64,000 bases of DNA from Alphaproteobacteria bacterium (lineage in GTDB: Bacteria > Pseudomonadota > Alphaproteobacteria > Micropepsales > Micropepsaceae): contig WGMH01000006.1 of assembly GCA_016125165.1 (NCBI GenBank), forward strand, positions 62,001-126,000, given 5' to 3'. Shown here one piece after another: positions 1 to 64,000 of the stretch (positions are counted from its first letter, which is position 1; the number at the start of each line of letters is the position of its first letter). The position numbers were made by a program, and so were the translations under genes. Below the pieces are notes generated by a model that was not told the origin of the DNA, searched no databases, and saw only the letters and a program-made list of their open reading frames with translations.

Positions 1-908
1 AGCTGCCTCTGCGCATCGCCGAATACGGGCAGGACTATCGCTATGAAGCATCAGGCGGGCTTTCCGGCCTGATGCGCGTGCGCGGCTTCTGCATGAACGA
101 TGCGCATATCTATTGCCGCTACGATCAGGCGAAGGACGAGTTCATTCGCGTGATGCAATTGCATGCGCGCTACTACGACCTGATGGGCATCAAAGAATAC
201 TATATGCGCCTGTCGCTGCCCGATCTGGACAAGCTCGACAAATATGTGGACGAGCCGCAGAAGTGGCTCGATGCCATGGGCATCATCAAGCAGGCGATGA
301 CCGAGTCCGGCTATCCCTTCGTGGAAGCCAAGGGGGAGGCCGCATTTTACGGCCCCAAGATCGACTTCATGATCAAGTCGGCAATCGGCACCGAATATAC
401 GATCTCGACCAACCAGCTCGACTTCCTCGCAACCGAGACCTTCAACCTGAAATATATCGGCGAGGACGGCGCGGAACATCCGCTCTATGTGATCCACCGC
501 GCGCCGCTGGGCACGCATGAGCGCTTCACGGCGTTTCTGATCGAGCACTATGCGGGCGCATTCCCGGTGTGGCTGGCACCGGTCCAGGCCCGCGTGATCC
601 CGATCACCGAGAAGGTGAACGATTTCGCGCATAAGGTGATGGCCGACCTCAACGCCCTGCAGGTGGTGAACGGCACGGCGGGCCTGCGTGTCGATATCGA
701 CCTTGCCAGCGAACGCATGCAGAAGAAGATCCGCGACGCGCAATTGCAGAAGATTCCCTACATGCTGGTCGTGGGTGAACGCGAAGCCGCCGAAGGCAAG
801 GTGGCTGTCCGGCTGCGATCCGGCAAGGATCTGGGCGCCATGCCATTGGAAACTTTCATGGCGCGCATCAAAAAAGAGGCGGAATCCCGGCAGGATGTGG
901 CCGATTGA
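1..908 (+). CDS. thrS: Threonyl-tRNA synthetase, C-terminal part (5' end outside window)
   Basis: Charges tRNA-Thr with threonine in the cytoplasm. The open frame is already running at base 3 and ends at TGA 906-908, giving about 301 residues, so roughly half of a usual ~640-residue enzyme is missing to the left. Visible class II features are the zinc-site histidine context MNDAHIYC, the motif 3 segment HRAPLGTHERF, and a C-terminal anticodon-binding domain starting near VWLAPVQARVIP. It reads toward infC, a common pairing, with about 205 bases between them. The identification rests on motif order and is secure; only the partial length limits it. Confidence 0.97.
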   Translation, partial: LPLRIAEYGQDYRYEASGGLSGLMRVRGFCMNDAHIYCRYDQAKDEFIRVMQLHARYYDLMGIKEYYMRLSLPDLDKLDKYVDEPQKWLDAMGIIKQAMTESGYPFVEAKGEAAFYGPKIDFMIKSAIGTEYTISTNQLDFLATETFNLKYIGEDGAEHPLYVIHRAPLGTHERFTAFLIEHYAGAFPVWLAPVQARVIPITEKVNDFAHKVMADLNALQVVNGTAGLRVDIDLASERMQKKIRDAQLQKIPYMLVVGEREAAEGKVAVRLRSGKDLGAMPLETFMARIKKEAESRQDVAD

Positions 909-954
909 CCCTTGCGAAAGGGCGGCCCATTCCTATTGTAAGGCTATCCGCTTC

Positions 955-975
955 CGGCTTCCGGAGCGGAAGCCG
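955..975. other. 9-bp stem-loop between thrS and infC
   Basis: CGGCTTCCG and CGGAAGCCG pair perfectly around a GAG loop. There is no T-run on either side, so it is a poor intrinsic terminator. It lies about 140 bases before the infC start and may be part of the infC leader. Function is not shown by the sequence. Confidence 0.35.
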
Positions 976-1113
976 CCCGGCTTGGGCAAGAACCAGCCGC
1001 GCGCCATCGCAACGAGGAAATTCTGCCGCGCCAATCGACGAACACACGTTTCGCTGGGCCGGTAGAACCCCAGCAAACGCGATGATGCGCGGCTCATCCA
1101 GAGGAGAGTTGTC

Positions 1114-1659
1114 ATAGTCCCCAGACGTTTTCAGACGCAGGAACGGGCGCCGGCGAAAGACGGTCCCCGCGTCAACGACGAAATCACCTCGCGCACGATT
1201 CTGCTGATCGGAGACGACGGTCACAAATATGGCGAGATCGGCACCGATGAGGGCCGCGCCATCGCGGAAGAGAAAGGCTTCGACCTGGTCGAGGTCTCGC
1301 CGGAAGCAAGGCCGCCCGTGGTCAAATTGATGGACTACGGAAAATACAAATACGAGCAGCAGAAAAAGGCCAACGAAGCCCGCAAGAAGCAGAAGGTCAT
1401 CGAGATCAAGGAGATCAAGATGCGCCCGACCATCGACGACCACGACTACGAAACGAAGATGAAGGCGATGAAGCGCTTCTTCGGAGAAGGCGACAAGGTG
1501 AAGGTCACCCTGCGCTTCCGTGGCCGCGAAATGGCGCACCAGAATCTCGGCATGGAGCTTCTCACGCGCGTGCAGCGGGATACGGAAACCATCGCGAAGA
1601 TGGAGCAATATCCCAAAATGGAAGGCCGCCAGATGATGATGGTGCTGGCGCCGCGCTAG
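1114..1659 (+). CDS. infC: Translation initiation factor IF-3
   Basis: IF-3 binds the 30S subunit, prevents premature 50S joining and proofreads the start codon. The frame gives 181 residues with the usual two-domain layout: N-domain [20 protein letters not shown], a linker containing [22 protein letters not shown], and a C-domain with [13 protein letters not shown] and [13 protein letters not shown]. No ATG, GTG or TTG gives a full-length protein. The best start is ATA at 1114, seven bases after GAGGAG (1101-1106). This is typical of infC, whose rare start codons allow autoregulation by IF-3. A GTG at 1318 is in frame but would delete the whole N-domain. Product certain; exact start codon inferred. 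Confidence 0.93.
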
Positions 1660-1680
1660 ACCCCACGGCGGGAGTGAACA

Positions 1681-2040
1681 ATGAGGACGCGGTTCGGAGA
1701 GCAAAATTCCGCCCGCGTCCTTTTGCTTATCAAGACCATTCATACGTTCATCTGGGCCGTCTTCGCTGGCGCTATCGTCGCAATTCCCGTTGCGACGATG
1801 CTTGGCGCAGTGCATCTGGCGTTCTGGCTCAGCGCGCTGGTGTGGATCGAGGTTTTGATCCTTCTGATCAATGGCATGCGTTGCCCGCTGACGGCCATTG
1901 CCGCGCGCCACACCGAAGTGCGGACCGAAAATTTCGACATCTATCTGCCGCAATGGCTGGCGCGCGAAAACAAGCGCATTTTCGGCACCCTGTTCGCTTT
2001 ATCGCAAGTGATGCTGCTGGCCTGGCTCGCACTGGCCTAG
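1681..2040 (+). CDS. Small conserved-type integral membrane protein, function unknown
   Basis: 119 residues starting with ATG 1681, behind a GGCGGGAG-like ribosome site. Three hydrophobic segments are visible: about residues 18-38, 42-65 and 100-118. Between the second and third lies a polar loop containing RCPLTAIAARH and FDIYLPQWLARENKRIFG. The fixed Arg-Cys-Pro-Leu-Thr stretch suggests a conserved family, but I do not recognise a function. It follows infC by 21 bases on the same strand and could share its transcript. Nothing points to a transporter or enzyme. Confidence 0.6.
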   Translation: MRTRFGEQNSARVLLLIKTIHTFIWAVFAGAIVAIPVATMLGAVHLAFWLSALVWIEVLILLINGMRCPLTAIAARHTEVRTENFDIYLPQWLARENKRIFGTLFALSQVMLLAWLALA

Positions 2041-2050
2041 CGAACAAAAA

Positions 2051-2076
2051 CGCCGCCGTTCCGAAGAACGGCGGCG
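2051..2076 (-). terminator. Intrinsic terminator of the 2105-2719 lipoprotein gene
   Basis: An 11-bp perfect stem (CGCCGCCGTTC / GAACGGCGGCG) closes on a CGAA loop. On the minus strand it is followed by TTTTTGTTCG, giving a classic U-tract, and it starts 28 bases past the lipoprotein stop codon. The plus side lacks a T-run, so termination of the 1681-2040 transcript is less well supported. Confidence 0.85.
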
Positions 2077-2104
2077 CATTGTATGCCTTCCCGGAGGCGG
2101 GAAA

Positions 2105-2719
2105 TCAGAGAATGCGCGAGGCGGCGCGAATGGCGGTGCCCCCGATATCCTGCAACGGACCAAGCGGCTGAATCGAGTCATGCATGTCTTCGATGCGCGG
2201 CTTGCCGCTCATCACCTTGTAGGCGACACGGCCGTCGCGCACGAGCAGCACAACTTCGGCAGACCAGCCCTTGTTCACGGTGGTGCGCTGGAAGCCGAGG
2301 ATATCGAGAAGGATGTTGCCAACGCGCTCCTGTTCCAGACGCTGCGGCTTGAACACCAGCGCCGAGCAGCGGTCACGGGCTTCGACGCAGTCCTGCACCG
2401 CAGGATCGAGATTGTCGAAGCGCATGGAGTCGCGCGGCAGAAAGCGTTCAATCACGCCGAGGTAGGAGAGCACTTCCACATTCGGAGAACCGACCGAGTC
2501 AAAACCGATTGCAGCAAGATCGGTCGCACGCGTCGTGCCGGGCCGGATACTGCCATAGGCAGTCTCGACTTCCTGATAGGTCTTGAAATTCGAATTGCAA
2601 ACATCGCTCTGATACGGCAGCAGCCCCAAACCGCCACAACCCACCAGCGTCAATGTAAGCAACACGCTGGCAATCGCCGTTGCATAGCGGCGTGCGCCAC
2701 TTCTGCCACCTGCACTCAT
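2105..2719 (-). CDS. Predicted lipoprotein with BamE/SmpA-like domain
   Basis: 204 residues with an Arg-rich n-region, a hydrophobic stretch and the lipobox LTLVGC near residue 28, so it should be a lipid-anchored envelope protein. The mature part contains GSIRPGTTRATDLAAIGFDS, the short 'how far to the next element' pattern seen in SmpA/BamE-like folds, then a Cys pair (VQDCVEARDRC) and a C-terminal beta-rich segment. Function beyond an envelope location is unproven. It is monocistronic, with its own terminator at 2051-2076, and diverges from panB across a 394-base spacer. Confidence 0.6.
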   Translation of the reverse strand: MSAGGRSGARRYATAIASVLLTLTLVGCGGLGLLPYQSDVCNSNFKTYQEVETAYGSIRPGTTRATDLAAIGFDSVGSPNVEVLSYLGVIERFLPRDSMRFDNLDPAVQDCVEARDRCSALVFKPQRLEQERVGNILLDILGFQRTTVNKGWSAEVVLLVRDGRVAYKVMSGKPRIEDMHDSIQPLGPLQDIGGTAIRAASRIL

Positions 2720-3113
2720 ACCGCCCCCACCACTTAACTATTTATTTACGTAGCGTATCCAGAAACCGTGGCGCTTGAAAAGAGCAAAAGAAGATAAAGG
2801 GTTACCGCGAGCGCGTTGAAACAAAGCTGTCAAACTTCTGATTGTTTTTTGCGCGCGCACTGCACTGCATTGCATCAACGCCGTCACGTGTCTGTCGTGA
2901 TGTGGACAGATTCAACATATGGCATTGCGTTGGCCATTAGTCGCGAACTGTCGACGCTTTCATGGTTAACACCACGCCGCAGGAGACATGTGTCCCTCGT
3001 CGCGCGCAATTTTGCTGCGCAAAGTACAGGCGCGCCGTCCCCGGCAGCGGCCTCTCGTTAGCAGGCGCAGCATGGGCTATAGTCCGGCCGCCGGAAGCCC
3101 TGAGGGACTGCCC
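2720..3113. other. 394-base spacer between the lipoprotein gene and panB
   Basis: This holds the divergent promoters of the two flanking genes. It is AT-rich near 2730-2860, with TTAACTATTTATTTACG and a TTTTTT run near 2844. A TATAGT hexamer at 3078-3083 could be a -10 for panB, but there is no good -35. Short GCACTGCACTGCATTGCAT-type reiterations occur near 2858-2876. I see no credible gene, RNA or large repeat here. Confidence 0.5.
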
Positions 3114-3938
3114 ATGTCTGCCGTTGTCCAAACCAAACGCGTGACGGTGCCGGAGATTCGCGGCGCGAAATCCGCGCGCCCGGTCGTGTGCCTGACCTGC
3201 TACCACGCCCACACCGCGCGCCTTCTGGACGAGCACGTGGACCTGATGCTGGTGGGAGACAGCCTGGGCATGGTCATGCATGGCATGGAAAACACGCTGG
3301 GCGTGACCCTGGACATGATGATCCTGCACGGTCAGGCCGTCATGCGCGGTTCCCGGCATGCCCTGATCGTGGTGGACATGCCCTTCGGTTCCTATGAGGA
3401 GAGCCCACAGGTCGCGTTTCGCAATGCGGCACGCGTCATCCGGGAAACCGGTTGCACCGCCGTGAAGATGGAAGGTGGTGCCCGCATTGCCGAAACCATT
3501 GCCTACCTGACCAGCCGGGGCATTCCCGTCATGGGCCATATCGGCCTCACCCCGCAGATGATTCAGGTAATGGGCGGCTTCAAGACCCAGGGGCGCACAG
3601 AAGCCGAATGGCCCGCCATTGAGGCAGACGCCAGAGCCGTGGCCGAGGCAGGAGCCTTCGCCGTGGTGCTGGAGGGCATGGCCGAACCCCTCGCGGCAAA
3701 GATCACCCGGGAGATCGCTATTCCCACCATTGGTATCGGCGCCTCGGCCGAATGCGACGGCCAGATTCTGGTCATGGAAGACATGCTGGGGCTGAATCCC
3801 AATCCGCCGAAATTCGTGCGCCAATACGCCAAGCTGGGCCCGGACATCGAAGCTGCGGTAAAGGCCTACGCTGCGGACGTGCGGGCGCGCCGCTTCCCCG
3901 GCGCGGAAAACGTCTACTCCATGAAAAAGGCGGGCTGA
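3114..3938 (+). CDS. panB: 3-methyl-2-oxobutanoate hydroxymethyltransferase (PanB)
   Basis: First committed step of pantothenate synthesis: transfers a hydroxymethyl group from methylene-tetrahydrofolate to 2-oxoisovalerate, giving ketopantoate. 274 residues, normal length. Hallmarks are [26 protein letters not shown] (metal-binding DS), [14 protein letters not shown] and the catalytic ALVLEG-like ALVVLEGM segment. ATG 3114 is chosen because GAGGGA sits just upstream; the frame could extend to 2988 but the extension is unlike the family. There is no panC or panD beside it. It leads into the YfgM-BamB-Der block. Confidence 0.95.
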
Positions 3939-4106
3939 GCGGCAAATCCCGCTCTGGCAACCACATTACCATTTCGCGAGTTGCACCCCGCGCGCGGGGC
4001 GGCTAATCATCCTGCGCATCCAAGGCCTTGCGGACGCTACGCGTTCCCGTAAGGGATGGGGCCCGGCTGGTGGCCGGCATGGCAATCTCCAGAAAGGGAA
4101 TTTCCG

Positions 4107-4841
4107 GTGTCCGACATCTTCCGCGAAGTCGAGGAGGACGTCCGCCGCGAGCGCCTCGAAAAGATTTGGAAGCAGTACGGCGACTTCATCATCGCGGCGG
4201 TGGCGATTGTTGTGATTGCGGCAGCAGGCATGCAGGTCTGGAAATATTACCAGGCCGGTCAGCGCGCCCGTGCATCCGAAGCGCTGCTGAGCGCCCAGAC
4301 CATGATGGATTCCGGACAGACCGATAAGGCCAATGAGGCCCTTGCCAAGCTGATCGACAACGGTCCATCGGGCTATCGCGAACTGGCGAAGATGGAGCGC
4401 GCCGGAGCGCTGCTCGCCGCTGGCAAGCGCAATGACGCCATCGCGCTCTATAAGGACGTGGTCGCCGACAAGGATCCGCTCCTGTCTGACGTGGCGCGCC
4501 TGCGTATCGCCTGGGCCAGCGCCGACTTCATGCCGCGCAAGGATCTGCAGACGCTGCTCGCGCCACTGACCGACCCCAACAGCGCCTGGCGGGCCATGGC
4601 CGAGGAAGTTCTCGCCTATGCCAGCTACCGTGCGGGCGACACCGCCGCTGCCCTTCGCGGATTCAAGACGCTCTCTGCCTATCAGGATGCTCCTGCAACG
4701 CTGCGCGGCCGCGCAGGCGCGATGGTGCAGTTCCTTGAAGCTGGTGGCGAACAGAACTACGGAACCGTGCCCGAACCGGAAGCGCCCAAGGCGGCGACGC
4801 CGGACAATGCTGCCCCGCAGCCCAACGCAACCCAGCCGTGA
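4107..4841 (+). CDS. YfgM-like TPR membrane protein (BamB partner)
   Basis: 244 residues from GTG 4107, eight bases after AGAAAGGGA; an upstream in-frame start at 4056 has no ribosome site. A cytoplasmic N-terminus with basic/acidic EEDVRRERLEKIWKQYGD precedes one transmembrane helix (about residues 23-45). A periplasmic helical-repeat domain follows, with TPR-like spacing, and a proline/alanine-rich tail. This matches the YfgM/DUF2133 family, which in E. coli sits at the Sec translocon with PpiD. Its stop codon overlaps the bamB start (GTGA at 4838-4841), implying coupled translation and a role in envelope protein biogenesis. Confidence 0.85.
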   Translation: MSDIFREVEEDVRRERLEKIWKQYGDFIIAAVAIVVIAAAGMQVWKYYQAGQRARASEALLSAQTMMDSGQTDKANEALAKLIDNGPSGYRELAKMERAGALLAAGKRNDAIALYKDVVADKDPLLSDVARLRIAWASADFMPRKDLQTLLAPLTDPNSAWRAMAEEVLAYASYRAGDTAAALRGFKTLSAYQDAPATLRGRAGAMVQFLEAGGEQNYGTVPEPEAPKAATPDNAAPQPNATQP

Positions 4842-6259
4842 ACCGCGCCCGCATGACCAAGACACCCATTCGCCTGCTTGCAATCATGTGCGCGGCCGCC
4901 CTGCTTTCGGGCTGCATGGCCACGGACATGATCAGCGATCTGTTCCGCGCGACCAAGAAATCGAACCTCAAGGGCGAACGCATCTCGGTCCTTTCGCTCG
5001 ATGAATCGCTGAAGCCGGACGATGCACTGAAAGACACGCCGGTCGTTCTGCCCGCGCCTTATGTCAACACCGAATGGCCGGAGCCGGGCGGCTATGCCTC
5101 GAACGCGATGTATCATCTGGAAGCGAACGGGCCGCTGCATATCGTCTGGCAGCAGGATGCGGGCGAAGGTTCCAATACCGCCTCGCAGCTCACCGCTTCG
5201 CCCATCGTAGCGGACAACAAGATTTTTGTGCTCGACGCGCAAACCGCCGTGCATGCGTTCGACGCGCGCAACGGAACGCCACTGTGGACGCGCAGCCTCG
5301 CCCCCAAGGAAGGCGGCGAGAAGACAATGATGTACTCGGCGACATTCGGCCTTCTGGGGTCGAATACCGCCATGGATCCCTCCAAGGGCTTCGGTGGCGG
5401 CCTTGCCTTCGAGAATGGCAAGGTTTTCGTCAGCACGGGCTTCGGCGATGTGGTGGCGCTATCGGCGAGCGACGGCAAGCAAATCTGGAAGACCAATCTG
5501 GATGTGCCAATCGTGAATGCGCCGGTGGCCAATGGCGGACGCGTTTTCGTTTCCAATCAGGAAAACCACTTCTTCGCGCTGGCGCAGATCGACGGCCGCA
5601 AGCTTTGGGACCATCAGGGCATTTCCGAAAACGCCGGCATTCTGAAAAGCACCAGTGCGGCGGTTGCGGGCGAATATGTGATCGTGCCCTATTCTTCGGG
5701 CGAACTTTTCGCCATTCGCGTGCAGAACGGACGCATGGCATGGAGCGACATGCTGACCCGCTCCGGCGGCGTGACGGCGCTTTCCGAACTTGACGACATC
5801 GCAGGCCGCCCCGTTGTGGACCGCGACATGGTGTTCGCCGTCAGCCATTCCGGCATCATGGCCGCAATCAACCTGTCCACGGGCGCCCGCGTGTGGTCGC
5901 GCGATGTGGGCGGCATCCAGACGCCATGGGTCGCGGGCGATTTCCTCTATGTGCTCACGATCGATTCCCAGCTCTTGTGCCTGCAGCGCAGCGACGGTCG
6001 CGTGAAATGGATTCATCAGCTGCAACGCTGGGAAGACATGGACGAAAAGCGCGATGCCATCGTGTGGTCCGGCCCGGTGCTGGTGTCCAATCGCCTGATC
6101 CTCGCCTCTTCGCACGGCTATGCTGTTTCGGTGTCGCCCTATACCGGCGATCTGCTGGGCCGCATGGAAATTCCGGATGGAACCTTCGTTCCGCCGGTTG
6201 TAGCGAACGGCACGATCTATATCCTGACCAACAACGCGGAGCTGGTTGCGCTGCGTTGA
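4838..6259 (+). CDS. bamB: Outer membrane assembly lipoprotein BamB (PQQ-type beta-propeller)
   Basis: Part of the BAM complex that folds beta-barrel proteins into the outer membrane. Up to 473 residues, with a lipoprotein signal (ALLSGC, Cys near residue 26). The body consists of repeated propeller blades carrying W-terminated motifs such as GTPLWTRSL, GKQIWKTNL, GRKLWDH and GARVWSRDVGG, ending TIYILTNNAELVALR. The start is either GTG 4838, overlapping the upstream stop, or ATG 4853; the lipobox fits both. It lies between yfgM and der, the classical order. Confidence 0.92.
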   Translation: MNRARMTKTPIRLLAIMCAAALLSGCMATDMISDLFRATKKSNLKGERISVLSLDESLKPDDALKDTPVVLPAPYVNTEWPEPGGYASNAMYHLEANGPLHIVWQQDAGEGSNTASQLTASPIVADNKIFVLDAQTAVHAFDARNGTPLWTRSLAPKEGGEKTMMYSATFGLLGSNTAMDPSKGFGGGLAFENGKVFVSTGFGDVVALSASDGKQIWKTNLDVPIVNAPVANGGRVFVSNQENHFFALAQIDGRKLWDHQGISENAGILKSTSAAVAGEYVIVPYSSGELFAIRVQNGRMAWSDMLTRSGGVTALSELDDIAGRPVVDRDMVFAVSHSGIMAAINLSTGARVWSRDVGGIQTPWVAGDFLYVLTIDSQLLCLQRSDGRVKWIHQLQRWEDMDEKRDAIVWSGPVLVSNRLILASSHGYAVSVSPYTGDLLGRMEIPDGTFVPPVVANGTIYILTNNAELVALR

Positions 6260-6275
6260 GCGGGACCATGAAGCC

Positions 6276-7679
6276 ATGCCCCTCACCGTCGCCATCGTGG
6301 GACGCCCGAATGTGGGCAAATCCACGCTGTTCAACCGGCTCGTAGGCCGCAGGCTCGCCATTGTTCACGACACGCCGGGCGTGACACGCGACCGGCAGGA
6401 AGCCGAAGCGCAGCTTGGCAACCTCGCCTTCCATCTGATCGACACGGCGGGCTTCGAGGAATCGGCGCGCGGATCGCTCGCCGCGCGCATGACCGAGCAA
6501 ACGCAAACCGCCATCGCGGAAGCCGATGTCTGCCTGTTTGTGATCGACGGGCGCGAAGGTGTGACAGCTGGCGATGAGATCATCGCGACAGCGCTGCGCC
6601 GGGCGAACAAGCCGGTGATCCTTGCCGCCAACAAATGCGAAAGCCGGGCCAGCATACCGGGTCAGGCCGAAGCCTATGCGCTTGGATTCGGCGAGCCACT
6701 CGCAGTTTCGGCGGAGCACAATCTTGGTTTCGACGAACTGAAAGACGCGCTTGAGCCCTTCGTGCCGGAAGATGAACGCGTCATTCCGGGCGACGAGGAT
6801 AGTGATGAGAGTGACGACGGCGAAGAACTGAACGAAGACGAGGAGATCGAAGTCGATCGCTCAAGCCTGCCGCTGCGACTGGCCATTGTGGGGCGGCCCA
6901 ATGTTGGCAAATCGAGCCTGTTCAACAGGCTGCTGGGCGAAGAGCGGTCGCTGACAGGTCCGGAGGCAGGCATTACGCGCGATGCCATCGTGGCCGAATG
7001 GAAGGCAGGCGCCAGGCCCATACTGCTGCACGACACCGCGGGCTTGCGCAAAAAGGCAAAGGCACGCGTTGAAGCGCTGGAGAACATGTCGGTGGGCAGC
7101 ACCCTTGCGGCCATACGGTTTGCCGAATGCGTCATCGTGGTGATGGATGCGACAATGGCATTCGAGAAGCAGGATCTGACCATTGCTGATCTGATTGCGC
7201 GCGAAGGCCGCGCCATCGTGTTCGCGCTAAACAAATGGGATCTCATCACCGATCACACGCAGACCATCGCCTCCATGCGCGAGAAGCTCGACCGGCTCCT
7301 GCCGCAGGTCGCAGGTGCGCCCCTGGTGGCGGTTTCCGCGCGCACGGGCGAAGGACTTGACCGGCTGGTTCCCGCGATCATCGAAGCTGATACGGCGTGG
7401 AACAAGCGCATTCCGACCGGGCAATTGAATCGCTTTCTGGAAGATGCCCTGCAGCGCCATCCGCCGCCGGCCATTCATGGACGGCGCGTGCGTATCCGCT
7501 ACATGACGCAGGCCAAGAGCCGGCCACCGACCTTTGCGCTGTTCGGCAACCAGCTCGATGCGCTCCCCGAATCGTACCAGCGCTATCTGCAGAACGGCTT
7601 GCGCGAAAGCTTCGGGCTGAAAGGCGTTCCATTGCGCTTTGCACTCAGAACCGCGAAGAATCCCTACGCCGGCGGTTGA
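6276..7679 (+). CDS. der: Ribosome assembly GTPase Der (EngA)
   Basis: Essential double-G-domain GTPase of 50S maturation. 467 residues from ATG 6276. G-domain 1 has GRPNVGKSTLFNRLVG, DTAGF and ANKCE, where canonical NKxD reads NKCE. An acidic linker rich in Asp and Glu follows. G-domain 2 has GRPNVGKSSLFNRLLG, DTAGLRKKA and NKWD, and a C-terminal KH-like domain closes with FGLKGVPLRFALRTAKNPY. The annotated frame could extend upstream to 6246, but the GRPN motif position favours 6276. Sixteen bases separate it from bamB. Confidence 0.97.
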   Translation: MPLTVAIVGRPNVGKSTLFNRLVGRRLAIVHDTPGVTRDRQEAEAQLGNLAFHLIDTAGFEESARGSLAARMTEQTQTAIAEADVCLFVIDGREGVTAGDEIIATALRRANKPVILAANKCESRASIPGQAEAYALGFGEPLAVSAEHNLGFDELKDALEPFVPEDERVIPGDEDSDESDDGEELNEDEEIEVDRSSLPLRLAIVGRPNVGKSSLFNRLLGEERSLTGPEAGITRDAIVAEWKAGARPILLHDTAGLRKKAKARVEALENMSVGSTLAAIRFAECVIVVMDATMAFEKQDLTIADLIAREGRAIVFALNKWDLITDHTQTIASMREKLDRLLPQVAGAPLVAVSARTGEGLDRLVPAIIEADTAWNKRIPTGQLNRFLEDALQRHPPPAIHGRRVRIRYMTQAKSRPPTFALFGNQLDALPESYQRYLQNGLRESFGLKGVPLRFALRTAKNPYAGG

Positions 7680-7693
7680 ACCGGGAGGAAAAC

Positions 7694-8506
7694 ATGGATC
7701 GCAAGGATGTTCTGGCGAGCCGCATCGAAAACGGCATCGGCACCATCGTTCTGGGCAGCGCTGAGCGCATTCATTTCGATCCGGAAATGGCGGATTGCCT
7801 GTTCGACACCTTGAAGACATGGAGCAACGATGACGCGGTGCGCGTGATCGTCGTCACCGGCGGCGCTCCGGGATACTTCCTGCGTCACTACTCGGTACCC
7901 GCGATCATTTCGCTGGGCGAGGCGCTTCAGAGGTCTGGCGCAATCGTTCCGGACGACGCGCCAGCGAATTTCTCCGCGCTCGATCACGCCATGATGCTTT
8001 GCGAAACCATGGGCAAGCCGGTGATCGCCGCCATCTCGGGCACCTGCATGGGCGGAGCTTTCGAACTCGCCCTGTGCTGCGACATTCGTATCGCCGAGGA
8101 CGGCCCGCACCAGATCGGACTGCCGGAGGCCAATATCGGAATCCTGCCCGGTGCGGGCGGCACGCAGCGCCTGCCGCGCACCATCGGACCCGCGGCTGCA
8201 CTCATGCATATTCTTTTGGGCGAACCGCTTTCGCCGCGCGAGGCGGAACGGCGCGGATTCGTGCATGAAACCGTTGGCGGCAAGGCGCTGACGCGCGCCC
8301 ATGAGATAGCGGCAAAGCTGGTGCAGCTTGACCCCGAAGCTCTTTCACGCATCAAGCGGCTGGTGCGCGGCGCGCTCTCCATGCCGCTCGCCGAAGGGCT
8401 CAACCTGGAACGCAATCTGTTCGTGCAACTCGCCATGAGCGAACGGGCGCTCGAACGTATGCGCGCCTATGAAGCGGGAAATGTCAGCTTCCTGCCATCT
8501 GACTGA
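7694..8506 (+). CDS. Enoyl-CoA hydratase/isomerase family protein
   Basis: Crotonase fold enzyme, 270 residues from ATG 7694 with GGGAGGAA nine bases upstream. The oxyanion-hole segment SGTCMGGAFELALCCDIRIA and the LPEANIGILPGAGGTQRLPR motif, including the catalytic glutamate of hydratases, are both intact. The substrate cannot be read from sequence; beta-oxidation or branched-chain degradation are the usual roles. It follows der by 14 bases. Its 3' end overlaps the convergent SDR gene by 23 bases. Confidence 0.88.
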   Translation: MDRKDVLASRIENGIGTIVLGSAERIHFDPEMADCLFDTLKTWSNDDAVRVIVVTGGAPGYFLRHYSVPAIISLGEALQRSGAIVPDDAPANFSALDHAMMLCETMGKPVIAAISGTCMGGAFELALCCDIRIAEDGPHQIGLPEANIGILPGAGGTQRLPRTIGPAAALMHILLGEPLSPREAERRGFVHETVGGKALTRAHEIAAKLVQLDPEALSRIKRLVRGALSMPLAEGLNLERNLFVQLAMSERALERMRAYEAGNVSFLPSD

Positions 8507-9200
8507 ATTCGATGCGTGCGCCATTTTCGACGAACGATGGCGAGAGCAGATTCACCAGCGCAGGCGCGACATCTTCCGCCGTTTTCAGCGTTTCGGGTTC
8601 CTCACCCGGCATGGCCTTCGCGCGCATGGCGGTGCGTGTTGGACCGGGGCTGAACACATTCACCTTTACATTCGTGCTCGCGCATTCGGCGGCATAGGTG
8701 AAAGCCAGCGACTCCATCGCCGCCTTGGTCGCACCATAAACGCCCCAAAACGCGGTGTGCTTGATCGCGGCGCCAGAGGAAACAAACACCGCGCGCCCTG
8801 CATCGGAACGGCGCAACAGCGGATCGAGCGAACGGATGAGACGGTAATTCGCCGTCACGTTTACATCGAGCGCTTCCTGAAACGTCTTGGGTTCGATGTG
8901 ACCTAGCGGTCCGAGCACGCCAAGCACCCCCGCATTGGCGAGCAGCGCATCGAGCCTTCCCCAGCGTTCAAAGATCGCCGCGCCCAGCCGGTCGATGGCA
9001 GGAAAATCCTTCAGGTCGAGCGGAACTAGCGTGGCGCTGCCGCCTGCCTTCTGGATTTCATCGTCCAGTTCCTCGAGGCCGCCCACTGTGCGCGCTACTG
9101 CAATCACATGTGCGCCTTCGGCTGCCAGCGCCTTGGCCGCCGCGCGGCCGATACCGCGCGATGCGCCGGTCACAAGGGCCACGCGGCCTTCGAGAGTCAT
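8484..9200 (-). CDS. Short-chain dehydrogenase/reductase (SDR)
   Basis: 238-residue NAD(P)-dependent oxidoreductase. TGASRGIG (residues about 11-18) binds the cofactor, NAG lies near residue 89, and the catalytic Ser-Tyr-Lys appears as VSSGAAIKHTAFWGVYGATKAAM. A PGPTRT motif follows the active site. The substrate is unknown. It is the last gene of the alr...purF minus-strand series, ten bases after purF, and overlaps the convergent hydratase gene. Confidence 0.88.
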   Translation of the reverse strand: MTLEGRVALVTGASRGIGRAAAKALAAEGAHVIAVARTVGGLEELDDEIQKAGGSATLVPLDLKDFPAIDRLGAAIFERWGRLDALLANAGVLGVLGPLGHIEPKTFQEALDVNVTANYRLIRSLDPLLRRSDAGRAVFVSSGAAIKHTAFWGVYGATKAAMESLAFTYAAECASTNVKVNVFSPGPTRTAMRAKAMPGEEPETLKTAEDVAPALVNLLSPSFVENGARIEFSQMAGS

Positions 9201-9210
9201 GGAGAAATCC

Positions 9211-10689
9211 TCAGGCGACTTCGGCCAGAAGCGACAGCTGGCCGCTCTGGCCGCCGTTCATGTCGGTGAGCGAGATCGGGTAGGACCCGGAGAAACAGGC
9301 ATCGCAGAATTGCGGCGAAGCATTGTTGCGTTTCGGTTCGCCCACCGCGCGATAAAGTCCGTCCATCGATACAAAGGCTAGACTGTCCGCACCAATGAAG
9401 CGGCGCATTTCCTCGGTGGTCATGCGATGAGCGAGCAGTTCTTCGGTGTTCGGCGTATCGACGCCATAGAAGCAGGAGTTGGTGGTGGGCGGGCTGGCAA
9501 TGCGCATATGCACTTCGCTTGCGCCGGCATCGCGCACCATCTGCACGATCTTCTTGGAGGTGGTGCCGCGCACGATGGAATCATCCACCAGGATCACACG
9601 CCGGCCTGCGAGCAGCGCGCGATTGGGGTTGTGCTTCAACCGGACGCCCAGATGGCGCACGCTATCCGTCGGCTCGATGAAGGTGCGGCCCACATAGTGA
9701 TTTCGGATGATGCCGAGTTCAAAAGGAATGCCAGACGCGCGCGCAAAGCCAAGCGCCGCCGGAACGCCAGAATCCGGCACCGGCACAACCATGTCGGCAT
9801 CAACCGGCGATTCGTTCGCCAGTTCCGCGCCGATGCGGCCGCGCGCGTCATAGACATTGCGACCCTCTACCGTGGAATCCGGGCGGGCGAAGTAGACATA
9901 TTCGAAGATGCAGAAACGCTCAGGCTGGGGCGCGAAGGGCATATAGCTTTCAATGCCATCCCTGGTGATGACCACCATTTCGCCGGGCTTGATATCCCGC
10001 ACGAAACGCGCACCGATGATGTCGAGTGCGCAGGTTTCCGAGGCCAGAATTGAGGCACCTTCGAGCTCACCCAGAACCAGCGGGCGTACGCCCCATGGAT
10101 CACGCACGCCAATCAGTTTCTTGGAGGTGAGCGCCACCAGCGAATAGGCGCCTTCCACCTGCTTCAGCGCATCGATCAGGCGCTCCACGACGGGACCGTA
10201 TTTGCTCTGCGCCACAAGATGCAGGATCGCTTCGGTATCCGAGGTGGACTGGAAAATCGCTCCCTCGCGCACCAGACGGGTGCGCAGGTGCCGCGCATTG
10301 GTGAGATTGCCGTTGTGGGCCAGCGCCAGACCACCACCCGCCAGATCGGCGAACATGGGCTGAATATTGCGGGCCATTGAACCGCCCGTGGTCGAATAGC
10401 GGTTGTGGCCGACGGCGCAGGAGCCTTTCAGCTTCTTGGTATGGCCGCCCTTCTCGCCGAAGGCTTCACTGACGAGGCCGGAATGACGTTCGGCGATAAA
10501 CTGCGTACCATCGTAGGTGACGATGCCAGCGGCTTCCTGGCCCCGATGCTGGAGCGCATGCAGGCCCAGCGCGGTCAGCGCGCCCGCATCCTCGCGGTCG
10601 AAAATGCCGAACACGCCGCATTCCTCATGGAACGCGTCGTCGAATGGCAACTTGTCTTCGAATTCCGTGTCCGCCGTCAGGCCGGTCAT
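9211..10689 (-). CDS. purF: Amidophosphoribosyltransferase PurF, Fe-S cluster type
   Basis: Commits PRPP to purine synthesis by transferring glutamine ammonia. 492 residues. The N-terminal nucleophile follows a 23-residue propeptide: HEEC24GVFG. The glutaminase half has HALQHRGQEAAG and SDTE; the PRTase half has VILVDDSIVRGTT. Cysteines in CIFEYVYFARPDS, NSCFYGVD and CDACFSGSYP match the four ligands of the [4Fe-4S] cluster in the Bacillus-type enzyme, so it is probably oxygen-sensitive and matured by propeptide cleavage. Its ATG overlaps the cvpA stop (ATGA), the usual cvpA-purF coupling. Confidence 0.96.
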   Translation of the reverse strand: MTGLTADTEFEDKLPFDDAFHEECGVFGIFDREDAGALTALGLHALQHRGQEAAGIVTYDGTQFIAERHSGLVSEAFGEKGGHTKKLKGSCAVGHNRYSTTGGSMARNIQPMFADLAGGGLALAHNGNLTNARHLRTRLVREGAIFQSTSDTEAILHLVAQSKYGPVVERLIDALKQVEGAYSLVALTSKKLIGVRDPWGVRPLVLGELEGASILASETCALDIIGARFVRDIKPGEMVVITRDGIESYMPFAPQPERFCIFEYVYFARPDSTVEGRNVYDARGRIGAELANESPVDADMVVPVPDSGVPAALGFARASGIPFELGIIRNHYVGRTFIEPTDSVRHLGVRLKHNPNRALLAGRRVILVDDSIVRGTTSKKIVQMVRDAGASEVHMRIASPPTTNSCFYGVDTPNTEELLAHRMTTEEMRRFIGADSLAFVSMDGLYRAVGEPKRNNASPQFCDACFSGSYPISLTDMNGGQSGQLSLLAEVA

Positions 10690-11411
10690 GGCTCGCCGGT
10701 ACCGCCGTTCCCTGTCGCCTCGATAAGCTTGTCTAGCGCCTGACGGTCGCTGGCGCCATAGGTTTTCTTCGGCGGCACGGAAGGTTTGCGGTCGGCGTCT
10801 GCCTTGACGGCAGGGGCCTCAGAACTGGCTGTTTTGACGTGTCTATCGGGGTTTGCGCGCGGAACTGGCGCGGTGGCAACGCCCACCGGATCGTCGGTTT
10901 CGGTCTCGGCGATTGCGGTGGATTGCCGCTGATCGGGAACAAGCGATACCAGCACATCCGCCGAACTCTGAATCAGCGGCAGAAGGTGCGCATCCGTCAC
11001 CCATTCCGGCTGGCGGGGAATCGGAACCGCCATGGAGAAAATCAGGTAGGCGAAGCCGACAACCGCGAGGCCACGGATCACGCCGAACGCAGCACCAAGC
11101 GAGCGGTCAAGCGCACTGATGGCCGAACGGCTGACGTTCTGTGCCATGCGGTGGCTGATGTAGGAGAGCGGCACGAGTACCAGCAGGAAGATGCCCGCAT
11201 AACCCAGCGCAAACGCCACGAAGGGTGAGAACATTCCCCGAAAGACGGTGGCCGCAGCCGGACCGAAATAGAGCGTGGCGAATGCCGCCGCTGCCCAGGA
11301 GAAGATCGAAAGCGTCTCGCTGACGAAGCCGCGATAGACCGCAAACGCCGCCGACGCGATGATGATCGCAACGACCACAAGGTCGAGAAATTCAATACTG
11401 AAGCCGGACAT
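10686..11411 (-). CDS. cvpA: CvpA family membrane protein
   Basis: Inner-membrane protein of 241 residues with four predicted helices in the first ~165 residues (LDLVVVAIIIASAAFAVYRGF, WAAAAFATLYFG, VAFALGYAGIFLLVLVPL, VIRGLAVVGFAYLIFSM), then a polar C-terminal tail. CvpA is linked to colicin V production and envelope stress; its biochemical role is unsettled. I take the start at 11411 (MSGFSIEF) rather than the longer frame to 11534, because homologues begin at this hydrophobic segment. It overlaps purF by four bases and starts seven bases after the radA stop. Confidence 0.9.
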   Translation of the reverse strand: MSGFSIEFLDLVVVAIIIASAAFAVYRGFVSETLSIFSWAAAAFATLYFGPAAATVFRGMFSPFVAFALGYAGIFLLVLVPLSYISHRMAQNVSRSAISALDRSLGAAFGVIRGLAVVGFAYLIFSMAVPIPRQPEWVTDAHLLPLIQSSADVLVSLVPDQRQSTAIAETETDDPVGVATAPVPRANPDRHVKTASSEAPAVKADADRKPSVPPKKTYGASDRQALDKLIEATGNGGTGEP

Positions 11412-11418
11412 CCGTTTT

Positions 11419-12822
11419 CTACTCTGCCCTTCCCGCGCGACGCGCCCGCGGGGCCCCTGAACCTGCGCTTGCCGCAAATCCCACCAGATGGGCGACATCG
11501 CCGATCTGGCGCATCGCGAGACCTTCCGGTGCACCCACCGTTCCCACGGGAACCGCGGCAGTCGAAAAGCCCAGCTTTGCGGCCTCTTTGAGCCTCAGTT
11601 CGGCCTGCGGCGCCGGCCGGACATCACCCGAGAGGCTGAATTCGCCAAACAATACGCAATCTCTGGGTAACGGCTGATTGGTAAACGAAGAGATAAGAGC
11701 CGCCGCCGCCGCCAGATCCGCGGCCGGTTCGGCCACTTTCAAGCCCCCCGCTACGTTCAGATAAACATCATGGGCCCCGATCTGGAGCCCGGCCCGCGCC
11801 TCCAGGACCGCCAGAATCATCGCGAGCCGCCCCGAATCCCAACCGACGACCGCCCGGCGGGGCGTTCCGTAGCCCGCCGGAGCGACAAGTGCCTGAATTT
11901 CCACCAAAACGGGGCGCGTGCCCTCGATCCCGGCGAACACGGCCGCACCGGGGGCATCGCCCGTGCGGTCCCCCAGAAATAGGGCCGAGGGATTGGCGAC
12001 TTCGGCGAGGCCCTGCCCCGTCATCTCGAACACGCCGATCTCGTCGGTGGCGCCGAAGCGATTCTTCACCGAACGCAGCACGCGGAAATGGTGGCCGCGC
12101 TCGCCTTCGAAATAGAGCACCGCATCGACGAGATGCTCGACCGCCTTCGGGCCCGCGATCTGACCATCTTTCGTCACGTGGCCGACCAGCAGCACCGCCG
12201 CACCCGACGCCTTCGCATAGCGCACGAGATCAAACGACGCGGTACGTACCTGCGCCACGGTGCCGGGCGCGGCGTCGAGCGCGCCCGTCCAGATGGTTTG
12301 AATGGAATCGATGGCAAGGATGCCGGGCGGGGGCGCGGATTCCAGCGTGGCGAGAATGTCTTCCACGCATGTTGCCGCGCCGAGCGATACCGGCGCACCG
12401 GAAAGCCCCATGCGCGACGCGCGCAGGCGCACCTGCCCCATCGCTTCTTCGCCGGAGATATAGACGGCGTTTCCGCCCTTGTTCGCATAGGCCGCGAGCG
12501 CCTGAAGGATCAGCGTGGACTTGCCGACACCCGGATCGCCACCGATCAGAAGCGCCGAACCCGGCACGAGGCCGCCACCACAAACGCGGTCGAACTCGGC
12601 GATGCCGGTTGGGCGGCGCGGCGGCGCATCTTCGGATGTCTTCAGATCTTCGAGCGCGAAGGGCCGCCCGCGCGTGATCTTGCGCGCGCCGCCGCCGGCA
12701 GGAATGCGCGCGGCTTCTTCGACGATGGTGTTCCAGCCACCGCAGGCATCGCACTTGCCAGACCATTTGGCATGCACGGCACCACAGGACTGGCAGGCGA
12801 AGGAGACGGACGGTTTGGCCAT
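11419..12822 (-). CDS. radA: DNA repair protein RadA
   Basis: RecA-related branch-migration helicase that processes recombination intermediates. 467 residues. An N-terminal C4 zinc finger (CQSCG...CDACGGW), Walker A GGDPGVGKST, the RadA-specific KNRFGATDEIGVFEM motif, and a Lon-protease-like C-domain (KVAEPAADLAAAAALISS and GEFSLSGDVRPAPQ) are all present in order. The extreme C-terminus is Arg/Ala-rich and variable. It lies between mlaF (upstream on the same strand) and cvpA, a frequent alphaproteobacterial order. Confidence 0.97.
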   Translation of the reverse strand: MAKPSVSFACQSCGAVHAKWSGKCDACGGWNTIVEEAARIPAGGGARKITRGRPFALEDLKTSEDAPPRRPTGIAEFDRVCGGGLVPGSALLIGGDPGVGKSTLILQALAAYANKGGNAVYISGEEAMGQVRLRASRMGLSGAPVSLGAATCVEDILATLESAPPPGILAIDSIQTIWTGALDAAPGTVAQVRTASFDLVRYAKASGAAVLLVGHVTKDGQIAGPKAVEHLVDAVLYFEGERGHHFRVLRSVKNRFGATDEIGVFEMTGQGLAEVANPSALFLGDRTGDAPGAAVFAGIEGTRPVLVEIQALVAPAGYGTPRRAVVGWDSGRLAMILAVLEARAGLQIGAHDVYLNVAGGLKVAEPAADLAAAAALISSFTNQPLPRDCVLFGEFSLSGDVRPAPQAELRLKEAAKLGFSTAAVPVGTVGAPEGLAMRQIGDVAHLVGFAASAGSGAPRARRAGRAE

Positions 12823-12868
12823 GATTCGATCATAGCATGGGGGTCAAGCTGTACCGGTACAGATGCCG

Positions 12869-13645
12869 CTAACCGCGAACTTCCATCTTGATCGGGCCTT
12901 CTGCGCGGCCGTGAATGAATTGATCGACGTAAGGGTTGCCGCAATTGTCGATCTCCGCGGTGGGGCCGTCCCAGATGATCTTGCCCTTGTAGATCATCGC
13001 GATGCGGTCGGAGATTTTGCGTGCGCTGGCCATGTCGTGCGTGATGGAAAGCGCGGTCACGCCGATGGCCTTCACGGTATCGACGATCAGATCGTTGATG
13101 ACATCGGCCATGATCGGGTCGAGGCCCGTTGTGGGTTCATCGAAGAAAATGATCTCCGGTTCCGCGGCGATGGCGCGGGCAAGACCAACGCGCTTCTGCA
13201 TGCCGCCGGAAAGCTCGGCGGGCGAAAGATTGGCGACTTCCTCGCCGAGCCCGACCTTGGCCAGCTTTTCGATGGCGATCTGCTTGGCTTTCGCGCGCCG
13301 CATCCCGTGGCCCTGAATGAGACCGAAGGCGACGTTTTCCCAAACCGTGAGACTGTCGAACAGCGCGGCGTTCTGGAACAGCATGCCGAACTTGCGCAGG
13401 TATCGCTCGCGCGCACGGCCCGAAAGGCGCGTGACATTTTGACCATCGACATAGATTTCGCCCGCATCGGGACGAATGATGCCGAGGACCGACTTGATCA
13501 TCACCGATTTGCCGGTGCCCGAGCCACCGATCACCACCAGCGATTTACCCGCATCCAGCGAAAGATCGATGCCGTCGAGCACGACTTTGCTGCCAAAGCT
13601 CTTCTTCACGCCGCGCAATTCGAGTTTCGGTGGGCCCATCGCCAT
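12869..13645 (-). CDS. mlaF: ABC transporter ATPase, MlaF-like (phospholipid trafficking)
   Basis: Cytoplasmic ATPase of the Mla-type transporter that moves phospholipids between inner and outer membranes. About 258 residues: Walker A GGSGTGKSV, Q-loop MLFQNAALFDSLTVWENVAF, signature LSGGMQKRVGLARA, Walker B IIFFDEPTTGLDP, H-loop ITHDM. The ELSGGMQKR signature is typical of the MlaF/Ttg2A group. ATG 13645 is chosen; an in-frame TTG overlapping the mlaE stop (TTGA, 13651-13654) is an alternative coupled start. mlaE precedes it; no mlaD is adjacent. Confidence 0.9.
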   Translation of the reverse strand: MAMGPPKLELRGVKKSFGSKVVLDGIDLSLDAGKSLVVIGGSGTGKSVMIKSVLGIIRPDAGEIYVDGQNVTRLSGRARERYLRKFGMLFQNAALFDSLTVWENVAFGLIQGHGMRRAKAKQIAIEKLAKVGLGEEVANLSPAELSGGMQKRVGLARAIAAEPEIIFFDEPTTGLDPIMADVINDLIVDTVKAIGVTALSITHDMASARKISDRIAMIYKGKIIWDGPTAEIDNCGNPYVDQFIHGRAEGPIKMEVRG

Positions 13646-13650
13646 GACGA

Positions 13651-14424
13651 TCAATCCGAAAACAGGACGTTGGTGAGAATGAAATTCGCCGCCAGGATGA
13701 GAATGGACGACGAAACCACGGCGCTTGTTGTGGCTGTGCCCACGCCGCGCGCACCGCCGCGCGAATGAAAGCCATTGTAACAGCCAAGCAATGCGATGAT
13801 GAATCCGAAAACCGCCGCCTTGATGAGGCCGGAGGTGACGTCGGAATATTTCAGCGAATCCATCGTGTTTTTCAGATAGACCGAACCGTTGAAGCCGAGG
13901 CTGTGCGTGGAGGCGACATAGCCGCCGAAGATGCCAATGGAGTCGGCAATCGCCACAAGGATTGGCATGGCGATCACAGCAGCCACGAGGCGCGGCACCA
14001 CCAGATATTTGATCGGGTTGGTGGACAGCGTCGTCAGTGCATCAATCTGCTCGGTCACGCGCATGGTGCCGATTTCCGCCGCGATGGCCGCCGCCACGCG
14101 GCCTGCCACCATCAGGCCCGCGATCACGGGGCCGAGTTCACGGGTGATACCGACCAGAACCACTGCCGGCACAAAGGCTTCGGCACCATAGCGGCTGGCG
14201 CCGATATAGATCTGCAGCGCCAGAACGCCCCCGGTGAAGAACGCGGTGAGGCCCACAACCGGCAGCGAAAAATAGCCGATGCGCATGAGCTGTTGCGCCA
14301 GAAGCGCCCAATAGAATGGCGGACGCACCACGCCCGAAATTGCGGACCAGGTGAAAGTCGCCAGACGGCCGATCTGCGCAAAGAAATCGATCGTGGCCCT
14401 GCCGATGAAGGCAAAGAAATTCAT
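13651..14424 (-). CDS. mlaE: MlaE family ABC permease
   Basis: Inner-membrane permease partner of the following ATPase gene. 257 residues with five to six hydrophobic segments. The family core is GGVLALQIYIGASRYGAEAFVPAVVLVGITRELGPVIAGLMVAGRVAAAIAAEIGTMRVTEQIDAL, of which the ELGPV, AGR and EIGTM-EQIDAL elements are diagnostic. The start overlaps the alr stop (ATGA at 14421-14424). It would act with an MCE-domain protein (MlaD) that is not in this window. Confidence 0.92.
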   Translation of the reverse strand: MNFFAFIGRATIDFFAQIGRLATFTWSAISGVVRPPFYWALLAQQLMRIGYFSLPVVGLTAFFTGGVLALQIYIGASRYGAEAFVPAVVLVGITRELGPVIAGLMVAGRVAAAIAAEIGTMRVTEQIDALTTLSTNPIKYLVVPRLVAAVIAMPILVAIADSIGIFGGYVASTHSLGFNGSVYLKNTMDSLKYSDVTSGLIKAAVFGFIIALLGCYNGFHSRGGARGVGTATTSAVVSSSILILAANFILTNVLFSD

Positions 14425-15533
14425 GCAACAGCCCCATCCACATAACGGCGCGGAACACGCGGGCCTACGGCCACGAGCGCCTCATAGTTCACAGTGTTCG
14501 ATGCTGCTGCAAACGATTCCAGACTGATCGTTTCGCCGAAAAACTCTGCCTCGGCACCCGCCTTCGCGACACCGGGCGGCACATCGCTGACATCGATGGT
14601 GACCAGATCCATGGATACGCGCCCGACGATCGGCGCCCGTGCGCCGCCAATCGCCACTGCCCCACGCCCGCCGATGGATCGCATGAGGCCATCGGCATAG
14701 CCCAACGCCAGCGTTGCCAGCGTCGCGGGCGCGGCAAACCGGTGTGTGGCTCCGTATCCAACGCTCTCACCGCTGTCAACGCGATGCACCTGAAGCACGC
14801 GCGCGGTGAGCGACGCCACCACATGAAATGGATTGGAATGCGGCGTCTGCGGATTGCCGCCATAGAGACCGATTCCGGTGCGCACCAGATCGAAGGTGTA
14901 GGCCTTGTTCAGCATCGTGCCGCCCGTGGCCGCAAGGCTCGCGGGCGCGGGCGGCAACATGGCAAGCGCCGCGCGGAAGCGATCCAGCTGCGCATGATTG
15001 GCCGCGGCTTCGCGATCATCCGCGCAAGCCAGATGCCCCACGATCAGAACGAGGCGCAATCCCGAAAGGCGGGACTTGGCTTCGGCGGCCAATGTTGAAA
15101 GTTCATAAGCCGGCAAGCCCAGCCGGTTCATGCCCACATCGACCTGGATGGCTGCATCATAGGTGGTGTTCGCCGCGCGCGCGGCGGCGGACCACAAGGC
15201 AATCTCTTCGAGCGAATTCAGAACCGGCGTGAGCCGGTTGGCAGCCAGCACGGGGATGGTCTGCGGGCACACCCCATCCAGCACGAAGATGCGCGCCTCG
15301 GGCGACAGCGAACGCAGCGCTACCCCTTCGCTGACGCGCGCTACAAAGAATGTGTCGCAACCGGCCGCCGTAAGCACGCGCGCAACCGGGGCCATGCCCA
15401 GGCCATAGCCATCGGCCTTCACGACGCCAGCAACGGCGGCGGGCCCCGCCAGCCTTTGGCAGAGGCGATAATTGGCGGCGATCGCGCCCAGCCGCACAGT
15501 CAGGCGCGCCAGATCGTAAATGGGGTGGCTCAT
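14421..15533 (-). CDS. alr: Alanine racemase
   Basis: PLP enzyme interconverting L- and D-alanine for peptidoglycan. 370 residues from ATG 15533. PLP lysine in VVKADGYGLG (Lys39), VGMNRLG strand, catalytic tyrosine segment ESVGYGATHRF, and the late RVSMDLVTIDVSD motif. The frame could open at 15572, but the added residues do not resemble the family. It heads the alr-mlaE-mlaF-radA-cvpA-purF series, with the mlaE start overlapping its stop. Confidence 0.95.
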   Translation of the reverse strand: MSHPIYDLARLTVRLGAIAANYRLCQRLAGPAAVAGVVKADGYGLGMAPVARVLTAAGCDTFFVARVSEGVALRSLSPEARIFVLDGVCPQTIPVLAANRLTPVLNSLEEIALWSAAARAANTTYDAAIQVDVGMNRLGLPAYELSTLAAEAKSRLSGLRLVLIVGHLACADDREAAANHAQLDRFRAALAMLPPAPASLAATGGTMLNKAYTFDLVRTGIGLYGGNPQTPHSNPFHVVASLTARVLQVHRVDSGESVGYGATHRFAAPATLATLALGYADGLMRSIGGRGAVAIGGARAPIVGRVSMDLVTIDVSDVPPGVAKAGAEAEFFGETISLESFAAASNTVNYEALVAVGPRVPRRYVDGAVA

Positions 15534-15677
15534 CTCAGGTCCGACAATGCCGGGAGTGGAACCCGGCGTCAAAGCGGTGTTTTCAGCCCCTTTGTGTGGA
15601 CCGAAAAGGGCCAGAGCAAGGCGTCACCGCCCGTGGATTTACCAAATATCCAAAAGATTGCGCGCGCCTGCTTGCCT

Positions 15678-15697
15678 GTCCCGTTTTGAAACGGGAC
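15678..15697. promoter_or_regulatory. 20-bp palindrome upstream of a lipoprotein gene
   Basis: GTCCCGTTT and AAACGGGAC flank a TG centre, 29 bases before the ATG at 15727. It also lies 145 bases upstream of alr on the other strand. The size and position suit a dimeric repressor operator, although a hairpin in the leader RNA is equally possible. No regulator gene is adjacent to assign to it. Confidence 0.35.
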
Positions 15698-15726
15698 GCT
15701 TGCCGGTTGTAGGTGTGGAGCCGGGT

Positions 15727-16206
15727 ATGCGCAAATTCCTGATAGGGGCCGGACTGGTGCTGGCCACAACCAGCCTTGGTGGCTGCGACTTCGAACAGAA
15801 GGCTCCCGCGCCGCAGGTGGCGCAACAGCCTTGCGAATGCAAACAGGAAGTGGCGGCCCTCGAAGAACGGCTGACGCGCCTTTCGATCAATGACTCCGAG
15901 GACCGGCATGTGCGCCGCCATGTGCGCCAGCGCACCGTGCGCCATCACGCCCACAGCGCCGAGGAATATTTCGACGACGAATATGCGCAGGTCACGCAAT
16001 CAAGTACCTATTCCTCGCGCGACAGCTTTCGCGAATATCGCAACGGCCCCCCGCCACCACCGCCACCGAAAGCGCAAAGCTGGACTGACGGGTATGGCCG
16101 CACCCACTACTACAACGTAGCCGTGCGTGATTCTGCGCACATGGCCGTCAACAGTGCCCAGCACAAAAAGCCCTGGTGGCGTTACGACGAAGACTGCGAC
16201 AAGTAA
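15727..16206 (+). CDS. Predicted lipoprotein with polyproline segment
   Basis: 159 residues. A signal peptide ends in the lipobox SLGGC (Cys near residue 20), followed by a Pro-Ala stretch and a second CEC motif. After that come an Arg/His-rich region (HVRRHVRQRTVRHH), an acidic EEYFDDEYAQ, seven consecutive prolines, and a C-terminus with a Trp pair (KPWWRYDEDC). The low-complexity charged composition suggests an envelope-exposed, partly unstructured protein. I do not recognise a family. It reads convergently with the EAL-like gene, seven bases away. Confidence 0.6.
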   Translation: MRKFLIGAGLVLATTSLGGCDFEQKAPAPQVAQQPCECKQEVAALEERLTRLSINDSEDRHVRRHVRQRTVRHHAHSAEEYFDDEYAQVTQSSTYSSRDSFREYRNGPPPPPPPKAQSWTDGYGRTHYYNVAVRDSAHMAVNSAQHKKPWWRYDEDCDK

Positions 16207-16212
16207 GCGGCG

Positions 16213-17328
16213 CTAAATTGGCGGCGACGGTACATCCGCACCGCGTGCCCACATGCCAAGGCTAGCGCCGCCAGCGCGCGCAACCTCCCACTCGGCGATT
16301 GTCGAAATGTTGTCGATGCACAGCCGCGCGCGCTGATCGGCACAGGCGCGCATGACGCGTTCGATTTCCTCGCGGCATTTTTCCGGCGTTGGCATTTGGG
16401 GCATCTCGAGCACAAATCCGCCTGCACCCAAAAAGCCCTGATGCGCAAACAGAACATCGGTGTGTGAAAGCCGCACGAAAATGCGACCGATGAAGGGCTT
16501 CACGCACTGCACCACATCGGCCAGCCGCCACGAAGGAAGTCCCTTCGGCAGATCGGCGATCTTGAGCACCAGCAGGGAATTCTGCGCGGCACACGCGCTT
16601 CTCAGCGCTGCGCGATAGGGTTCGCGCGAACGTGACCGGGCAAGGGTTTCATAGCCCACGGTGGCCACCACAGCACCCGGCAAGCCGCTCGCGGCCCGCT
16701 CGCGCGCGAACGCCAGAGATTCTTCCAGCAGCACAAGATCGAGCGAGAGCGTTTCACCCAATGCCCGCGCCACCGCCGGATAACCATGCACGCGCACATT
16801 GTCTGCGGGAAGATAGGGCTTGCAGACAAAGGCCACCGCGCGGCGCGATTGCATGTCTTCTATCGGCGCGAACTCAAAGGCCACAGGCCTTGAAAATGCA
16901 CGCGGTACTTCGGGTGCTTCCTCGTCAGCGGTGTCACGTCTGTCGGGCTCACCCAGCTCAGCCAGCACGTGCGCGGCTTCCTCTGCATCCAGCTTGCGAA
17001 AGAGCTGGCGATTGCCATTCAGTATCTCTGTTCCGAAGAACAGTTCGAGCAGCGCAGTGTTGACAATCTGCGCGTGATCCTCCGCCGCGACATCGGAGGC
17101 GGAAACGAGATGGAATCCCGCGCCGGAAAAGTGCAGGCGGCCAGCCCCCAGAACAGGCTTTACGCAACCTTCGCAGATGATGCGCAGGCGCTCGGCATTT
17201 CCATACAGGCTCGATGCAGGGGGGAGGATGGCCTGCAGGTCGAAATGAAATACGCCCGGCACATCATCGCGCAACGCACGCGAACGCCCCGTTACGTCAT
17301 CTACCAGACCTGCATCCTTGTTCAGCAC
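16213..17328 (-). CDS. Degenerate EAL-domain-like protein
   Basis: 371 residues from GTG 17328, directly behind a full AGGAGGT ribosome site (17332-17338); the longer frame to 17442 lacks one. The C-terminal half follows the EAL fold: FEFAPIEDMQSRRAVAFVCKPYL aligns with the opening strand, but EALLRW has become VCKPYL. The ending SLGMWARGADVPSP replaces the usual QGYxxGxP. Metal-binding and catalytic acids of c-di-GMP phosphodiesterases are not recognisable, so I infer a non-catalytic binding or scaffold role. The N-terminal ~140 residues include a PAS/GAF-like segment I cannot name. Confidence 0.6.
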   Translation of the reverse strand: MLNKDAGLVDDVTGRSRALRDDVPGVFHFDLQAILPPASSLYGNAERLRIICEGCVKPVLGAGRLHFSGAGFHLVSASDVAAEDHAQIVNTALLELFFGTEILNGNRQLFRKLDAEEAAHVLAELGEPDRRDTADEEAPEVPRAFSRPVAFEFAPIEDMQSRRAVAFVCKPYLPADNVRVHGYPAVARALGETLSLDLVLLEESLAFARERAASGLPGAVVATVGYETLARSRSREPYRAALRSACAAQNSLLVLKIADLPKGLPSWRLADVVQCVKPFIGRIFVRLSHTDVLFAHQGFLGAGGFVLEMPQMPTPEKCREEIERVMRACADQRARLCIDNISTIAEWEVARAGGASLGMWARGADVPSPPI

Positions 17329-17605
17329 CGGACCTCCTGTCACAGGGCCTGTCGCATCGCACGACAGGCGCTTGCCCCATAATGCGCCGGCGCTTGCCCG
17401 TGATGTGACGCTGGAGCAATGACCGGGCTGCAAGATGCCCACGCTTCAAAGGATAATGAGCGGCGATTTATCAGCCGTTAATGCGCGCCACTTTGTGGTA
17501 ATACTTTCGACAGGGAACTCTACGCTGCGCTTATGCGAGTTCCAGCGCAACCATGGTTAGCAGCGCGTTTGCAAAACCGGACGCAATCGAAAAACACATA
17601 TGCAG

Positions 17606-19039
17606 CTAGTTGCCATCCGCTGCCAGATTGCTGAAGCGGGTATAACGATCGTCGAAGAACAGTTCGATCTTGTTGGTGGCGCCATGGCGGTGTTTTTCCA
17701 CCATCACTTCGGCACGGCGATGCACGCGCTCCATTTTTTCGAGCCACTTGGCATGTTCGGTGCTGCCGGGTTCCGGCTCGCGCGACTTCAAATAGTATTC
17801 TTCACGGAACACGAACATGACAACGTCTGCGTCCTGTTCGATGGAGCCGGATTCGCGAAGGTCGGACAGCACGGGCCGCTTGTCATCGCGCGCATCCACG
17901 GCACGCGAAAGTTGCGAGAGCGCGATCACCGGCACATCCAGTTCCTTGGCGAGCACCTTCAGTGATTTGGAAATCTCGGTGATTTCCTGCACCCGGTTTT
18001 CCGGGCGGCCGGACCCTGCAACGAGCTGGATATGGTCGATCATCACGCAGCCGATGTTTTTTTCGCGCTTCATGCGCCGCGCGCGGGCCGCGATCTGCGC
18101 GATGGAGACGCCGCCTGTGTCATCGATATAAAGCGGAAGGCTCGAAAGCTCCTGCATGGTGAGCACGAACTTTTCCCACTCGGTTTCCGTAAACTTGCCG
18201 TTTCGGATTTTCCACATCTCGATTTCGGTCTGCTCGGAGATGATACGACCAGCGAGCTGCTGCGCCGCCATTTCGAGCGAGAAGAACAGGACCGGTGCGC
18301 CGCGCGGCACTTCCGCGCCCGCCTCGGTGTCCTGCACCCACATGCGTGCGGCATGGAAGGCCATGTTGGTGGCGAGCGAGGTTTTGCCCATGCCGGGGCG
18401 GCCCGCGAGGATGATGAGATCGGAAGGTTGAAGACCGCCGAGAAGTGAATCTATGTCGGTGAATCCGGTCACGACGCCGGAAATCTTGCCGCCGCGCGCC
18501 TGCGCCTTCTCGGCAAGCTCGGCCATGCGGCGCAGGCTCTCCGCGAACTCCAGCGGGCCCTCGCCATATTTCGAACTTTCGCTGACGGAATAGAGCGCCT
18601 TTTCCGCCGTTTCGATCTGCGCTTTGGGCGGATTGTCGAGCGGGGCCTCATAGGCCGCGTTGACCATGTCCTCGCCGATGCGGATCAGCGAACGGCGCAC
18701 ATAGAGATCGTGCAGGATGCGCGCGAAATCGCGCACGTTCGGCATGGCGGGCGCAGCCTGCGCAAGGCCCGCGAGATAGGCATGGCCACCGACTTCCTGA
18801 AGCCCTGGATCGGCCTTCATCGCCGCATGAACCGTGAGCGGGGTGAGGATCATGCCGCCGCGCTCGAACTGGCTGACCATCACCTGATAGAGGCGCATGT
18901 GCAGCGGATCGTAGAAATGTTCCGCGCGCAGGATGTTCGACACACGCTCCAGCGCCTGATTGTCCACGAGGATCGCGCCGAGCAAGGCCTGCTCGACATC
19001 GATGTCATACGGGACGTGGCGATAGACTTCCTGTTCCAT
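17606..19039 (-). CDS. dnaB: Replicative DNA helicase DnaB
   Basis: Hexameric 5'-3' helicase of the replisome. 477 residues from ATG 19039. The N-terminal collar domain starts VPYDIDVEQALLGAILVDN. The RecA-like motor has AGRPGMGKTSLA (Walker A), FSLEMAAQQLAGRI, MIDHIQLV (Walker B), and LSQLSRAVDARDDKRPVLSDLRESGSIEQDADVV with the arginine finger region. There is no intein. A GTG at 19108 would add 23 residues, but the ribosome site there is poor. It is transcribed alone. Confidence 0.96.
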   Translation of the reverse strand: MEQEVYRHVPYDIDVEQALLGAILVDNQALERVSNILRAEHFYDPLHMRLYQVMVSQFERGGMILTPLTVHAAMKADPGLQEVGGHAYLAGLAQAAPAMPNVRDFARILHDLYVRRSLIRIGEDMVNAAYEAPLDNPPKAQIETAEKALYSVSESSKYGEGPLEFAESLRRMAELAEKAQARGGKISGVVTGFTDIDSLLGGLQPSDLIILAGRPGMGKTSLATNMAFHAARMWVQDTEAGAEVPRGAPVLFFSLEMAAQQLAGRIISEQTEIEMWKIRNGKFTETEWEKFVLTMQELSSLPLYIDDTGGVSIAQIAARARRMKREKNIGCVMIDHIQLVAGSGRPENRVQEITEISKSLKVLAKELDVPVIALSQLSRAVDARDDKRPVLSDLRESGSIEQDADVVMFVFREEYYLKSREPEPGSTEHAKWLEKMERVHRRAEVMVEKHRHGATNKIELFFDDRYTRFSNLAADGN

Positions 19040-19294
19040 GGGCCTTCGGCTTTGGCGCGCGATGCGGCGGTGTCTGTGATGCGAAACGGGCGCCGAATCA
19101 AGCGCCACGAATCACCGGGAGCAAGCTTAAACCCTCCCCTGCCCCCTCAAAGCGGTGGATAAGAACAGTCACAGAAAATTGCCGCCAAAAGACGCAACGA
19201 TTGTTGTGCGCAAAGTGGGGCGATTTGCGCGGCACGCGCGTTCTCGCTGCGATGCATTCTTGACTTTGTCACCGCGCGGCGGCAGGCGCAGGGC

Positions 19295-19945
19295 ATGTGC
19301 GGAAAGTTCACACAGATGATGGGTTGGGGCGAACTCGTGGCGCTGGCCGATCTGATCGGAACGCAGGGCGGGCCTTCGGAAACGGTGACGCCCATGCGCT
19401 TTGCCAACATCATCCATCTGGACGATGACGGACAGCGCCGCACTTCGCGCATGCGCTGGGGACTGGTCCCGCCGTGGGAGAAAGATCCCATGCGTGGATC
19501 AAAATTCATTCACGCGCGCGCCGAAACGCTGGACGAGAAGCGCACCTTCCGCGATTCCTTCACCAACCGCCGCGGCATTCTGGTGGTTTCCACCTTCAAC
19601 GAGGGCAAGGAAATCACGCCGAAGAAAACCGAGCAGTACACCATCGTGCCGCGCGGGGGCAAACCGCTTTCCATCGCCGTGATCTGGGAACAATGGACGG
19701 AGCGCGCGGCAAGCAGGCTGCTGACCTTCGCCATGGTGACGGTGCCCGCGAACAAACTCATCTCATCCATCACTGACCGCATGCCCGCCGTGGTGCAACC
19801 GGAAGACTGGCCCAAATGGCTCGGCGAAGAACCCGCCCATGCCGAAGAATTAAAGGCGATGCTGGTGCCCTTCGATGGCGAATGGGACATGGGGCCGGAA
19901 AAGCCAAAGACGAAGAAAGACGCGAGCCAGCCGGGGCTTTTCTGA
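19295..19945 (+). CDS. SRAP (SOS-response-associated peptidase/HMCES-like) protein, divergent
   Basis: SRAP proteins crosslink through Cys2 to abasic sites in single-stranded DNA. This 216-residue protein begins MCGKF, so Cys2 is present after Met removal, and it keeps RMRWGLVPPW, HARAET and TDRMPAVV landmarks. Compared with E. coli YedK, the active-site Asn75 position reads His (IHARAET) and the His160 position reads Thr (SITDRMP), while the Glu105 position seems kept (TFNEG). The NVAPT motif is also absent. Family assignment is good; crosslinking activity is uncertain. A Lys-rich tail ends the protein. Confidence 0.8.
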   Translation: MCGKFTQMMGWGELVALADLIGTQGGPSETVTPMRFANIIHLDDDGQRRTSRMRWGLVPPWEKDPMRGSKFIHARAETLDEKRTFRDSFTNRRGILVVSTFNEGKEITPKKTEQYTIVPRGGKPLSIAVIWEQWTERAASRLLTFAMVTVPANKLISSITDRMPAVVQPEDWPKWLGEEPAHAEELKAMLVPFDGEWDMGPEKPKTKKDASQPGLF

Positions 19946-19949
19946 GCCG

Positions 19950-20309
19950 CTATTTCTTCGCGAACAGCGCGGCATAAATCTCCGGCTTGAAGCCGACCGT
20001 GAGCCTGCCACCTACATCCAGCACCGGCCGCTTGATCATGGAGGGCTGCGCCAGCATCAGCGCGATGGCCTTTTTCTCGGTGACATTTTCCCTGTCGGCA
20101 TCGGGCAGCTTCTTGAAGGTTGTGCCCGCGCGGTTCAGGAGAACTTCCCAGCCCACAATCTTCGCCCAGCCTTCCAGCGTCGCTTTCGCGATGCCCTCGG
20201 CTTTGTAGTCATGGAAGACGTAGGCGATCTTGTGCGCATCGAGCCACGCGCGCGCCTTCTTCATCGTGTCGCAGTTCTTGATGCCGTAAAGGCTGACGGG
20301 TTTGGACAT
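19950..20309 (-). CDS. ArsC/Spx-family thioredoxin-fold reductase (YffB-like)
   Basis: 119 residues from ATG 20309, nine bases after GGAAGAG. The opening VSLYGIKNCDTMKKARAWLDAH carries the single redox cysteine of the family (KNCDTMKKA). Other marks are YVFHDYKAEG and SMIKRPVLDVGG with the conserved Lys-Arg-Pro. YffB-like members lack a proven arsenate reductase activity and are often glutathione-dependent thiol reductases. It converges with the SRAP gene, four bases apart, and diverges from the ArsR/DUF2087 gene. Confidence 0.85.
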   Translation of the reverse strand: MSKPVSLYGIKNCDTMKKARAWLDAHKIAYVFHDYKAEGIAKATLEGWAKIVGWEVLLNRAGTTFKKLPDADRENVTEKKAIALMLAQPSMIKRPVLDVGGRLTVGFKPEIYAALFAKK

Positions 20310-20350
20310 GGATTGCGCTCTTCCGTTCAACACCCAGCCTAGCAGGGGGC

Positions 20351-20394
20351 TTGTATTTCGACAATTGTCTAATTAGATAGATTGTAAATTAGAC
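20351..20394 (+). promoter_or_regulatory. Promoter and inverted-repeat operator of the ArsR/DUF2087 gene
   Basis: TTGTAT (20351-20356) and TAGATA (20374-20379) are spaced by 17 bases. Over the -10 lies an inverted repeat GTCTAATT (20367-20374) / AATTAGAC (20387-20394); the same bases also form a near direct repeat ATTGTcTAATTAGA / ATTGTaAATTAGA. Position and symmetry suggest autorepression by the downstream ArsR-type protein. Confidence 0.6.
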
Positions 20395-20411
20395 GATGAT
20401 CGAAGAAAGCC

Positions 20412-20990
20412 ATGACCGAAACCCTGCTCGAATTCTTCAAGGCGATGGCCCATGAAAGCCGCCTTGCCATCGTCGGCCTGCTCGCGGGCGGCGAAAAAAG
20501 CGTTCAGGAACTGGCCGCCGCGCTGAACCTGAAAGAGCCGACCGTCTCACATCACCTCGCCATGCTGAAGAAGCAGGGCATCGTGACCGCGCGCGCCGAG
20601 GGCACCACCCGCTGGCACGCGCTCGATCGGGATGCTTTGTCCAAACTTTCCAAGCGCATCCTTCAGCCGGAGGCCGAGCGCCTGAAACGCGCGACACCGC
20701 GCGAGGCGGAGGATTTCGATACCAAGGTCCTAAAAACCTTCGTGAATGCGGACGGTACACTCAAGCAAATTCCTGCAATGCGCAAAAAGCGCGGCGCGGT
20801 GCTGCGCTGGCTGATGCGCGATTTCGCGGAGGGCAAGCGCTATCCCGAGAAAGAGGTGAACGCGATCATCCAGACCCATTACTGGGACAGCGCCACGCTC
20901 CGCCGCGAGCTGATCGGTCACACCATGCTGGCCCGAAAGGACCGCATCTATTGGCGCTTGCCGCAAGAGCAATGGAAAGTGGGCGGCTGA
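20412..20990 (+). CDS. ArsR-type regulator fused to DUF2087
   Basis: 192 residues. The N-terminal winged helix (LLEFFKAMAHESRLAIVGLL ... EPTVSHHLAMLKKQGIVTARAEGTTRWHAL) is a typical ArsR DNA-binding domain without an obvious metal-binding cysteine set. The C-terminal half (KTFVNADGTLKQIPAMRKKRGAVLRWLMRDF ... YPEKEVNAIIQTHYWDSATLRRELI) matches DUF2087. That domain is commonly fused to such regulators or follows them; its ligand is unknown. GAAGAAAG precedes the ATG. An operator-like repeat overlaps the promoter. Confidence 0.82.
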   Translation: MTETLLEFFKAMAHESRLAIVGLLAGGEKSVQELAAALNLKEPTVSHHLAMLKKQGIVTARAEGTTRWHALDRDALSKLSKRILQPEAERLKRATPREAEDFDTKVLKTFVNADGTLKQIPAMRKKRGAVLRWLMRDFAEGKRYPEKEVNAIIQTHYWDSATLRRELIGHTMLARKDRIYWRLPQEQWKVGG

Positions 20991-21073
20991 ACCCGCCGGG
21001 GCCGGAGCGAACAGCCCGGCCTGCCATGCGATTTGACGCCAGCGCCGCGCCGCTTGCCGCGATTTTGGCGCCC

Positions 21074-21094
21074 AATCACCCTTTCGGGCGATGG
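21074..21094 (+). promoter_or_regulatory. 21-bp repeated upstream element, copy 1
   Basis: This is the same element as at 29558-29578, differing at one base in 21 (TTT versus TTC in the middle). It contains an imperfect inverted repeat ATCACCC / GGGCGAT and ends 53 bases before the VOC gene start. The second copy ends 54 bases before its gene. Fixed spacing argues for a promoter or operator rather than chance. Confidence 0.45.
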
Positions 21095-21147
21095 ATGCGG
21101 CGGTGGCGGCCCCTTATGGTTCCGAGGCAAATCAAGGAACGCCGCGC

Positions 21148-21528
21148 ATGTCACCCTTTTCGTCCGCCACACCCATGGCCTTCATCTATGTGAGCGACCG
21201 GGCGCGAACGCTGGCATTTTATACCGGCACGCTCGGCTTCACGGTGCGCGATTCCGATGACTATGGCGACCTTCTCGAACTCGGCGGCGTTCTGCTGCGC
21301 GTCACGGTGATGCCCGACCAGAAGCCGCATGCGCACCCCGTTCTCGGATGGGATGTGGCCGACATGAACGCAGTCGCCGCCGCGCTGGCGCAGAAGGGCA
21401 TCGCCTTCACCGTCTATGAAGGCATGGGGCAGGACGCGCGCGGGATCTGGACCGCGCCGGATGGAAAATCGAAACTCGCCTGGTTCTCCGACCCGGACGG
21501 CAACGTGCTGATGGTCACGCAAGGATAG
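21148..21528 (+). CDS. VOC-superfamily (glyoxalase-fold) protein
   Basis: 126 residues of the vicinal-oxygen-chelate fold: MAFIYVSDRARTLAFYTGTLGFTVRD forms the first beta-alpha-beta-beta-beta unit and AWFSDPDGNVLMVTQG closes the second. Metal-ligand positions are incomplete, so it may be a binding or resistance protein rather than a glyoxalase. ATG 21148 is preferred over 21091 because the extra residues are off-family and the region carries a conserved upstream element. DUF1801 follows 18 bases later. Confidence 0.8.
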   Translation: MSPFSSATPMAFIYVSDRARTLAFYTGTLGFTVRDSDDYGDLLELGGVLLRVTVMPDQKPHAHPVLGWDVADMNAVAAALAQKGIAFTVYEGMGQDARGIWTAPDGKSKLAWFSDPDGNVLMVTQG

Positions 21529-21546
21529 GAACAGGGGCGCGCAACC

Positions 21547-21984
21547 ATGCCGGCCAAAGCAAAGAACGCAAACAAGACGAAGGAAACGCGCGCGGATGTG
21601 GCGGGCATCGTTGCCAAGGTCGCCGATGCAGGCCAGCGCGCGGATGCCGAAACGCTGGTCGCGCTTCTCTCCAAACTCTCCGGCGAGCCGGCGAAGATGT
21701 GGGGGCCGAGCATCATCGGCTTCGGGCGCTATCACTACAAATATGAAAGCGGGCGCGAGGGCGAGATGTGCCGCATCGGCTTTTCGCCACGCAAGGGCGC
21801 GACCGTTCTCTATGCGGGATGCGAAGAAGGCGAGAAGGCCAAATTCCTCGCCAAGCTCGGCAAGGTGAAGACCGGCAAAGGCTGCATCTACATCAAGACG
21901 CTGGCGGATGTGGACATGAAGGTGCTCGAAGCCTTGTGCAAGGCGTCACTGGCGCATTCGAAGAAGACGTATCCGCAAGGGTGA
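21547..21984 (+). CDS. DUF1801 domain protein
   Basis: 145 residues: a Lys/Ala-rich N-terminus, then ALLSKLSGEPAKMWGPSIIGFGRYHYKYESGREGEMCRIGFSPRKGATVLY, the characteristic DUF1801 core, and a C-terminal GKVKTGKGCIYIKTLADVD segment. The fold is YdhG-like and the function is unknown. It is probably cotranscribed with the VOC gene. Such proteins often sit near AHSA1 and ArsR genes, as here. Confidence 0.82.
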   Translation: MPAKAKNANKTKETRADVAGIVAKVADAGQRADAETLVALLSKLSGEPAKMWGPSIIGFGRYHYKYESGREGEMCRIGFSPRKGATVLYAGCEEGEKAKFLAKLGKVKTGKGCIYIKTLADVDMKVLEALCKASLAHSKKTYPQG

Positions 21985-22012
21985 CGCGTCGGCGGTGCCG
22001 CTTGCGCATCGT

Positions 22013-22050
22013 TTGGATTTGCGCTTACACTGAACCATATGGTTCAGTGT
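22013..22050 (+). promoter_or_regulatory. Promoter with a perfect 24-bp palindromic operator
   Basis: TTGGAT (22013-22018) and CATATG (22036-22041) are 17 bases apart. A perfect palindrome with arms ACACTGAACCAT / ATGGTTCAGTGT fills 22027-22050, covering the -10 and ending one base before the ATG at 22051. The expected transcription start lies within a few bases of that ATG, so the mRNA may be leaderless. Binding of the ArsR product here would block polymerase. Confidence 0.75.
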
Positions 22051-22404
22051 ATGACAGCCCGTCTCGATGCCTCCTTTGCCGCCCTTTCGGATGCGACGCG
22101 GCGCGGCGTGCTGGAGCAGCTGGGGCGCGCGGACTCCTCGATCAGCGACCTCGCCGGCAAATTCCGCATGACCCTCACGGGCATGAAGAAACACATCGGC
22201 GTGCTGGAAGAGGCTGGGCTGGTAGCCACGGAGAAGGTCGGGCGCGTGCGCCTGTGCAGGCTTGGCCCGCGGCGGCTGGCGGAAGAAACCGCGTGGCTCG
22301 AAGCCTATCGCCGCCATTGGGCCGCGCGCTTCGATGCGCTGGACAGCGTGATTGAGGATTTGCAGCAGAAGGAAAAGGCCCATGGCCGAAAACGACAAAA
22401 ATAA
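22051..22404 (+). CDS. ArsR-family regulator paired with an AHSA1 protein
   Basis: 117 residues from ATG 22051, which directly abuts the palindrome; ATG 22039 lies inside the operator and is less likely. A single winged-helix domain: FAALSDATRRGVLEQLGRADSSISDLAGKFRMTLTGMKKHIGVLEEAGLVATEKVGRVRLCRL. It has no metal-site cysteine pattern. This regulator type is classically encoded just before an SRPBCC/AHSA1 gene, as here with a 23-base overlap, and likely controls it together with itself. Confidence 0.87.
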   Translation: MTARLDASFAALSDATRRGVLEQLGRADSSISDLAGKFRMTLTGMKKHIGVLEEAGLVATEKVGRVRLCRLGPRRLAEETAWLEAYRRHWAARFDALDSVIEDLQQKEKAHGRKRQK

Positions 22405-22885
22405 TCCCGCTCCCGGGAAGCACCCCACCATCGTGGAGCGCACATCCGACCGCGAGATCGTCGTCACGCGGCGCTTCAACGCCCCGGCGCGCATCGTGTT
22501 CGATGCCTGGACCAAGCCAGAACTGCTGCAGCGCTGGTGGACGCCGCGATCCTTCGGCATCACCTTCGTGTCGTGCGAAATCGATGCGCGCACCGGCGGC
22601 AGCTACCGCTTCGTGTTCCGCCACGCGGCAGCGCCCGAGCCCATGGCGTTCTTCGGGCGCTATCTGGAAGTGATCCCGCCCACGCGCCTTGTGTGGACGA
22701 ACGCGGAAAGCGGCGAGAACGGCTCGGTGACCACGCTGACATTGGAAGAACGCGACGGCGTAACGCTCGCCATCATGCACGACCTCTATCCCACCAAGGA
22801 AGCCGCCGACGAAGCCATCGCCACCGGCAGCACCGGCGGGTTCGAGGAGATGTTCGCGCAGCTGGATGGGGTGTTGGCGGCGTAG
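22382..22885 (+). CDS. SRPBCC (AHSA1-like) protein
   Basis: 167 residues from ATG 22382. The START-like fold is recognised by REIVVTRRFNAPARIVFDAWTKPELLQRWWTP, GGSYRFVFR, FFGRYLEVIPPTRLVWTN and the C-terminal TGSTGGFEEMFAQLDGVLA. These proteins have a hydrophobic ligand pocket; the ligand is unknown. It overlaps the regulator gene by 23 bases, indicating coupled translation. A second AHSA1 protein occurs at 39486-39929 under a different regulator. Confidence 0.88.
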   Translation: MAENDKNNPAPGKHPTIVERTSDREIVVTRRFNAPARIVFDAWTKPELLQRWWTPRSFGITFVSCEIDARTGGSYRFVFRHAAAPEPMAFFGRYLEVIPPTRLVWTNAESGENGSVTTLTLEERDGVTLAIMHDLYPTKEAADEAIATGSTGGFEEMFAQLDGVLAA

Positions 22886-22923
22886 AACAACAACTAGAGC
22901 TGAGCCGCTAACTATTCGTTGAC

Positions 22924-23862
22924 CTAGCGTGGATCAATCTGAAAAGCGAACTTCGTGGTAAAGTGAGTGACAATTTGAAATGGCATGCTACCAATTCTTG
23001 CGATACTTTGGAAATTTGCAGTACCGCTAAATTCAGTGCTCGCTAAGTATCCGGTCGCTTGCCCTTGCAATATCACATCCATGTCGAATCCGAGATCGGA
23101 GGCCTTCCATTGCAACAAATCGTACGTGGGTTGCCCCCTTCGAAGCTCGTACGAAGCGAGGATGTCAAAAACCGAGGGCATCGCAGAGTCTGTTGAAATG
23201 GACTCCCCAAGGCAAACGTATTCAAATTCATCCAAGTGCGCGGCTTGAAGCATGGGCTTCATGTCATCATGCGGCGGATACCAAGAAATCTGTACCCTGA
23301 TCCGAGATGCCTCGTCTCGCCATATGCGCCCACCTCGCGCGGTTGAACTCATACCGACTATCTTTGCAGTTTGCGACTTCAGGTTCTGCAACACGGGCGC
23401 GGGCAACGGAAAATCCGTTTCAATCTCATTCCCAACATGCGTGTTCCGTCCGCCCACAATCTTGGCATCGCCACGAAAGCCTGGAGCAAGTGGTGCTCGC
23501 AAATCCACAACTGGAGGCGTGCAATCGCGCCGAATCGCGAGCGGACTTAGAAGACCCATCACTCTCTGTGCAAGTGTTTCGCCAGTAGTTACTTCTAGGT
23601 CCAGTATTGGTTTGTCGTTGGATGTTTGCGTGGAGAAAAACAACAAAAAGCGCTGACCATTGAGCACTGCCGCGTAGTGACCGGACACCTCAGGATGACG
23701 TGCATATGAGATAGTCTGGTCGATATCGTCGATAGATATCTTCTGATTTGGGGGTTTCGTTTCCAGAATCCAGCGACCAGCACCGGCCACCGTGAGCATG
23801 TAGTCAGCCGCACCACCTTGGGGGAGTGGTATATCGGCACTCTTCTTGCGCCCCAGCTGCAT
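22924..23862 (-). CDS. HsdR_N / PD-(D/E)XK nuclease-like protein, 5'-interrupted
   Basis: 312 readable residues from an internal ATG at 23862. The start region GGAADYMLTV...GRWILETKPP supplies the D-(E)XK residues of a type I restriction R-subunit N-terminal nuclease domain; no helicase follows, so it is a solitary nuclease-like gene with an unassigned C-terminal half. The true gene probably begins at ATG 23988: the intervening codons encode PFLRALGYDSGTANGIEREHKL, typical of HsdR_N, but codon 12 is TAG. The gene is visibly AT-richer than its neighbours, suggesting transfer. Activity of the shortened product is doubtful. Confidence 0.6.
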   Translation of the reverse strand: MQLGRKKSADIPLPQGGAADYMLTVAGAGRWILETKPPNQKISIDDIDQTISYARHPEVSGHYAAVLNGQRFLLFFSTQTSNDKPILDLEVTTGETLAQRVMGLLSPLAIRRDCTPPVVDLRAPLAPGFRGDAKIVGGRNTHVGNEIETDFPLPAPVLQNLKSQTAKIVGMSSTARGGRIWRDEASRIRVQISWYPPHDDMKPMLQAAHLDEFEYVCLGESISTDSAMPSVFDILASYELRRGQPTYDLLQWKASDLGFDMDVILQGQATGYLASTEFSGTANFQSIARIGSMPFQIVTHFTTKFAFQIDPR

Positions 23863-23988
23863 GGCCGCGTATCGGAGCTTGTGCTCGCGCTCGATACCGT
23901 TTGCCGTTCCACTGTCGTAACCGAGCGCCCTCAGAAATGGTGTCGCAATTTCCTACCTCACATCACTTTCATTTCTGAGCGACACCAT
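23863..23988 (-). pseudogene. Displaced 5' end of the nuclease gene with in-frame amber codon
   Basis: ATG at 23988 follows GAGGAAT and opens MVSLRNESDVR, then TAG (23953-23955). The same frame continues with EIATPFLRALGYD up to the internal ATG at 23862. The family-like residues on both sides of the stop show that these codons were once, or still are, translated. No ATG, GTG or TTG lies between the stop and 23862. Confidence 0.65.
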
Positions 23989-24020
23989 ATTCCTCAAAAC
24001 CTCAAATCAACGATGGGCAC

Positions 24021-25568
24021 TCACTCCCATTCTATGGTTCCGGGAGGCTTGCTCGTGTAATCATACACCACCCGATTCACGCCGCGCACTTCGTTGACGA
24101 TGCGGGTGGCGGTGCGGCCGAGGAATTTGCTTTCGAAGGGATAGAAATCCGCCGTCATGCCGTCTGTCGAGGTGACGGCGCGGAGGGCGCAGACGTAATC
24201 ATAGGTGCGGTCGTCGCCCATCACACCCACGGTCTTCACCGGCAGGAGCACGGCGAAGGCCTGCCAGATCTCGTCGTAGAGGCCGGCCTTGCGGATTTCA
24301 TCCAGATAGATGGTGTCGGCCTTCCTGAGGATTTCCAGCTTCTCGCGCGTGATCTCGCCCGGCACGCGGATGGCAAGGCCCGGACCCGGAAAGGGATGAC
24401 GGCCGACGAAGGAAGGCGGCAGGCCAAGCTCGCGCCCGAGCGCGCGCACTTCATCCTTGAAGAGTTCGCGCAACGGTTCGACCAGCTTCATCTTCATGCG
24501 TTCGGGAAGCCCGCCCACATTGTGATGCGACTTGATGGTGACCGAAGGCCCGCCGATGGCCGAGATGCTTTCGATCACGTCCGGGTAAAGCGTGCCCTGC
24601 GCCAGGAATTCCGCGCCGCCGATCTTGTGCGCCTCGCCATCGAACACATCGATGAAGGTGGAGCCGATGATCTTGCGCTTCTTCTCCGGATCGGAAACGC
24701 CTTCGAGGCGGCCCAGGAACAATTCCTGCGCTTCGGCATGCACCAGCGGGATATTGTAATGCCCGCGGAACAACGAAACGACCTCTTCGCTTTCGCCCGC
24801 GCGCATGAGCCCGGTATCGACGAAGATGCAGGTGAGCTGATCGCCGATGGCTTCATGGATGAGCACGGCGGCCACCGAAGAATCCACGCCGCCCGAAAGC
24901 CCGCAGATGACTTTCGACTTGCCGACCTGATGGCGGATGCGGTCAATCGCTTCGGCGCGGAAGGCGCGCATGTTCCAGTCTGCCGGAATGCCCGCGATGT
25001 TCTGCACGAAGTTGCGCAAGAGCGCGCCGCCGCGCGGGGTGTGCACCACTTCGGGATGGAACATCACCGCATAGAATTTGCGCGCCTCATCGGCCACCAC
25101 GGCAAACGGCGCGTTCTCGGAATGCGCGATCACCTTGAAGCCGGACGGAAGACCCATCACGCGATCGCCATGGCTCATCCACACGTCGTCTGTCGCGCCG
25201 ATGGGCCACAGATTGTCGAACAGCGGCGATTGGCCGGTGACTTCCAAGGTCGCGCGGCCGAATTCTTTTTCGTTGGAAGGTTCAACGATGCCGCCGAGCT
25301 GCTTCACCATCGTCTGCTGGCCGTAGCAGATGCCGAGCACGGGCACGCCCATCTCGAACACCATCTGTGGCGCGCGCGGCGTGCCTTCCTGCGTAACGGT
25401 GGAAGGGCCGCCGGAGAGGATGATGGCTTTGGGCGGGGTGGCTTTCAGAACCTCTTCGGCCTTGTTGTAAGGCACGATCTCCGCATAGACGCCGCCTTCG
25501 CGAACACGCCTTGCGATGAGTTGGGTGACCTGGGAGCCGAAATCGATGACGAGGACGGGAGCGCTCAT
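24021..25568 (-). CDS. guaA: GMP synthase (glutamine-hydrolysing)
   Basis: Converts XMP to GMP. 515 residues from ATG 25568; the longer frame to 25805 is not family-like. The class I glutaminase domain has nucleophile Cys81 in GICYGQQ and the His/Glu pair in HPEVVHTP. The ATP-pyrophosphatase domain has SGGVDSSV, and the C-terminal dimer domain ends [10 protein letters not shown]. It lies eight bases downstream of rsmB on the same strand. guaB is 1.9 kb away on that strand, with nudK between on the opposite one. Confidence 0.97.
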
Positions 25569-25576
25569 GCGGGCTC

Positions 25577-26860
25577 TTATCGTGGGGCTTTGGCCTTGTC
25601 CAGCGAGCTTGGTGCCGCTTTTTTGCGCACCAGCATTGCCGCGAAAAATCCGTCGGTTCCGGTGCTTAGGGGGGTCGCCGCGAAGGCCTGCCCGGTGGCT
25701 TTCCAGGGCGCCCCGCCCGCTTCGCGCCAGGCATCGCGCATGGGCCGAATCGAGAAGGCCGGGTGGCGCTTCAGGAAGGCGTCGATCCGGCCCTGATTTT
25801 CGCAAGGAAGGACCGAACAGGTGGCATAGAGGATGCGCCCGCGCGGGTGCATGAGCCGCGCCGCGAGATCGAGCAGTTCATCCTGCAATGCCATCAGCTC
25901 CTGCAGCCGCGCTTCGGTGAGCCGCCATTTCAATTCCGGTTGCCGCCGCCACGTTCCCGATCCGCTGCACGGCGCATCGAGGAAGATGGCATCGAATTGC
26001 CCGCCGGGTTCGCTTGTGGTGGGGCGAATGATGGTGGCCCCGGCGCGCGCGGCGCGCGGCTCCAGATTGGCAAGGCGCTTGGCATCGGTGTCGTAGGCAA
26101 CGATCTCGCCCTTGTTCTGCATGATCGCGGCCAGCGCCAGCGATTTGCCGCCCGCGCCCGCGCCAAGATCGAGCACGCGCGTGCCCGGCTTCGCACCCAG
26201 AAGCATCGAGGCAATCTGCGCGGCTTCATCCTGAAACTCGAACGCGCCGTTCGCGAACAATTGCGATTTGGAAAGCGCGGACAAACCTTCGCCCGGCGGA
26301 ATGCGGATGCCGAGCGGGGAATGCGGCGTGGGTTCTGCCTTGAAGCCATCGGCGTTGAGTGCGGCCAGGACATCCTCGCGCGTGGCCTTCAGCGTGTTCA
26401 CGCGCAGATCCACCGGCGCGCGCTCGGACAGCGCGGCAAGTTCTTCGGTGAGCGCATCGCCAAAGCGCTGCTGCAATTGCGCCATCAGGAATGGCGGCAA
26501 TTCGGATTTGGTTTGCGCGCCGCCTTCGCCCGCCATCGCCGCGCGCTCGGCATCGCTCAAGCGTTCCGGCGCATAGCGTTCGCCGCTGAACAGCGCGTCA
26601 ATCACTTCGGCGTGTGTGTCTTCGGCCAGAAGCGATGCGATCACCAGCGCGCGCGGATCGCTGCCGCCCATGCGCGCGGCCAACGCATCGCGACCGCGCA
26701 GACATGCGAACACGCGCTCCGTCACCGCTTTCCTGTCTTTCGATCCGGCATAGCGGCGCGCGCGGAACCAGTCGCGCAAATAGCGGTCTGCGGGCTGGCG
26801 CGTGGCGTCCAGTCCGGCGAGTATGTCGATGGTGGCCTGAAGGCGGGCGGCGGGTGTCAT
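25577..26860 (-). CDS. rsmB: RsmB-like RNA m5C methyltransferase
   Basis: SAM-dependent cytosine-5 methyltransferase of the RsmB/NOL1 family, 427 residues. The N-terminal NusB-like helical domain covers about residues 1-140. The catalytic domain has [16 protein letters not shown] (SAM), [12 protein letters not shown] (motif IV, PC) and [12 protein letters not shown] (motif VI, TCS, catalytic cysteine). It probably modifies 16S rRNA; the exact target is inferred. Its start is only 23 bases from the divergent nudK. Confidence 0.88.
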
Positions 26861-26883
26861 GAAGGCCTTGAACGGGTGAACGG

Positions 26884-27471
26884 ATGAACAGCGAAGACGT
26901 CACGGATCGCGTGCGCGTGAAGAACGTGAAGATCCTGTCCGACAATTACTACACCTTGCGCAAAACCACCTATGAATTCCGCCGCAGCGACGGGACATGG
27001 CAGGAACAGGTGCGCGAAAGCTACGATCGCGGCCATGGCGCCGCCGTTCTGCCCTTCGATCCGGAGCGGCAAACCGTGCTTCTGGTGCGCCAGTTCCGCT
27101 ATCCGGCGTTCGAGGCCGGCTATCGTCACATGCTGATCGAGACGATTGCCGGGCTTCTGGACGGCGATGACGGCGAAGCCTGCGCGCGCAAGGAAGCGAT
27201 GGAGGAAGCCGGCGTTCAGCTGCGCAATGTGCGGCAGGTGTTCCACTGCTTCATGAGCCCCGGCGCGGTGACCGAACGGCTGCACCTGTTCGCCGCCGAA
27301 TATTCCGCCGCCGACCGCATCGCCAAAGGCGGGGGCCACGAGAGCGAAGGCGAAGACATCGAAGTGCTGGAGCTTCCGCTGGACGAAGCCCTCGCCATGG
27401 TACGCGACGGCACCATCTGCGACGCGAAGACGATCATGCTGTTGCAGTGGGTGGCCGCGAACGCGCGCTGA
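26884..27471 (+). CDS. nudK: NUDIX hydrolase, NudK-like (GDP-mannose/nucleotide-sugar type)
   Basis: 195 residues. VRVKNVKILSDNYYTLRKTTYEF, YDRGHGAAVLPFD, VLLVRQFRYPAF and a NUDIX box ETIAGLLDGDDGEACARKEAMEEAGV match NudK closely; the box has KE in place of RE. CFMSPGAVTERLHLFAAEY follows, as in the ADP-ribose/GDP-mannose group. It likely hydrolyses GDP-mannose or a related sugar nucleotide. It is convergent with guaB: the two stop codons are adjacent at 27469-27474. Confidence 0.87.
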   Translation: MNSEDVTDRVRVKNVKILSDNYYTLRKTTYEFRRSDGTWQEQVRESYDRGHGAAVLPFDPERQTVLLVRQFRYPAFEAGYRHMLIETIAGLLDGDDGEACARKEAMEEAGVQLRNVRQVFHCFMSPGAVTERLHLFAAEYSAADRIAKGGGHESEGEDIEVLELPLDEALAMVRDGTICDAKTIMLLQWVAANAR

Positions 27472-29527
<2,056 letters not shown>

Positions 29528-29557
29528 TGCAGGCGCCAAAAGGCAAAAATTGCGCCA

Positions 29558-29578
29558 AATCACCCTTCCGGGCGATGG
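29558..29578 (+). promoter_or_regulatory. 21-bp repeated upstream element, copy 2
   Basis: This is 20/21 identical to 21074-21094 and contains ATCACCC / GGGCGAT around TTCC. It ends 54 bases before the DUF4199 ATG, and a weak TAGCGT hexamer follows about 21 bases later, mirrored by TATGGT after copy 1. It may be a shared promoter or operator for unrelated genes. Confidence 0.45.
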
Positions 29579-29632
29579 CGTAACGCACCGATGCGTGGCT
29601 AGCGTAGCGGGGAAAATCGGGGGCAAACGTTC

Positions 29633-30157
29633 ATGTTCAGATCATCGCTCATCTTCGGTTCGCTGGCGGGCATTGTCGTCATCACCGCCACGCTTCTCTT
29701 CATCGCCTCTGGCGGCAGCAGCCACAATACCTCGCCGCTGTTCGGCTATCTCATCATGCTGGTGGCCCTGTCGCTCATCTTTGTCGGCACCAAACGCTAT
29801 CGCGACTTGGATGGGGGCGGCGTGATCCGCTTCCTGCCCGCGCTGGCGCTGGGCCTTGGTATCGCGGTTGTGGCGAGCGTCATCTACACGGTGGTGTGGG
29901 AGTTCTATCTCGCCCTCACCCATTCCAACTTCATCGATCAATACGCCGCCGCGGTGATCGCACAGAAGAAAGCTGCCGGCATTTCCGGCGCGGCCCTTCA
30001 GGCAGAGATTGCGCAGATGAACGAACTGAAGGCGCAATATGCCAATCCGCTCATACGCATGGGCATGACCTTCATGGAAATATTTCCGGTGGGTTTGATC
30101 ATTGCGCTGATTTCGGCGGCGCTGCTGCGCAATCCGAAGCTGTTGCCGGCGCGGTAA
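29633..30157 (+). CDS. DUF4199 integral membrane protein
   Basis: 174 residues with four hydrophobic helices (about residues 5-25, 37-52, 67-92 and 148-168). The loop between helices three and four contains FIDQYAAAVIAQKKAAGISGAALQAEIAQMNELKAQYANPLIR, as in DUF4199 proteins. Function is unknown. It lies downstream of the membrane-bound LuxR regulator and carries the repeated upstream element. Confidence 0.78.
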   Translation: MFRSSLIFGSLAGIVVITATLLFIASGGSSHNTSPLFGYLIMLVALSLIFVGTKRYRDLDGGGVIRFLPALALGLGIAVVASVIYTVVWEFYLALTHSNFIDQYAAAVIAQKKAAGISGAALQAEIAQMNELKAQYANPLIRMGMTFMEIFPVGLIIALISAALLRNPKLLPAR

Positions 30158-30165
30158 AAAACGAA

Positions 30166-30195
30166 ATGCCTCCCTCGCCAAAGCGAGGGAGGCAT
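30166..30195 (-). terminator. Intrinsic terminator of the acyl-CoA dehydrogenase gene
   Basis: A 13-bp perfect stem (ATGCCTCCCTCGC / GCGAGGGAGGCAT) encloses CAAA. On the minus strand it is followed by TTCGTTTTTTACC, an adequate U-tract. It begins 10 bases after the stop codon at 30206 and may also stop the convergent DUF4199 transcript. Confidence 0.88.
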
Positions 30196-30205
30196 CCGCG
30201 ACAGA

Positions 30206-31441
30206 TCAGAGCATATCGCCGCCGCAGGCCGATGCCGTCGTGCCGGTGGCCTTGAACGCCTTGATGACATTGCGGCCTGTCGTCCATTTGTGGACTTCAT
30301 CGGGCCCATCGACGAGGCGCTGCGAACGGATATGCGTGTACCACGCGGCCAGCGGCGTATCGCGGCTGTAGCCGAGCGCACCGTGAAGCTGGATCGCCGT
30401 GTCCACCACCTTGTGCACCATGTTGGCGAGATAGACCTTGGCGATGCCGTTTTCCTGCCGCAGGTCCAGCCCCTTCTCGGCCTTATAGGCGATGTGCAGC
30501 AACATCAGGCGCGCGATGTAAATCTGCGTGGCGCATTCAGCGAGCATGAACTGCACGGCCTGCCGCTCATCCAGTTTCTTGCCGAAGGTTGTGCGGTTGG
30601 TAACATGTTCCACCGCCATGTCGAGCGCGCGCTGCGCCATCGCGACGTTGTGCATGCCATGACGCAGGCGCCCGTAAGCGAGGCGATGCTGGCCCATGGC
30701 GAAGCCGCCGCCCTCGCCGCCCAGAAGATTCTCGGCAGGCACTTCCAGATCCTTGATCTCGATCTCCGAATGACCGCCGCCAAGGATGTGCGACAGCGGA
30801 CCTTCCAGCGCCATCGTGGGGATGTCGCGCTTGATCTTGTATCCAGGGTTCGGCAACTCCACGAGGAAGGTTGAGAATTGCTGATGGCGCGGCGCATCGG
30901 GATTGGTCTTCGCCATCACGAGCGCGATGTCCGCCACCGACGCAGCCGACGAGAACCACTTCTCGCCGTTCAGCACATAGGTGGAATTGCCTTTCTTTTC
31001 GGCGCGTGTCTGCATGCCGGTGGCATCCGCACCCGCAGCCTTTTCCGTCATCGAATAGCAGATGCGCTTTTCGCCGTTCAGGAGCGGCTTCAGGAATTTC
31101 TCTTTCTGATAGTCCGTGCCGTTCTGCAGGAGCGTGAGCATCGTCGCATCGTCAGGCCCTTGCGTGTTCATGGAGAGCGCGCCCAGATAGCTTTCGCCAA
31201 GCTCCATCTGCACCAGCGCATTCGCGAGCGGCCCAAGGCCCATGCCGCCCCATTCCTTCGGGATGAACGGGCACCACAGCCCCTGCGCACGCGCCTTGGT
31301 GCGCAGTTCGCCCAGAACGGTCTTGTAGTCCTCGCCCGCAAGCAGGCGCTTCTCAGCGGGCTTGCATTCGTCGTTCACCCACTGCCGCACGCGCTCACGA
31401 AGCGCCTTTGCCTCTGCGGGAATCTCAAAATCGATGGCCAT
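30206..31441 (-). CDS. Acyl-CoA dehydrogenase family protein (ACAD11-like)
   Basis: FAD enzyme oxidising acyl-CoA to enoyl-CoA. 411 residues from ATG 31441 behind GAGGAAA. Landmarks are YSMTEKAAGADATGMQT (first ACAD signature), NGEKWFSSAASVADIALVMAKT and the second-signature-like QLHGALGYSRDTPLAAWYTHIRSQRLVDGPDEVHK. The last matches long-chain ACAD10/11-type enzymes, with catalytic acid context GPDEVH. Substrate chain length is not readable. It is transcribed alone. Confidence 0.9.
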   Translation of the reverse strand: MAIDFEIPAEAKALRERVRQWVNDECKPAEKRLLAGEDYKTVLGELRTKARAQGLWCPFIPKEWGGMGLGPLANALVQMELGESYLGALSMNTQGPDDATMLTLLQNGTDYQKEKFLKPLLNGEKRICYSMTEKAAGADATGMQTRAEKKGNSTYVLNGEKWFSSAASVADIALVMAKTNPDAPRHQQFSTFLVELPNPGYKIKRDIPTMALEGPLSHILGGGHSEIEIKDLEVPAENLLGGEGGGFAMGQHRLAYGRLRHGMHNVAMAQRALDMAVEHVTNRTTFGKKLDERQAVQFMLAECATQIYIARLMLLHIAYKAEKGLDLRQENGIAKVYLANMVHKVVDTAIQLHGALGYSRDTPLAAWYTHIRSQRLVDGPDEVHKWTTGRNVIKAFKATGTTASACGGDML

Positions 31442-31528
31442 GCGTTTCCTCGAAGTTTCGGTTTTTCGTTGCGCACAGATTGCCAGCAATGCCAGCCACG
31501 CACAAACACGAAGCTTTGAGGATCGCGG

Positions 31529-33280
31529 CTACTCCATATCCGGATACGGGCCTTTGCCGCCTTCGGCGATGAAGCGGTCGATGCGCGCGCTGAGGACAGG
31601 CAGCGGAACCGAACCCAACTCCAGAACCGTGTCGTGAAAGGCGCGGATATTGAACTTGTCGCCAAGAGCGGCCTCCGCCTTATGGCGCGCCTTCCAGATC
31701 GCATCTTCGCCGAGATAGTAGGAAAGCGCCTGCCCCGGCCACGCGATATAGCGATCGACTTCGGTTTCGATCTCGTGTTCGGGAAGCGCGGTGTATTCGA
31801 GGAAATAGTCGATCGCCTGCTGGCGTGTCCAACCCTGCGCATGAATGCCGGTATCGACGACAAGCCGCGCCGCGCGCCACATCTGATAGGAGAGCATGCC
31901 AAAGCGCTCATAGGGCGTTTCATACATGCCCATTTCATCGCCGAGCCTTTCGCAATAGAGCGCCCAACCCTCGCCGAAGGCCGAGATATAGGAGTTCTGA
32001 CGGAATTCCGGCTGGTCTTTGTGTTCCATCGCAATCGGCATCTGGAATGCGTGACCCGGCGCGGATTCGTGCAACGTCAGCGCTGCAAGGCTGTAGAGCG
32101 GGCGATGCGGCAGATCGTAGGTGTTGAGCAGATAGACACCCGGTCCGCCACGGCCCGATGTGTAAAATGGCGCAAGATCGGCTGGCACAGGTTCGATGGC
32201 AAAGCGCATGCGCGGCAGATAACCGAAATAGGTTGAGGCCTTGCCGTCGAATTTCTTGGCAATCCAGGCCGCCCGCATCAGAAGCTCTTCCGGCGTCTTC
32301 GCGTAAAACTGCGGATCGGTGCGCAGGAATTTCAGGAACGCCGGCATATCGCCCTTGAAGCCGGTGGCCTTCATCGCCTCCAGCATTTCGGCATGAATTT
32401 TCGCGACTTCCGATACGCCGAAGGCATGTATGTCCTCGGGGCTTTCGTCCAGCGTGGTGAATTGCCTGATCTGTTCCCGGTACCAGGCCTTGCCGTTTGG
32501 CATGTCTTCGGCAGCCAGTGTCGTGCGCGCGCCGGGCACATAGTCCTCGCGCATGAATTTCAGAAGCGCGCGGTAGGCGGGTTGCACCGTGTCGCGGATC
32601 ACATTCACAGCCTCGGCGCGGAGCGCGATCTGCTTTTCGGGCGCGACACCCGTCATCTTCTGGAATGGCGTGTAGAACAGGCTCTCTTCCGGTCTGGCCT
32701 CGGTCACTGCCGTGATCGAGGCATCCCGGCCTTCCAGCGTTACGCGCGGCGGCGTGAAACCGCGCGCCAGACCCGCGCGCATCTGCGCGATCTGTTCCTG
32801 AAAATAGCGCGGGATATCGCGCATCTGCCTGATCCAGTTTTCATAATCCGTGAGCGTGCGGAATGGGCGGCGCGCGGTGTAGCCGATATCCGTCCAGAAG
32901 CTGGAATCCGAATTGGCCGGCATTTCGAAATCGCGAAACTTCTGGCTTTCGATCAGCCCTTCGATCTGCGGGACATAAACGTCATAGTTGACCTGCTCAT
33001 CGTGCGAGAGCTTGTCGCGCGGAATTGCATTCAGCCTGGTGAGCACGTCCTCCCAATATTTCGTGCGCTCATCCTGCGCGGCGTTGTCCATGCGCGGCAG
33101 ATGATCGGCAACGGGACGATTGTCGTCCTCACCGCTGGCGAATTGCTTTTCGCGCCATGCCCACTCTTCCGTGTATATCGCCTTCAGCTGCGCATCGGCG
33201 TTCGGCGCCTTTGCAGCGTCAGCGGTGGTTATGGACATGACAAGAACGGCGCAAAGCGCGCTTCCGGCAACAAGACGCAT
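31529..33280 (-). CDS. Secreted DUF885 family putative metallopeptidase
   Basis: 583 residues with a Sec signal peptide (LVAGSALCAVLVMSITTADA). The DUF885 metal motif is present as LTLHESAPGHAFQM (HESxPGH) with a downstream FGEGWALYCERLGDEMG. DUF885 proteins are likely periplasmic peptidases related to M3/M32-type folds; the substrate is unknown. It follows rlmE by 22 bases on the same strand, so some readthrough from ppx-rlmE is possible. Confidence 0.87.
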   Translation of the reverse strand: MRLVAGSALCAVLVMSITTADAAKAPNADAQLKAIYTEEWAWREKQFASGEDDNRPVADHLPRMDNAAQDERTKYWEDVLTRLNAIPRDKLSHDEQVNYDVYVPQIEGLIESQKFRDFEMPANSDSSFWTDIGYTARRPFRTLTDYENWIRQMRDIPRYFQEQIAQMRAGLARGFTPPRVTLEGRDASITAVTEARPEESLFYTPFQKMTGVAPEKQIALRAEAVNVIRDTVQPAYRALLKFMREDYVPGARTTLAAEDMPNGKAWYREQIRQFTTLDESPEDIHAFGVSEVAKIHAEMLEAMKATGFKGDMPAFLKFLRTDPQFYAKTPEELLMRAAWIAKKFDGKASTYFGYLPRMRFAIEPVPADLAPFYTSGRGGPGVYLLNTYDLPHRPLYSLAALTLHESAPGHAFQMPIAMEHKDQPEFRQNSYISAFGEGWALYCERLGDEMGMYETPYERFGMLSYQMWRAARLVVDTGIHAQGWTRQQAIDYFLEYTALPEHEIETEVDRYIAWPGQALSYYLGEDAIWKARHKAEAALGDKFNIRAFHDTVLELGSVPLPVLSARIDRFIAEGGKGPYPDME

Positions 33281-33302
33281 GGCAACACTCCAACAGACAC
33301 GA

Positions 33303-33986
33303 TCAAATGTTTTCAGCGCGGAAACCCTGCGCCACGAGATAGAGCTCTACCGATTCCGCACGTGATGCGGGTGGCTTCACGTGCTTAACCGACGAAAAGT
33401 GCTTTTTCAGTTTCTGCAGCAATTCGCCGGAAGCACCGCCCTGAAATACCTTGCCGACGAAGGTGCCGCCCGGCGCGAGGACTTCCTCGGCGAGCTGAAG
33501 ACCCGCTTCCAGCAAGGCAATGGTGCGAATGTGATCGGTGGCGCGGTGGCCCGTCGTCGGCGCTGCCATATCGGAGAGCACGACATCGGCATTGCCGCCA
33601 AGCGCCTGTTTGATCCGATCCGGCGTCTCATTGTCGAGAAAATCGGCGATCACGATGGTGGCACCCGGGATGGGTTCCATCTCCAGAATATCGGTGGCAA
33701 CCAGCTTTCCCGTTTCGCCGATACGCTGCACGGCGATCTGGCTCCAGCCGCCGGGCGCCGCGCCCAGATCGAGCACGCGCAGCCCCTTCTTCAGGAAATG
33801 AAACTTGTCATCCAGTTCGATCAACTTGAAGGCGGCGCGGCTGCGATAGCCCTTTGTTTTGGCCGCGCGCACATAGGGATCGTTGAGCTGACGCTGCAGC
33901 CAGCGCTGCGACGAGACGGTGCGCCCCTTGGACTTCTTCACCTGCACGGGCTTTGCACCACGGCTGGATGGCGGCTTGGCGTTCAC
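33303..33986 (-). CDS. rlmE: 23S rRNA 2'-O-ribose methyltransferase RlmE (FtsJ)
   Basis: Methylates the 2'-OH of U2552 (E. coli numbering) late in 50S assembly. 227 residues from GTG 33986, whose GTGA overlaps the ppx stop. The core carries the SAM and catalytic pattern: Lys in YRSRAAFKLIELDDKF, VLDLGAAPGGWSQIAV, DILEMEPIPG, VLSDMAAP, KVFQGG and a final SRAESVELYLVAQGF with catalytic Glu. The N-terminal 35 residues are basic. Confidence 0.95.
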   Translation of the reverse strand: MNAKPPSSRGAKPVQVKKSKGRTVSSQRWLQRQLNDPYVRAAKTKGYRSRAAFKLIELDDKFHFLKKGLRVLDLGAAPGGWSQIAVQRIGETGKLVATDILEMEPIPGATIVIADFLDNETPDRIKQALGGNADVVLSDMAAPTTGHRATDHIRTIALLEAGLQLAEEVLAPGGTFVGKVFQGGASGELLQKLKKHFSSVKHVKPPASRAESVELYLVAQGFRAENI

Positions 33987-34978
33987 GCTGCAAGTCCCAC
34001 AAGTTCGCGCAGAATGCCTTCGCGCAGGCCGCGATCCGCCACGCGAAGGCGCGTGCACGGCCACGTCTCCACAATTGCTTTGAAGATTGCGCAGCCTGGC
34101 AGCATCAGGTCCGCGCGATCCCGGCCCACACAACCCATGTTCATCCGCGCGGAATGATCCAGCGTTGCGAGGGAGTCGATCACGCCCGTTATGGAGGCGG
34201 TGTCGTGCCAGCTGGCATCGACACGGCGGCGATCGTAGCGCGACAATCCCATCGCAATCGCCGCAAGGGTGGTGATGGTGCCGGACGTTCCGAGAAGGTG
34301 ATGCGTATCATGCGGAAACGCCCCACGTTTGTGCATATCGCGCGCGAGCTTTTCCACCAGCGGCCTTGTGGAAGACATCACATCCTCCAGACGCGCTTCG
34401 AGGCCATGCCGTTCGGAGAGCATCACCACGCCAATGGGCAGCGACGCCGCGCTGACAACCTCCGGCTTTGCATCCGTGCGCCGGATCCAGATCAGCTCCG
34501 TGGAGCCGCCGCCAATGTCGAAGATCAGCGCGCCTTCATGCTCGCGCCCCAGAAGCGGCATGCAGCCGACGGCAGCAAGGCGCGCTTCCTCGTCCGTGCT
34601 GATGATATCGAGCGCGATGCCGGTTTCGGCACGCGCGCGTTCCACCAGCTCATTGGCATTGGCGGCGCGGCGGCAGGCTTCGGTGGCAATCGCCCGCACG
34701 CGAGAAACCTTCTTCTTGGCCAGCCTGTCCGCACAGACCTTCAGAGCCGCAAGGGTGCGCTCAATGGCTTCTTCCGCGAGCAGGCCCGAGTGGGTGACGC
34801 CCTCGCCCAGCCGGACGATGCGCGAATAGGAATCCACCACGCGCAGCCTTCCGTTTTCGCGCATTCCGATCAGAAGGCGGCAATTGTTGGTGCCCAGATC
34901 GATGGCGGCAGCCGTCAGCGGCGCGCGGCCATTGCGCCGCCCGCGTTTCGCGTCCCGCCTTTCGCCAGCCGCCTGCAT
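33983..34978 (-). CDS. ppx: Ppx/GppA family phosphatase
   Basis: 331 residues: an actin-like ATPase fold starting AAIDLGTNNCRLLIG, with TEACRRA, IISTDEEARLA, FDIGGGSTELIW and LGTSGTITTLAA. It belongs to the exopolyphosphatase/pppGpp phosphatase family. It is shorter than E. coli Ppx and has only the core domains, as in many alphaproteobacteria. The basic N-terminus (GERRDAKRGRRNGR) is variable. It is translationally coupled to rlmE, an order often seen in this class, so polyphosphate or (p)ppGpp turnover links to ribosome maturation by context only. Confidence 0.88.
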   Translation of the reverse strand: MQAAGERRDAKRGRRNGRAPLTAAAIDLGTNNCRLLIGMRENGRLRVVDSYSRIVRLGEGVTHSGLLAEEAIERTLAALKVCADRLAKKKVSRVRAIATEACRRAANANELVERARAETGIALDIISTDEEARLAAVGCMPLLGREHEGALIFDIGGGSTELIWIRRTDAKPEVVSAASLPIGVVMLSERHGLEARLEDVMSSTRPLVEKLARDMHKRGAFPHDTHHLLGTSGTITTLAAIAMGLSRYDRRRVDASWHDTASITGVIDSLATLDHSARMNMGCVGRDRADLMLPGCAIFKAIVETWPCTRLRVADRGLREGILRELVGLAA

Positions 34979-35117
34979 GGATCCTTTCCCATCCGGCCGG
35001 AACGTCCCCGCGGCCGAACAGACTCACCTTAGCGGCTTTTGCGCCTCTGTCGCGTGCCGGTCTGCCTCAGGCCCGGCGGGTCAGCCATGCGCCCCGCCGG
35101 TGGGCACGGGTTCCGCC

Positions 35118-35144
35118 TTGAAACGCGGGAAGGTGTGGTCTAAA
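35118..35144 (+). promoter_or_regulatory. Probable tRNA-Gln promoter
   Basis: TTGAAA (35118-35123) and TCTAAA (35139-35144) or the overlapping CTAAAC are spaced 15-16 bases. This places initiation about 25 bases upstream of the mature tRNA, and GC-rich GGGCCGCCCG follows the -10, as at stable-RNA promoters. Confidence 0.45.
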
Positions 35145-35175
35145 CGGGCCGCCCGCTCCATCCGGAGTGTGCCGT

Positions 35176-35249
35176 TGGGGGATCGTCTAACGGTAGGACT
35201 GCAGACTCTGACTCTGCCTGTCTAGGTTCGAATCCTAGTCCCCCAGCCA
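35176..35249 (+). tRNA. tRNA-Gln (anticodon CTG)
   Basis: A 74-base cloverleaf with encoded CCA. Acceptor TGGGGGA pairs with TCCCCCA. The D arm is GTC...GAC; the anticodon stem GCAGA/TCTGC surrounds CTCTGAC, giving CTG (reads CAG). The T arm has GGTTCGAATCC, and the discriminator is G. The final A of CCA is also the first base of the 8-bp duplication made by the neighbouring insertion element, so the tRNA itself is intact. Confidence 0.96.
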
Positions 35250-35256
35250 GCATTCT
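35249..35256. repeat. Target-site duplication, left copy (AGCATTCT)
   Basis: Eight bases identical to 38065-38072, immediately outside the left inverted repeat. An 8-bp duplication is the known length for IS1595-family insertion. The first base is the 3' A of the tRNA-Gln CCA. Confidence 0.9.
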
Positions 35257-35279
35257 CGGTATTATGTAGGAAACGCACC
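35257..35279. repeat. Left terminal inverted repeat of the IS1595-family element
   Basis: 23 bases beginning CGGTATTATGTAGGAAAC. It is 22/23 identical to the complement of 38042-38064; the single difference is a C/T near position 18. Similarity stops abruptly at base 24. Confidence 0.92.
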
Positions 35280-35352
35280 TGCCCCAACCACTCCCCGAGA
35301 GGGTGAGTGAATGGGATATCTGGTACTTTGCCTTGTATCAGCGTGGCAGCTT

Positions 35353-36318
35353 TTAGGTGGCGGGATCGCCGGGGCTACCCTGTGTGGCAGCAAGATCATA
35401 GATCAGGTTGTCCGGCCATGGGGCGACTTTCATTATTCGTGTGCGCGGCCCCTCGAAGACAGCACGGAGACCGGCTTCTGGCAACACTTCGAAGAGCGTG
35501 AACTTGATCGACTGTGGTCTTTCAAAAACATCTTCCCAGAAGAGTTCACCACAAACGTAGCCTTGCGCATTCCCCATACGCAAAAGTTGCCAATATTCAT
35601 GCGACATCCCGCTTTGCTGCCAAAGAAGAGTGGCGAACTGCGGCGTGCCGGGCGAAATAACATCACAATAAAAATGAGATTCAGTCGAGACAGGAACATG
35701 TTGGGCGATGAGATTGCCATCGTCCCCATCAACGAGTCGGGTGCCAAATTGCTTGGCAACAACACGTATTTTGTTGGCCGGGGATTGTCCAAAGTTCCTG
35801 ATATTGATCTTGCAAGAGACCCAACCTCCAAGAACTTTGAACTCCCCATCTTCGCAGGCCAGATAGGCGCGGACCTGCTTTTCGCCGATATCGCGAGTGG
35901 TCTCGATGGCTTCGTCAGCGGAGCTGGCGGCCCTGCCAGCGGCCCACGCGGCCCATCCGGTGAAGCAAAGCGAAAGGACCAGCGCACCGAATTCCCAAGC
36001 AGTAATGCTGATCGAAAGGCGCGAGAGACGATTAGCCTCGGCCATTACTTTGGCGTTCTGCCATTGCGCGCACAAATCGGAATCAGCGCGATCTTGGGGG
36101 CGCTGACAATGGGGATCGTAGGCTTTGGGAGCTACCTCGGCTTTTTTCACCGCTTTTGGGAAGCTCGCGTGAGTGGCTGGCTGATAGTAGGCATCGGGAT
36201 TGGGATCGGCTTCGGAACGATACAATTCCTGATAGCCAATACTCCCTAGCGCCACGACCAGAGCGAGGAAGGCTAATCCGCAAGCCGCAATGATTGCACC
36301 CCAATAGCGTCTAGACAT
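35353..36318 (-). CDS. IS passenger: two-helix membrane protein, unknown function
   Basis: 321 residues. Helix 1 (IIAACGLAFLALVVALGSIGY) lies at the N-terminus. A polar loop with an HCQRPQDRADSDLCAQWQNAKVMAEA segment follows, then helix 2 (ITAWEFGALVLSLCFTGWAAWAAG). The remaining ~185 residues form a beta-rich domain (VRAYLACEDGEFKVLGGWVSCKINIRNFGQSPANKIRVVAKQFG) likely outside or under the membrane. Its start lies inside the end of the DUF6471 gene (46-base overlap), so the two form an operon. I know no function. A long plus-strand frame antisense to it is considered a shadow. Confidence 0.7.
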   Translation of the reverse strand: MSRRYWGAIIAACGLAFLALVVALGSIGYQELYRSEADPNPDAYYQPATHASFPKAVKKAEVAPKAYDPHCQRPQDRADSDLCAQWQNAKVMAEANRLSRLSISITAWEFGALVLSLCFTGWAAWAAGRAASSADEAIETTRDIGEKQVRAYLACEDGEFKVLGGWVSCKINIRNFGQSPANKIRVVAKQFGTRLVDGDDGNLIAQHVPVSTESHFYCDVISPGTPQFATLLWQQSGMSHEYWQLLRMGNAQGYVCGELFWEDVFERPQSIKFTLFEVLPEAGLRAVFEGPRTRIMKVAPWPDNLIYDLAATQGSPGDPAT

Positions 36319-36500
36319 TGCAGAAAGAAAGCCGCCGTGAATCCGCCCCGGCTGATCTTATTGGCTAGGTTGCGCTCTGTCTCATGCGTTCCAGCGGCTG
36401 CCAGCTTTTCGGCCAAGTCCCGATATCCCAGGTTTCGCCGTTTCAGCTCTGCCTTGAGCATTCCCTTTGCCTTTTCGGCCCATTCCAAGTCCTTGGCCAT
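36273..36500 (-). CDS. IS passenger: DUF6471 HTH-like protein
   Basis: 75 residues from ATG 36500, nine bases after GGAGA. LKAELKRRNLGYRDLAEKLAAAGTHETERNLANKISRGGFTAAFFLQCLDAIGVQSLRL fits DUF6471, a small lambda-repressor-like helix-turn-helix family frequently found in IS1595-type neighbourhoods. It is the best candidate to bind the CATCATAT motifs in the divergent region 36524-36609 and so control both the transposase and the passenger operon. The DNA-binding role is inferred. Confidence 0.8.
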   Translation of the reverse strand: MAKDLEWAEKAKGMLKAELKRRNLGYRDLAEKLAAAGTHETERNLANKISRGGFTAAFFLQCLDAIGVQSLRLAD

Positions 36501-36523
36501 ATTGAGGTTTCTCCAAATAAGAG

Positions 36524-36609
36524 GCAAAAATCATCATATTTGATGTTTTTGCCCTTGAAAAGGGTGATGTGAAACATCATATCAGGTGAGCAATACACCG
36601 GATATGATG
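36524..36609. promoter_or_regulatory. Divergent control region of the element with CATCATAT motifs
   Basis: Three near-identical 9-mers lie between the divergent DUF6471 and transposase genes: CATCATATT (36532-36540), CATCATATC (36575-36583) and the same 9-mer inverted (36601-36609), the last ending three bases before the transposase ATG. The first is part of an imperfect palindrome GCAAAAAtCATCA / TGATGTTTTTGC (36524-36552). A GATGT-GAA-ACATC hairpin covers 36566-36578. The arrangement suggests cooperative repressor binding. Confidence 0.6.
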
Positions 36610-36611
36610 AC

Positions 36612-37574
36612 ATGCCGCAGCACTTTCTCCTTTCCGCCAAGGCCCGGACCCTCAGTCTGGCCAAGGTGCTGCGCCTTTCCGATCAGGAAGCCCACGATGC
36701 CTTCAAGGCCATCCGGTTTTCGGAGAACGACGGCCAGCCCTTCTGCCCGAAGTGCGGGTGCGTGGCCGTCTATGAGTTCAAGAGCCGTCGCATCTTCAAG
36801 TGCAAGGCGTGCATGGCGCAGTTCTCGCTCACGTCCGGCACGATCTTCGCTAGTCGCAAACTGGCGATCCGCGACATTCTTGCGGCCATTGCGATCTTCA
36901 CGAATGGCGCGAAGGGCTACAGTGCGTTGCAGCTAAGCCGTGATCTGGACGTGCAGTACAAGACCGCGTTCGTGATGGCTCACAAGCTGCGTGAAGCCCT
37001 TGGCGCTGACGTACAGCGGCAAACGCTATCCGGCATTGTCGAGGTCGATGGTGCCTACTTCGGCGGCTACGTGAAGCCTGAGAACCGCAAGGAAGACCGG
37101 AAAGACCTTCGCCTGAAAGAGAACCAATCCGGCAAGCGCAAGGTCGTGGTCGTGATGCGGCAACGCGAAGGCAGCACCGTTCCCGCCGTCTTCAATTCCG
37201 AAGGCGACGCATGCGAGACCATTGTGGAGCGTGTCGAGGCTGGCAGCACGATCTATGCAGACGAAGGTTCGGGCTGGGATAGCCTGCACGGCACGTTCAA
37301 GGCGCATCGCGTCAATCACTCTGTCGCCTACATGGACGATGGCGTTTGCACAAACCAAGCGGAGAGCTTCTTTAGCCGCCTTCGCCGCGCGGAAATCGGA
37401 ACGCATCACCATATCAGCGGGCGCTATCTTCAAGGCTACGCGAACGAGATGGCATGGCGTGAGAATATGAGCCGCCAGTCAAACGGCGTGCAGTACAGCG
37501 CCATCGCCCACGCCGTGACGCATCACCCGGTTAGCCGTCAGTGGAAGGGCTATTGGGACCGCGCGGCGGCATAG
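36612..37574 (+). CDS. IS1595-family transposase
   Basis: 320 residues. An N-terminal zinc ribbon CPKCG...FKCKAC precedes a helix-turn-helix region and a DDE catalytic domain: first Asp in GIVEVDGAYFGG, second in TIYADEGSGWDSL, Glu in NQAESFFSRLRRAEIG. GTHHHISGRYLQGYANEMAWRENMS is characteristic of the family. The frame is complete without frameshift. The promoter region is shared with the passenger operon. The 3' end overlaps the convergent 154-residue gene by 44 bases. Confidence 0.96.
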   Translation: MPQHFLLSAKARTLSLAKVLRLSDQEAHDAFKAIRFSENDGQPFCPKCGCVAVYEFKSRRIFKCKACMAQFSLTSGTIFASRKLAIRDILAAIAIFTNGAKGYSALQLSRDLDVQYKTAFVMAHKLREALGADVQRQTLSGIVEVDGAYFGGYVKPENRKEDRKDLRLKENQSGKRKVVVVMRQREGSTVPAVFNSEGDACETIVERVEAGSTIYADEGSGWDSLHGTFKAHRVNHSVAYMDDGVCTNQAESFFSRLRRAEIGTHHHISGRYLQGYANEMAWRENMSRQSNGVQYSAIAHAVTHHPVSRQWKGYWDRAAA

Positions 37575-37995
37575 GTAACCGCCACACGCATACGCCGCGC
37601 CGCCGCTCCATGCCGTCCACAAGACCGCGCTTGGCTCTCACACGAAGGGTTTGCACGATGCGCAGCGCAATGGCCTGAGACAGCACCTTGTCGCCATAGT
37701 TTAGGCCCTTGGCCTTCATAAGCCGGGCCGTGAGTTGGCGGGTATCGAGCGGCCCTTCGGTCTCTAGCGTGGTCATACAGAACTTGGTGGTTTCGCCGCG
37801 CCGGAACACGCGGTTCAAGTCCACATAGGCCGGGAAGTCCGCAGGAGAACCGCTGGCCTCGAATAGCCGCAAGGTCGCGATGACATGGGCGAGGTCCGCT
37901 TGGGCCTCGCGTAGCTTGGCCTCATAGGCCGCTATCGTGTCCCTGATCTTGTCGCGCTTGGCCCGAAGCATCCGGACGGAATGAGGTATCGCCAT
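37531..37995 (-). CDS. IS passenger: coiled-coil/winged-helix-like protein, unknown
   Basis: 154 residues from ATG 37995 (ATG 38022 is possible). The first ~55 residues form a probable coiled coil (MLRAKRDKIRDTIAAYEAKLREAQADLAHVIATLRLFE). The rest, GETTKFCMTTLETEGPLDTRQLTARLMKAKGLNYGD...QTLRVRAKRGLVDGMERRRGVCVWRL, has the length and pattern of a winged helix. It starts 47 bases inside the right inverted repeat and converges on the transposase gene with a 44-base overlap, so antisense interplay is possible. I do not recognise a named family. Confidence 0.65.
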   Translation of the reverse strand: MAIPHSVRMLRAKRDKIRDTIAAYEAKLREAQADLAHVIATLRLFEASGSPADFPAYVDLNRVFRRGETTKFCMTTLETEGPLDTRQLTARLMKAKGLNYGDKVLSQAIALRIVQTLRVRAKRGLVDGMERRRGVCVWRLPMPPRGPNSPSTDG

Positions 37996-38041
37996 GCAGC
38001 GAAAATACCCCCGGACCCCCAAAGGAAGTCAGTCGGCCCTT

Positions 38042-38064
38042 GGTGCATTTCCTACATAATACCG
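38042..38064. repeat. Right terminal inverted repeat of the IS1595-family element
   Basis: 23 bases ending ATAATACCG, matching the left end in inverted orientation at 22 positions. It directly abuts the right copy of the 8-bp target duplication. Confidence 0.92.
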
Positions 38065-38072
38065 AGCATTCT
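38065..38072. repeat. Target-site duplication, right copy (AGCATTCT)
   Basis: Identical to 35249-35256 and immediately outside the right inverted repeat. It marks the resumption of ancestral host sequence. Confidence 0.9.
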
Positions 38073-38091
38073 CCATGCTATTCATTGCGCC

Positions 38092-38367
38092 ATGAGCGAT
38101 GTTGTCGGGCCCGGCGATCTGGTGCTTTGCGTCAATGCGGCGCCGAACCATGTGACGGGCAGGCCTGTGCCGTTGCAGGCCGGCGAAACCTACCGCGTTG
38201 TGGACGTCATGGAATTTGCCTGCCCGTGCGGGCGATCCAATGCGCTGCTCGATGTGGGCGTCGATTTCGCGTGGTGCCAGACGCGCTTCCGCCTGCTTCC
38301 CAAGCCCAAAGCCGAAAAGAAGCCGCGCAAGGCTTCGCTCCCCAAAGAGAAGGAAACGGTCCGGTAG
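38092..38367 (+). CDS. Hypothetical 91-residue protein
   Basis: Begins ATG 38092 (MSDVVGPGDLVLCVNAAP). An SH3-like KOW-type opening (GPGDLVLCV...LQAGETYRVVDVMEF) is followed by ACPCGRSNALLDVGVDFAWCQTRFRLLP, with three cysteines that could bind a metal, and a Lys/Pro-rich basic tail. Similar small proteins often lie in phage or tRNA-adjacent accessory regions, but I cannot assign a function. Before the insertion it would have lain directly downstream of tRNA-Gln. Confidence 0.55.
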   Translation: MSDVVGPGDLVLCVNAAPNHVTGRPVPLQAGETYRVVDVMEFACPCGRSNALLDVGVDFAWCQTRFRLLPKPKAEKKPRKASLPKEKETVR

Positions 38368-38407
38368 GGCGACGCCCTTACCGCTCCCCCCTTCGTATCA
38401 TTGTCAT

Positions 38408-38436
38408 TTGACGACATACCAACCAGTTGGTATGTT
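38408..38436 (+). promoter_or_regulatory. TetR promoter with operator palindrome filling the spacer
   Basis: TTGACG (38408-38413) and TATGTT (38431-38436) have an exact 17-base spacing. A palindrome with arms ACATACCAAC / GTTGGTATGT around CA occupies 38414-38435, that is the whole spacer and most of the -10. This is the classical layout for a self-repressing TetR regulator. Confidence 0.82.
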
Positions 38437-38458
38437 GATAGTGAAATCGGAGACGACG

Positions 38459-39082
38459 ATGCGCCAGGACGGGACCGCGAAAGACAAATTGCTCGAGGCG
38501 GCGCTCGCCATCATCCGGACCAAGGGTTACGCGGGCACCACAGTCGAAGAACTGTGCGCGCACGCCGGGGTGACCAAAGGTGCGTTCTTCCACCACTTCG
38601 CGAGCAAGGACGAACTGGCGGTGGCCGCGGCCGATTGCTGGTCGAAGACGACCGGCGAATTGTTTGCCGCCGCGCCCTATCACCTGCATGCCGATCCGCT
38701 CGATCGCGTGCTCGGTTATATCGACTTCCGGCGCGCCCTTCTGAAGGGCGAAGCACAGGATTTCACCTGCCTCGTCGGCACGATGGTGCAGGAAGCCTAC
38801 GCGACGAACCCCGAGATTCGCAGCGCCTGCAACGTTTCCATCCGTGGCCACGCCGCGACGCTCGAAGCCGACATCGCCGAAGCAAGGGCGCTCTACGGGG
38901 CGCGCGGCGATTGGACGGCGCAGAGTTTGGCCCTGCACACGCAGGCGGTGCTGCAGGGCGCATTCATTCTGGCCAAGGCAACGGGCGGCGCCGATGTCGC
39001 CAAGGCCAGCGTCGATCATTTGCGCCGTTACGTCACGCTTCTGTTTCAACGGGAAGAACACAAGGGAAAGGCAATCACATGA
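38459..39082 (+). CDS. TetR/AcrR family transcriptional repressor
   Basis: 207 residues from ATG 38459 after GGAGA. The N-terminal HTH is textbook: KLLEAALAIIRTKGYAGTTVEELCAHAGVTKGAFFHHFASKDELAVAA. The C-terminal ligand domain contains LLKGEAQDFTCLVGTMVQEAYATNPEIR, as in the YcdC/AcuR-like group. It probably binds the palindrome in its own promoter and controls the two downstream genes. The stop overlaps the YCII gene start (ATGA at 39079-39082). The inducer is unknown. Confidence 0.92.
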   Translation: MRQDGTAKDKLLEAALAIIRTKGYAGTTVEELCAHAGVTKGAFFHHFASKDELAVAAADCWSKTTGELFAAAPYHLHADPLDRVLGYIDFRRALLKGEAQDFTCLVGTMVQEAYATNPEIRSACNVSIRGHAATLEADIAEARALYGARGDWTAQSLALHTQAVLQGAFILAKATGGADVAKASVDHLRRYVTLLFQREEHKGKAIT

Positions 39083-39441
39083 GCGACAGCAATTTCATGG
39101 CGATCTACACGGGCACCAAAGACGGACCGAACATGCAGGCCTGGCAGAAGTTGCCCGAAGCCGAACGCAACGCGCGCCAGCAACAGGGCATGGCCGCCTG
39201 GCATGCGTGGATGGAAAGACATCGCGACGTGGTCGTGGAATCGGGCGGGCCGCTCGGAAAGACCAAGCGCGTTACGAAAAACGGCGTCGCGGACACCAGC
39301 AACGAGATTTCCGGCTTTGTGATCGTGCGTGCGCAATCCCATGAGGCAGCCGCCAAGCTGTTCGAAGGCCATCCGCACTTTTCGATCTTTCCCGGCGAAG
39401 GCGTGGAGATCATGCCGGTGCTTCCGGTGCCAGGCGGCTGA
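39079..39441 (+). CDS. YCII-related domain protein
   Basis: 120 residues, translationally coupled to the TetR gene. MAIYTGTKDGPNMQAWQKLPEAERNARQQQGMAAWHAWMERHRDVVVESGGPLGKTKRV, then GFVIVRAQSHEAAAKLFEGHPHFSIFPGEGVEIMPVLP, fits the YCII/DGPF ferredoxin-like fold. Catalysis by this fold is rarely proven. It shares its operon with an AHSA1 protein, a combination that recurs around ArsR and TetR regulators. Confidence 0.83.
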   Translation: MSDSNFMAIYTGTKDGPNMQAWQKLPEAERNARQQQGMAAWHAWMERHRDVVVESGGPLGKTKRVTKNGVADTSNEISGFVIVRAQSHEAAAKLFEGHPHFSIFPGEGVEIMPVLPVPGG

Positions 39442-39485
39442 CGCGCCTCGCAATCCCCGAAACCATCACACACGGAAACGACAAG

Positions 39486-39929
39486 ATGCCCAGCACCATT
39501 CGCCTGCACCGCGTTATGACGGCCAAGCCGGAGAAACTCTATCGCGCCTTCATCGAAGCCGATGCGCTCGCCAAATGGCTGCCGCCCGATGGCTTCACCT
39601 GCACCGTGCATCATGCCGATGTGAAAGTGGGTGGCAGCTACCGGATGTCATTCCGCAATTTCACGACCGGACACAGCCACGCCTTCGGCGGCGAATATCT
39701 GGAACTCGTTCCCGCTGAAAAGCTGCGTTACACCGACAATTTCGAGGACCCCAACCTACCCGGCCGCATCGAAGTCACGGTCACCTTGAAGGCCGTTCCG
39801 GTGGGCACGGAGTTGAACATCGAGCAGGCGGGCATTCCCGATGCGATCCCGCCCGAGGCCTGTTATCTCGGCTGGCAGCAATCGCTGCAAAATCTGGCGA
39901 AGCTCGTCGAACCGGAAATCCCGCAATAA
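39486..39929 (+). CDS. SRPBCC (AHSA1-like) protein
   Basis: 147 residues: IRLHRVMTAKPEKLYRAFIEADALAKWLPPDGFTCTVHHADVKVGGSYRMSFRNFTTG, GEYLELVPAEKLRYTDNFEDPNLPG and a closing YLGWQQSLQNLAKLVEPEIP mark the START-like fold. The ligand is unknown. It is the third gene of the tetR-YCII-AHSA1 operon, 44 bases after the YCII stop. A structural relative at 22382-22885 is ArsR-controlled instead. Confidence 0.88.
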   Translation: MPSTIRLHRVMTAKPEKLYRAFIEADALAKWLPPDGFTCTVHHADVKVGGSYRMSFRNFTTGHSHAFGGEYLELVPAEKLRYTDNFEDPNLPGRIEVTVTLKAVPVGTELNIEQAGIPDAIPPEACYLGWQQSLQNLAKLVEPEIPQ

Positions 39930-39958
39930 CGCATTGGGAAGCAGCTGCTCCGGAACAC

Positions 39959-41212
39959 CTATTCCAGCGTGGCGTAGTTGGTCGATTTGTCGTCGGTGGT
40001 CTGACCGGCGACAAGCTCTGCGCACTCCTTGAGGTCTTTCAGATAGGCCTCGATCATGCCGGCGTTGCTGTTGCTGACGGTGGCATGCAGCGACTCCGGC
40101 GGCTTCTGGCGGTCGTGAAACCATCCCCGCTTCAGGAGCGCATCGCCCAACGCAAAAACATCGATCTTGCGCTTCGCATCCGGGTCCGATGCGATCGCCA
40201 GCAGGTGATAGGTGCCATCGCCGAGCACACGCAGGCCTTCGGTTGCGCGAATGCCGGCCCGCATCGCATCGGCATTGTTGAGCGTCGTTTCAGTCAATTT
40301 TATATAGCCTTCGATGCCGAGATGCTGCATGACCGCCCAAGCCGCCGCCATTGGCAGGCCCGAGCGTGAGCCTTGCAGATTGGGCGATGCGTAGAAGCCG
40401 CCGAGCCAATCCTCGAACATGAATGTCTGATAACTGCGCAGCGTTCTGTCACGATAGAGGATGACGGACGCGCCCTTCGGCGCATAACCGAGCTTGTGAA
40501 CATCTGCAGATATCGATGAGACGCCATCAACGCGAAAGTCCCACGGCTTGACCGGACGGCCCAGCATCTCGGCGAAGGGAAGCACAAAGCCGCCCATGCA
40601 GGAATCGACGTGACAGTTCGCGCCATGCGATTTGGCCAAAGCCGCAATTGCCGGAATGTCGTCGATAACGCCTTGCGGAAATTGTGGCGCGGAGCCGACG
40701 AACAAAACCGTGCTGGGGCTGGCCGCGGCGGCCATGGCCGCGATGTCCGCTGTCCAGTCTTCCAAAACCGGCGTCTTGATCAATTTGATTCCAAACACAT
40801 GCGCGGCTTTGTGAAACGCGGCGTGCGCGCTTTCCGGCACCACCATTTCAGGTGCAGTGATGCCCCGCTCCTTGTGGCCGCGCTCGCGCGCCGCGAGAAC
40901 CGCGCACAAGATGGATTCCGTGCCACCGCTGGTGAGAAATCCGGCCGCCGATTCCGGACCATGCAGAAGATCGGCGGTCCAGCGCACGACCTCGGACTGA
41001 ATTTCGCCGAGCGACGGAAACGCCTTCGTATTCAGGGCATTCTCATGGAGGTAGAGCGCGGCAGCACGCTCCGCCGCTTCATCCACCGACGGGCCGCCAT
41101 TGTAGATCATTCCGAACGCGCGGCCATCCTTCCAGCGAACATCGCGCCCGCGCTTGGCTTCGAGGTCTGCAATCACGGCGTCAACCGGGCGGCCCTTGAA
41201 TGAAAATGTCAC
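39959..41212 (-). CDS. Group II PLP decarboxylase/sphingosine-1-phosphate-lyase-like enzyme
   Basis: 417 residues from GTG 41212, seven bases after GGAGG. The PLP fold is clear: SGGTESILCAVLAARE, HVDSCMGGFVLPF (Asp of PLP pyridine contact) and the Schiff-base lysine in SADVHKLGYAPKGASV. The HK-GYAPKG motif and the N-terminal layout (GMIYNGGPSVDEAAERAAALYLHEN) resemble sphingosine-1-phosphate lyases more than glutamate decarboxylases. The substrate is therefore unsettled. It is convergent with the AHSA1 gene, 29 bases apart. Confidence 0.82.
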   Translation of the reverse strand: MTFSFKGRPVDAVIADLEAKRGRDVRWKDGRAFGMIYNGGPSVDEAAERAAALYLHENALNTKAFPSLGEIQSEVVRWTADLLHGPESAAGFLTSGGTESILCAVLAARERGHKERGITAPEMVVPESAHAAFHKAAHVFGIKLIKTPVLEDWTADIAAMAAAASPSTVLFVGSAPQFPQGVIDDIPAIAALAKSHGANCHVDSCMGGFVLPFAEMLGRPVKPWDFRVDGVSSISADVHKLGYAPKGASVILYRDRTLRSYQTFMFEDWLGGFYASPNLQGSRSGLPMAAAWAVMQHLGIEGYIKLTETTLNNADAMRAGIRATEGLRVLGDGTYHLLAIASDPDAKRKIDVFALGDALLKRGWFHDRQKPPESLHATVSNSNAGMIEAYLKDLKECAELVAGQTTDDKSTNYATLE

Positions 41213-41420
41213 GTGGCGTCCTCCAGAAATCTGACTGCGACGCGGGTGATGCAACCCTTGCCTCGCGCGATGGGCATTCAGTCTGCCAGACCCGCAATTG
41301 CCTTGTCGATCAATCTCAAGCCTTCATCGATTCATGTGAAACTGGCGGCGTGGCCACTTCCTCCGGTATGTTGGATTCGCGAACGCCACCCGTCCGCCGC
41401 TTCCGCAGAAGGTGCCCGCC

Positions 41421-42002
41421 ATGCGTCACGTTCTCATCGTCGCCCATCCGGGCAAGGACAGTCTGACCGCCGCCATTGCCACGGCCTATCGCAGCGCTGC
41501 CGAGGCGCGCGGGGATGCGGTGCTGGTGCGCGATCTCTACGCGATGGGCTTTGACCCCTGCCTCAAACTCACCGAGATTCCCGGCACGCCCGGCTTTGTG
41601 CCCTCGCCGGATGTCGCCGAAGAACGCAAGCGCCTCGTGGGCACCGATGTCTTTGCCCTCTTCTATCCGTTGTGGCTGAACGCGCCGCCGGCCATCCTTA
41701 AAGGCTATCTGGAACGCGTCTTCGGTTTCGGCTTTGCCTATGATCGCGGCGTCGGCGGCAATGAGCCGCTTCTCACCGGCAAGAAGTTCGTCAGTTTCAC
41801 CACCTCCGGCGCGCCAACAGAATGGGTCAAAAAGAGCGGCGCATGGGACGCGGTGCGCACGCTTTTCGACGAGCATTTTGCGGCGATGTGCGGGTTCACG
41901 ATAGCAGGCCACCACCATCTGGGAGGCGTCGTGCCGCGCATGCGCGCCGATGTGGTGGAGCGTCACCTCGCCGCCGTTCGCACCGTGGCGGCGGAAATCT
42001 GA
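41421..42002 (+). CDS. NAD(P)H:quinone oxidoreductase, flavodoxin-fold
   Basis: 193 residues from ATG 41421 after AGAAGG. HVLIVAHPGKDSLTAAIATAYRSAAEARGDAVLVRDLYAMGFDP is the FMN/FAD-binding start of NQO1/KefF-type enzymes. PLWLNAPPAILKGYLERVFGFGFAYD is the quinone-site signature, and a FTTSGAPTEWV segment follows. Two-electron reduction of quinones protects against semiquinone cycling. It is transcribed alone, upstream of the FNR-boxed universal stress gene. Confidence 0.88.
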   Translation: MRHVLIVAHPGKDSLTAAIATAYRSAAEARGDAVLVRDLYAMGFDPCLKLTEIPGTPGFVPSPDVAEERKRLVGTDVFALFYPLWLNAPPAILKGYLERVFGFGFAYDRGVGGNEPLLTGKKFVSFTTSGAPTEWVKKSGAWDAVRTLFDEHFAAMCGFTIAGHHHLGGVVPRMRADVVERHLAAVRTVAAEI

Positions 42003-42039
42003 AGGCGAAACCCAGCTTTTCGCCGGTCAATCCCGCACG

Positions 42040-42053
42040 TTGATCTGACGCAA
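42040..42053 (+). promoter_or_regulatory. FNR/FixK-type box upstream of the universal stress gene
   Basis: TTGAT-CTGA-CGCAA matches the TTGAY-N4-RTCAA consensus fully on the left half and 3/5 on the right. Its centre is 63.5 bases before the ATG, and CATAAT (42077-42082) follows at the distance expected for class II activation (box near -41.5). Confidence 0.6.
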
Positions 42054-42109
42054 TATCATCGGTTCACATTTTTCGGCATAATCGGCATATCATTCAGCAG
42101 GTAGTTGCC

Positions 42110-42973
42110 ATGTCCATCGTCAAAATTCTGGTTCCGGTTTCCGGTGGCGCAAACGATGCCGTCGCATTGGCCACAGCATTTGCCGCCGCAAAGCCCTTTG
42201 CCGCGCACGTCGCTGCCGTGTTCATTCATCCCGATCCGCGGGAGGCGGTGCCTTACGGCGAACTGGGACTTTCGCCGGAAGTGGTCCAGAACCTGATTGA
42301 CTGCGCACGCGATGTGAGCGCCCAGGCGCTGAAAGCCGCGCGCGCCAGTTTCGTAGCGCAGGCGACCGAGGCCGATGCACGCATCGTGGCCGCGCCGGTG
42401 AAGAACGACAGCGTGACCTGTTCGCTTACCGAACGCACGGCGCGGCTTTCCTCGCAGCTTGAAGAAGAAGCCAAGCTCGCCGATCTCGTGGTGTTTCCGC
42501 CTCTCGAACTGCCGGAAAGCTCGGAGATGCAGGATGCCTTCATCCGCATTCTGACAAGCGCCAAGCGTCCTGTTCTGCTGTCACCCAAATCCGTGCCCGC
42601 CAGCATTGGCCGCCATATTGCGGTGGGCTGGGATGGCGGCTTCGCGGCCTCGCATGCGCTGACGGCTGCCCTTCCTTTCCTGTTGAAGGCCGAAGCGGTC
42701 GAGTTGCTGTCCGTTGGTGACGAACCCGATACCGGCCAGACCGGTGAAGCAGTGCGCTATCTGTCGCTTCATGCCATTGCTGCCACGCATCGCAATGCCA
42801 GACTGGAAGGCCGCGGCATTCCGCAGGCGCTGCTTGCGGCGGCTGCCGAAGGCAATTGCGATCTGCTCGTGATCGGCGGATACGGCCACAGCCGAACGCG
42901 CGAAACCATATTCGGTGGTGTGACAAACTACATTGTTTCCCACGCCGAACTCCCCGTCCTCATGGTGCACTGA
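42110..42973 (+). CDS. Universal stress protein (tandem UspA)
   Basis: 287 residues made of two UspA-like halves: a degenerate first half (KILVPVSGGANDAVALATAFA...DLVVFPPLELPES) and a second with the complete nucleotide-binding GGYGHSRTRETIFGGVTNYIVSHAELPVLMVH (G-2x-G-9x-G(S/T) pattern). Tandem Usp proteins in this class are often induced by low oxygen. An FNR-type box and a -10 sit upstream. The MgtC/DUF4010 gene follows nine bases after the stop. Confidence 0.9.
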   Translation: MSIVKILVPVSGGANDAVALATAFAAAKPFAAHVAAVFIHPDPREAVPYGELGLSPEVVQNLIDCARDVSAQALKAARASFVAQATEADARIVAAPVKNDSVTCSLTERTARLSSQLEEEAKLADLVVFPPLELPESSEMQDAFIRILTSAKRPVLLSPKSVPASIGRHIAVGWDGGFAASHALTAALPFLLKAEAVELLSVGDEPDTGQTGEAVRYLSLHAIAATHRNARLEGRGIPQALLAAAAEGNCDLLVIGGYGHSRTRETIFGGVTNYIVSHAELPVLMVH

Positions 42974-42982
42974 CCCAAGCGG

Positions 42983-44245
42983 ATGATGCCCGACCTCGAA
43001 CTTTTTGCGCGCATCGGCCTGGCGCTCGCGATCGGTCTTCTGATCGGCATCGAGCGCGGCTGGCAGGAGCGCGAGGGAGCAGAAGGTTCGCGTGTGGCAG
43101 GCATCCGCACCAATGCGCTCATTGGGCTGCTTGGCGGGATATGGGGCGCGCTCACGCCCATGACCGGCGGCATATCGCTGGGACTTGCGGGCCTGGCAGT
43201 GGCGGGCGCGATGGGTCTGTTCGAATGGCGGCAATCGCAGGGTGATCGCAATGTTTCCGCCACCGGATTTATTGCCGGTCTGCTCGCCTTTGCACTTGGC
43301 GCCTATGCCGTTCTGGGCAACATGATGGTGGCGGGTGCCGCGGCCGTGGCTGCGACATTTGTCCTGTACGAGCGGCAGGCGCTGCATGAATTTCTGAAGC
43401 GCATGAGCTGGATCGAGCTTCGCTCGGCGCTGTTGCTGCTGGTGATGACCTTCGTCCTTCTGCCGTTGCTGCCGGATCGCGCGATGGGGCCGTGGAATGC
43501 GCTCAATCCGCATGAGATTTGGCTTCTCATCATTCTGGCGGCGGCGCTTTCCTATGGCGGCTATCTGGCCATCAAGCTCGCCGGCGAGCACAAGGGCGTT
43601 TTGTTCGGCGGTGCGGCGGGAGGGCTCGTCAGTTCGACAACCGTCACATGGACCTTCGCGCAACGCGCGATGCGGACGACGGGAAAGTCCGTCAATTTTG
43701 AATCCGGCATTGTCGCATCCTGGACCGTCTCACTGCTGCGCATGACGGTCATCGCCGTCATTCTTGCGCCGCCGCTTTGGCTGACTCTGGTTCCGGCCGC
43801 ATTCGCGGCGGCGGGCGTCCTGGCCATGGCAACAGGCTTCTTCTACCGCCGCGCGGCCACGGACGGAGAGGGAATCCCACTCGAAGACCCATTCGACGTC
43901 AGCGCCATCCTGAAGCTTGGCGCGGTGCTGGTGGTGGTGCTCATCGCATCCAAGGGATTGCAGGCACAGCTCGGCGAAGGTGGCCTGTTTGCACTCGCTT
44001 GGATTTCCGGCTTCGCCGATGTCGATCCCATGACGCTGGCGATGTCGCGTGAAGCCGGAAGCACCGTCAGCTTTCATGAGGCGACGCTGCTGATCCTGAG
44101 TGCAGCGGCGGCAAACGGCGTGGCCAAATGCGTTCTGTCGGCGGTGTTTGGATCGTGGCGCTTTGCACTGCCATTGACTCTGGCGGCAGTTGCAGCAGCA
44201 GGCGCCGCAGCGCTCATGCTCTATGCCACGGCGGCGCTTAGCTGA
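42983..44245 (+). CDS. MgtC/SapB-like membrane protein with DUF4010 domain
   Basis: 420 residues and about eleven hydrophobic segments. The first ~150 residues match MgtC/SapB (RIGLALAIGLLIGIERGWQEREGAEGSRVAGIRTNALIGLLGG, with the conserved Glu-Arg and Arg-Thr). The rest matches DUF4010 (LAGEHKGVLFGGAAGGLVSSTTVTWTFAQRAMR). The function is unknown; MgtC modulates ATPase and cation physiology in other bacteria. It shares the transcript of the universal stress gene. It ends two bases before the convergent host-attachment gene. Confidence 0.88.
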   Translation: MMPDLELFARIGLALAIGLLIGIERGWQEREGAEGSRVAGIRTNALIGLLGGIWGALTPMTGGISLGLAGLAVAGAMGLFEWRQSQGDRNVSATGFIAGLLAFALGAYAVLGNMMVAGAAAVAATFVLYERQALHEFLKRMSWIELRSALLLLVMTFVLLPLLPDRAMGPWNALNPHEIWLLIILAAALSYGGYLAIKLAGEHKGVLFGGAAGGLVSSTTVTWTFAQRAMRTTGKSVNFESGIVASWTVSLLRMTVIAVILAPPLWLTLVPAAFAAAGVLAMATGFFYRRAATDGEGIPLEDPFDVSAILKLGAVLVVVLIASKGLQAQLGEGGLFALAWISGFADVDPMTLAMSREAGSTVSFHEATLLILSAAAANGVAKCVLSAVFGSWRFALPLTLAAVAAAGAAALMLYATAALS

Positions 44246-44247
44246 AT

Positions 44248-44700
44248 TCAGGCCATCTTCTTGAGGTGGTCTTCGACCTCATAGACCGCCAGATGCACAA
44301 GATCCTTCTCCACTTCGGCCTCGATCGCAGCGCGCGTTTGCGGGGTATAGGCCTTGCGCAGGATGCCCGTGGCATGCGGCGGCGAGACGACAATCAGCTT
44401 TTTGATTTCGTGTGCCTCGACACGCTGGCCGATCTTTGCGGCAACGGCCTTAAGGAAACGCTCTTCAGACTGTTCGTGGAAATCCGTCTGTTCAACCGAT
44501 GAGCGGCGGCCATCGTGCGAGCTGAAGGTGCGGCCGGGATGATCGGTGCCCATCTCATGTGTTGGCCGTTCGTTGTGTTCCGATATGTCCACTGTTTCAA
44601 GCTGCGGATAGACATGATCACCCGCATTGCGCAGCAGCATGGCCTTGCGGCCATCGCACACCAGAACGAATACACCTTGATGCAATACGATTTTCGACAT
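44248..44700 (-). CDS. Host-attachment family protein (baeRF-like)
   Basis: 150 residues: FVLVCDGRKAMLLRNAGD, a long acidic/basic loop (HEMGTDHPGRTFSSHDGRRSSVEQTDFHEQSEERFLKAVAAKI) and a core KKLIVVSPPHATGILRKAYTPQTRAAIEAEVEKDLVHL. This is the 'host attachment' family (AtsE name from Agrobacterium), structurally related to archaeal eRF1 domain 2, so a role on ribosomes or peptidyl-tRNA is plausible but untested. A perfect FNR-type box lies 53 bases upstream of its start. Confidence 0.82.
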   Translation of the reverse strand: MSKIVLHQGVFVLVCDGRKAMLLRNAGDHVYPQLETVDISEHNERPTHEMGTDHPGRTFSSHDGRRSSVEQTDFHEQSEERFLKAVAAKIGQRVEAHEIKKLIVVSPPHATGILRKAYTPQTRAAIEAEVEKDLVHLAVYEVEDHLKKMA

Positions 44701-44752
44701 GTGAAACTCCGTTGGCGGAAATATTCATACGCAAACCCGGCCGGGCCGCTCA

Positions 44753-44766
44753 TTGACCCGCATCAA
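44753..44766 (-). promoter_or_regulatory. FNR/FixK-type box of the host-attachment gene
   Basis: TTGAC-CCGC-ATCAA on the plus strand fits the consensus at every fixed position. Reading the minus strand, TATGAA (44724-44729) follows, placing the box near -41.5. The box also lies just past the end of the acyl-CoA synthetase gene. Confidence 0.78.
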
Positions 44767-44777
44767 CGATCCGCCCT

Positions 44778-47444
44778 TCAACGCCCCGGCGCAAGAGGCA
44801 GCGTTACACGCACAATTCCGGATGCCGTGTGGCTGATCTGGCAGCCCAGATCGTGACAAAGCGCCAGCATCTGCCGGTTTTCCGCCAGCACGTCACCGAA
44901 CAGTTCCCGGGTCCCCCGCGCCTTCGCATAGCCGGCGATGCGATCCATCAGAAGGCGGCCCAGGCCATGGCCCTTCAGGTCGCTGCGTACCAGCACCGCA
45001 AACTCGGCACGAATGTTGTCCGGGTCGGCGGCGATGCGCGAAACGCCAATAACCTCGCTATCGCGAAAGGCAACGAATGCCATCTCGCGGTCGTAGTCGA
45101 TCTGGGTGAGCCGCGCGAGCAATCCGGCGGGCGGTGACTGCAGCGACTGGAAGAAGCGCAGACGCACATCTTCCTTCGTCAATTTCGCGAACAATTCCGT
45201 GAAGGCCGGCATGTCTTCAGGCTTGACCGGCCGCAACAACACATCGCCGATACCGGCAAGATGTTCGGTGGATTCCAGCTGCTTGGGATAAGGGCGGATG
45301 GCAAGGCGCGGCGTATTCGGCGTATCCATGACAACACGGATGCGCGCATCGAGCGCGATCACGCCCTTCTCGTCCGCCAGAAGAGGGTTGATGTCCAGTT
45401 CGCTGATTTCCGGGTTATCGCAGACAAGTTGCGAAATCTTCACGAGCGTGAGCTCGATATCGGCGAGCGCGGCGGGAGGCCGGTCGCGATAGCCCTGTAG
45501 CAATTTCCAGATTCGCGTATGACTCATCATCTCCCGCGCCAGCGCCATGTTGAGCGGTGGAAGCGCCAGGCATTTGTCGCCGATCACTTCCACCGCCGTG
45601 CCGCCGTGCCCGAACAGCAGAAACGGCCCGAAGGTGGCGTCGCTCGCCATGCCGAGGATGAGTTCGAAGGCCCCGGGTCGCCGCACCATTTCCTGAACCA
45701 CAAAGCCATCAATACGGGCATCGGGCCGGGCCTTGGCGATGCGCGTCAGCATCGCTTCACCTGCGCCACGCACCGCATCTGCGTTTTCCAGATCAAGTGC
45801 CACGCCGCCGACATCGGATTTGTGCGTGATATCGGGCGAAAAAATCTTGAGAGCGACCGGGCAGTTCCACTGCGTCGCCTTTGCAGTGGCTTCATCAACG
45901 GACTTAACGGTGGCGGAGCGAACGGTCGGTATGCCGTAGCATTCGAACAGTGCATGCACGTCCGGTTCACCCAGCCAGCCGGGACCCTTCTTCAAGGCGG
46001 CTGCGACAATCGCCCGGGCGCATGCGTCATCCGGCGCGAAATCGCCGGGAACCGATGGCGGCACTTCCATCAGCGTTTCCTGTCCGCGCCGATAGCGCAC
46101 CAGATGCATGAAACCGCGCACCGCTTTTTCCGGGGTTTCATACGTGGGAAGGGCTGCCTTCGCGAAAATCTGCCGGGCCGCCTCCGCGCCTTCCGATCCG
46201 AGCCAGTTGGTCAGGATTGCGCGCTTGGTCTCTTTCGCGGCCTCCACGATGGCTGCCGCCGCATCAAGACCGGAGGCGACAGCGGTGGGACAATTCAGCA
46301 CCAGAATGGCATCGCGTCCTGGCGCTTCGGTCAGCACTTTCAGGGCGGCGGCATACCGGTTGCCATCGGCATCGCCAATGATGTCCACCGGATTGCCGTG
46401 TGACCAGGTGGCCGGCAAAACACCATTCAGCTTTTCGATTGTGTCCTTGCCCAGTTCGGCCAGATTGCCGCCCTGATCCATCAGCGCATCGGTGGCAAGC
46501 ACGCCAACCCCACCGCCATTGGTCAGAATGTAGAGGGAGTCGCTTCCCACATTCGGACGCGTGGCAAGCGTTTCGACCGCATCGAACACCTCGTCGAGGT
46601 CGTAGACACGCAGAATGCCGGCACGACGAAACGCTGCATCATAGACCCCATCAATACCGGCGAGCGCACCGGTGTGCGATGCCGCTGCCTTTGCCGCCGC
46701 TGCGTGACGGCCGGCCTTGATTGCGATCACCGGCTTCAGCCGCGACGCCGCGCGCGCTGCCGACATGTATTTGCGCGACTGCGTAACCGCCTCGACATAG
46801 AGCATGATCGCGCTCGTATCGGGATCGGTGGCGAGATAATCGAGCATGTCGCCGAAGTCGACATCCGCCATGTCGCCCAGCGACACCAGGTGTGAAAAGC
46901 CGATGTCGCGGGCGCGCGCCCAATCCAGCACGGTCGTCAGCATCGCGCCAGATTGCGCCACAAACGCCACGTGCCCCTTCTTCGGCGCGATATGGGCGAA
47001 GGATGCGTTGAGACCGGCAGGCGTCGAGAGCACGCCTACGCAGTTAGGTCCTACAATGCGCATGAGATTGGGTCTGGCGGCGGCAAGCATCTGCGCCTCC
47101 AGTTCCATGCCGTGCGCCGAGCCGGCTTCGCGAAATCCCGCGGTGATGACGATGGCGCCACGCGTACCGCGCTTTCCCAGTTCGGATATGATGCCCGGCA
47201 CGGTGTCTGGCGGCGTGCAGATGACCGCCAGATCCGGCGTCACCGGCAGGCTCTGGATGTCCTTGTACGCAAGCACACCATCCACGGCTTCATGGTGTGG
47301 GTTCACCGGCATGACCGGGCCGTCAAACCCGCCTGCCATCAGGTTGCGGGCCACCAGCGCACCGATAGCATGAGGCCGCGTGCTGGCGCCGATCAGCGCG
47401 ACGGACCGGGGCCGGAAGATTGCATCGAGATTTCGGATGGACAT
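44778..47444 (-). CDS. ADP-forming acyl-CoA synthetase fused to a GNAT acetyltransferase (Pat-like)
   Basis: 888 residues. In order: CoA-binding domain (RSVALIGASTRPHAIGALVARNLMAGG), succinyl-CoA-ligase-like domains (IVGPNCVGVLSTPAGLNASFA; KAGRHAAAAKAAASHTGALAG), an ATP-grasp domain (PVALKIFSPDITHKSDVGGVALDLENADAV; GFVVQEMVRRPGAFELILGMASD), and a C-terminal GNAT domain (VGVSRIAADPDNIRAEFAVLVRSDLKGHGLGRLLMDRIAGYAKARG). The arrangement matches PatZ/Pat lysine acetyltransferases, where the synthetase part senses acyl-CoA. It lies in an FNR-box cluster; regulation from 47478-47491 is possible but the box is close to the ATG. Confidence 0.9.
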   Translation of the reverse strand: MSIRNLDAIFRPRSVALIGASTRPHAIGALVARNLMAGGFDGPVMPVNPHHEAVDGVLAYKDIQSLPVTPDLAVICTPPDTVPGIISELGKRGTRGAIVITAGFREAGSAHGMELEAQMLAAARPNLMRIVGPNCVGVLSTPAGLNASFAHIAPKKGHVAFVAQSGAMLTTVLDWARARDIGFSHLVSLGDMADVDFGDMLDYLATDPDTSAIMLYVEAVTQSRKYMSAARAASRLKPVIAIKAGRHAAAAKAAASHTGALAGIDGVYDAAFRRAGILRVYDLDEVFDAVETLATRPNVGSDSLYILTNGGGVGVLATDALMDQGGNLAELGKDTIEKLNGVLPATWSHGNPVDIIGDADGNRYAAALKVLTEAPGRDAILVLNCPTAVASGLDAAAAIVEAAKETKRAILTNWLGSEGAEAARQIFAKAALPTYETPEKAVRGFMHLVRYRRGQETLMEVPPSVPGDFAPDDACARAIVAAALKKGPGWLGEPDVHALFECYGIPTVRSATVKSVDEATAKATQWNCPVALKIFSPDITHKSDVGGVALDLENADAVRGAGEAMLTRIAKARPDARIDGFVVQEMVRRPGAFELILGMASDATFGPFLLFGHGGTAVEVIGDKCLALPPLNMALAREMMSHTRIWKLLQGYRDRPPAALADIELTLVKISQLVCDNPEISELDINPLLADEKGVIALDARIRVVMDTPNTPRLAIRPYPKQLESTEHLAGIGDVLLRPVKPEDMPAFTELFAKLTKEDVRLRFFQSLQSPPAGLLARLTQIDYDREMAFVAFRDSEVIGVSRIAADPDNIRAEFAVLVRSDLKGHGLGRLLMDRIAGYAKARGTRELFGDVLAENRQMLALCHDLGCQISHTASGIVRVTLPLAPGR

Positions 47445-47477
47445 GGCCGCTCCTTACGAAGGCTGTTGGGCCGTTCC

Positions 47478-47491
47478 TTGATCCAGGTCAA
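47478..47491 (+). promoter_or_regulatory. FNR/FixK-type box between the synthetase gene and the 35-aa gene
   Basis: TTGAT-CCAG-GTCAA fits the consensus completely. The centre is 63.5 bases before the 35-residue gene's ATG, identical to the distance in front of the universal stress gene, and 40 bases from the divergent synthetase start. The plus-strand gene is the better target. Confidence 0.75.
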
Positions 47492-47547
47492 TGAACAGAG
47501 GCCCGTTTTATCGCCGATTGCCCCGCGTCAGCTAACGGGAGCTATAC

Positions 47548-47655
47548 ATGACATCCGGGGAAATGGCCTACGTGGTGATGGTGATTGCCGCATTCTGCAC
47601 TTTCGGAATTGTGCTGGCCGTGACAAGCTCGTGGGCGAAAGAAAAGCGGCAGTAG
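47548..47655 (+). CDS. 35-residue single-helix membrane peptide
   Basis: ATG 47548 follows GGGAG with six bases between; stop TAG at 47653-47655. The sequence opens MTSGEMAYVVMVIAAFC and continues as one hydrophobic helix, ending SSWAKEKRQ with positive charges, so N-out/C-in is likely. The size and pattern recall small oxidase-accessory subunits (CcoQ or CydX type), but there is no diagnostic motif. An FNR-type box lies upstream at the standard distance and a cytochrome c gene starts 12 bases after the stop, so a respiratory role is inferred. Confidence 0.65.
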   Translation: MTSGEMAYVVMVIAAFCTFGIVLAVTSSWAKEKRQ

Positions 47656-47666
47656 AAGACATCTTG

Positions 47667-48077
47667 ATGACCGAAACGCGCGGCAGACGAAATTCGCTCA
47701 TTGGCAGTCTCGTCTTCTGCGCGGTGCTGCTTCTGCCCGGTCAGGGCTTTGCGGCAGACAACGTGCTGCGCGATGCCCAGATGCAGCGCGAAGATGGCCA
47801 CCTTCTGGCGGAACGGCAGTGTTCGACCTGCCACGCCATCGGGCGCAAGGGTGCCAGCCCGCGGCCTGATGCACCGGTATTCCGCACCATTCTGCGCCGC
47901 TATCGCGCCGATGTTCTGGAACAGGAATTGGTGGAAGGCATCAAGCTGGGCCATCCGGACATGCCGCTGTTCCAGCTCAACCCGGCGGCGGTGGACGATC
48001 TGATCGCTTATCTCAAATCCATCCAGCAGCGGCCAAAGTCGAGGAAAAAGCCCGTTGGCTCCGCGCCCACGCCCTAG
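47667..48077 (+). CDS. Periplasmic monohaem cytochrome c
   Basis: 136 residues with a Sec signal (SLVFCAVLLLPGQGFAADN). One haem site, CSTCH, occurs near residue 53, with the axial-methionine region GHPDMPLFQLNPAAVDDLIAYLKSIQ near the C-terminus, as in class I c-type cytochromes. It probably carries electrons to or from an oxidase or reductase outside this window. It lies 12 bases downstream of the 35-residue membrane peptide and under the same FNR-type box. Its stop overlaps the convergent 71-residue gene. Confidence 0.88.
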   Translation: MTETRGRRNSLIGSLVFCAVLLLPGQGFAADNVLRDAQMQREDGHLLAERQCSTCHAIGRKGASPRPDAPVFRTILRRYRADVLEQELVEGIKLGHPDMPLFQLNPAAVDDLIAYLKSIQQRPKSRKKPVGSAPTP

Positions 48078-48289
48078 GGCCGCATGAACATGTAATCCCG
48101 GTCCGGGTCGCAATTGTCCGCCAGAAATTCGAGCTCCGAGCGGACATCGGGAATGCTGCGCCGCTCCAGGTAGTTCGCAACCACAATGCCGATCAGGGCC
48201 TTCCCCAGCACGTCTGGGTTGATGTTTTCGCCTTCGGCCTCTGCCAGTGCCGTTTCAAAGCATTTTTTGGCGATCTTGTGTGCGCTCAT
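48074..48289 (-). CDS. Hypothetical 71-residue protein
   Basis: MSAHKIAKKCFETALAEAEGENINPDVLGKALIGIVVANYLERRSIPDVRSELEFLADNCDP..., mostly helical and without a membrane segment. It resembles small uncharacterised proteins found beside FixK-type regulons, but I cannot name a family. The ATG at 48289 has a divergent FNR-type box 66 bases upstream (48355-48368). It overlaps the cytochrome gene by four bases at the 3' end. Confidence 0.6.
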   Translation of the reverse strand: MSAHKIAKKCFETALAEAEGENINPDVLGKALIGIVVANYLERRSIPDVRSELEFLADNCDPDRDYMFMRP

Positions 48290-48354
48290 GGATAGCCGTC
48301 CGTTGCCTGAATTGCGTTACCGGTCATTGCCTAAGCATTGAAAACCGCCCGTCT

Positions 48355-48368
48355 TTGACGCGCATCAA
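48355..48368. promoter_or_regulatory. FNR/FixK-type box between the 71-aa gene and the FixK-like gene
   Basis: TTGAC-GCGC-ATCAA fits the consensus at all fixed positions. It can serve either the FixK-like gene (start 88 bases right) or the 71-residue gene (start 66 bases left). If the former, the regulator is autoregulated. Confidence 0.78.
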
Positions 48369-48455
48369 GTAGAATCCCCTATGCGGCTTTGTGTCATGGC
48401 TGTCGGGCGTCCAGTCTGATAAATTCTCACCTGCGACGCGATGACAGAGGCCAGA

Positions 48456-49184
48456 ATGTCGAAGCTCTCGGGTGCTTCTCATTCCCGTTCCGCCAACGGC
48501 CTATCTCCTGTGCCGGCTGCCTGTGAGGGCGGATGCCGTTTCTTTGTCGATGACCTTTCCAAGGAAGCCGCCATTCATCACGCGGCGGGGCCGGCCATCA
48601 CCTATGGCAAGAACGAGGTGGTCTATCGCCAGGGCGAAAAGGCCGCGCATTGCTACAAGGTGGTGGAAGGCGCTGTGCGTGTTTCCCGCGTGCTCATGGA
48701 CGGGCACCGGCAGGTGCTGAATTTCGTGCTGCCGGGCGAAACCTTCGGTCTTGAACTCAGCGACAGCTACACGGCCGACGCCGAAGTGGTGCGCAACGCC
48801 CTGCTGCTGCGCTGTTCGCGTGCCTGCATCATGCATCTCACCGACGCGGAAACCGAAAAGCGCCGCAAGATGATGGCAATGCTGAGCGATGGCATGTCGG
48901 CGGCGCAGGAGCATGTGGTGCTTTTGGGGCAGCAGAGCGCGCGCGAGCGCGTCGCCATGTTTCTGCTGCGGCTCGCCCACCATGCGCGCATCGAAGATCG
49001 CGGCATGATCGAAGTGCCGATGGGGCGTCAGGACATGGCCGATTATCTGGGGCTGACGCTGGAAACGACCTGCCGCACGCTGACCGATCTGAAAACGCGC
49101 GGCGTGATATCGATTCCCAACCGCCGCCAGATCGAAGTGCGCAGCCTCACAGGCGTTCAGGCTGCCGCCGAGGGCGACCTCTGA
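48456..49184 (+). CDS. Crp/Fnr-family regulator, FixK-like
   Basis: 242 residues from ATG 48456 (AGAGG upstream; ATG 48441 is in frame but lacks a site). cNMP-binding-like domain: NEVVYRQGEKAAHCYKVVEGAVRVSRVLMDGHRQVLNFVLPGETFGLE. HTH: MGRQDMADYLGLTLETTCRTLTDLKTRGVISIP. The recognition helix E..CR keeps the Glu and Arg that FNR/FixK proteins use for TTGA half-sites. Only two N-terminal cysteines (CEGGC) plus one in AHCYK are present, so a full FNR Fe-S set is not evident and the protein is better called FixK-like. Five matching boxes lie within 8 kb. Confidence 0.88.
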   Translation: MSKLSGASHSRSANGLSPVPAACEGGCRFFVDDLSKEAAIHHAAGPAITYGKNEVVYRQGEKAAHCYKVVEGAVRVSRVLMDGHRQVLNFVLPGETFGLELSDSYTADAEVVRNALLLRCSRACIMHLTDAETEKRRKMMAMLSDGMSAAQEHVVLLGQQSARERVAMFLLRLAHHARIEDRGMIEVPMGRQDMADYLGLTLETTCRTLTDLKTRGVISIPNRRQIEVRSLTGVQAAAEGDL

Positions 49185-49187
49185 AGC

Positions 49188-49556
49188 CTATGGCGACGCC
49201 GCGCGCAGCATGCGCTCGCGCGGCAACATCGACCCGGTAAACGGATCAAAAAACAGCGTGGCCAACCCGGCCTTGCGCCATGCCTGAATCCCACCCGCCA
49301 TATGCGCAGCCTTGCCGTAACCGGTCTTTTCGTAGATGAGCGCCGCGCGCTTGGACCGGATGCCGGAGGCGCAATGAAAGATCACGGGCCTTCCAGCGGG
49401 TATCTGCCCCGGATCAAAGGTGGAGAGCGGAAATAGCAGCGCGCCTTCAATGCGCTCGGCCGCATATTCTGGCGGCTCGCGCACATCGACCAGCACGATT
49501 TCCCGGTCCTTGAGGGCCTGCGCGACATCTTGCGGGGCCAAGGCGCGAATGGACAT
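49188..49556 (-). CDS. Rhodanese-domain protein
   Basis: 122 residues, single rhodanese domain. The substrate-sulfur cysteine is in FHCASGIRSKRAALIYEKTGYGKAAHMAGGIQAWRKAG, with a DVREPPEYAAERIEGALLFPLS start (CH2A-like). It may act in sulfur transfer or sulfide/thiosulfate handling. An FNR-type box at 49620-49633 lies about 65 bases upstream. It converges with the FixK-like gene, three bases apart. Confidence 0.88.
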   Translation of the reverse strand: MSIRALAPQDVAQALKDREIVLVDVREPPEYAAERIEGALLFPLSTFDPGQIPAGRPVIFHCASGIRSKRAALIYEKTGYGKAAHMAGGIQAWRKAGLATLFFDPFTGSMLPRERMLRAASP

Positions 49557-49619
49557 GAATCCGCTCAGCTTGCGCTATCGATTGCACCTCAAGCTTGGCA
49601 AAGCCCCGCAGCGTCAACA

Positions 49620-49633
49620 TTGACGCAGGTCAG
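49620..49633 (-). promoter_or_regulatory. FNR/FixK-type box of the rhodanese gene
   Basis: On the minus strand CTGAC-CTGC-GTCAA matches nine of ten fixed positions. The centre is about 70 bases before the rhodanese ATG and just past the coq4 stop. The -10 is not obvious. Confidence 0.6.
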
Positions 49634-49648
49634 AAAACCGCAATTGGG

Positions 49649-50605
49649 TCAGGCCGCCGTTTCGAGCTGCTCGGCCAGATCGGCCGGATAAGGCGACTGG
49701 TACGGCGCGATCCCGCAACGGGCTCGCACCTCATCGGTGGGCAGATGCCACAGGCTTTCCCAATTGATCCCGAGCATGGGGGGCGTGGTGCGGCCATGCA
49801 CCCAGGCCGTGAGGATCAGCTCAGTCAGCAGCGCGAAGGCCGGTTGGGCGCGGAACGCCGTTGAGGCCGTCACCACCGCCAGGAACATCGCCGAATAGGT
49901 ATGGCCGAACTGCGCCAGTTGAAACGCCGAGATGGCAACCTCGTGCAATTTGGTTGTCTCGTAACCTGCCGTAATGTGCCAAAGATCATGTGATTGCAGC
50001 ACACGCGCATTCACATAACCGAGCGGTTGCGGCAGACCTGAAAGGCCGAGCACATCGCGATCGAGAACTTCCAGATCGAAATTGTTGTCCACGATCAGGC
50101 GATAGAATGTGTGGCCGAGCGAACCTTCGGGGCAGGCGGCAAGATCTGCCAGTTGAAAACGTGGCGGTATTCCCTGCCCCGCCGCATCGAGGACACCGGG
50201 AAATGCAGAAATCGCATCAATGGCATGTTCGCGAAAATCCGAAGCGAGCAAGCCGCCAAGCGCCGCCGTGCGCGTGGTGATTTCGCCCGCACCGATGCCG
50301 GGGGCGGCGCCGTCCACCAAGGCCCAGAAATCACGCCACAGCGCCGTCGAAATCTGCGAAACGCCTTCGGAGAAAGCGGCAATGGCTGGTGCTTTTACAA
50401 CGCACCCAAGCCAGCCATCGGCGGCAGCATCATAAGTGGCTGCGATCTTCGAAGGCGCCGCGAATGCGCAATGGGCAAACGCCGCTGCCAGCGCGCGACA
50501 CGCCGCTTCATCGCCGGCACGTGCCCTGCGCGCAGTCTCGCAAATGTCTGAGACTGCCACACCGGATTGCGCGCGCGCTTCGAACAATGTTCGTTCGTCC
50601 GACAT
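49649..50605 (-). CDS. Coq4-family protein (ubiquinone biosynthesis)
   Basis: 318 residues from ATG 50605. The C-terminal half carries the Coq4 core GSLGHTFYRLIVDNNFDLEVL, LGYVNARVLQSHDLWHITAGYETTKLHEVAISAFQLAQFGHTYS with the metal-binding HDxxH. Coq4 organises quinone biosynthesis enzymes in mitochondria and in some bacteria acts on C1 of the quinone ring. The N-terminal ~110 residues have no clear domain and make the protein longer than many homologues. The role here is by family only. Confidence 0.85.
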   Translation of the reverse strand: MSDERTLFEARAQSGVAVSDICETARRARAGDEAACRALAAAFAHCAFAAPSKIAATYDAAADGWLGCVVKAPAIAAFSEGVSQISTALWRDFWALVDGAAPGIGAGEITTRTAALGGLLASDFREHAIDAISAFPGVLDAAGQGIPPRFQLADLAACPEGSLGHTFYRLIVDNNFDLEVLDRDVLGLSGLPQPLGYVNARVLQSHDLWHITAGYETTKLHEVAISAFQLAQFGHTYSAMFLAVVTASTAFRAQPAFALLTELILTAWVHGRTTPPMLGINWESLWHLPTDEVRARCGIAPYQSPYPADLAEQLETAA

Positions 50606-50777
50606 TACAAAGCCCTTGACCACCCGCCTCTATTCTGGGGCCGGACCGCATGCAGTTTCAAGAGATTGCGAAACGCTCTTTTGGAAACCAACCTGCGACA
50701 GGGCTTCGCTTGACGTTGCGGCGGCCATGGCGCACGCATGGCATCTGGAGCGGCCAACTGATCAAATAAGGATTCCG

Positions 50778-51206
50778 ATGCGCAAATTCGTCTTTGTGGC
50801 TCTTGCTGCAATCGCTTACGCGCCCGCGGCGCTGGCAGGAGGCCTGACGGTGAGCGATGCGTGGATGCGTTCGCTTCCGAACGGACTTCCGGCGGCGGGT
50901 TATTTCGTACTTCACAATGATACCGCCAAAGCAGTTTCGCTCACCGGCGCATCTTCCCCGGCTTGCGGAATGATCATGCTGCACAAATCCGAAATGGTTG
51001 GCGGGATGATGCAGATGTCGCACATGGACAAGGTCGATGCGCCTGCAGGCGGCACTGCCACCTTTGCGCCAGGTGGCAATCACCTGATGTGCATGGAGCC
51101 GAAGCCTGCATTGAAGCCGGGCGCCACAGTTGCTGTCACGCTCAGCTTTGCCGACGGCAGCTCGCTGACGGCGAATTTCCCCGTAAAGAACGCCTCTGGA
51201 AAGTAG
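50778..51206 (+). CDS. PCu(A)C periplasmic copper chaperone
   Basis: 142 residues with a signal peptide (FVFVALAAIAYAPAALAGG). The copper site of the family, H(M)-X10-M-X21-H-X-M, appears as MLHKSEMVGGMMQM ... GGNHLMCM. These proteins deliver Cu(I) to cytochrome oxidase CuA or cbb3 centres, consistent with the neighbouring cytochrome and respiratory-type genes. It ends two bases before the convergent threonine-dehydratase-like gene. Confidence 0.92.
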   Translation: MRKFVFVALAAIAYAPAALAGGLTVSDAWMRSLPNGLPAAGYFVLHNDTAKAVSLTGASSPACGMIMLHKSEMVGGMMQMSHMDKVDAPAGGTATFAPGGNHLMCMEPKPALKPGATVAVTLSFADGSSLTANFPVKNASGK

Positions 51207-51208
51207 GC

Positions 51209-52171
51209 CTATTCGTCTTCGCCGATGATCCCGGCGTAGAGTGCGGCTTCGACATTTCCGCCGGACAGCACCGCGACAGCCTTTGCCGGATCGGTGCCGT
51301 GCGCCAGTGCTCCGGCGATCGCAACCGCGCCACTCGGCTCGGCGACAAGGCGCGCCTCGCGCATGATCCGGCGCATGGCGGCACGGATATCCGCGTCGCG
51401 CACAGTGATGATATCGTGCACATAGCGGCGGATATTCGCCCAGGGCCGCTCGCCAAGCTGCGTCACGCGCAAGCCATCGGCGATGGTGCGGATGGCATCT
51501 GATGGTGCAATGGCAACGATCTCACCTTTGCGGAAACTCTGCTGCGCATCGGCTGCGAATTCCGGTTCAACGCCGATCACGCGCACGGAGGGGTTCAACT
51601 GCGCCACCGCAGCCGATATGCCACCGGCAAGCCCGCCACCGGAAACCGGCACAAAGATCATTTCCACATCCGCGCATTGCGAAAGGATTTCGCGCGCGAT
51701 GGTACCCGTGCCTGCCATGATCGGCATGGCGTCATAGGGCTCAATCACGCTGTAGCCGTGCTGTGCTGCAAGCTCCGCCGTTTTTGTGGCGCGGGATGTG
51801 GCGTCAAACGGCACGATGTGGATGTCTGCACCCCAACGCCGTGTAGCCTCGATTTTCAGCTTCGGCGCACTATCAGGCATCACGATAGCGCATGACATGC
51901 CGAGCGTATGAGCGGCATAGGCAACGGCTTGCGCATGATTGCCGCTCGAGTGCGCCACCACACCCTTCGCGCGCTCCGCCTCGCTCAGCGAGAGCAGCGC
52001 GTTGAACGCGCCCCGTATCTTGAACGCGCCGATGGGGTGAAGGTTTTCGGCTTTCAGACGAAGGCCCGTGGGTGTCATCGCCACGATGGGCGTAACCGCC
52101 ACATGGGGCGCAATGCGCACCGCTGCGGCTTCGACGGCGGAAAGAGGAAGAAGGCTGGGATCGTCTGTCAT
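51209..52171 (-). CDS. Threonine/serine dehydratase family PLP enzyme
   Basis: 320-residue fold-type II PLP enzyme. The PLP lysine is Lys51 in IGAFKIRGAFNAL, and SGNHAQAVAYAA and SGGGLAGG (phosphate loop) are intact. There is no C-terminal ACT domain, so it is catabolic-type threonine ammonia-lyase or serine racemase in layout. Substrate choice cannot be read. It is followed on the other strand by the copper chaperone, and a hairpin separates it from the S10 gene upstream. Confidence 0.88.
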   Translation of the reverse strand: MTDDPSLLPLSAVEAAAVRIAPHVAVTPIVAMTPTGLRLKAENLHPIGAFKIRGAFNALLSLSEAERAKGVVAHSSGNHAQAVAYAAHTLGMSCAIVMPDSAPKLKIEATRRWGADIHIVPFDATSRATKTAELAAQHGYSVIEPYDAMPIMAGTGTIAREILSQCADVEMIFVPVSGGGLAGGISAAVAQLNPSVRVIGVEPEFAADAQQSFRKGEIVAIAPSDAIRTIADGLRVTQLGERPWANIRRYVHDIITVRDADIRAAMRRIMREARLVAEPSGAVAIAGALAHGTDPAKAVAVLSGGNVEAALYAGIIGEDE

Positions 52172-52179
52172 GGAATGAG

Positions 52180-52214
52180 GAAGCCGCCCTTCCGGTCTTG
52201 GGAAGAGCGGCTTC
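52180..52214 (-). terminator. Hairpin after the S10 peptidase gene
   Basis: GAAGCCGC / GCGGCTTC form an 8-bp stem with an inner CTTCC / GGAAG extension interrupted by one mismatch. It starts eight bases beyond the S10 stop codon. There is no U-tract, so termination efficiency is uncertain; it could also be a leader structure before the dehydratase gene. Confidence 0.5.
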
Positions 52215-52221
52215 GCGCTTG

Positions 52222-53868
52222 CTACTTCACATTGCTTGTCTGACGGATGAAGTCGGCCGTGTTGTCATGCAGCGCTTTCAGCGAATCTTCGTGCGCATAG
52301 ATCATGTGGCCCGATTCATAGAACGAGAACGAGATGTTTTTCTGCAGCGCCTTCGGGATTGGAAGTTGCCGCATCTCGTACACGCCTTCGTAGAACGGCG
52401 TCGCCAGATCGTAATACCCCGCGTGCAGATGAACTTTCAGGTTCGGGTTGTATTTCATGGCGGTGGCCAGATCGACCATCACATTGGTGGACTGCTGCAA
52501 GGCGAAAGGCACGCCTGGCGGCTGGTGCTTGAAATCCCAGAAACGATAGGCCGGGATGCTCGGCTTGAACGCAACGCCCGCGCCATAGTGCAGATCCTTG
52601 CGCACATAGTCGTTGAATGCCGACACATAGGCCGAGCTGATCGCGGCGCTCTGGGGATCGTAATCGGCCTCCTTGCTGAGCGGGTCCATCGACGGTCCCG
52701 AGAAGCGCGTGTCTAGACGGCCGGTGGTCATGTCCGCATCATCCTGCAGGTTTTTTTCGAACACCCCGCCATTGATGCGCAGGTCCGCCTTCAGGATGTA
52801 AGACACCGGCAGCCCTGTGTAACGATGCAGCTTCTCGGCCACGGCTCTACGCTGCTTCTCGGTCAGCGCGGCGCCGGCACTGAGCGCCATGCCGTAATCG
52901 GTCATGGCGTAGTGCTGGACCTCTTTCAGCAGGGCATGCAGATCGGTCGGCGCGCCCTTGGGAAGTTTCTTGTGATACCAGGCGCTTGCCGCATAGGTCG
53001 GCAGCGCCACCTGATATGGCAGACCTACGCCCGGATTGAACTCCGGCCCATCGACGGACAGATCGAAGTTCAGGATTTGCGAAAGCATGATCACGCCGTT
53101 CAGATCGACGTCATGCTCCGTTTCCAACAGGTTGGAGAGTACCGCGGCGCGCGTGGTGCCATAGCTTTCACCAAACAGGTATTTCGGAGAATTCCACCGC
53201 CCATACTTGGACAGGAATTGCAGGATGAACTCTGCAAAGGCATGACCATCCTGATCGACACCGTAAAACGCCTTCTCCTTTTCCTTGCCCGCAATGCGGC
53301 TGAAACCCGCGCCCGGCGCGTCGATGAACACAAGGTCGGATACGTCGAGCAGGCTGGCGGTGTTGTTCACCACCTCATAGGGCGCCGCAGGCTGATGGGA
53401 ATCATCGGCGGTGACGATGCGCTTGGGACCGAATGCGCCCATGTGCAGCCACACGGTCGCCGAACCCGGCCCACCATTGAAGAGGAACGTCACAGGACGC
53501 TGATCGGGACGCGCGCCCTTCTTGAAATAGGCGACATAGAACATGGAAGCTTCGGGAGACGCGGCCTCGTCCTTCTTGTCCTTGTCGACGTTGGGGACGT
53601 CATCCCAATCTTTCGGATGAACAACGAGTGTTCCGGCAATCGCGTCATAGGAGACGCTGGTTCCCGCGGCATTGACGGTGCCGGACGATTTGACCTCCTG
53701 CACCTTGAAATAATGGCCGTCGGCCGCGGCCACATCGGCCTTTTCAGAAGTTCCAGGCGGTGTGGCATCGCCCGAGATCACCCGTGTTGCGGTGAACGCT
53801 ACGGCGACCACAGCCAGTAGCGCGGTGGCGAATACGCTCACGCGCTGTGCGGTATTGCTCATGTGCAT
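52222..53868 (-). CDS. Exported S10-family serine carboxypeptidase
   Basis: 548 residues from ATG 53868 behind GAAGGGGAC. An N-terminal hydrophobic segment (VSVFATALLAVVAVAFTATRV) exports or anchors it. Serine carboxypeptidase landmarks are LFNGGPGSATVWLHMGAFGP (oxyanion strand), catalytic Ser235 in LFGESYGTTRA, the Asp near LKVHLHAGYYDLATP and His in ESGHMIYAHE. S10 enzymes remove C-terminal residues at acidic pH; in bacteria they are uncommon relative to eukaryotes but occur in this class. Confidence 0.9.
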   Translation of the reverse strand: MHMSNTAQRVSVFATALLAVVAVAFTATRVISGDATPPGTSEKADVAAADGHYFKVQEVKSSGTVNAAGTSVSYDAIAGTLVVHPKDWDDVPNVDKDKKDEAASPEASMFYVAYFKKGARPDQRPVTFLFNGGPGSATVWLHMGAFGPKRIVTADDSHQPAAPYEVVNNTASLLDVSDLVFIDAPGAGFSRIAGKEKEKAFYGVDQDGHAFAEFILQFLSKYGRWNSPKYLFGESYGTTRAAVLSNLLETEHDVDLNGVIMLSQILNFDLSVDGPEFNPGVGLPYQVALPTYAASAWYHKKLPKGAPTDLHALLKEVQHYAMTDYGMALSAGAALTEKQRRAVAEKLHRYTGLPVSYILKADLRINGGVFEKNLQDDADMTTGRLDTRFSGPSMDPLSKEADYDPQSAAISSAYVSAFNDYVRKDLHYGAGVAFKPSIPAYRFWDFKHQPPGVPFALQQSTNVMVDLATAMKYNPNLKVHLHAGYYDLATPFYEGVYEMRQLPIPKALQKNISFSFYESGHMIYAHEDSLKALHDNTADFIRQTSNVK

Positions 53869-54013
53869 GTCCCCTTCTTGCTTGGAGCATGCTAACCACC
53901 ACACCTCGCTGTGCAATCGCTCAATGCGCCGGGCCTGTATGCCGGGCTTGCAACTCTGTCCGTCTCGTAATGTATAAGTCCCCTTGGCCCCTCTACTGCC
54001 GGTTCTTCGCGCC

Positions 54014-54745
54014 ATGCTCGCACTCTGGATTGCTCCTGCCGCCTTCCTCGTCACGGTTCTTGGCGGATTGTTCGCCCTTTGGTTCCGCGATCGGCTACAT
54101 CTGATTCTGGGCTTCAGCGCAGGCGCCGTGGTGGGCATTGCTTTTTTTGATCTGCTGCCCGAGGCCATTCATGCCAGCGGCGCATCGGCCCAAACGCTGA
54201 GCCTCTATGTGGCGGCTGGCTTTCTCGCCTATCTTCTGCTCGACCGGCTGACATCGCTATCGCGTGGAAACAGCCATCATCATCACGAAGATCATGGCCA
54301 CGGCCATTTGGCGCAGCGCGGTGCGCTGGGAGCGGCAAGCCTGGTGGCGCATAGCCTGTTCGATGGCATGGCCGTGGGTTTCGCCTTTCAGGTTTCGGAC
54401 AGCATGGGGCTTGCCGTTGCGGTCGCGGTGCTTACCCATGATTTTTCCGATGGCATCAACACCATGAACGTTGTGCTGAAGAATGGCGGCAACCGCAGCG
54501 AGGCGTTGCGCTGGCTGATTGCGGATGCGGCAGCTCCGGTACTTGGAATTCTGTCCACGTTCCTGTTCGCACTGCCACCGGAAACGTTTGGAACCGTGCT
54601 GGCGCTGTTCTGCGGGTTCTTTCTCTACCTGGGCGCGAGCGATCTCATTCCCGAAAGCCATCACTCCCATCCCAAGCTGCTCACCACGCTGATGACGCTG
54701 GCGGGCGCGGGCCTTGTGCTGGCGATGTCGCTATACGCGCACTGA
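54014..54745 (+). CDS. ZIP-family metal transporter
   Basis: 243 residues, about eight helices. LTHDFSDGINTMNVVL and SLVAHSLFDGMAVGFAF carry the metal-site His/Asp residues of TM4-TM5 in ZIP proteins, and a His-rich cytoplasmic loop (GNSHHHHEDHGHGH) lies between helices 3 and 4. Uptake of zinc or another divalent cation is likely, with direction and metal unproven. It diverges from the S10 gene and converges with emrB, three bases apart. Confidence 0.88.
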   Translation: MLALWIAPAAFLVTVLGGLFALWFRDRLHLILGFSAGAVVGIAFFDLLPEAIHASGASAQTLSLYVAAGFLAYLLLDRLTSLSRGNSHHHHEDHGHGHLAQRGALGAASLVAHSLFDGMAVGFAFQVSDSMGLAVAVAVLTHDFSDGINTMNVVLKNGGNRSEALRWLIADAAAPVLGILSTFLFALPPETFGTVLALFCGFFLYLGASDLIPESHHSHPKLLTTLMTLAGAGLVLAMSLYAH

Positions 54746-54748
54746 CGC

Positions 54749-56305
54749 CTATTCCAGCGGCGGTGGTTGATTATCTTCGGGCGTGAAGGATTTTGGCCGC
54801 TTCATCAGCAGGATCACGAAGATCGCCGGCAAGCTGATCCAGAACATGAAATAGAAATCATTGGCATAGGCAATGACATAGGCATTGCGTTCTACGATTC
54901 CGTTCACCTGCATCAGCCCGAACGGCAATTGTGGATTCCACATCATGCCCGGCGCATTGATGCCAAGCGCGCGATTGAATGGCGTGATGTGCTCGGCCAG
55001 CTGCGCGTGCATTGTCTGCACAGAGACGCCAAGAACCAGCGTGGTTACCGAAACGCCAATGGCGGATCCGACATTGCGCACGAGGTTCAGCAGTGCCGAT
55101 GCATCGGTGCGATAGACCGGCGACAGCGTGGCAAACGCGATCAGGTTGTTCGGAATGAACACGAACCCCATGCCGATGCCCTGTATGAATGTGGTGATGA
55201 TCAGCGTGCTCTCATGCACCGCTGGCGTCCAGGATGTCATCTCCCACATGGACCACAGCATCAGCACCATGCCGAAGCCCATGAGGAATCGCGGATCGAC
55301 GCGCAGGGACAGACGGCCCGCAAACAGCATGGCGACCATCGTTCCGATGCCGCGCGGTGCCAGCAGGAAGCCGGTATCCGTTACCGAATAGCCACCAAGG
55401 TTCTGCAGGAACGGTGGCAGCAGCGCCGAGCTGGCCAGCATCACAATGCCCACGACGAACATGAGCGCCAGTGACGAGACGAAGTTCCGGTCCGTGAAGA
55501 TATGCGCCGGAATGAAGGGTTGTTTGGCGAGAAACATGTGAATGGTGAAGAGATAAATCCCCAGCCCGGCCAGAACGGCTTCGGCGATGATTTCGGTGGA
55601 CTGGAACCAGGCCTGCGAGAAGCCGCGATCCAGCATCAGCTGCAGCGCGCCAAGCGCAATGCCGAGAACGGCGAAGCCCGTCCAATCGAAACGAAGCGAG
55701 TCATCGCTATACGTGTCCTTGAGGAACAGCCAAACACCCGCGACCGCGGCAAAACCGAACGGCACGTTCACGTAGAAGACCCAGCGCCAATTGTAGAGAT
55801 CGGTGAGATAGCCGCCCAGTGTAGGGCCCAGGATCGGCCCCACCATCACGCCCATGCCCCAAACCGCCATCATCGCGCCGCGCTGCTGCGGCGGATAAAG
55901 ATCGAGCATGATCGATTGCGAGATCGGTGAAAGCGCGGCACCGAACATGCCCTGCAGCAGGCGGAAAAAGATGATCTGTTCCAGCGTCTGCGAGGCGCCG
56001 CAAAGCATGGAGGCGATCGTGAAACCGGCAAGGCTCACCAGCGCCACGTTCTTGCGCCCGAAGCGCGACGCCAGCCATCCCACCGGCGCGGTCATGATTG
56101 CGGCGGCAACGATATAGGACGTGAGAACCCACGTGATCTGATCGCGCGAGGCCTGCATGTCGCCCTGCATGTGCGGCAGTGCGACATTGGCGATGGTGGA
56201 ATCCAGCGCCTGCATCAGCGTGCCCGCCATCGTGCAGAGCATCACGACGCGAAGCTCGAACTTGCTTTCGTATGCGTCTGCGGAAAGGCCGAGCGCGCGT
56301 GTCAT
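54749..56305 (-). CDS. emrB: MFS drug efflux permease, EmrB/QacA (DHA2) family
   Basis: 518 residues with 14 predicted helices. Motif A appears as GWLASRFGRKN, motif C-like as GMGVMVGPILGPTLGGYLTDLYNWRWVFYVNVPFG, and the N-terminus DSTIANVALPHMQGDM matches DHA2. It works as a proton antiporter for hydrophobic drugs with the EmrA-like adaptor encoded just upstream (7-base gap) and an unlinked TolC-like channel. Confidence 0.92.
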   Translation of the reverse strand: MTRALGLSADAYESKFELRVVMLCTMAGTLMQALDSTIANVALPHMQGDMQASRDQITWVLTSYIVAAAIMTAPVGWLASRFGRKNVALVSLAGFTIASMLCGASQTLEQIIFFRLLQGMFGAALSPISQSIMLDLYPPQQRGAMMAVWGMGVMVGPILGPTLGGYLTDLYNWRWVFYVNVPFGFAAVAGVWLFLKDTYSDDSLRFDWTGFAVLGIALGALQLMLDRGFSQAWFQSTEIIAEAVLAGLGIYLFTIHMFLAKQPFIPAHIFTDRNFVSSLALMFVVGIVMLASSALLPPFLQNLGGYSVTDTGFLLAPRGIGTMVAMLFAGRLSLRVDPRFLMGFGMVLMLWSMWEMTSWTPAVHESTLIITTFIQGIGMGFVFIPNNLIAFATLSPVYRTDASALLNLVRNVGSAIGVSVTTLVLGVSVQTMHAQLAEHITPFNRALGINAPGMMWNPQLPFGLMQVNGIVERNAYVIAYANDFYFMFWISLPAIFVILLMKRPKSFTPEDNQPPPLE

Positions 56306-56312
56306 GTGTGGT

Positions 56313-57458
56313 CTAATTGCCGAACAGCATGCGGTACCAGCGATGCTTGCCGGTATCGATCTCCACGATTGTGCTCATGCCCGGGCGCAATTCCGGATCG
56401 CCCTTCTTGCGGTCGATGGCAATCTTCACCGGAATGCGCTGCACGACCTTAACCCAGTTGCCGCTGGCGTTTTCGGCAGGCAGAACGGAGAAAGCCGATC
56501 CCGTCACCGGGCTCACCACCTGAACATGGCCATGCCAGGTGCGGCCCGGATAGGTATCAACCGTGATGGATACCGGATCGCCCGCATGCACATGCGTCAG
56601 ATCCGTTTCCTTCATGTGCGCTTCGATCCAGGTTTCGTTGGTGCCCACAAGGCCGACGGCACTCGTTGTCGAAAAAGCCGACATGGCCGAAATCACGAGC
56701 GTGCCCGGTTGCAGGGAATCCACTTCGGCGACGACTGCGTCGAAGGGCGCGCGCACGGTGGCGTGATCGAGCTGGCGCTTGGCTTCTTTCAGCTTTGCGA
56801 ACGCCTGCAAATATTCGGCGGACTGCACCACCGGCAGATTGGGATCGCCATTCAGCTTGGCAAGCTGGGTCTGCGCGGTCTGCTCAAGCGCGGCAAGCTG
56901 ATCGCGCGCACCCGCCAGCGTCAATCGTGACTGATCGTAGGTCGCCTGCGAAATCGCATTCTCCTTCAGCAGGCTGGCGTAGCGATTGTAGTTCTTCTCG
57001 GCGAGGATGACGGTCGAGCGCTGCGTGTCCACATTGCTCAGCATGCGCCGGTAGTCTTCCTTCATCGAAGCCACGGTCTGCGCGGTCTGATCGAGTTGGC
57101 CCTGCGCGCTCTGTACCGCGATACGGAAGGGTTCGGTGTCGAGCTGGAAGAGCACGTCACCCTTCTTCACGCGATCGCCTTCTTTCACGTTGACCGATTC
57201 CACCAGCCCGGAAACATCGGTGGACACCATCAGCTTGGGCGCCTGCACGTAGGAATCGTCGGTAGAGACATAACGTCCGCCCATCAGCCACATCACCAGG
57301 GCGGCAACAGCCACTAGGGCAACGCCGCCGATCATCAGCGCGCGGCGCAGCAAGGCCTTGTCGCGCCAGATGCGGCCCGCGGCGTCATTCAGCCGATGCC
57401 ATAGGCTCTGCGTGGAAGACGAATAGTTCGTGACACGGTCTCCCGGAAGGGCGGACAT
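56313..57458 (-). CDS. emrA: HlyD/EmrA-family membrane fusion protein
   Basis: 381 residues: a cytoplasmic start, one helix (MIGGVALVAVAALVMWLMGG), then biotinyl-lipoyl-like LVESVNVKEGDRVKKGDVLFQLD, a coiled-coil hairpin (about residues 110-210, rich in Gln and Leu) and a beta-barrel segment ATVRAPFDAVVAEVDSLQPGTLV. It links EmrB to an outer-membrane channel. It begins six bases after the MarR gene stop and is translated as part of the marR-emrA-emrB operon. Confidence 0.92.
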   Translation of the reverse strand: MSALPGDRVTNYSSSTQSLWHRLNDAAGRIWRDKALLRRALMIGGVALVAVAALVMWLMGGRYVSTDDSYVQAPKLMVSTDVSGLVESVNVKEGDRVKKGDVLFQLDTEPFRIAVQSAQGQLDQTAQTVASMKEDYRRMLSNVDTQRSTVILAEKNYNRYASLLKENAISQATYDQSRLTLAGARDQLAALEQTAQTQLAKLNGDPNLPVVQSAEYLQAFAKLKEAKRQLDHATVRAPFDAVVAEVDSLQPGTLVISAMSAFSTTSAVGLVGTNETWIEAHMKETDLTHVHAGDPVSITVDTYPGRTWHGHVQVVSPVTGSAFSVLPAENASGNWVKVVQRIPVKIAIDRKKGDPELRPGMSTIVEIDTGKHRWYRMLFGN

Positions 57459-57464
57459 ATTATA

Positions 57465-57929
57465 TTACCCCTTGAAAGCGGTTCGTTTGTCTTCGCCGCC
57501 CTCTGTATTGATGTTTTCTTTGATGGCCAGAAGCGTATCTACCAGTTCTTCGATCTTTTCCATGCCAAGACTGGCAGCAATTCTTTGATGAAGTGTCTCT
57601 CTGAAGGCGTTGATCTCCTTCAAAACCGGCTCAGCGGCCGGAAGCAGGTGCAGCCGCCAGACCCGCCGGTCCGTGGGGTCGGGGCGGCGTTCCACCAATC
57701 CGCGCGCCTCAAGCCTGTCGACAAGCCGGCCGACCGTGATCGGTTCCACCTCGCAGACCGCCGCCATTTCGTTCTGGGAGGCGCCGGGCTGGAAGCGCAG
57801 GCGGGACAGGATCACCCATTGGGCGCGCGTCATGCCGAATTCCCGCGCCCGCTGGTCGAAATGGGTGCGCATCTGCCGCGCGAGATCGTGCAGCACGATA
57901 ATCCAGTCGCGATCGAGGTTCTGGGACAT
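57465..57929 (-). CDS. MarR-family regulator of the emrAB operon
   Basis: 154 residues from ATG 57929. The winged helix is RAQWVILSRLRFQPGASQNEMAAVCEVEPITVGRLVDRLEARGLVERRPDPTDRRVWRLHL, including the conserved wing DxRVW. It is first in the marR-emrA-emrB operon, so it most likely represses it and is released by efflux substrates. The -10 predicted at 57936-57941 leaves almost no leader, so translation may begin at the 5' end of the mRNA. Two inverted repeats upstream are candidate operators. Confidence 0.9.
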   Translation of the reverse strand: MSQNLDRDWIIVLHDLARQMRTHFDQRAREFGMTRAQWVILSRLRFQPGASQNEMAAVCEVEPITVGRLVDRLEARGLVERRPDPTDRRVWRLHLLPAAEPVLKEINAFRETLHQRIAASLGMEKIEELVDTLLAIKENINTEGGEDKRTAFKG

Positions 57930-57931
57930 CG

Positions 57932-57973
57932 GCAGACCGTAAGTCTGCACTTAATAACACTCAAGATATTAAG
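57932..57973 (-). promoter_or_regulatory. marR-emrAB promoter and two inverted repeats
   Basis: On the minus strand TTGAGT (57959-57964) and TACGGT (57936-57941) are 17 bases apart. GCAGAC / GTCTGC (57932-57937 / 57943-57948) overlies the -10, and CTTAATA-N10-TATTAAG (57950-57973) surrounds the -35. Both suit binding by a dimeric MarR protein. Confidence 0.5.
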
Positions 57974-58023
57974 CTGCGTTATTTTGTACAGTTTATTTTC
58001 CTATATCCGGAAAATTCCTCCGG

Positions 58024-58506
58024 TCATTCCACCCCCGCCAGCGCGCCATAACCGCCCCGGAAATACACGAGTGGTGCACCTGCGTCGTGCCGGGTGATGC
58101 GCTGCACCTGTCCGATCAGGATGGCATGGTCGCCCGCATCGTGAACGGCATGCGCCTTGCATTCGAACGCCGCCAGTGAATCCGCGAGCGCCGGTGGGCC
58201 CAGTTCCGTATCCAGAAGCTCAATTCCCTCGAGGCTATGCTCACCGCGCTTCGCAAGGCGCGAAGAGACATCACGATGCACTGTGCCAAGCAGGCTGATC
58301 GTGTAGCCCGCGGCGTTCGTGAAAGCTGTGAAACGATCTGACTTTTTGTCGAGGCACCACAAAACCAGCGGCGGATCGAGCGACACAGACGCGAAAGAAT
58401 TGACCGTAATACCTATGTGGGCATCCGTGCCCGCGCAGGTGACAACGGCAACGCCGGTGGGAAAGCACCCCAGCGCATCGCGGAAAGACCGGGTATCGAA
58501 ACTCAT
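58024..58506 (-). CDS. Flavin reductase domain protein
   Basis: 160 residues of the split-barrel FMN reductase family: FRDALGCFPTGVAVVTCAG, GITVNSFASVSLDPPLVLWCLDKKS and a C-terminal FRGGYGAL. Such proteins reduce free flavin with NAD(P)H for a partner monooxygenase, which is not identifiable nearby. It diverges from the photolyase gene across about 100 bases. Confidence 0.88.
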   Translation of the reverse strand: MSFDTRSFRDALGCFPTGVAVVTCAGTDAHIGITVNSFASVSLDPPLVLWCLDKKSDRFTAFTNAAGYTISLLGTVHRDVSSRLAKRGEHSLEGIELLDTELGPPALADSLAAFECKAHAVHDAGDHAILIGQVQRITRHDAGAPLVYFRGGYGALAGVE

Positions 58507-58608
58507 GGATGCCTCTGTGCCTCAAGCTGCACCCATGCTCCATTGCGCGCCCCGGATTGCAAGCCCGGATCCGTGAACCGCCGACGATAAAATCTCGTAC
58601 CAAACACC

Positions 58609-60027
58609 ATGCGTGCGCCCATCATCGTCTGGTTTCGTCAGGATCTGCGGTTGTCCGACAACCCTGCCCTCGCCGCCGCAGCGGCAAGCGGCGATCCGAT
58701 TCTGCCGCTCTACATACTGGACGATGGCGGGCGTGCAATGGGCGGAGCCAGCCGCTGGTGGTTGCACGGTAGTCTCACCGCGCTCGACGCCTCATTGAAA
58801 GCATATGGCGGCGCGCTGGTGCTGCGACGCGGCGATACCGCAAACATTCTCAGCCAAGTGATTGCCGAGACCGGCGCCAGGTCCGTGTACTGGAATCGCT
58901 GTTACGAGCCGCACGCCATCGCACGCGACGCCGCGATCAAGTCCGGCCTCACCCGGCGCGGCATCGCCTTCCAGAGCTTCAACGCGTCACTCTTATTCGA
59001 ACCATGGACCATCCAGAACAAGGCGGGTGGGCCCTACAAGGTGTTCACGCAATTCTGGAAATCATGCCTTTCAGCCGCTGCGCCCGAGCCGCCGCAGCGC
59101 GCGCCGGATGTCCGTCTGTTTGCAAAAGCCACAGGCGACACTCTCGCGGCCTGGCGCCTTCTTCCGGAAAAGCCAGATTGGGCGGGAGGTCTGCGCGAAA
59201 ACTGGACGCCGGGAGAAAGAGGTGCGCGCGCTCTGCTGGATCACTTCCTTGATGAGAAATTGAAGGCCTATCGCGAAGCACGCGACATGCCCGCCCTTGA
59301 AGGGACTTCCAGGCTCTCACCGCATCTGCATTTCGGCGACATCGGTCCGCGCCAAATCTGGCAGGCCGCGCGCACACACGCCGAACCTTCCGCCAATCTC
59401 GATCGCTTTCTGGCGGAAATCGGTTGGCGGGAGTTTTCCTATCACCTGCTATTTCACTTCGCGCATATCACGCAGAGAAACCTGCGCGCGGAATTCGATC
59501 GATTTCCATGGGAGAAGAACGATAGCGCACTTGCCGCGTGGCAGCGGGGACGCACCGGATATCCCATCGTTGATGCGGGCATGCGGGAGCTTTGGCACAC
59601 CGGCTGGATGCACAATCGCGTGCGCATGATCGTCGCTTCGTTTCTCGTCAAGGACCTGCTGATCGACTGGCGTGCGGGCGAGGCGTGGTTCTGGGATACG
59701 CTTGCCGATGCCGATCTCGCGAACAACGCAGCGAGCTGGCAATGGGTGGCCGGAAGCGGGGCAGATGCCGCGCCCTATTTCCGTATCTTCAATCCGGTGC
59801 TGCAGGGCGAGAAATTCGACCCGCAGGGCGACTATGTGCGCCGCTACGTTCCCGAACTTGCTGGCCTTCCCGCCGCCTATGTTCACAAGCCCTGGACAGC
59901 ACCCGCGCAAATCCTGCGCGATGCGGGCGTGACGTTGGGGAAGACCTACCCCCTTCCCATCGTCGATCACGCAAAGGCACGCGACCGGGCGCTAGCCGCC
60001 TTCGCAACGATCAGGAAAGCGGGCTAG
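58609..60027 (+). CDS. phr: Deoxyribodipyrimidine photolyase
   Basis: 472 residues. The N-terminal antenna domain starts APIIVWFRQDLRLSDNPAL. The FAD domain has ALEGTSRLSPHLHFGDIGPRQIW, EIGWREFSYHLLFHFAHITQ, GYPIVDAGMRELWHTGWMHNRVRMIVASFLVKDLLIDWRAGEAWFWDTLADADLANNAASWQWVAGSGADAAPYFRIFNP with the Trp chain. It is typical of class I CPD photolyases. It repairs UV dimers with blue light. The gene is complete and stands alone. Confidence 0.94.
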   Translation: MRAPIIVWFRQDLRLSDNPALAAAAASGDPILPLYILDDGGRAMGGASRWWLHGSLTALDASLKAYGGALVLRRGDTANILSQVIAETGARSVYWNRCYEPHAIARDAAIKSGLTRRGIAFQSFNASLLFEPWTIQNKAGGPYKVFTQFWKSCLSAAAPEPPQRAPDVRLFAKATGDTLAAWRLLPEKPDWAGGLRENWTPGERGARALLDHFLDEKLKAYREARDMPALEGTSRLSPHLHFGDIGPRQIWQAARTHAEPSANLDRFLAEIGWREFSYHLLFHFAHITQRNLRAEFDRFPWEKNDSALAAWQRGRTGYPIVDAGMRELWHTGWMHNRVRMIVASFLVKDLLIDWRAGEAWFWDTLADADLANNAASWQWVAGSGADAAPYFRIFNPVLQGEKFDPQGDYVRRYVPELAGLPAAYVHKPWTAPAQILRDAGVTLGKTYPLPIVDHAKARDRALAAFATIRKAG

Positions 60028-60058
60028 CATTCGCGCGCCGCCATCCCCGGAACGCGCC

Positions 60059-61021
60059 ATGACGAAATTCCGCTTCCTCGATCTCCCCGACATCCGCATT
60101 CGCGCCGTTGTGGAGGGCCAAGGGCCGCTTGTAGTGATGGTGCATGGCTTTCCGGAATCGTGGTTCTCGTGGCGGCATCAAATAGGACCGATTGCACAGG
60201 CGGGCTTTACGGCATGCGCTATCGACGTGCGCGGTTATGGCGGCTCGGGCCGACCCCATGCCATCGCCGATTACGACATGGAACACATGATCGCCGATGT
60301 CTGCGGTGTGATTGATGCCATGGGCGCGAGAACAGCCATCCTCATCGGCCATGACTGGGGCGCGCCCATCGTGTGGAACACCGCGCTGGCGCGTCCTGAT
60401 CGCATCCGCGCGGTCGCGGGATTGTCCGTGCCGTTCACCGGCGCGCCGCTGCGCTCCATGAGCGCGATGATCGAAGAGATATTTACCAGTCAGGGCCGCT
60501 TTTTCTATCAGCACTATTTTCAGGATGCGGGTGTGGCCGAGCGCGAAGGCGAGGCGGACATTCGCGGCTTCCTGCGCAAATTCTATTACGCCATCAGCGG
60601 CGATGCGCCAGATGGCACGTGGCCGAAAGACAAGGTTGTTGGAGACTCCCTGCTCTATCGCCTGCCCGATCCTGATCCGTTTCCGGCATGGCTCACTGCA
60701 GCCGATCTCGACTATTATGTGCGCGAGTTCGAACAATCTGGCCTTCGCGGTCCCATCAACCGCTATCGCAATCACGACCGCGATTTCGAGTTTCTCAAAG
60801 CATTTCAGGGAAAAAAGATCGAGCAGCCCTCGCTCTTTGTTGGTGGCGCGCGCGATCTGGTGCTGTCCATGTTCGGACGTGCAGACCTCATGGGTATCAT
60901 GAAGATGCACATGAGCGATCTGCGCGGCGCCGATGTGCTGGAAGGCTGCGGTCACTGGACCCAGCAGGAACGCCCCGACGAAGTCAACGCGCGGCTAATC
61001 CCGTGGCTGAAGAGTCTCTAG
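60059..61021 (+). CDS. Alpha/beta hydrolase, epoxide-hydrolase-like
   Basis: 320 residues. HGFPESWFSWRHQI (oxyanion) and the nucleophile elbow IGHDWGAPIVWNTAL, where the nucleophile is Asp99 as in soluble epoxide hydrolases rather than Ser, are followed by a cap and a terminal His in GCGHWTQQERPDEVN. Epoxide or haloalkane-type substrates are likely classes. The gene is 31 bases after phr on the same strand and converges with the GH84-type gene, three bases apart. Confidence 0.88.
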   Translation: MTKFRFLDLPDIRIRAVVEGQGPLVVMVHGFPESWFSWRHQIGPIAQAGFTACAIDVRGYGGSGRPHAIADYDMEHMIADVCGVIDAMGARTAILIGHDWGAPIVWNTALARPDRIRAVAGLSVPFTGAPLRSMSAMIEEIFTSQGRFFYQHYFQDAGVAEREGEADIRGFLRKFYYAISGDAPDGTWPKDKVVGDSLLYRLPDPDPFPAWLTAADLDYYVREFEQSGLRGPINRYRNHDRDFEFLKAFQGKKIEQPSLFVGGARDLVLSMFGRADLMGIMKMHMSDLRGADVLEGCGHWTQQERPDEVNARLIPWLKSL

Positions 61022-61024
61022 GCA

Positions 61025-62083
61025 TCACGCGATATCTTCATCCTTGAAGCGATACGCGCCGTCGAGCCACGCAATGATTTCGCGCGCGGCGGGATGATCG
61101 ATATCTGTATAGCGTTTGCGCAAGCGATCCGCACCCTTGCCGAGATTGCCGAGCCCCACATCCTGCAATGCCAGCACATCCTGATAGAGCAGCTTCGCAA
61201 GTTCCGGTCCCGCCACAGCGTCCGCTGCGTGCCGGAACGCTGCGCCATATTCATAAGCGTCGCCTTTTGCATAACTCTCCACCAGCGTCAGCGCAGGAAT
61301 ACATGAGAGCGTGGGCTGCAATGCCGGGTTGACGGCATGCGCGGCCAGATGCGGCCCGATGGCGGCTGGCCTTCCTGTGAAGGCGCGCACGTGCAGATGC
61401 TGTGACATGCGCTGCCCGTCATTCACGGGATAGTTATCCCAGAGGAACGGCTTGCGCTTCATCTGTTCGCTCACGCGCGAAAGATGGCCCGGTGAATATT
61501 CGCGAGAGCACACTTCCTCGCCTGTCCAGAAGAAATCGATGGCGGGATCAAGCAGCGAACCCAATTCCTCAAGATAGCCTTCCGGCCGTTGCCCGAAAAA
61601 TCGGTCGAGGATCGGATCGTCGGTGTAATAGCTCGGGCAAACGATGATGTGCTTCGCCACCGTACGTTCTGCCGCCCATTCCACGATGCGCGCCTGTGTC
61701 CTTGCCAGCTCCGGCAGATCGCCGCGCATGTCATCGAACAGGATGGCGAGCGTATCGAGGCCGATCTCATCCAGGTGCTTCAGTTTGCCCGCCAGCGCGG
61801 CCTGTGCGTCGTCATCGAAGCTGCGATAGATCTCGAACGGCGAAAGCCCCACCCCAAAGCGGACGCCCCGTGCCCGACAGAATTGTGACAGCGCGTGAAG
61901 CTCGGCATGGTCTTCGGCAGGGTGCGGCTCCCGCCATCGCTTGCGCAGAAAGGCATCGGCCTTGGGGGCATATATAAAGAAGCGATAGCCGTGCGGGGCC
62001 AGGAAGCCGATGACGTTGCGGCGGTCCGCGACGCTCCAGGGCGGGCCATAGTACCCCTCAATAATACCCAGCGACGGCATCAT
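61025..62083 (-). CDS. GH84-type beta-N-acetylglucosaminidase-like protein
   Basis: 352 residues from ATG 62083 behind GGGGGAAG. GIIEGYYGPPWS opens a TIM barrel, and the catalytic pair is the adjacent Asp117-Asp118 in ILFDDMRGD, the O-GlcNAcase/hyaluronidase-family arrangement. SYYTDDPILDRFFGQRPEGYLEELGSLLDPAIDFFWTGEEVCSREY and FLWDNYPVNDG also match. There is no signal peptide, so it is probably cytoplasmic. The natural substrate in this organism is unknown. Confidence 0.85.
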   Translation of the reverse strand: MMPSLGIIEGYYGPPWSVADRRNVIGFLAPHGYRFFIYAPKADAFLRKRWREPHPAEDHAELHALSQFCRARGVRFGVGLSPFEIYRSFDDDAQAALAGKLKHLDEIGLDTLAILFDDMRGDLPELARTQARIVEWAAERTVAKHIIVCPSYYTDDPILDRFFGQRPEGYLEELGSLLDPAIDFFWTGEEVCSREYSPGHLSRVSEQMKRKPFLWDNYPVNDGQRMSQHLHVRAFTGRPAAIGPHLAAHAVNPALQPTLSCIPALTLVESYAKGDAYEYGAAFRHAADAVAGPELAKLLYQDVLALQDVGLGNLGKGADRLRKRYTDIDHPAAREIIAWLDGAYRFKDEDIA

Positions 62084-62138
62084 TCTTCCCCCATGGACGG
62101 GCTTCATTGCCGCCCGGGATTCTGCAATTCTGACTATC

Positions 62139-63035
62139 ATGGAACAGATCGCCGACGCACCGCTGAATTTTTCCTATGCCGCCGCGGACGACCCGTGGCT
62201 GAAGCGTTTCGTCATTCAGATTGTCGAGCGCGCGACCGGCCAGCCCTACATCAAATGGCTTTATGAAGATTATCGCGCCCATCGCGAGACGCTACCTATC
62301 TTCTGGGATGAAGCAATCCGCAAACTGGAACTGAAAGTCGTCGTCAACGAAGACGGCCTTGCCGCATTGCCCAAGACCGGGCCGCTGGTGGTGGTGGCAA
62401 ATCATCCCTTCGGCGTACTGGACGGGATCGTAATCTCACATCTGGTTTCTCGCGTGAGGCATGATTTTCTGGTGCTCACCAATGCCGTGCTTACGCAGGC
62501 AGAAGAATTGCGCCCGTGGCTGTTGCCCATCGACTTCTCCGAAACCGACGAGGCGCTGAAGACCACGCTCGAATCGCGCGCGCGCGCCAAGAAACATCTG
62601 AGCAATGGCGGATGCCTTGTGGTATTTCCCGCGGGCGGCGTTTCCACCACGCCGAAGCTATGGGACAAGCGCGCGGTGGATGCGCCATGGGGCACCTTCA
62701 CGGGCCGCCTTATCAGCCATGCAAAGGCGCCCGTCGTTCCGCTTTATTTCGCGGGCCAGAACAGCCGCCTGTTTCAGGTGGCAAGCCACATCTCCATGAC
62801 GTTGCGCCTTTCGCTGCTCTTCAAGGAAATCCACGACCGCATTGGCAGCGAGGTGCATGTCCGCGTGGGCGATGTCATGCCGTTTGAGCGCCTTGCCACC
62901 ATCAAGGGGCGGCAGGAATTCATGGATCATCTGCGCGGTGTCACCTATGCGCTTGGCGCGGGCTTGCCCGATCCGCCGAAAACGCGCGTAAAGCGGCCGC
63001 GCCGCGCGCCCAAACCCGCTGGCGCGCGCTATTGA
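62139..63035 (+). CDS. Lysophospholipid acyltransferase family protein
   Basis: 298 residues. The PlsC-type motif is NHPFGVLDG (motif I written with Pro, not the usual HxxxxD) and is followed by LSNGGCLVVFPAGGVSTTP (motif III-like FPxGxxS). It resembles the ornithine-lipid/OlsA-like and hemolysin-associated acyltransferase branch, where the first motif is NHPxGxxDG. A Lys/Arg/Pro-rich tail ends the protein. The acyl acceptor is unassigned. It diverges from the GH84-type gene and precedes lutA by 13 bases. Confidence 0.86.
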   Translation: MEQIADAPLNFSYAAADDPWLKRFVIQIVERATGQPYIKWLYEDYRAHRETLPIFWDEAIRKLELKVVVNEDGLAALPKTGPLVVVANHPFGVLDGIVISHLVSRVRHDFLVLTNAVLTQAEELRPWLLPIDFSETDEALKTTLESRARAKKHLSNGGCLVVFPAGGVSTTPKLWDKRAVDAPWGTFTGRLISHAKAPVVPLYFAGQNSRLFQVASHISMTLRLSLLFKEIHDRIGSEVHVRVGDVMPFERLATIKGRQEFMDHLRGVTYALGAGLPDPPKTRVKRPRRAPKPAGARY

Positions 63036-63048
63036 TGGCCCGCCCACA

Positions 63049-63804
63049 ATGACCAGACCCCTTGTTGGATTGTTCGCCACCTGCCTTGTCGATCTCATGC
63101 GTCCGTCGGTGGGCTTCGCGGCGGCGAAGCTGATCGAGGAAAGCGGTTGCGAGGTGTTCGTGCCGGAGCAGACCTGCTGCGGCCAGCCCGCGTGGAATTC
63201 GGGCGCGGATGCGCACGCCGCCGATCTGGCGCGGCAGACCATCGCCGCCTTCGAGGAATACGATTACGTGGTCGTTCCCTCCGGCTCCTGCGCAGGCATG
63301 ATCAAGCGGCACTATCCCGAAGCGCTGACAAATGACGCGGACTGGCTGCAGCGCGCCAGCGCGCTCGCCTCGAAAACTCACGAGCTCACGCAATTCCTCG
63401 TGAAGGTGCGCGGCATCAAAAGCGTGGCGGAACGGTGCGCGATGAAGGCGTGCTATCACGATTCCTGTTCGTCGCTGCGCGAGATGGGCGTGAAGCGCGA
63501 GCCGCGTCAATTGCTGGAGAGCGTGGAAGGCTTGGCGCTGACCGAACTTGCCGAACCCGAACAATGCTGCGGCTTCGGCGGCTTGTTCGCCGTCAAATAT
63601 CCGGAAATCTCCGAACGTATGGCCGACGACAAACTCGCCGACGCGGAGAAGACCGGCGCGGATACCATCGTCAGCGGTGATCTCGGTTGCCTTCTGCATC
63701 TCATTGGCCGCGCCGAACGGCGGGGCAAGGCCCTCACCGGCCGCCACATTGCCGAGGTGCTGGCGGGCATGTCCGATACGCCACCGTTGGGCGGCAAGCC
63801 GTGA
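63049..63804 (+). CDS. lutA: LutA-like (Fe-S)-binding lactate utilisation protein
   Basis: 251 residues with two CCG-type cysteine motifs: QTCCGQPAWNSGADAHAADLARQT and EQCCGFGGLFAVKYPEIS, with ACYHDSCSSLREM between. This is the heterodisulfide-reductase-like domain pair of LutA/YkgE, a subunit of L-lactate dehydrogenase LutABC. The stop overlaps the following gene start (GTGA at 63801-63804), and that gene starts like lutB, so the operon order is standard. Confidence 0.9.
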   Translation: MTRPLVGLFATCLVDLMRPSVGFAAAKLIEESGCEVFVPEQTCCGQPAWNSGADAHAADLARQTIAAFEEYDYVVVPSGSCAGMIKRHYPEALTNDADWLQRASALASKTHELTQFLVKVRGIKSVAERCAMKACYHDSCSSLREMGVKREPRQLLESVEGLALTELAEPEQCCGFGGLFAVKYPEISERMADDKLADAEKTGADTIVSGDLGCLLHLIGRAERRGKALTGRHIAEVLAGMSDTPPLGGKP

Positions 63805-64000
63805 ATCAGAACCCCGCAGCTTTCCGGGAGAACGCGCGCACGGCGCTGGGCGATGCGGGCCTCCGCACCGCGCTTGGCCGACTCAAAACGCATTTCGTAT
63901 TGAAGCGCGCCGAGTCCTTCGAGCGCTTTGGCGATTTCGAGGCCCTGCGCGAACAAGGCCGCGCCATCCGCGATTATGCGCTCTCGCGTCTCGACGTTCT
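63801..64000 (+). CDS. lutB: LutB-like protein, N-terminal part (3' end outside window)
   Basis: Starts at GTG 63801 and runs off the window after 66 codons. The visible sequence has FRENARTALGDAGLRTALGRLKTHFVLKRAESFERFGDFEALREQGRAIRDYAL, which resembles the first helices of LutB/YkgF, the iron-sulfur subunit of lactate dehydrogenase. Only the N-terminus can be judged. It is translationally coupled to lutA. Confidence 0.8.
   Translation, partial: MNQNPAAFRENARTALGDAGLRTALGRLKTHFVLKRAESFERFGDFEALREQGRAIRDYALSRLDV

Follow-up and report, generated by a model that had tools for sequence, protein, structure and literature searches.

An IS1595-family cargo transposon with a putative DUF6471 repressor and operator beside a tRNA-Gln gene in a Micropepsaceae genome

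Element structure and insertion site

The window is a 64,000-nt stretch of contig WGMH01000006.1 from a member of the Micropepsaceae (Alphaproteobacteria), and all coordinates are positions within it. A 2808-bp unit at 35257-38064 is a complete IS1595-family element that carries a transposase and three further genes inside its ends (Table 1). The inverted ends, the perfect 8-bp duplication, the intact DDE transposase and the three additional genes had all been listed in a first-pass annotation of the sequence, and each of them was recovered where it had been placed. The ends and the duplication are not a chance pairing, because about 50 related units with near-identical ends (CGGTATTATGTAGCAAACRCACC type) and 8-bp duplications were found.

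The duplicated target AGCATTCT begins with the final base of the tRNA-Gln CCA end. A tRNA gene lies within 400 bp in only two of the 53 bounded elements, the window element (tRNA-Gln) and L102 (tRNA-Arg), and in both the tRNA 3' end falls inside the 8-bp duplication. Insertion at a tRNA 3' end may reflect a target preference or survival at a safe site, a sample of two being too small to distinguish them. The target duplications of the 53 elements show a weak symmetric consensus, roughly G-A-W-W-W-W-T-C, with which AGCATTCT agrees in the centre only.

Table 1. Coordinates of the element, its genes and its putative regulatory sites in the window.
Feature	Position	Strand	Remarks
tRNA-Gln (CTG)	35176..35249	+	Element inserted at tRNA 3' end; tRNA intact
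Left copy of 8-bp target duplication AGCATTCT	35249..35256		From sequence
Left terminal inverted repeat (TIR)	35257..35279	+	22/23 match to right end
Cargo membrane protein, 321 aa, two predicted TM segments followed by an NxGxxPA-motif domain	35353..36318	-	Family of 21 elements
DUF6471 regulator, putative transposase repressor	36273..36500	-	PF20075, E 9e-32; same slot in 65/85 relatives
Perfect palindrome CATCATATTTGATG over putative regulator -10	36532..36545		Weak support in relatives
Putative regulator promoter TTTTCA-N17-TATGAT	36561-36533	-	From sequence; -10 at 36538-36533
Putative tnp promoter TTGAAA-N17-CATATC	36555..36583	+	Comparable boxes seen by eye in relatives
Putative operator dyad CATCATATCAGGTG-N7-CACCGGATATGATG over tnp -10 and leader	36575..36609		13/14 arms; conserved in relatives
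IS1595-family DDE transposase (tnp), N-terminal zinc ribbon, 320 aa	36612..37574	+	Pfam, NCBIfam
ORF4, predicted coiled coil and winged helix, putative transposition accessory protein	37531..37995	-	73/85 relatives; pLDDT 88
Right TIR	38042..38064	-	22/23 match to left end
Right copy of 8-bp target duplication AGCATTCT	38065..38072		Perfect match to left copy

Transposase and family assignment

Members of the IS1595 family are described as having a DDE transposase, an 8-bp target duplication and usually a single transposase gene, with a zinc ribbon in all groups except IS1016 (PMC8101967). The transposase of the window element matched the catalytic domain DDE_Tnp_IS1595 (PF12762, E 9.6e-44) and Zn_ribbon_IS1595 (PF12760, E 6e-11, 42.5 bits against a cut-off of 25.4) in Pfam, as well as the NCBIfam model IS1595 (NF033547, E 6e-48, 163.5 bits against a cut-off of 75). 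The catalytic residues D146, D217 and E251, together with R258, were invariant in an alignment of 15 relatives. Zinc ribbon, DDE transposase and an 8-bp duplication flanking TIRs are thus common to the window element and ordinary IS1595 insertion sequences; these are described with one transposase gene, whereas three further genes and a putative operator lie within the ends here. A single gene is the usual and not the defining state of the family, and departure from it marks the transporter IS (tIS) variant. The tIS of this family, for example ISNha5, carry passengers that include transcription regulators according to PMC11891212 (citing Siguier 2009). The first-pass annotation took most IS1595-family members to carry only the transposase, but passengers in this family, with regulators among them in ISNha5, had already been reported (PMC11891212). 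The window element shares with ISNha5, which is compared here by description only, an IS1595-family transposase and passengers that include regulators. It also appears to carry genes not directly involved in transposition within IS ends, as a tIS does, judging by the free exchange of cargo on a fixed core that is described below. The window element is an IS1595-family cargo transposon of a passenger-bearing kind that is already known, with an anatomy that is clearer here.

Relatives and the conserved core

Related elements were gathered in two sets, one from a genome scan and family search (46-70% transposase identity) and the other from a scan of viral contigs (up to 73% identity to the window transposase). 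Across both scans 53 units were bounded by ends of the same type and exact 8-bp duplications; counts of core and cargo genes refer to 85 non-redundant loci. A small gene divergent from the transposase was present in 78 of these (DUF6471 in 65, an HTH_3 protein at the same slot in 13) and ORF4 in 73. Neither regulator type was seen in seven loci and ORF4 was absent from 12, in some cases because the contigs end. The core of transposase, regulator and ORF4 recurs among these 85 loci whatever the cargo, and therefore two of the three genes that had been called passengers belong to the core and only the membrane gene is true cargo.

Exchange of cargo on this core can be seen among close relatives: within the Bradyrhizobium elements L027, L028 and L030, and within the pair L050 and L051, the core is 78-86% identical at the DNA level and the cargo is unrelated. 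A quick tree of the transposases shows two changes of regulator type, in which an HTH_3 protein has taken over the slot, nine changes in the position of ORF4 and about 14 in the membrane cargo. One Methylobacter contig contains a related unit of 3243 bp twice without a mismatch (L048 and L049), the copies being flanked by different duplications, AATAAAAC and AAAAATTA; units with this architecture therefore move as a whole, together with their extra genes. All four genes of the window element were found within ends and a duplication at seven other loci (L045, L046, L098, L168, L187, L190 and L200), an outcome that the first-pass annotation had named as confirming its reading; in L168 and L200 ORF4 is short or weak, and in L046 and L190 it directly follows tnp.

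Several relatives have a more complex structure. L036 contains three family-type ends (at 1061, 4169 and 8871) with one common duplication, AAGATATC, and a second pair of DUF6471 and ORF4 genes that points the other way, and is possibly a set of nested or tandem elements. A split ORF4 in L085, and two ORF4-like genes with a split transposase in L094, are signs of decay or fusion. Related transposons are also present in many contigs filed as viral in IMG/VR (L155-L200); judging by this label of the contigs, they may ride on prophages.

Regulator and putative operator

Promoters for tnp and for the regulator can be read back to back in the intergenic region. The dyad over the putative tnp -10 recurs in DUF6471-type relatives, in most of them with its centre 17-26 bp upstream of the tnp start, and the arms keep their complementarity although their sequence varies from element to element. 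Fisher tests on this dyad gave p-values of 3e-17 (31 elements) and 2e-17 (34 elements), which are to be read as upper claims because related elements were treated as independent; a similar stretch inside the transposase gene gave p-values of 0.81 and 0.62 in the two sets. This null control, together with the changing arm sequence, argues against mere shared ancestry. The second palindrome, over the putative regulator -10, was weakly supported in relatives (p-values of 1.8e-4 and 3.3e-3). In HTH_3-type elements other palindromes (CAACG...CGTTG) stand in front of tnp.

A survey of 289 Alphaproteobacteria genomes returned 22 matches to DUF6471; 12 of the 13 near-full-length top matches adjoin an IS1595 transposase and the remaining matches are mostly partial or broken. 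Profile comparison gave no detectable homology between DUF6471 and HTH_3 regulators, and a sequence search of the PDB with DUF6471 returned no solved relative, only coiled-coil or chance matches. That DUF6471 binds DNA is a guess, made from the pattern of its sequence and from its context. Its best reading is as a transposase repressor, because the dyad overlaps the tnp -10 and start in DUF6471-type elements. The element had been likened in the first-pass annotation to a self-regulated module, which is right in outline.

ORF4

ORF4 matched no family, and a sequence search of the PDB returned coiled-coil or chance matches only. Its structure, modelled with good confidence (pLDDT 88), consists of a 40-residue helix and a winged helix. 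Among its best structural neighbours are winged-helix DNA-binding domains, but no neighbour is significant by E-value (2mh2, for example, has a TM-score of 0.75 by target length). In most loci the gene is found downstream of tnp and on the other strand, as a rule close inside the right end (63 loci); in seven elements it stands directly behind tnp, with a 4-bp overlap in L169, and in three it is at the left.

Cargo genes

The start of the membrane gene overlaps the end of the DUF6471 gene by 46 bp on the same strand. Its family, which was joined by iterated HMM search, occurs in 21 of the 85 elements (the window and 20 others), always directly behind DUF6471, and eight aligned homologues are 19-24% identical to the window protein. 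In a class-wide sample eight of the nine assessable strong matches adjoin DUF6471. No PADLOC family matched the membrane protein at E 1e-3, a direct search of plasmids and viral contigs returned nothing and a sequence search of the PDB with the family gave only coiled-coil or chance matches. The structure model was too poor (pLDDT 49) for a fold search. A 312-aa antisense ORF, 35311-36249(+), lies opposite the membrane gene, and similar long antisense ORFs occur in relatives; it was rejected as a real gene, since the plus-strand ORFs of the relatives are dissimilar and the minus-strand ones are homologous.

Dozens of relatives have the same layout, often with phage-defence or toxin-antitoxin genes in place of the membrane gene. 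The cargo includes PD-Lambda-5 A and B (L041), BstA (L045, L050), Panacea antitoxin-like genes (L034, L043, L052), RhuM (L050), Bro-N (L051), P63C (L033) and PDC-M53A (L084), and the tallies also hold Fic, MazF-like, restriction-modification, ShosA and dCTP-deaminase-like genes. With a cut-off of E 1e-10, the 50 cargo ORFs taken from the viral-contig set matched 40 PADLOC models, and the 76 flanking ORFs taken from the genome set matched four. This contrast is an indication and not a rate, because many models hit the same protein, the ORFs were picked mechanically and the two sets were drawn from different collections. By analogy with these elements, the best guess for the membrane protein is a function in defence or addiction.

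Discussion

The preferred reading, to which a probability of roughly 0.7 is given, is an autonomous and self-limiting IS1595-family cargo transposon (tIS) made up of a transposase, a DUF6471 repressor, an accessory protein (ORF4) and modular membrane cargo. The DDE transposase would move the unit between its 23-bp ends and so generate the 8-bp duplication. DUF6471 would most likely be a small, dimeric repressor with the dyad across the -10 and the start of the transposase gene as its binding site, and it probably also binds the second palindrome, over its own -10; binding at both sites would thus damp transposition and set the expression of the regulator and the cargo. ORF4, with its predicted coiled coil and winged helix, most likely assists transposition as a DNA-binding accessory protein, and the membrane protein would be modular cargo in the operon of the regulator.

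Each of these assignments has a competitor. The first-pass annotation described the membrane protein as having its own putative regulator, which the co-oriented and overlapping genes support, but a regulator that belongs to the transposon and sits on the tnp promoter is the better reading. Were DUF6471 instead the regulator or an antitoxin-like partner of the membrane gene, in a cargo operon to which the transposase is a mere neighbour, the 46-bp overlap and the place of the membrane family nearly always directly behind DUF6471 would be accounted for; this is improbable, since DUF6471 occurs in 65 of the 85 elements and the membrane family in only 21, HTH_3 proteins hold the slot in other elements and the conserved dyad sits on the transposase start. 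Control of the transposase and of the membrane gene could also be combined in DUF6471. The same fixed slot and translational overlap, and the rarity of the membrane family elsewhere, would suit a membrane protein that works for the transposon, for instance as a sensor setting repressor activity, and is neither beneficial to the host nor addictive. Its absence from 64 of the 85 relatives and its gain or loss about 14 times on the transposase tree make such a role rather unlikely. A somewhat stronger competitor, though still an unlikely one, makes ORF4 a passenger (for example a regulator of something else) with no part in transposition. Its usual position at the far end, convergent to the transposase, and the elements that seem to do without it speak for a passenger; its presence in 73 of the 85 elements regardless of other cargo, and its place directly behind the transposase in seven, one with a 4-bp overlap, favour the accessory role.

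The mobility of the window copy was weighed in the same way. Intact frames, ends and duplication fit the recent movement that the first-pass annotation proposed, but the element is present as one copy in its genome, the nearest relative of its transposase is 73% identical and no empty site was found. Homologues of the right-flank gene in 23 other genomes of the family are in no case beside tRNA-Gln, and the DNA that follows tRNA-Gln in relatives is unrelated. A recent move of the window copy is possible. The single copy and the lack of an empty site would also suit an old, fixed relic that is not mobile today, but this has little probability, as the frames, the two ends and the duplication have all stayed intact and the related unit of L048 and L049 is present twice without a mismatch.

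In transposons of the Tn3 type, with tnpA and tnpR, a dedicated regulator is transcribed divergently from the transposase and has its sites over the promoter of the latter. The likeness of the window element to these is one of logic only; their transposase and regulator are unrelated to those found here, and the window element has no resolvase. A literature search returned no paper naming DUF6471, and no link of IS1595 elements with anti-phage cargo or, beyond the mention of tIS, with a dedicated regulator. The class of small cargo transposon is known but little studied, and part of the anatomy of the window element may be on record already. A wider reading, tentative and at somewhat less than even odds, would place these elements in a widespread lineage of proteobacterial transposons, 3-7 kb in size, that has not been defined before. 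Its members would combine a dedicated repressor, either DUF6471 or HTH_3, with operators that covary and lie over the transposase start, an accessory protein of the winged-helix type and a slot in which phage-defence and toxin-antitoxin genes are interchangeable; on that view the membrane protein would count as a defence or addiction gene that has so far gone unrecognised.

Specialist interest attaches to the conserved slot for a repressor and its putative operator, to the putative accessory gene ORF4 and to the exchangeable cargo of defence-like genes. Testable roles are offered for two families annotated as unknown, namely repression of the transposase for DUF6471 and an accessory part in transposition for ORF4. 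Phage-defence or addiction cargo of one or two genes can also travel on small IS1595-type elements, including in contigs filed as viral. The cargo slot is a way to look for new defence genes, and the membrane family is the commonest candidate without an assignment here.
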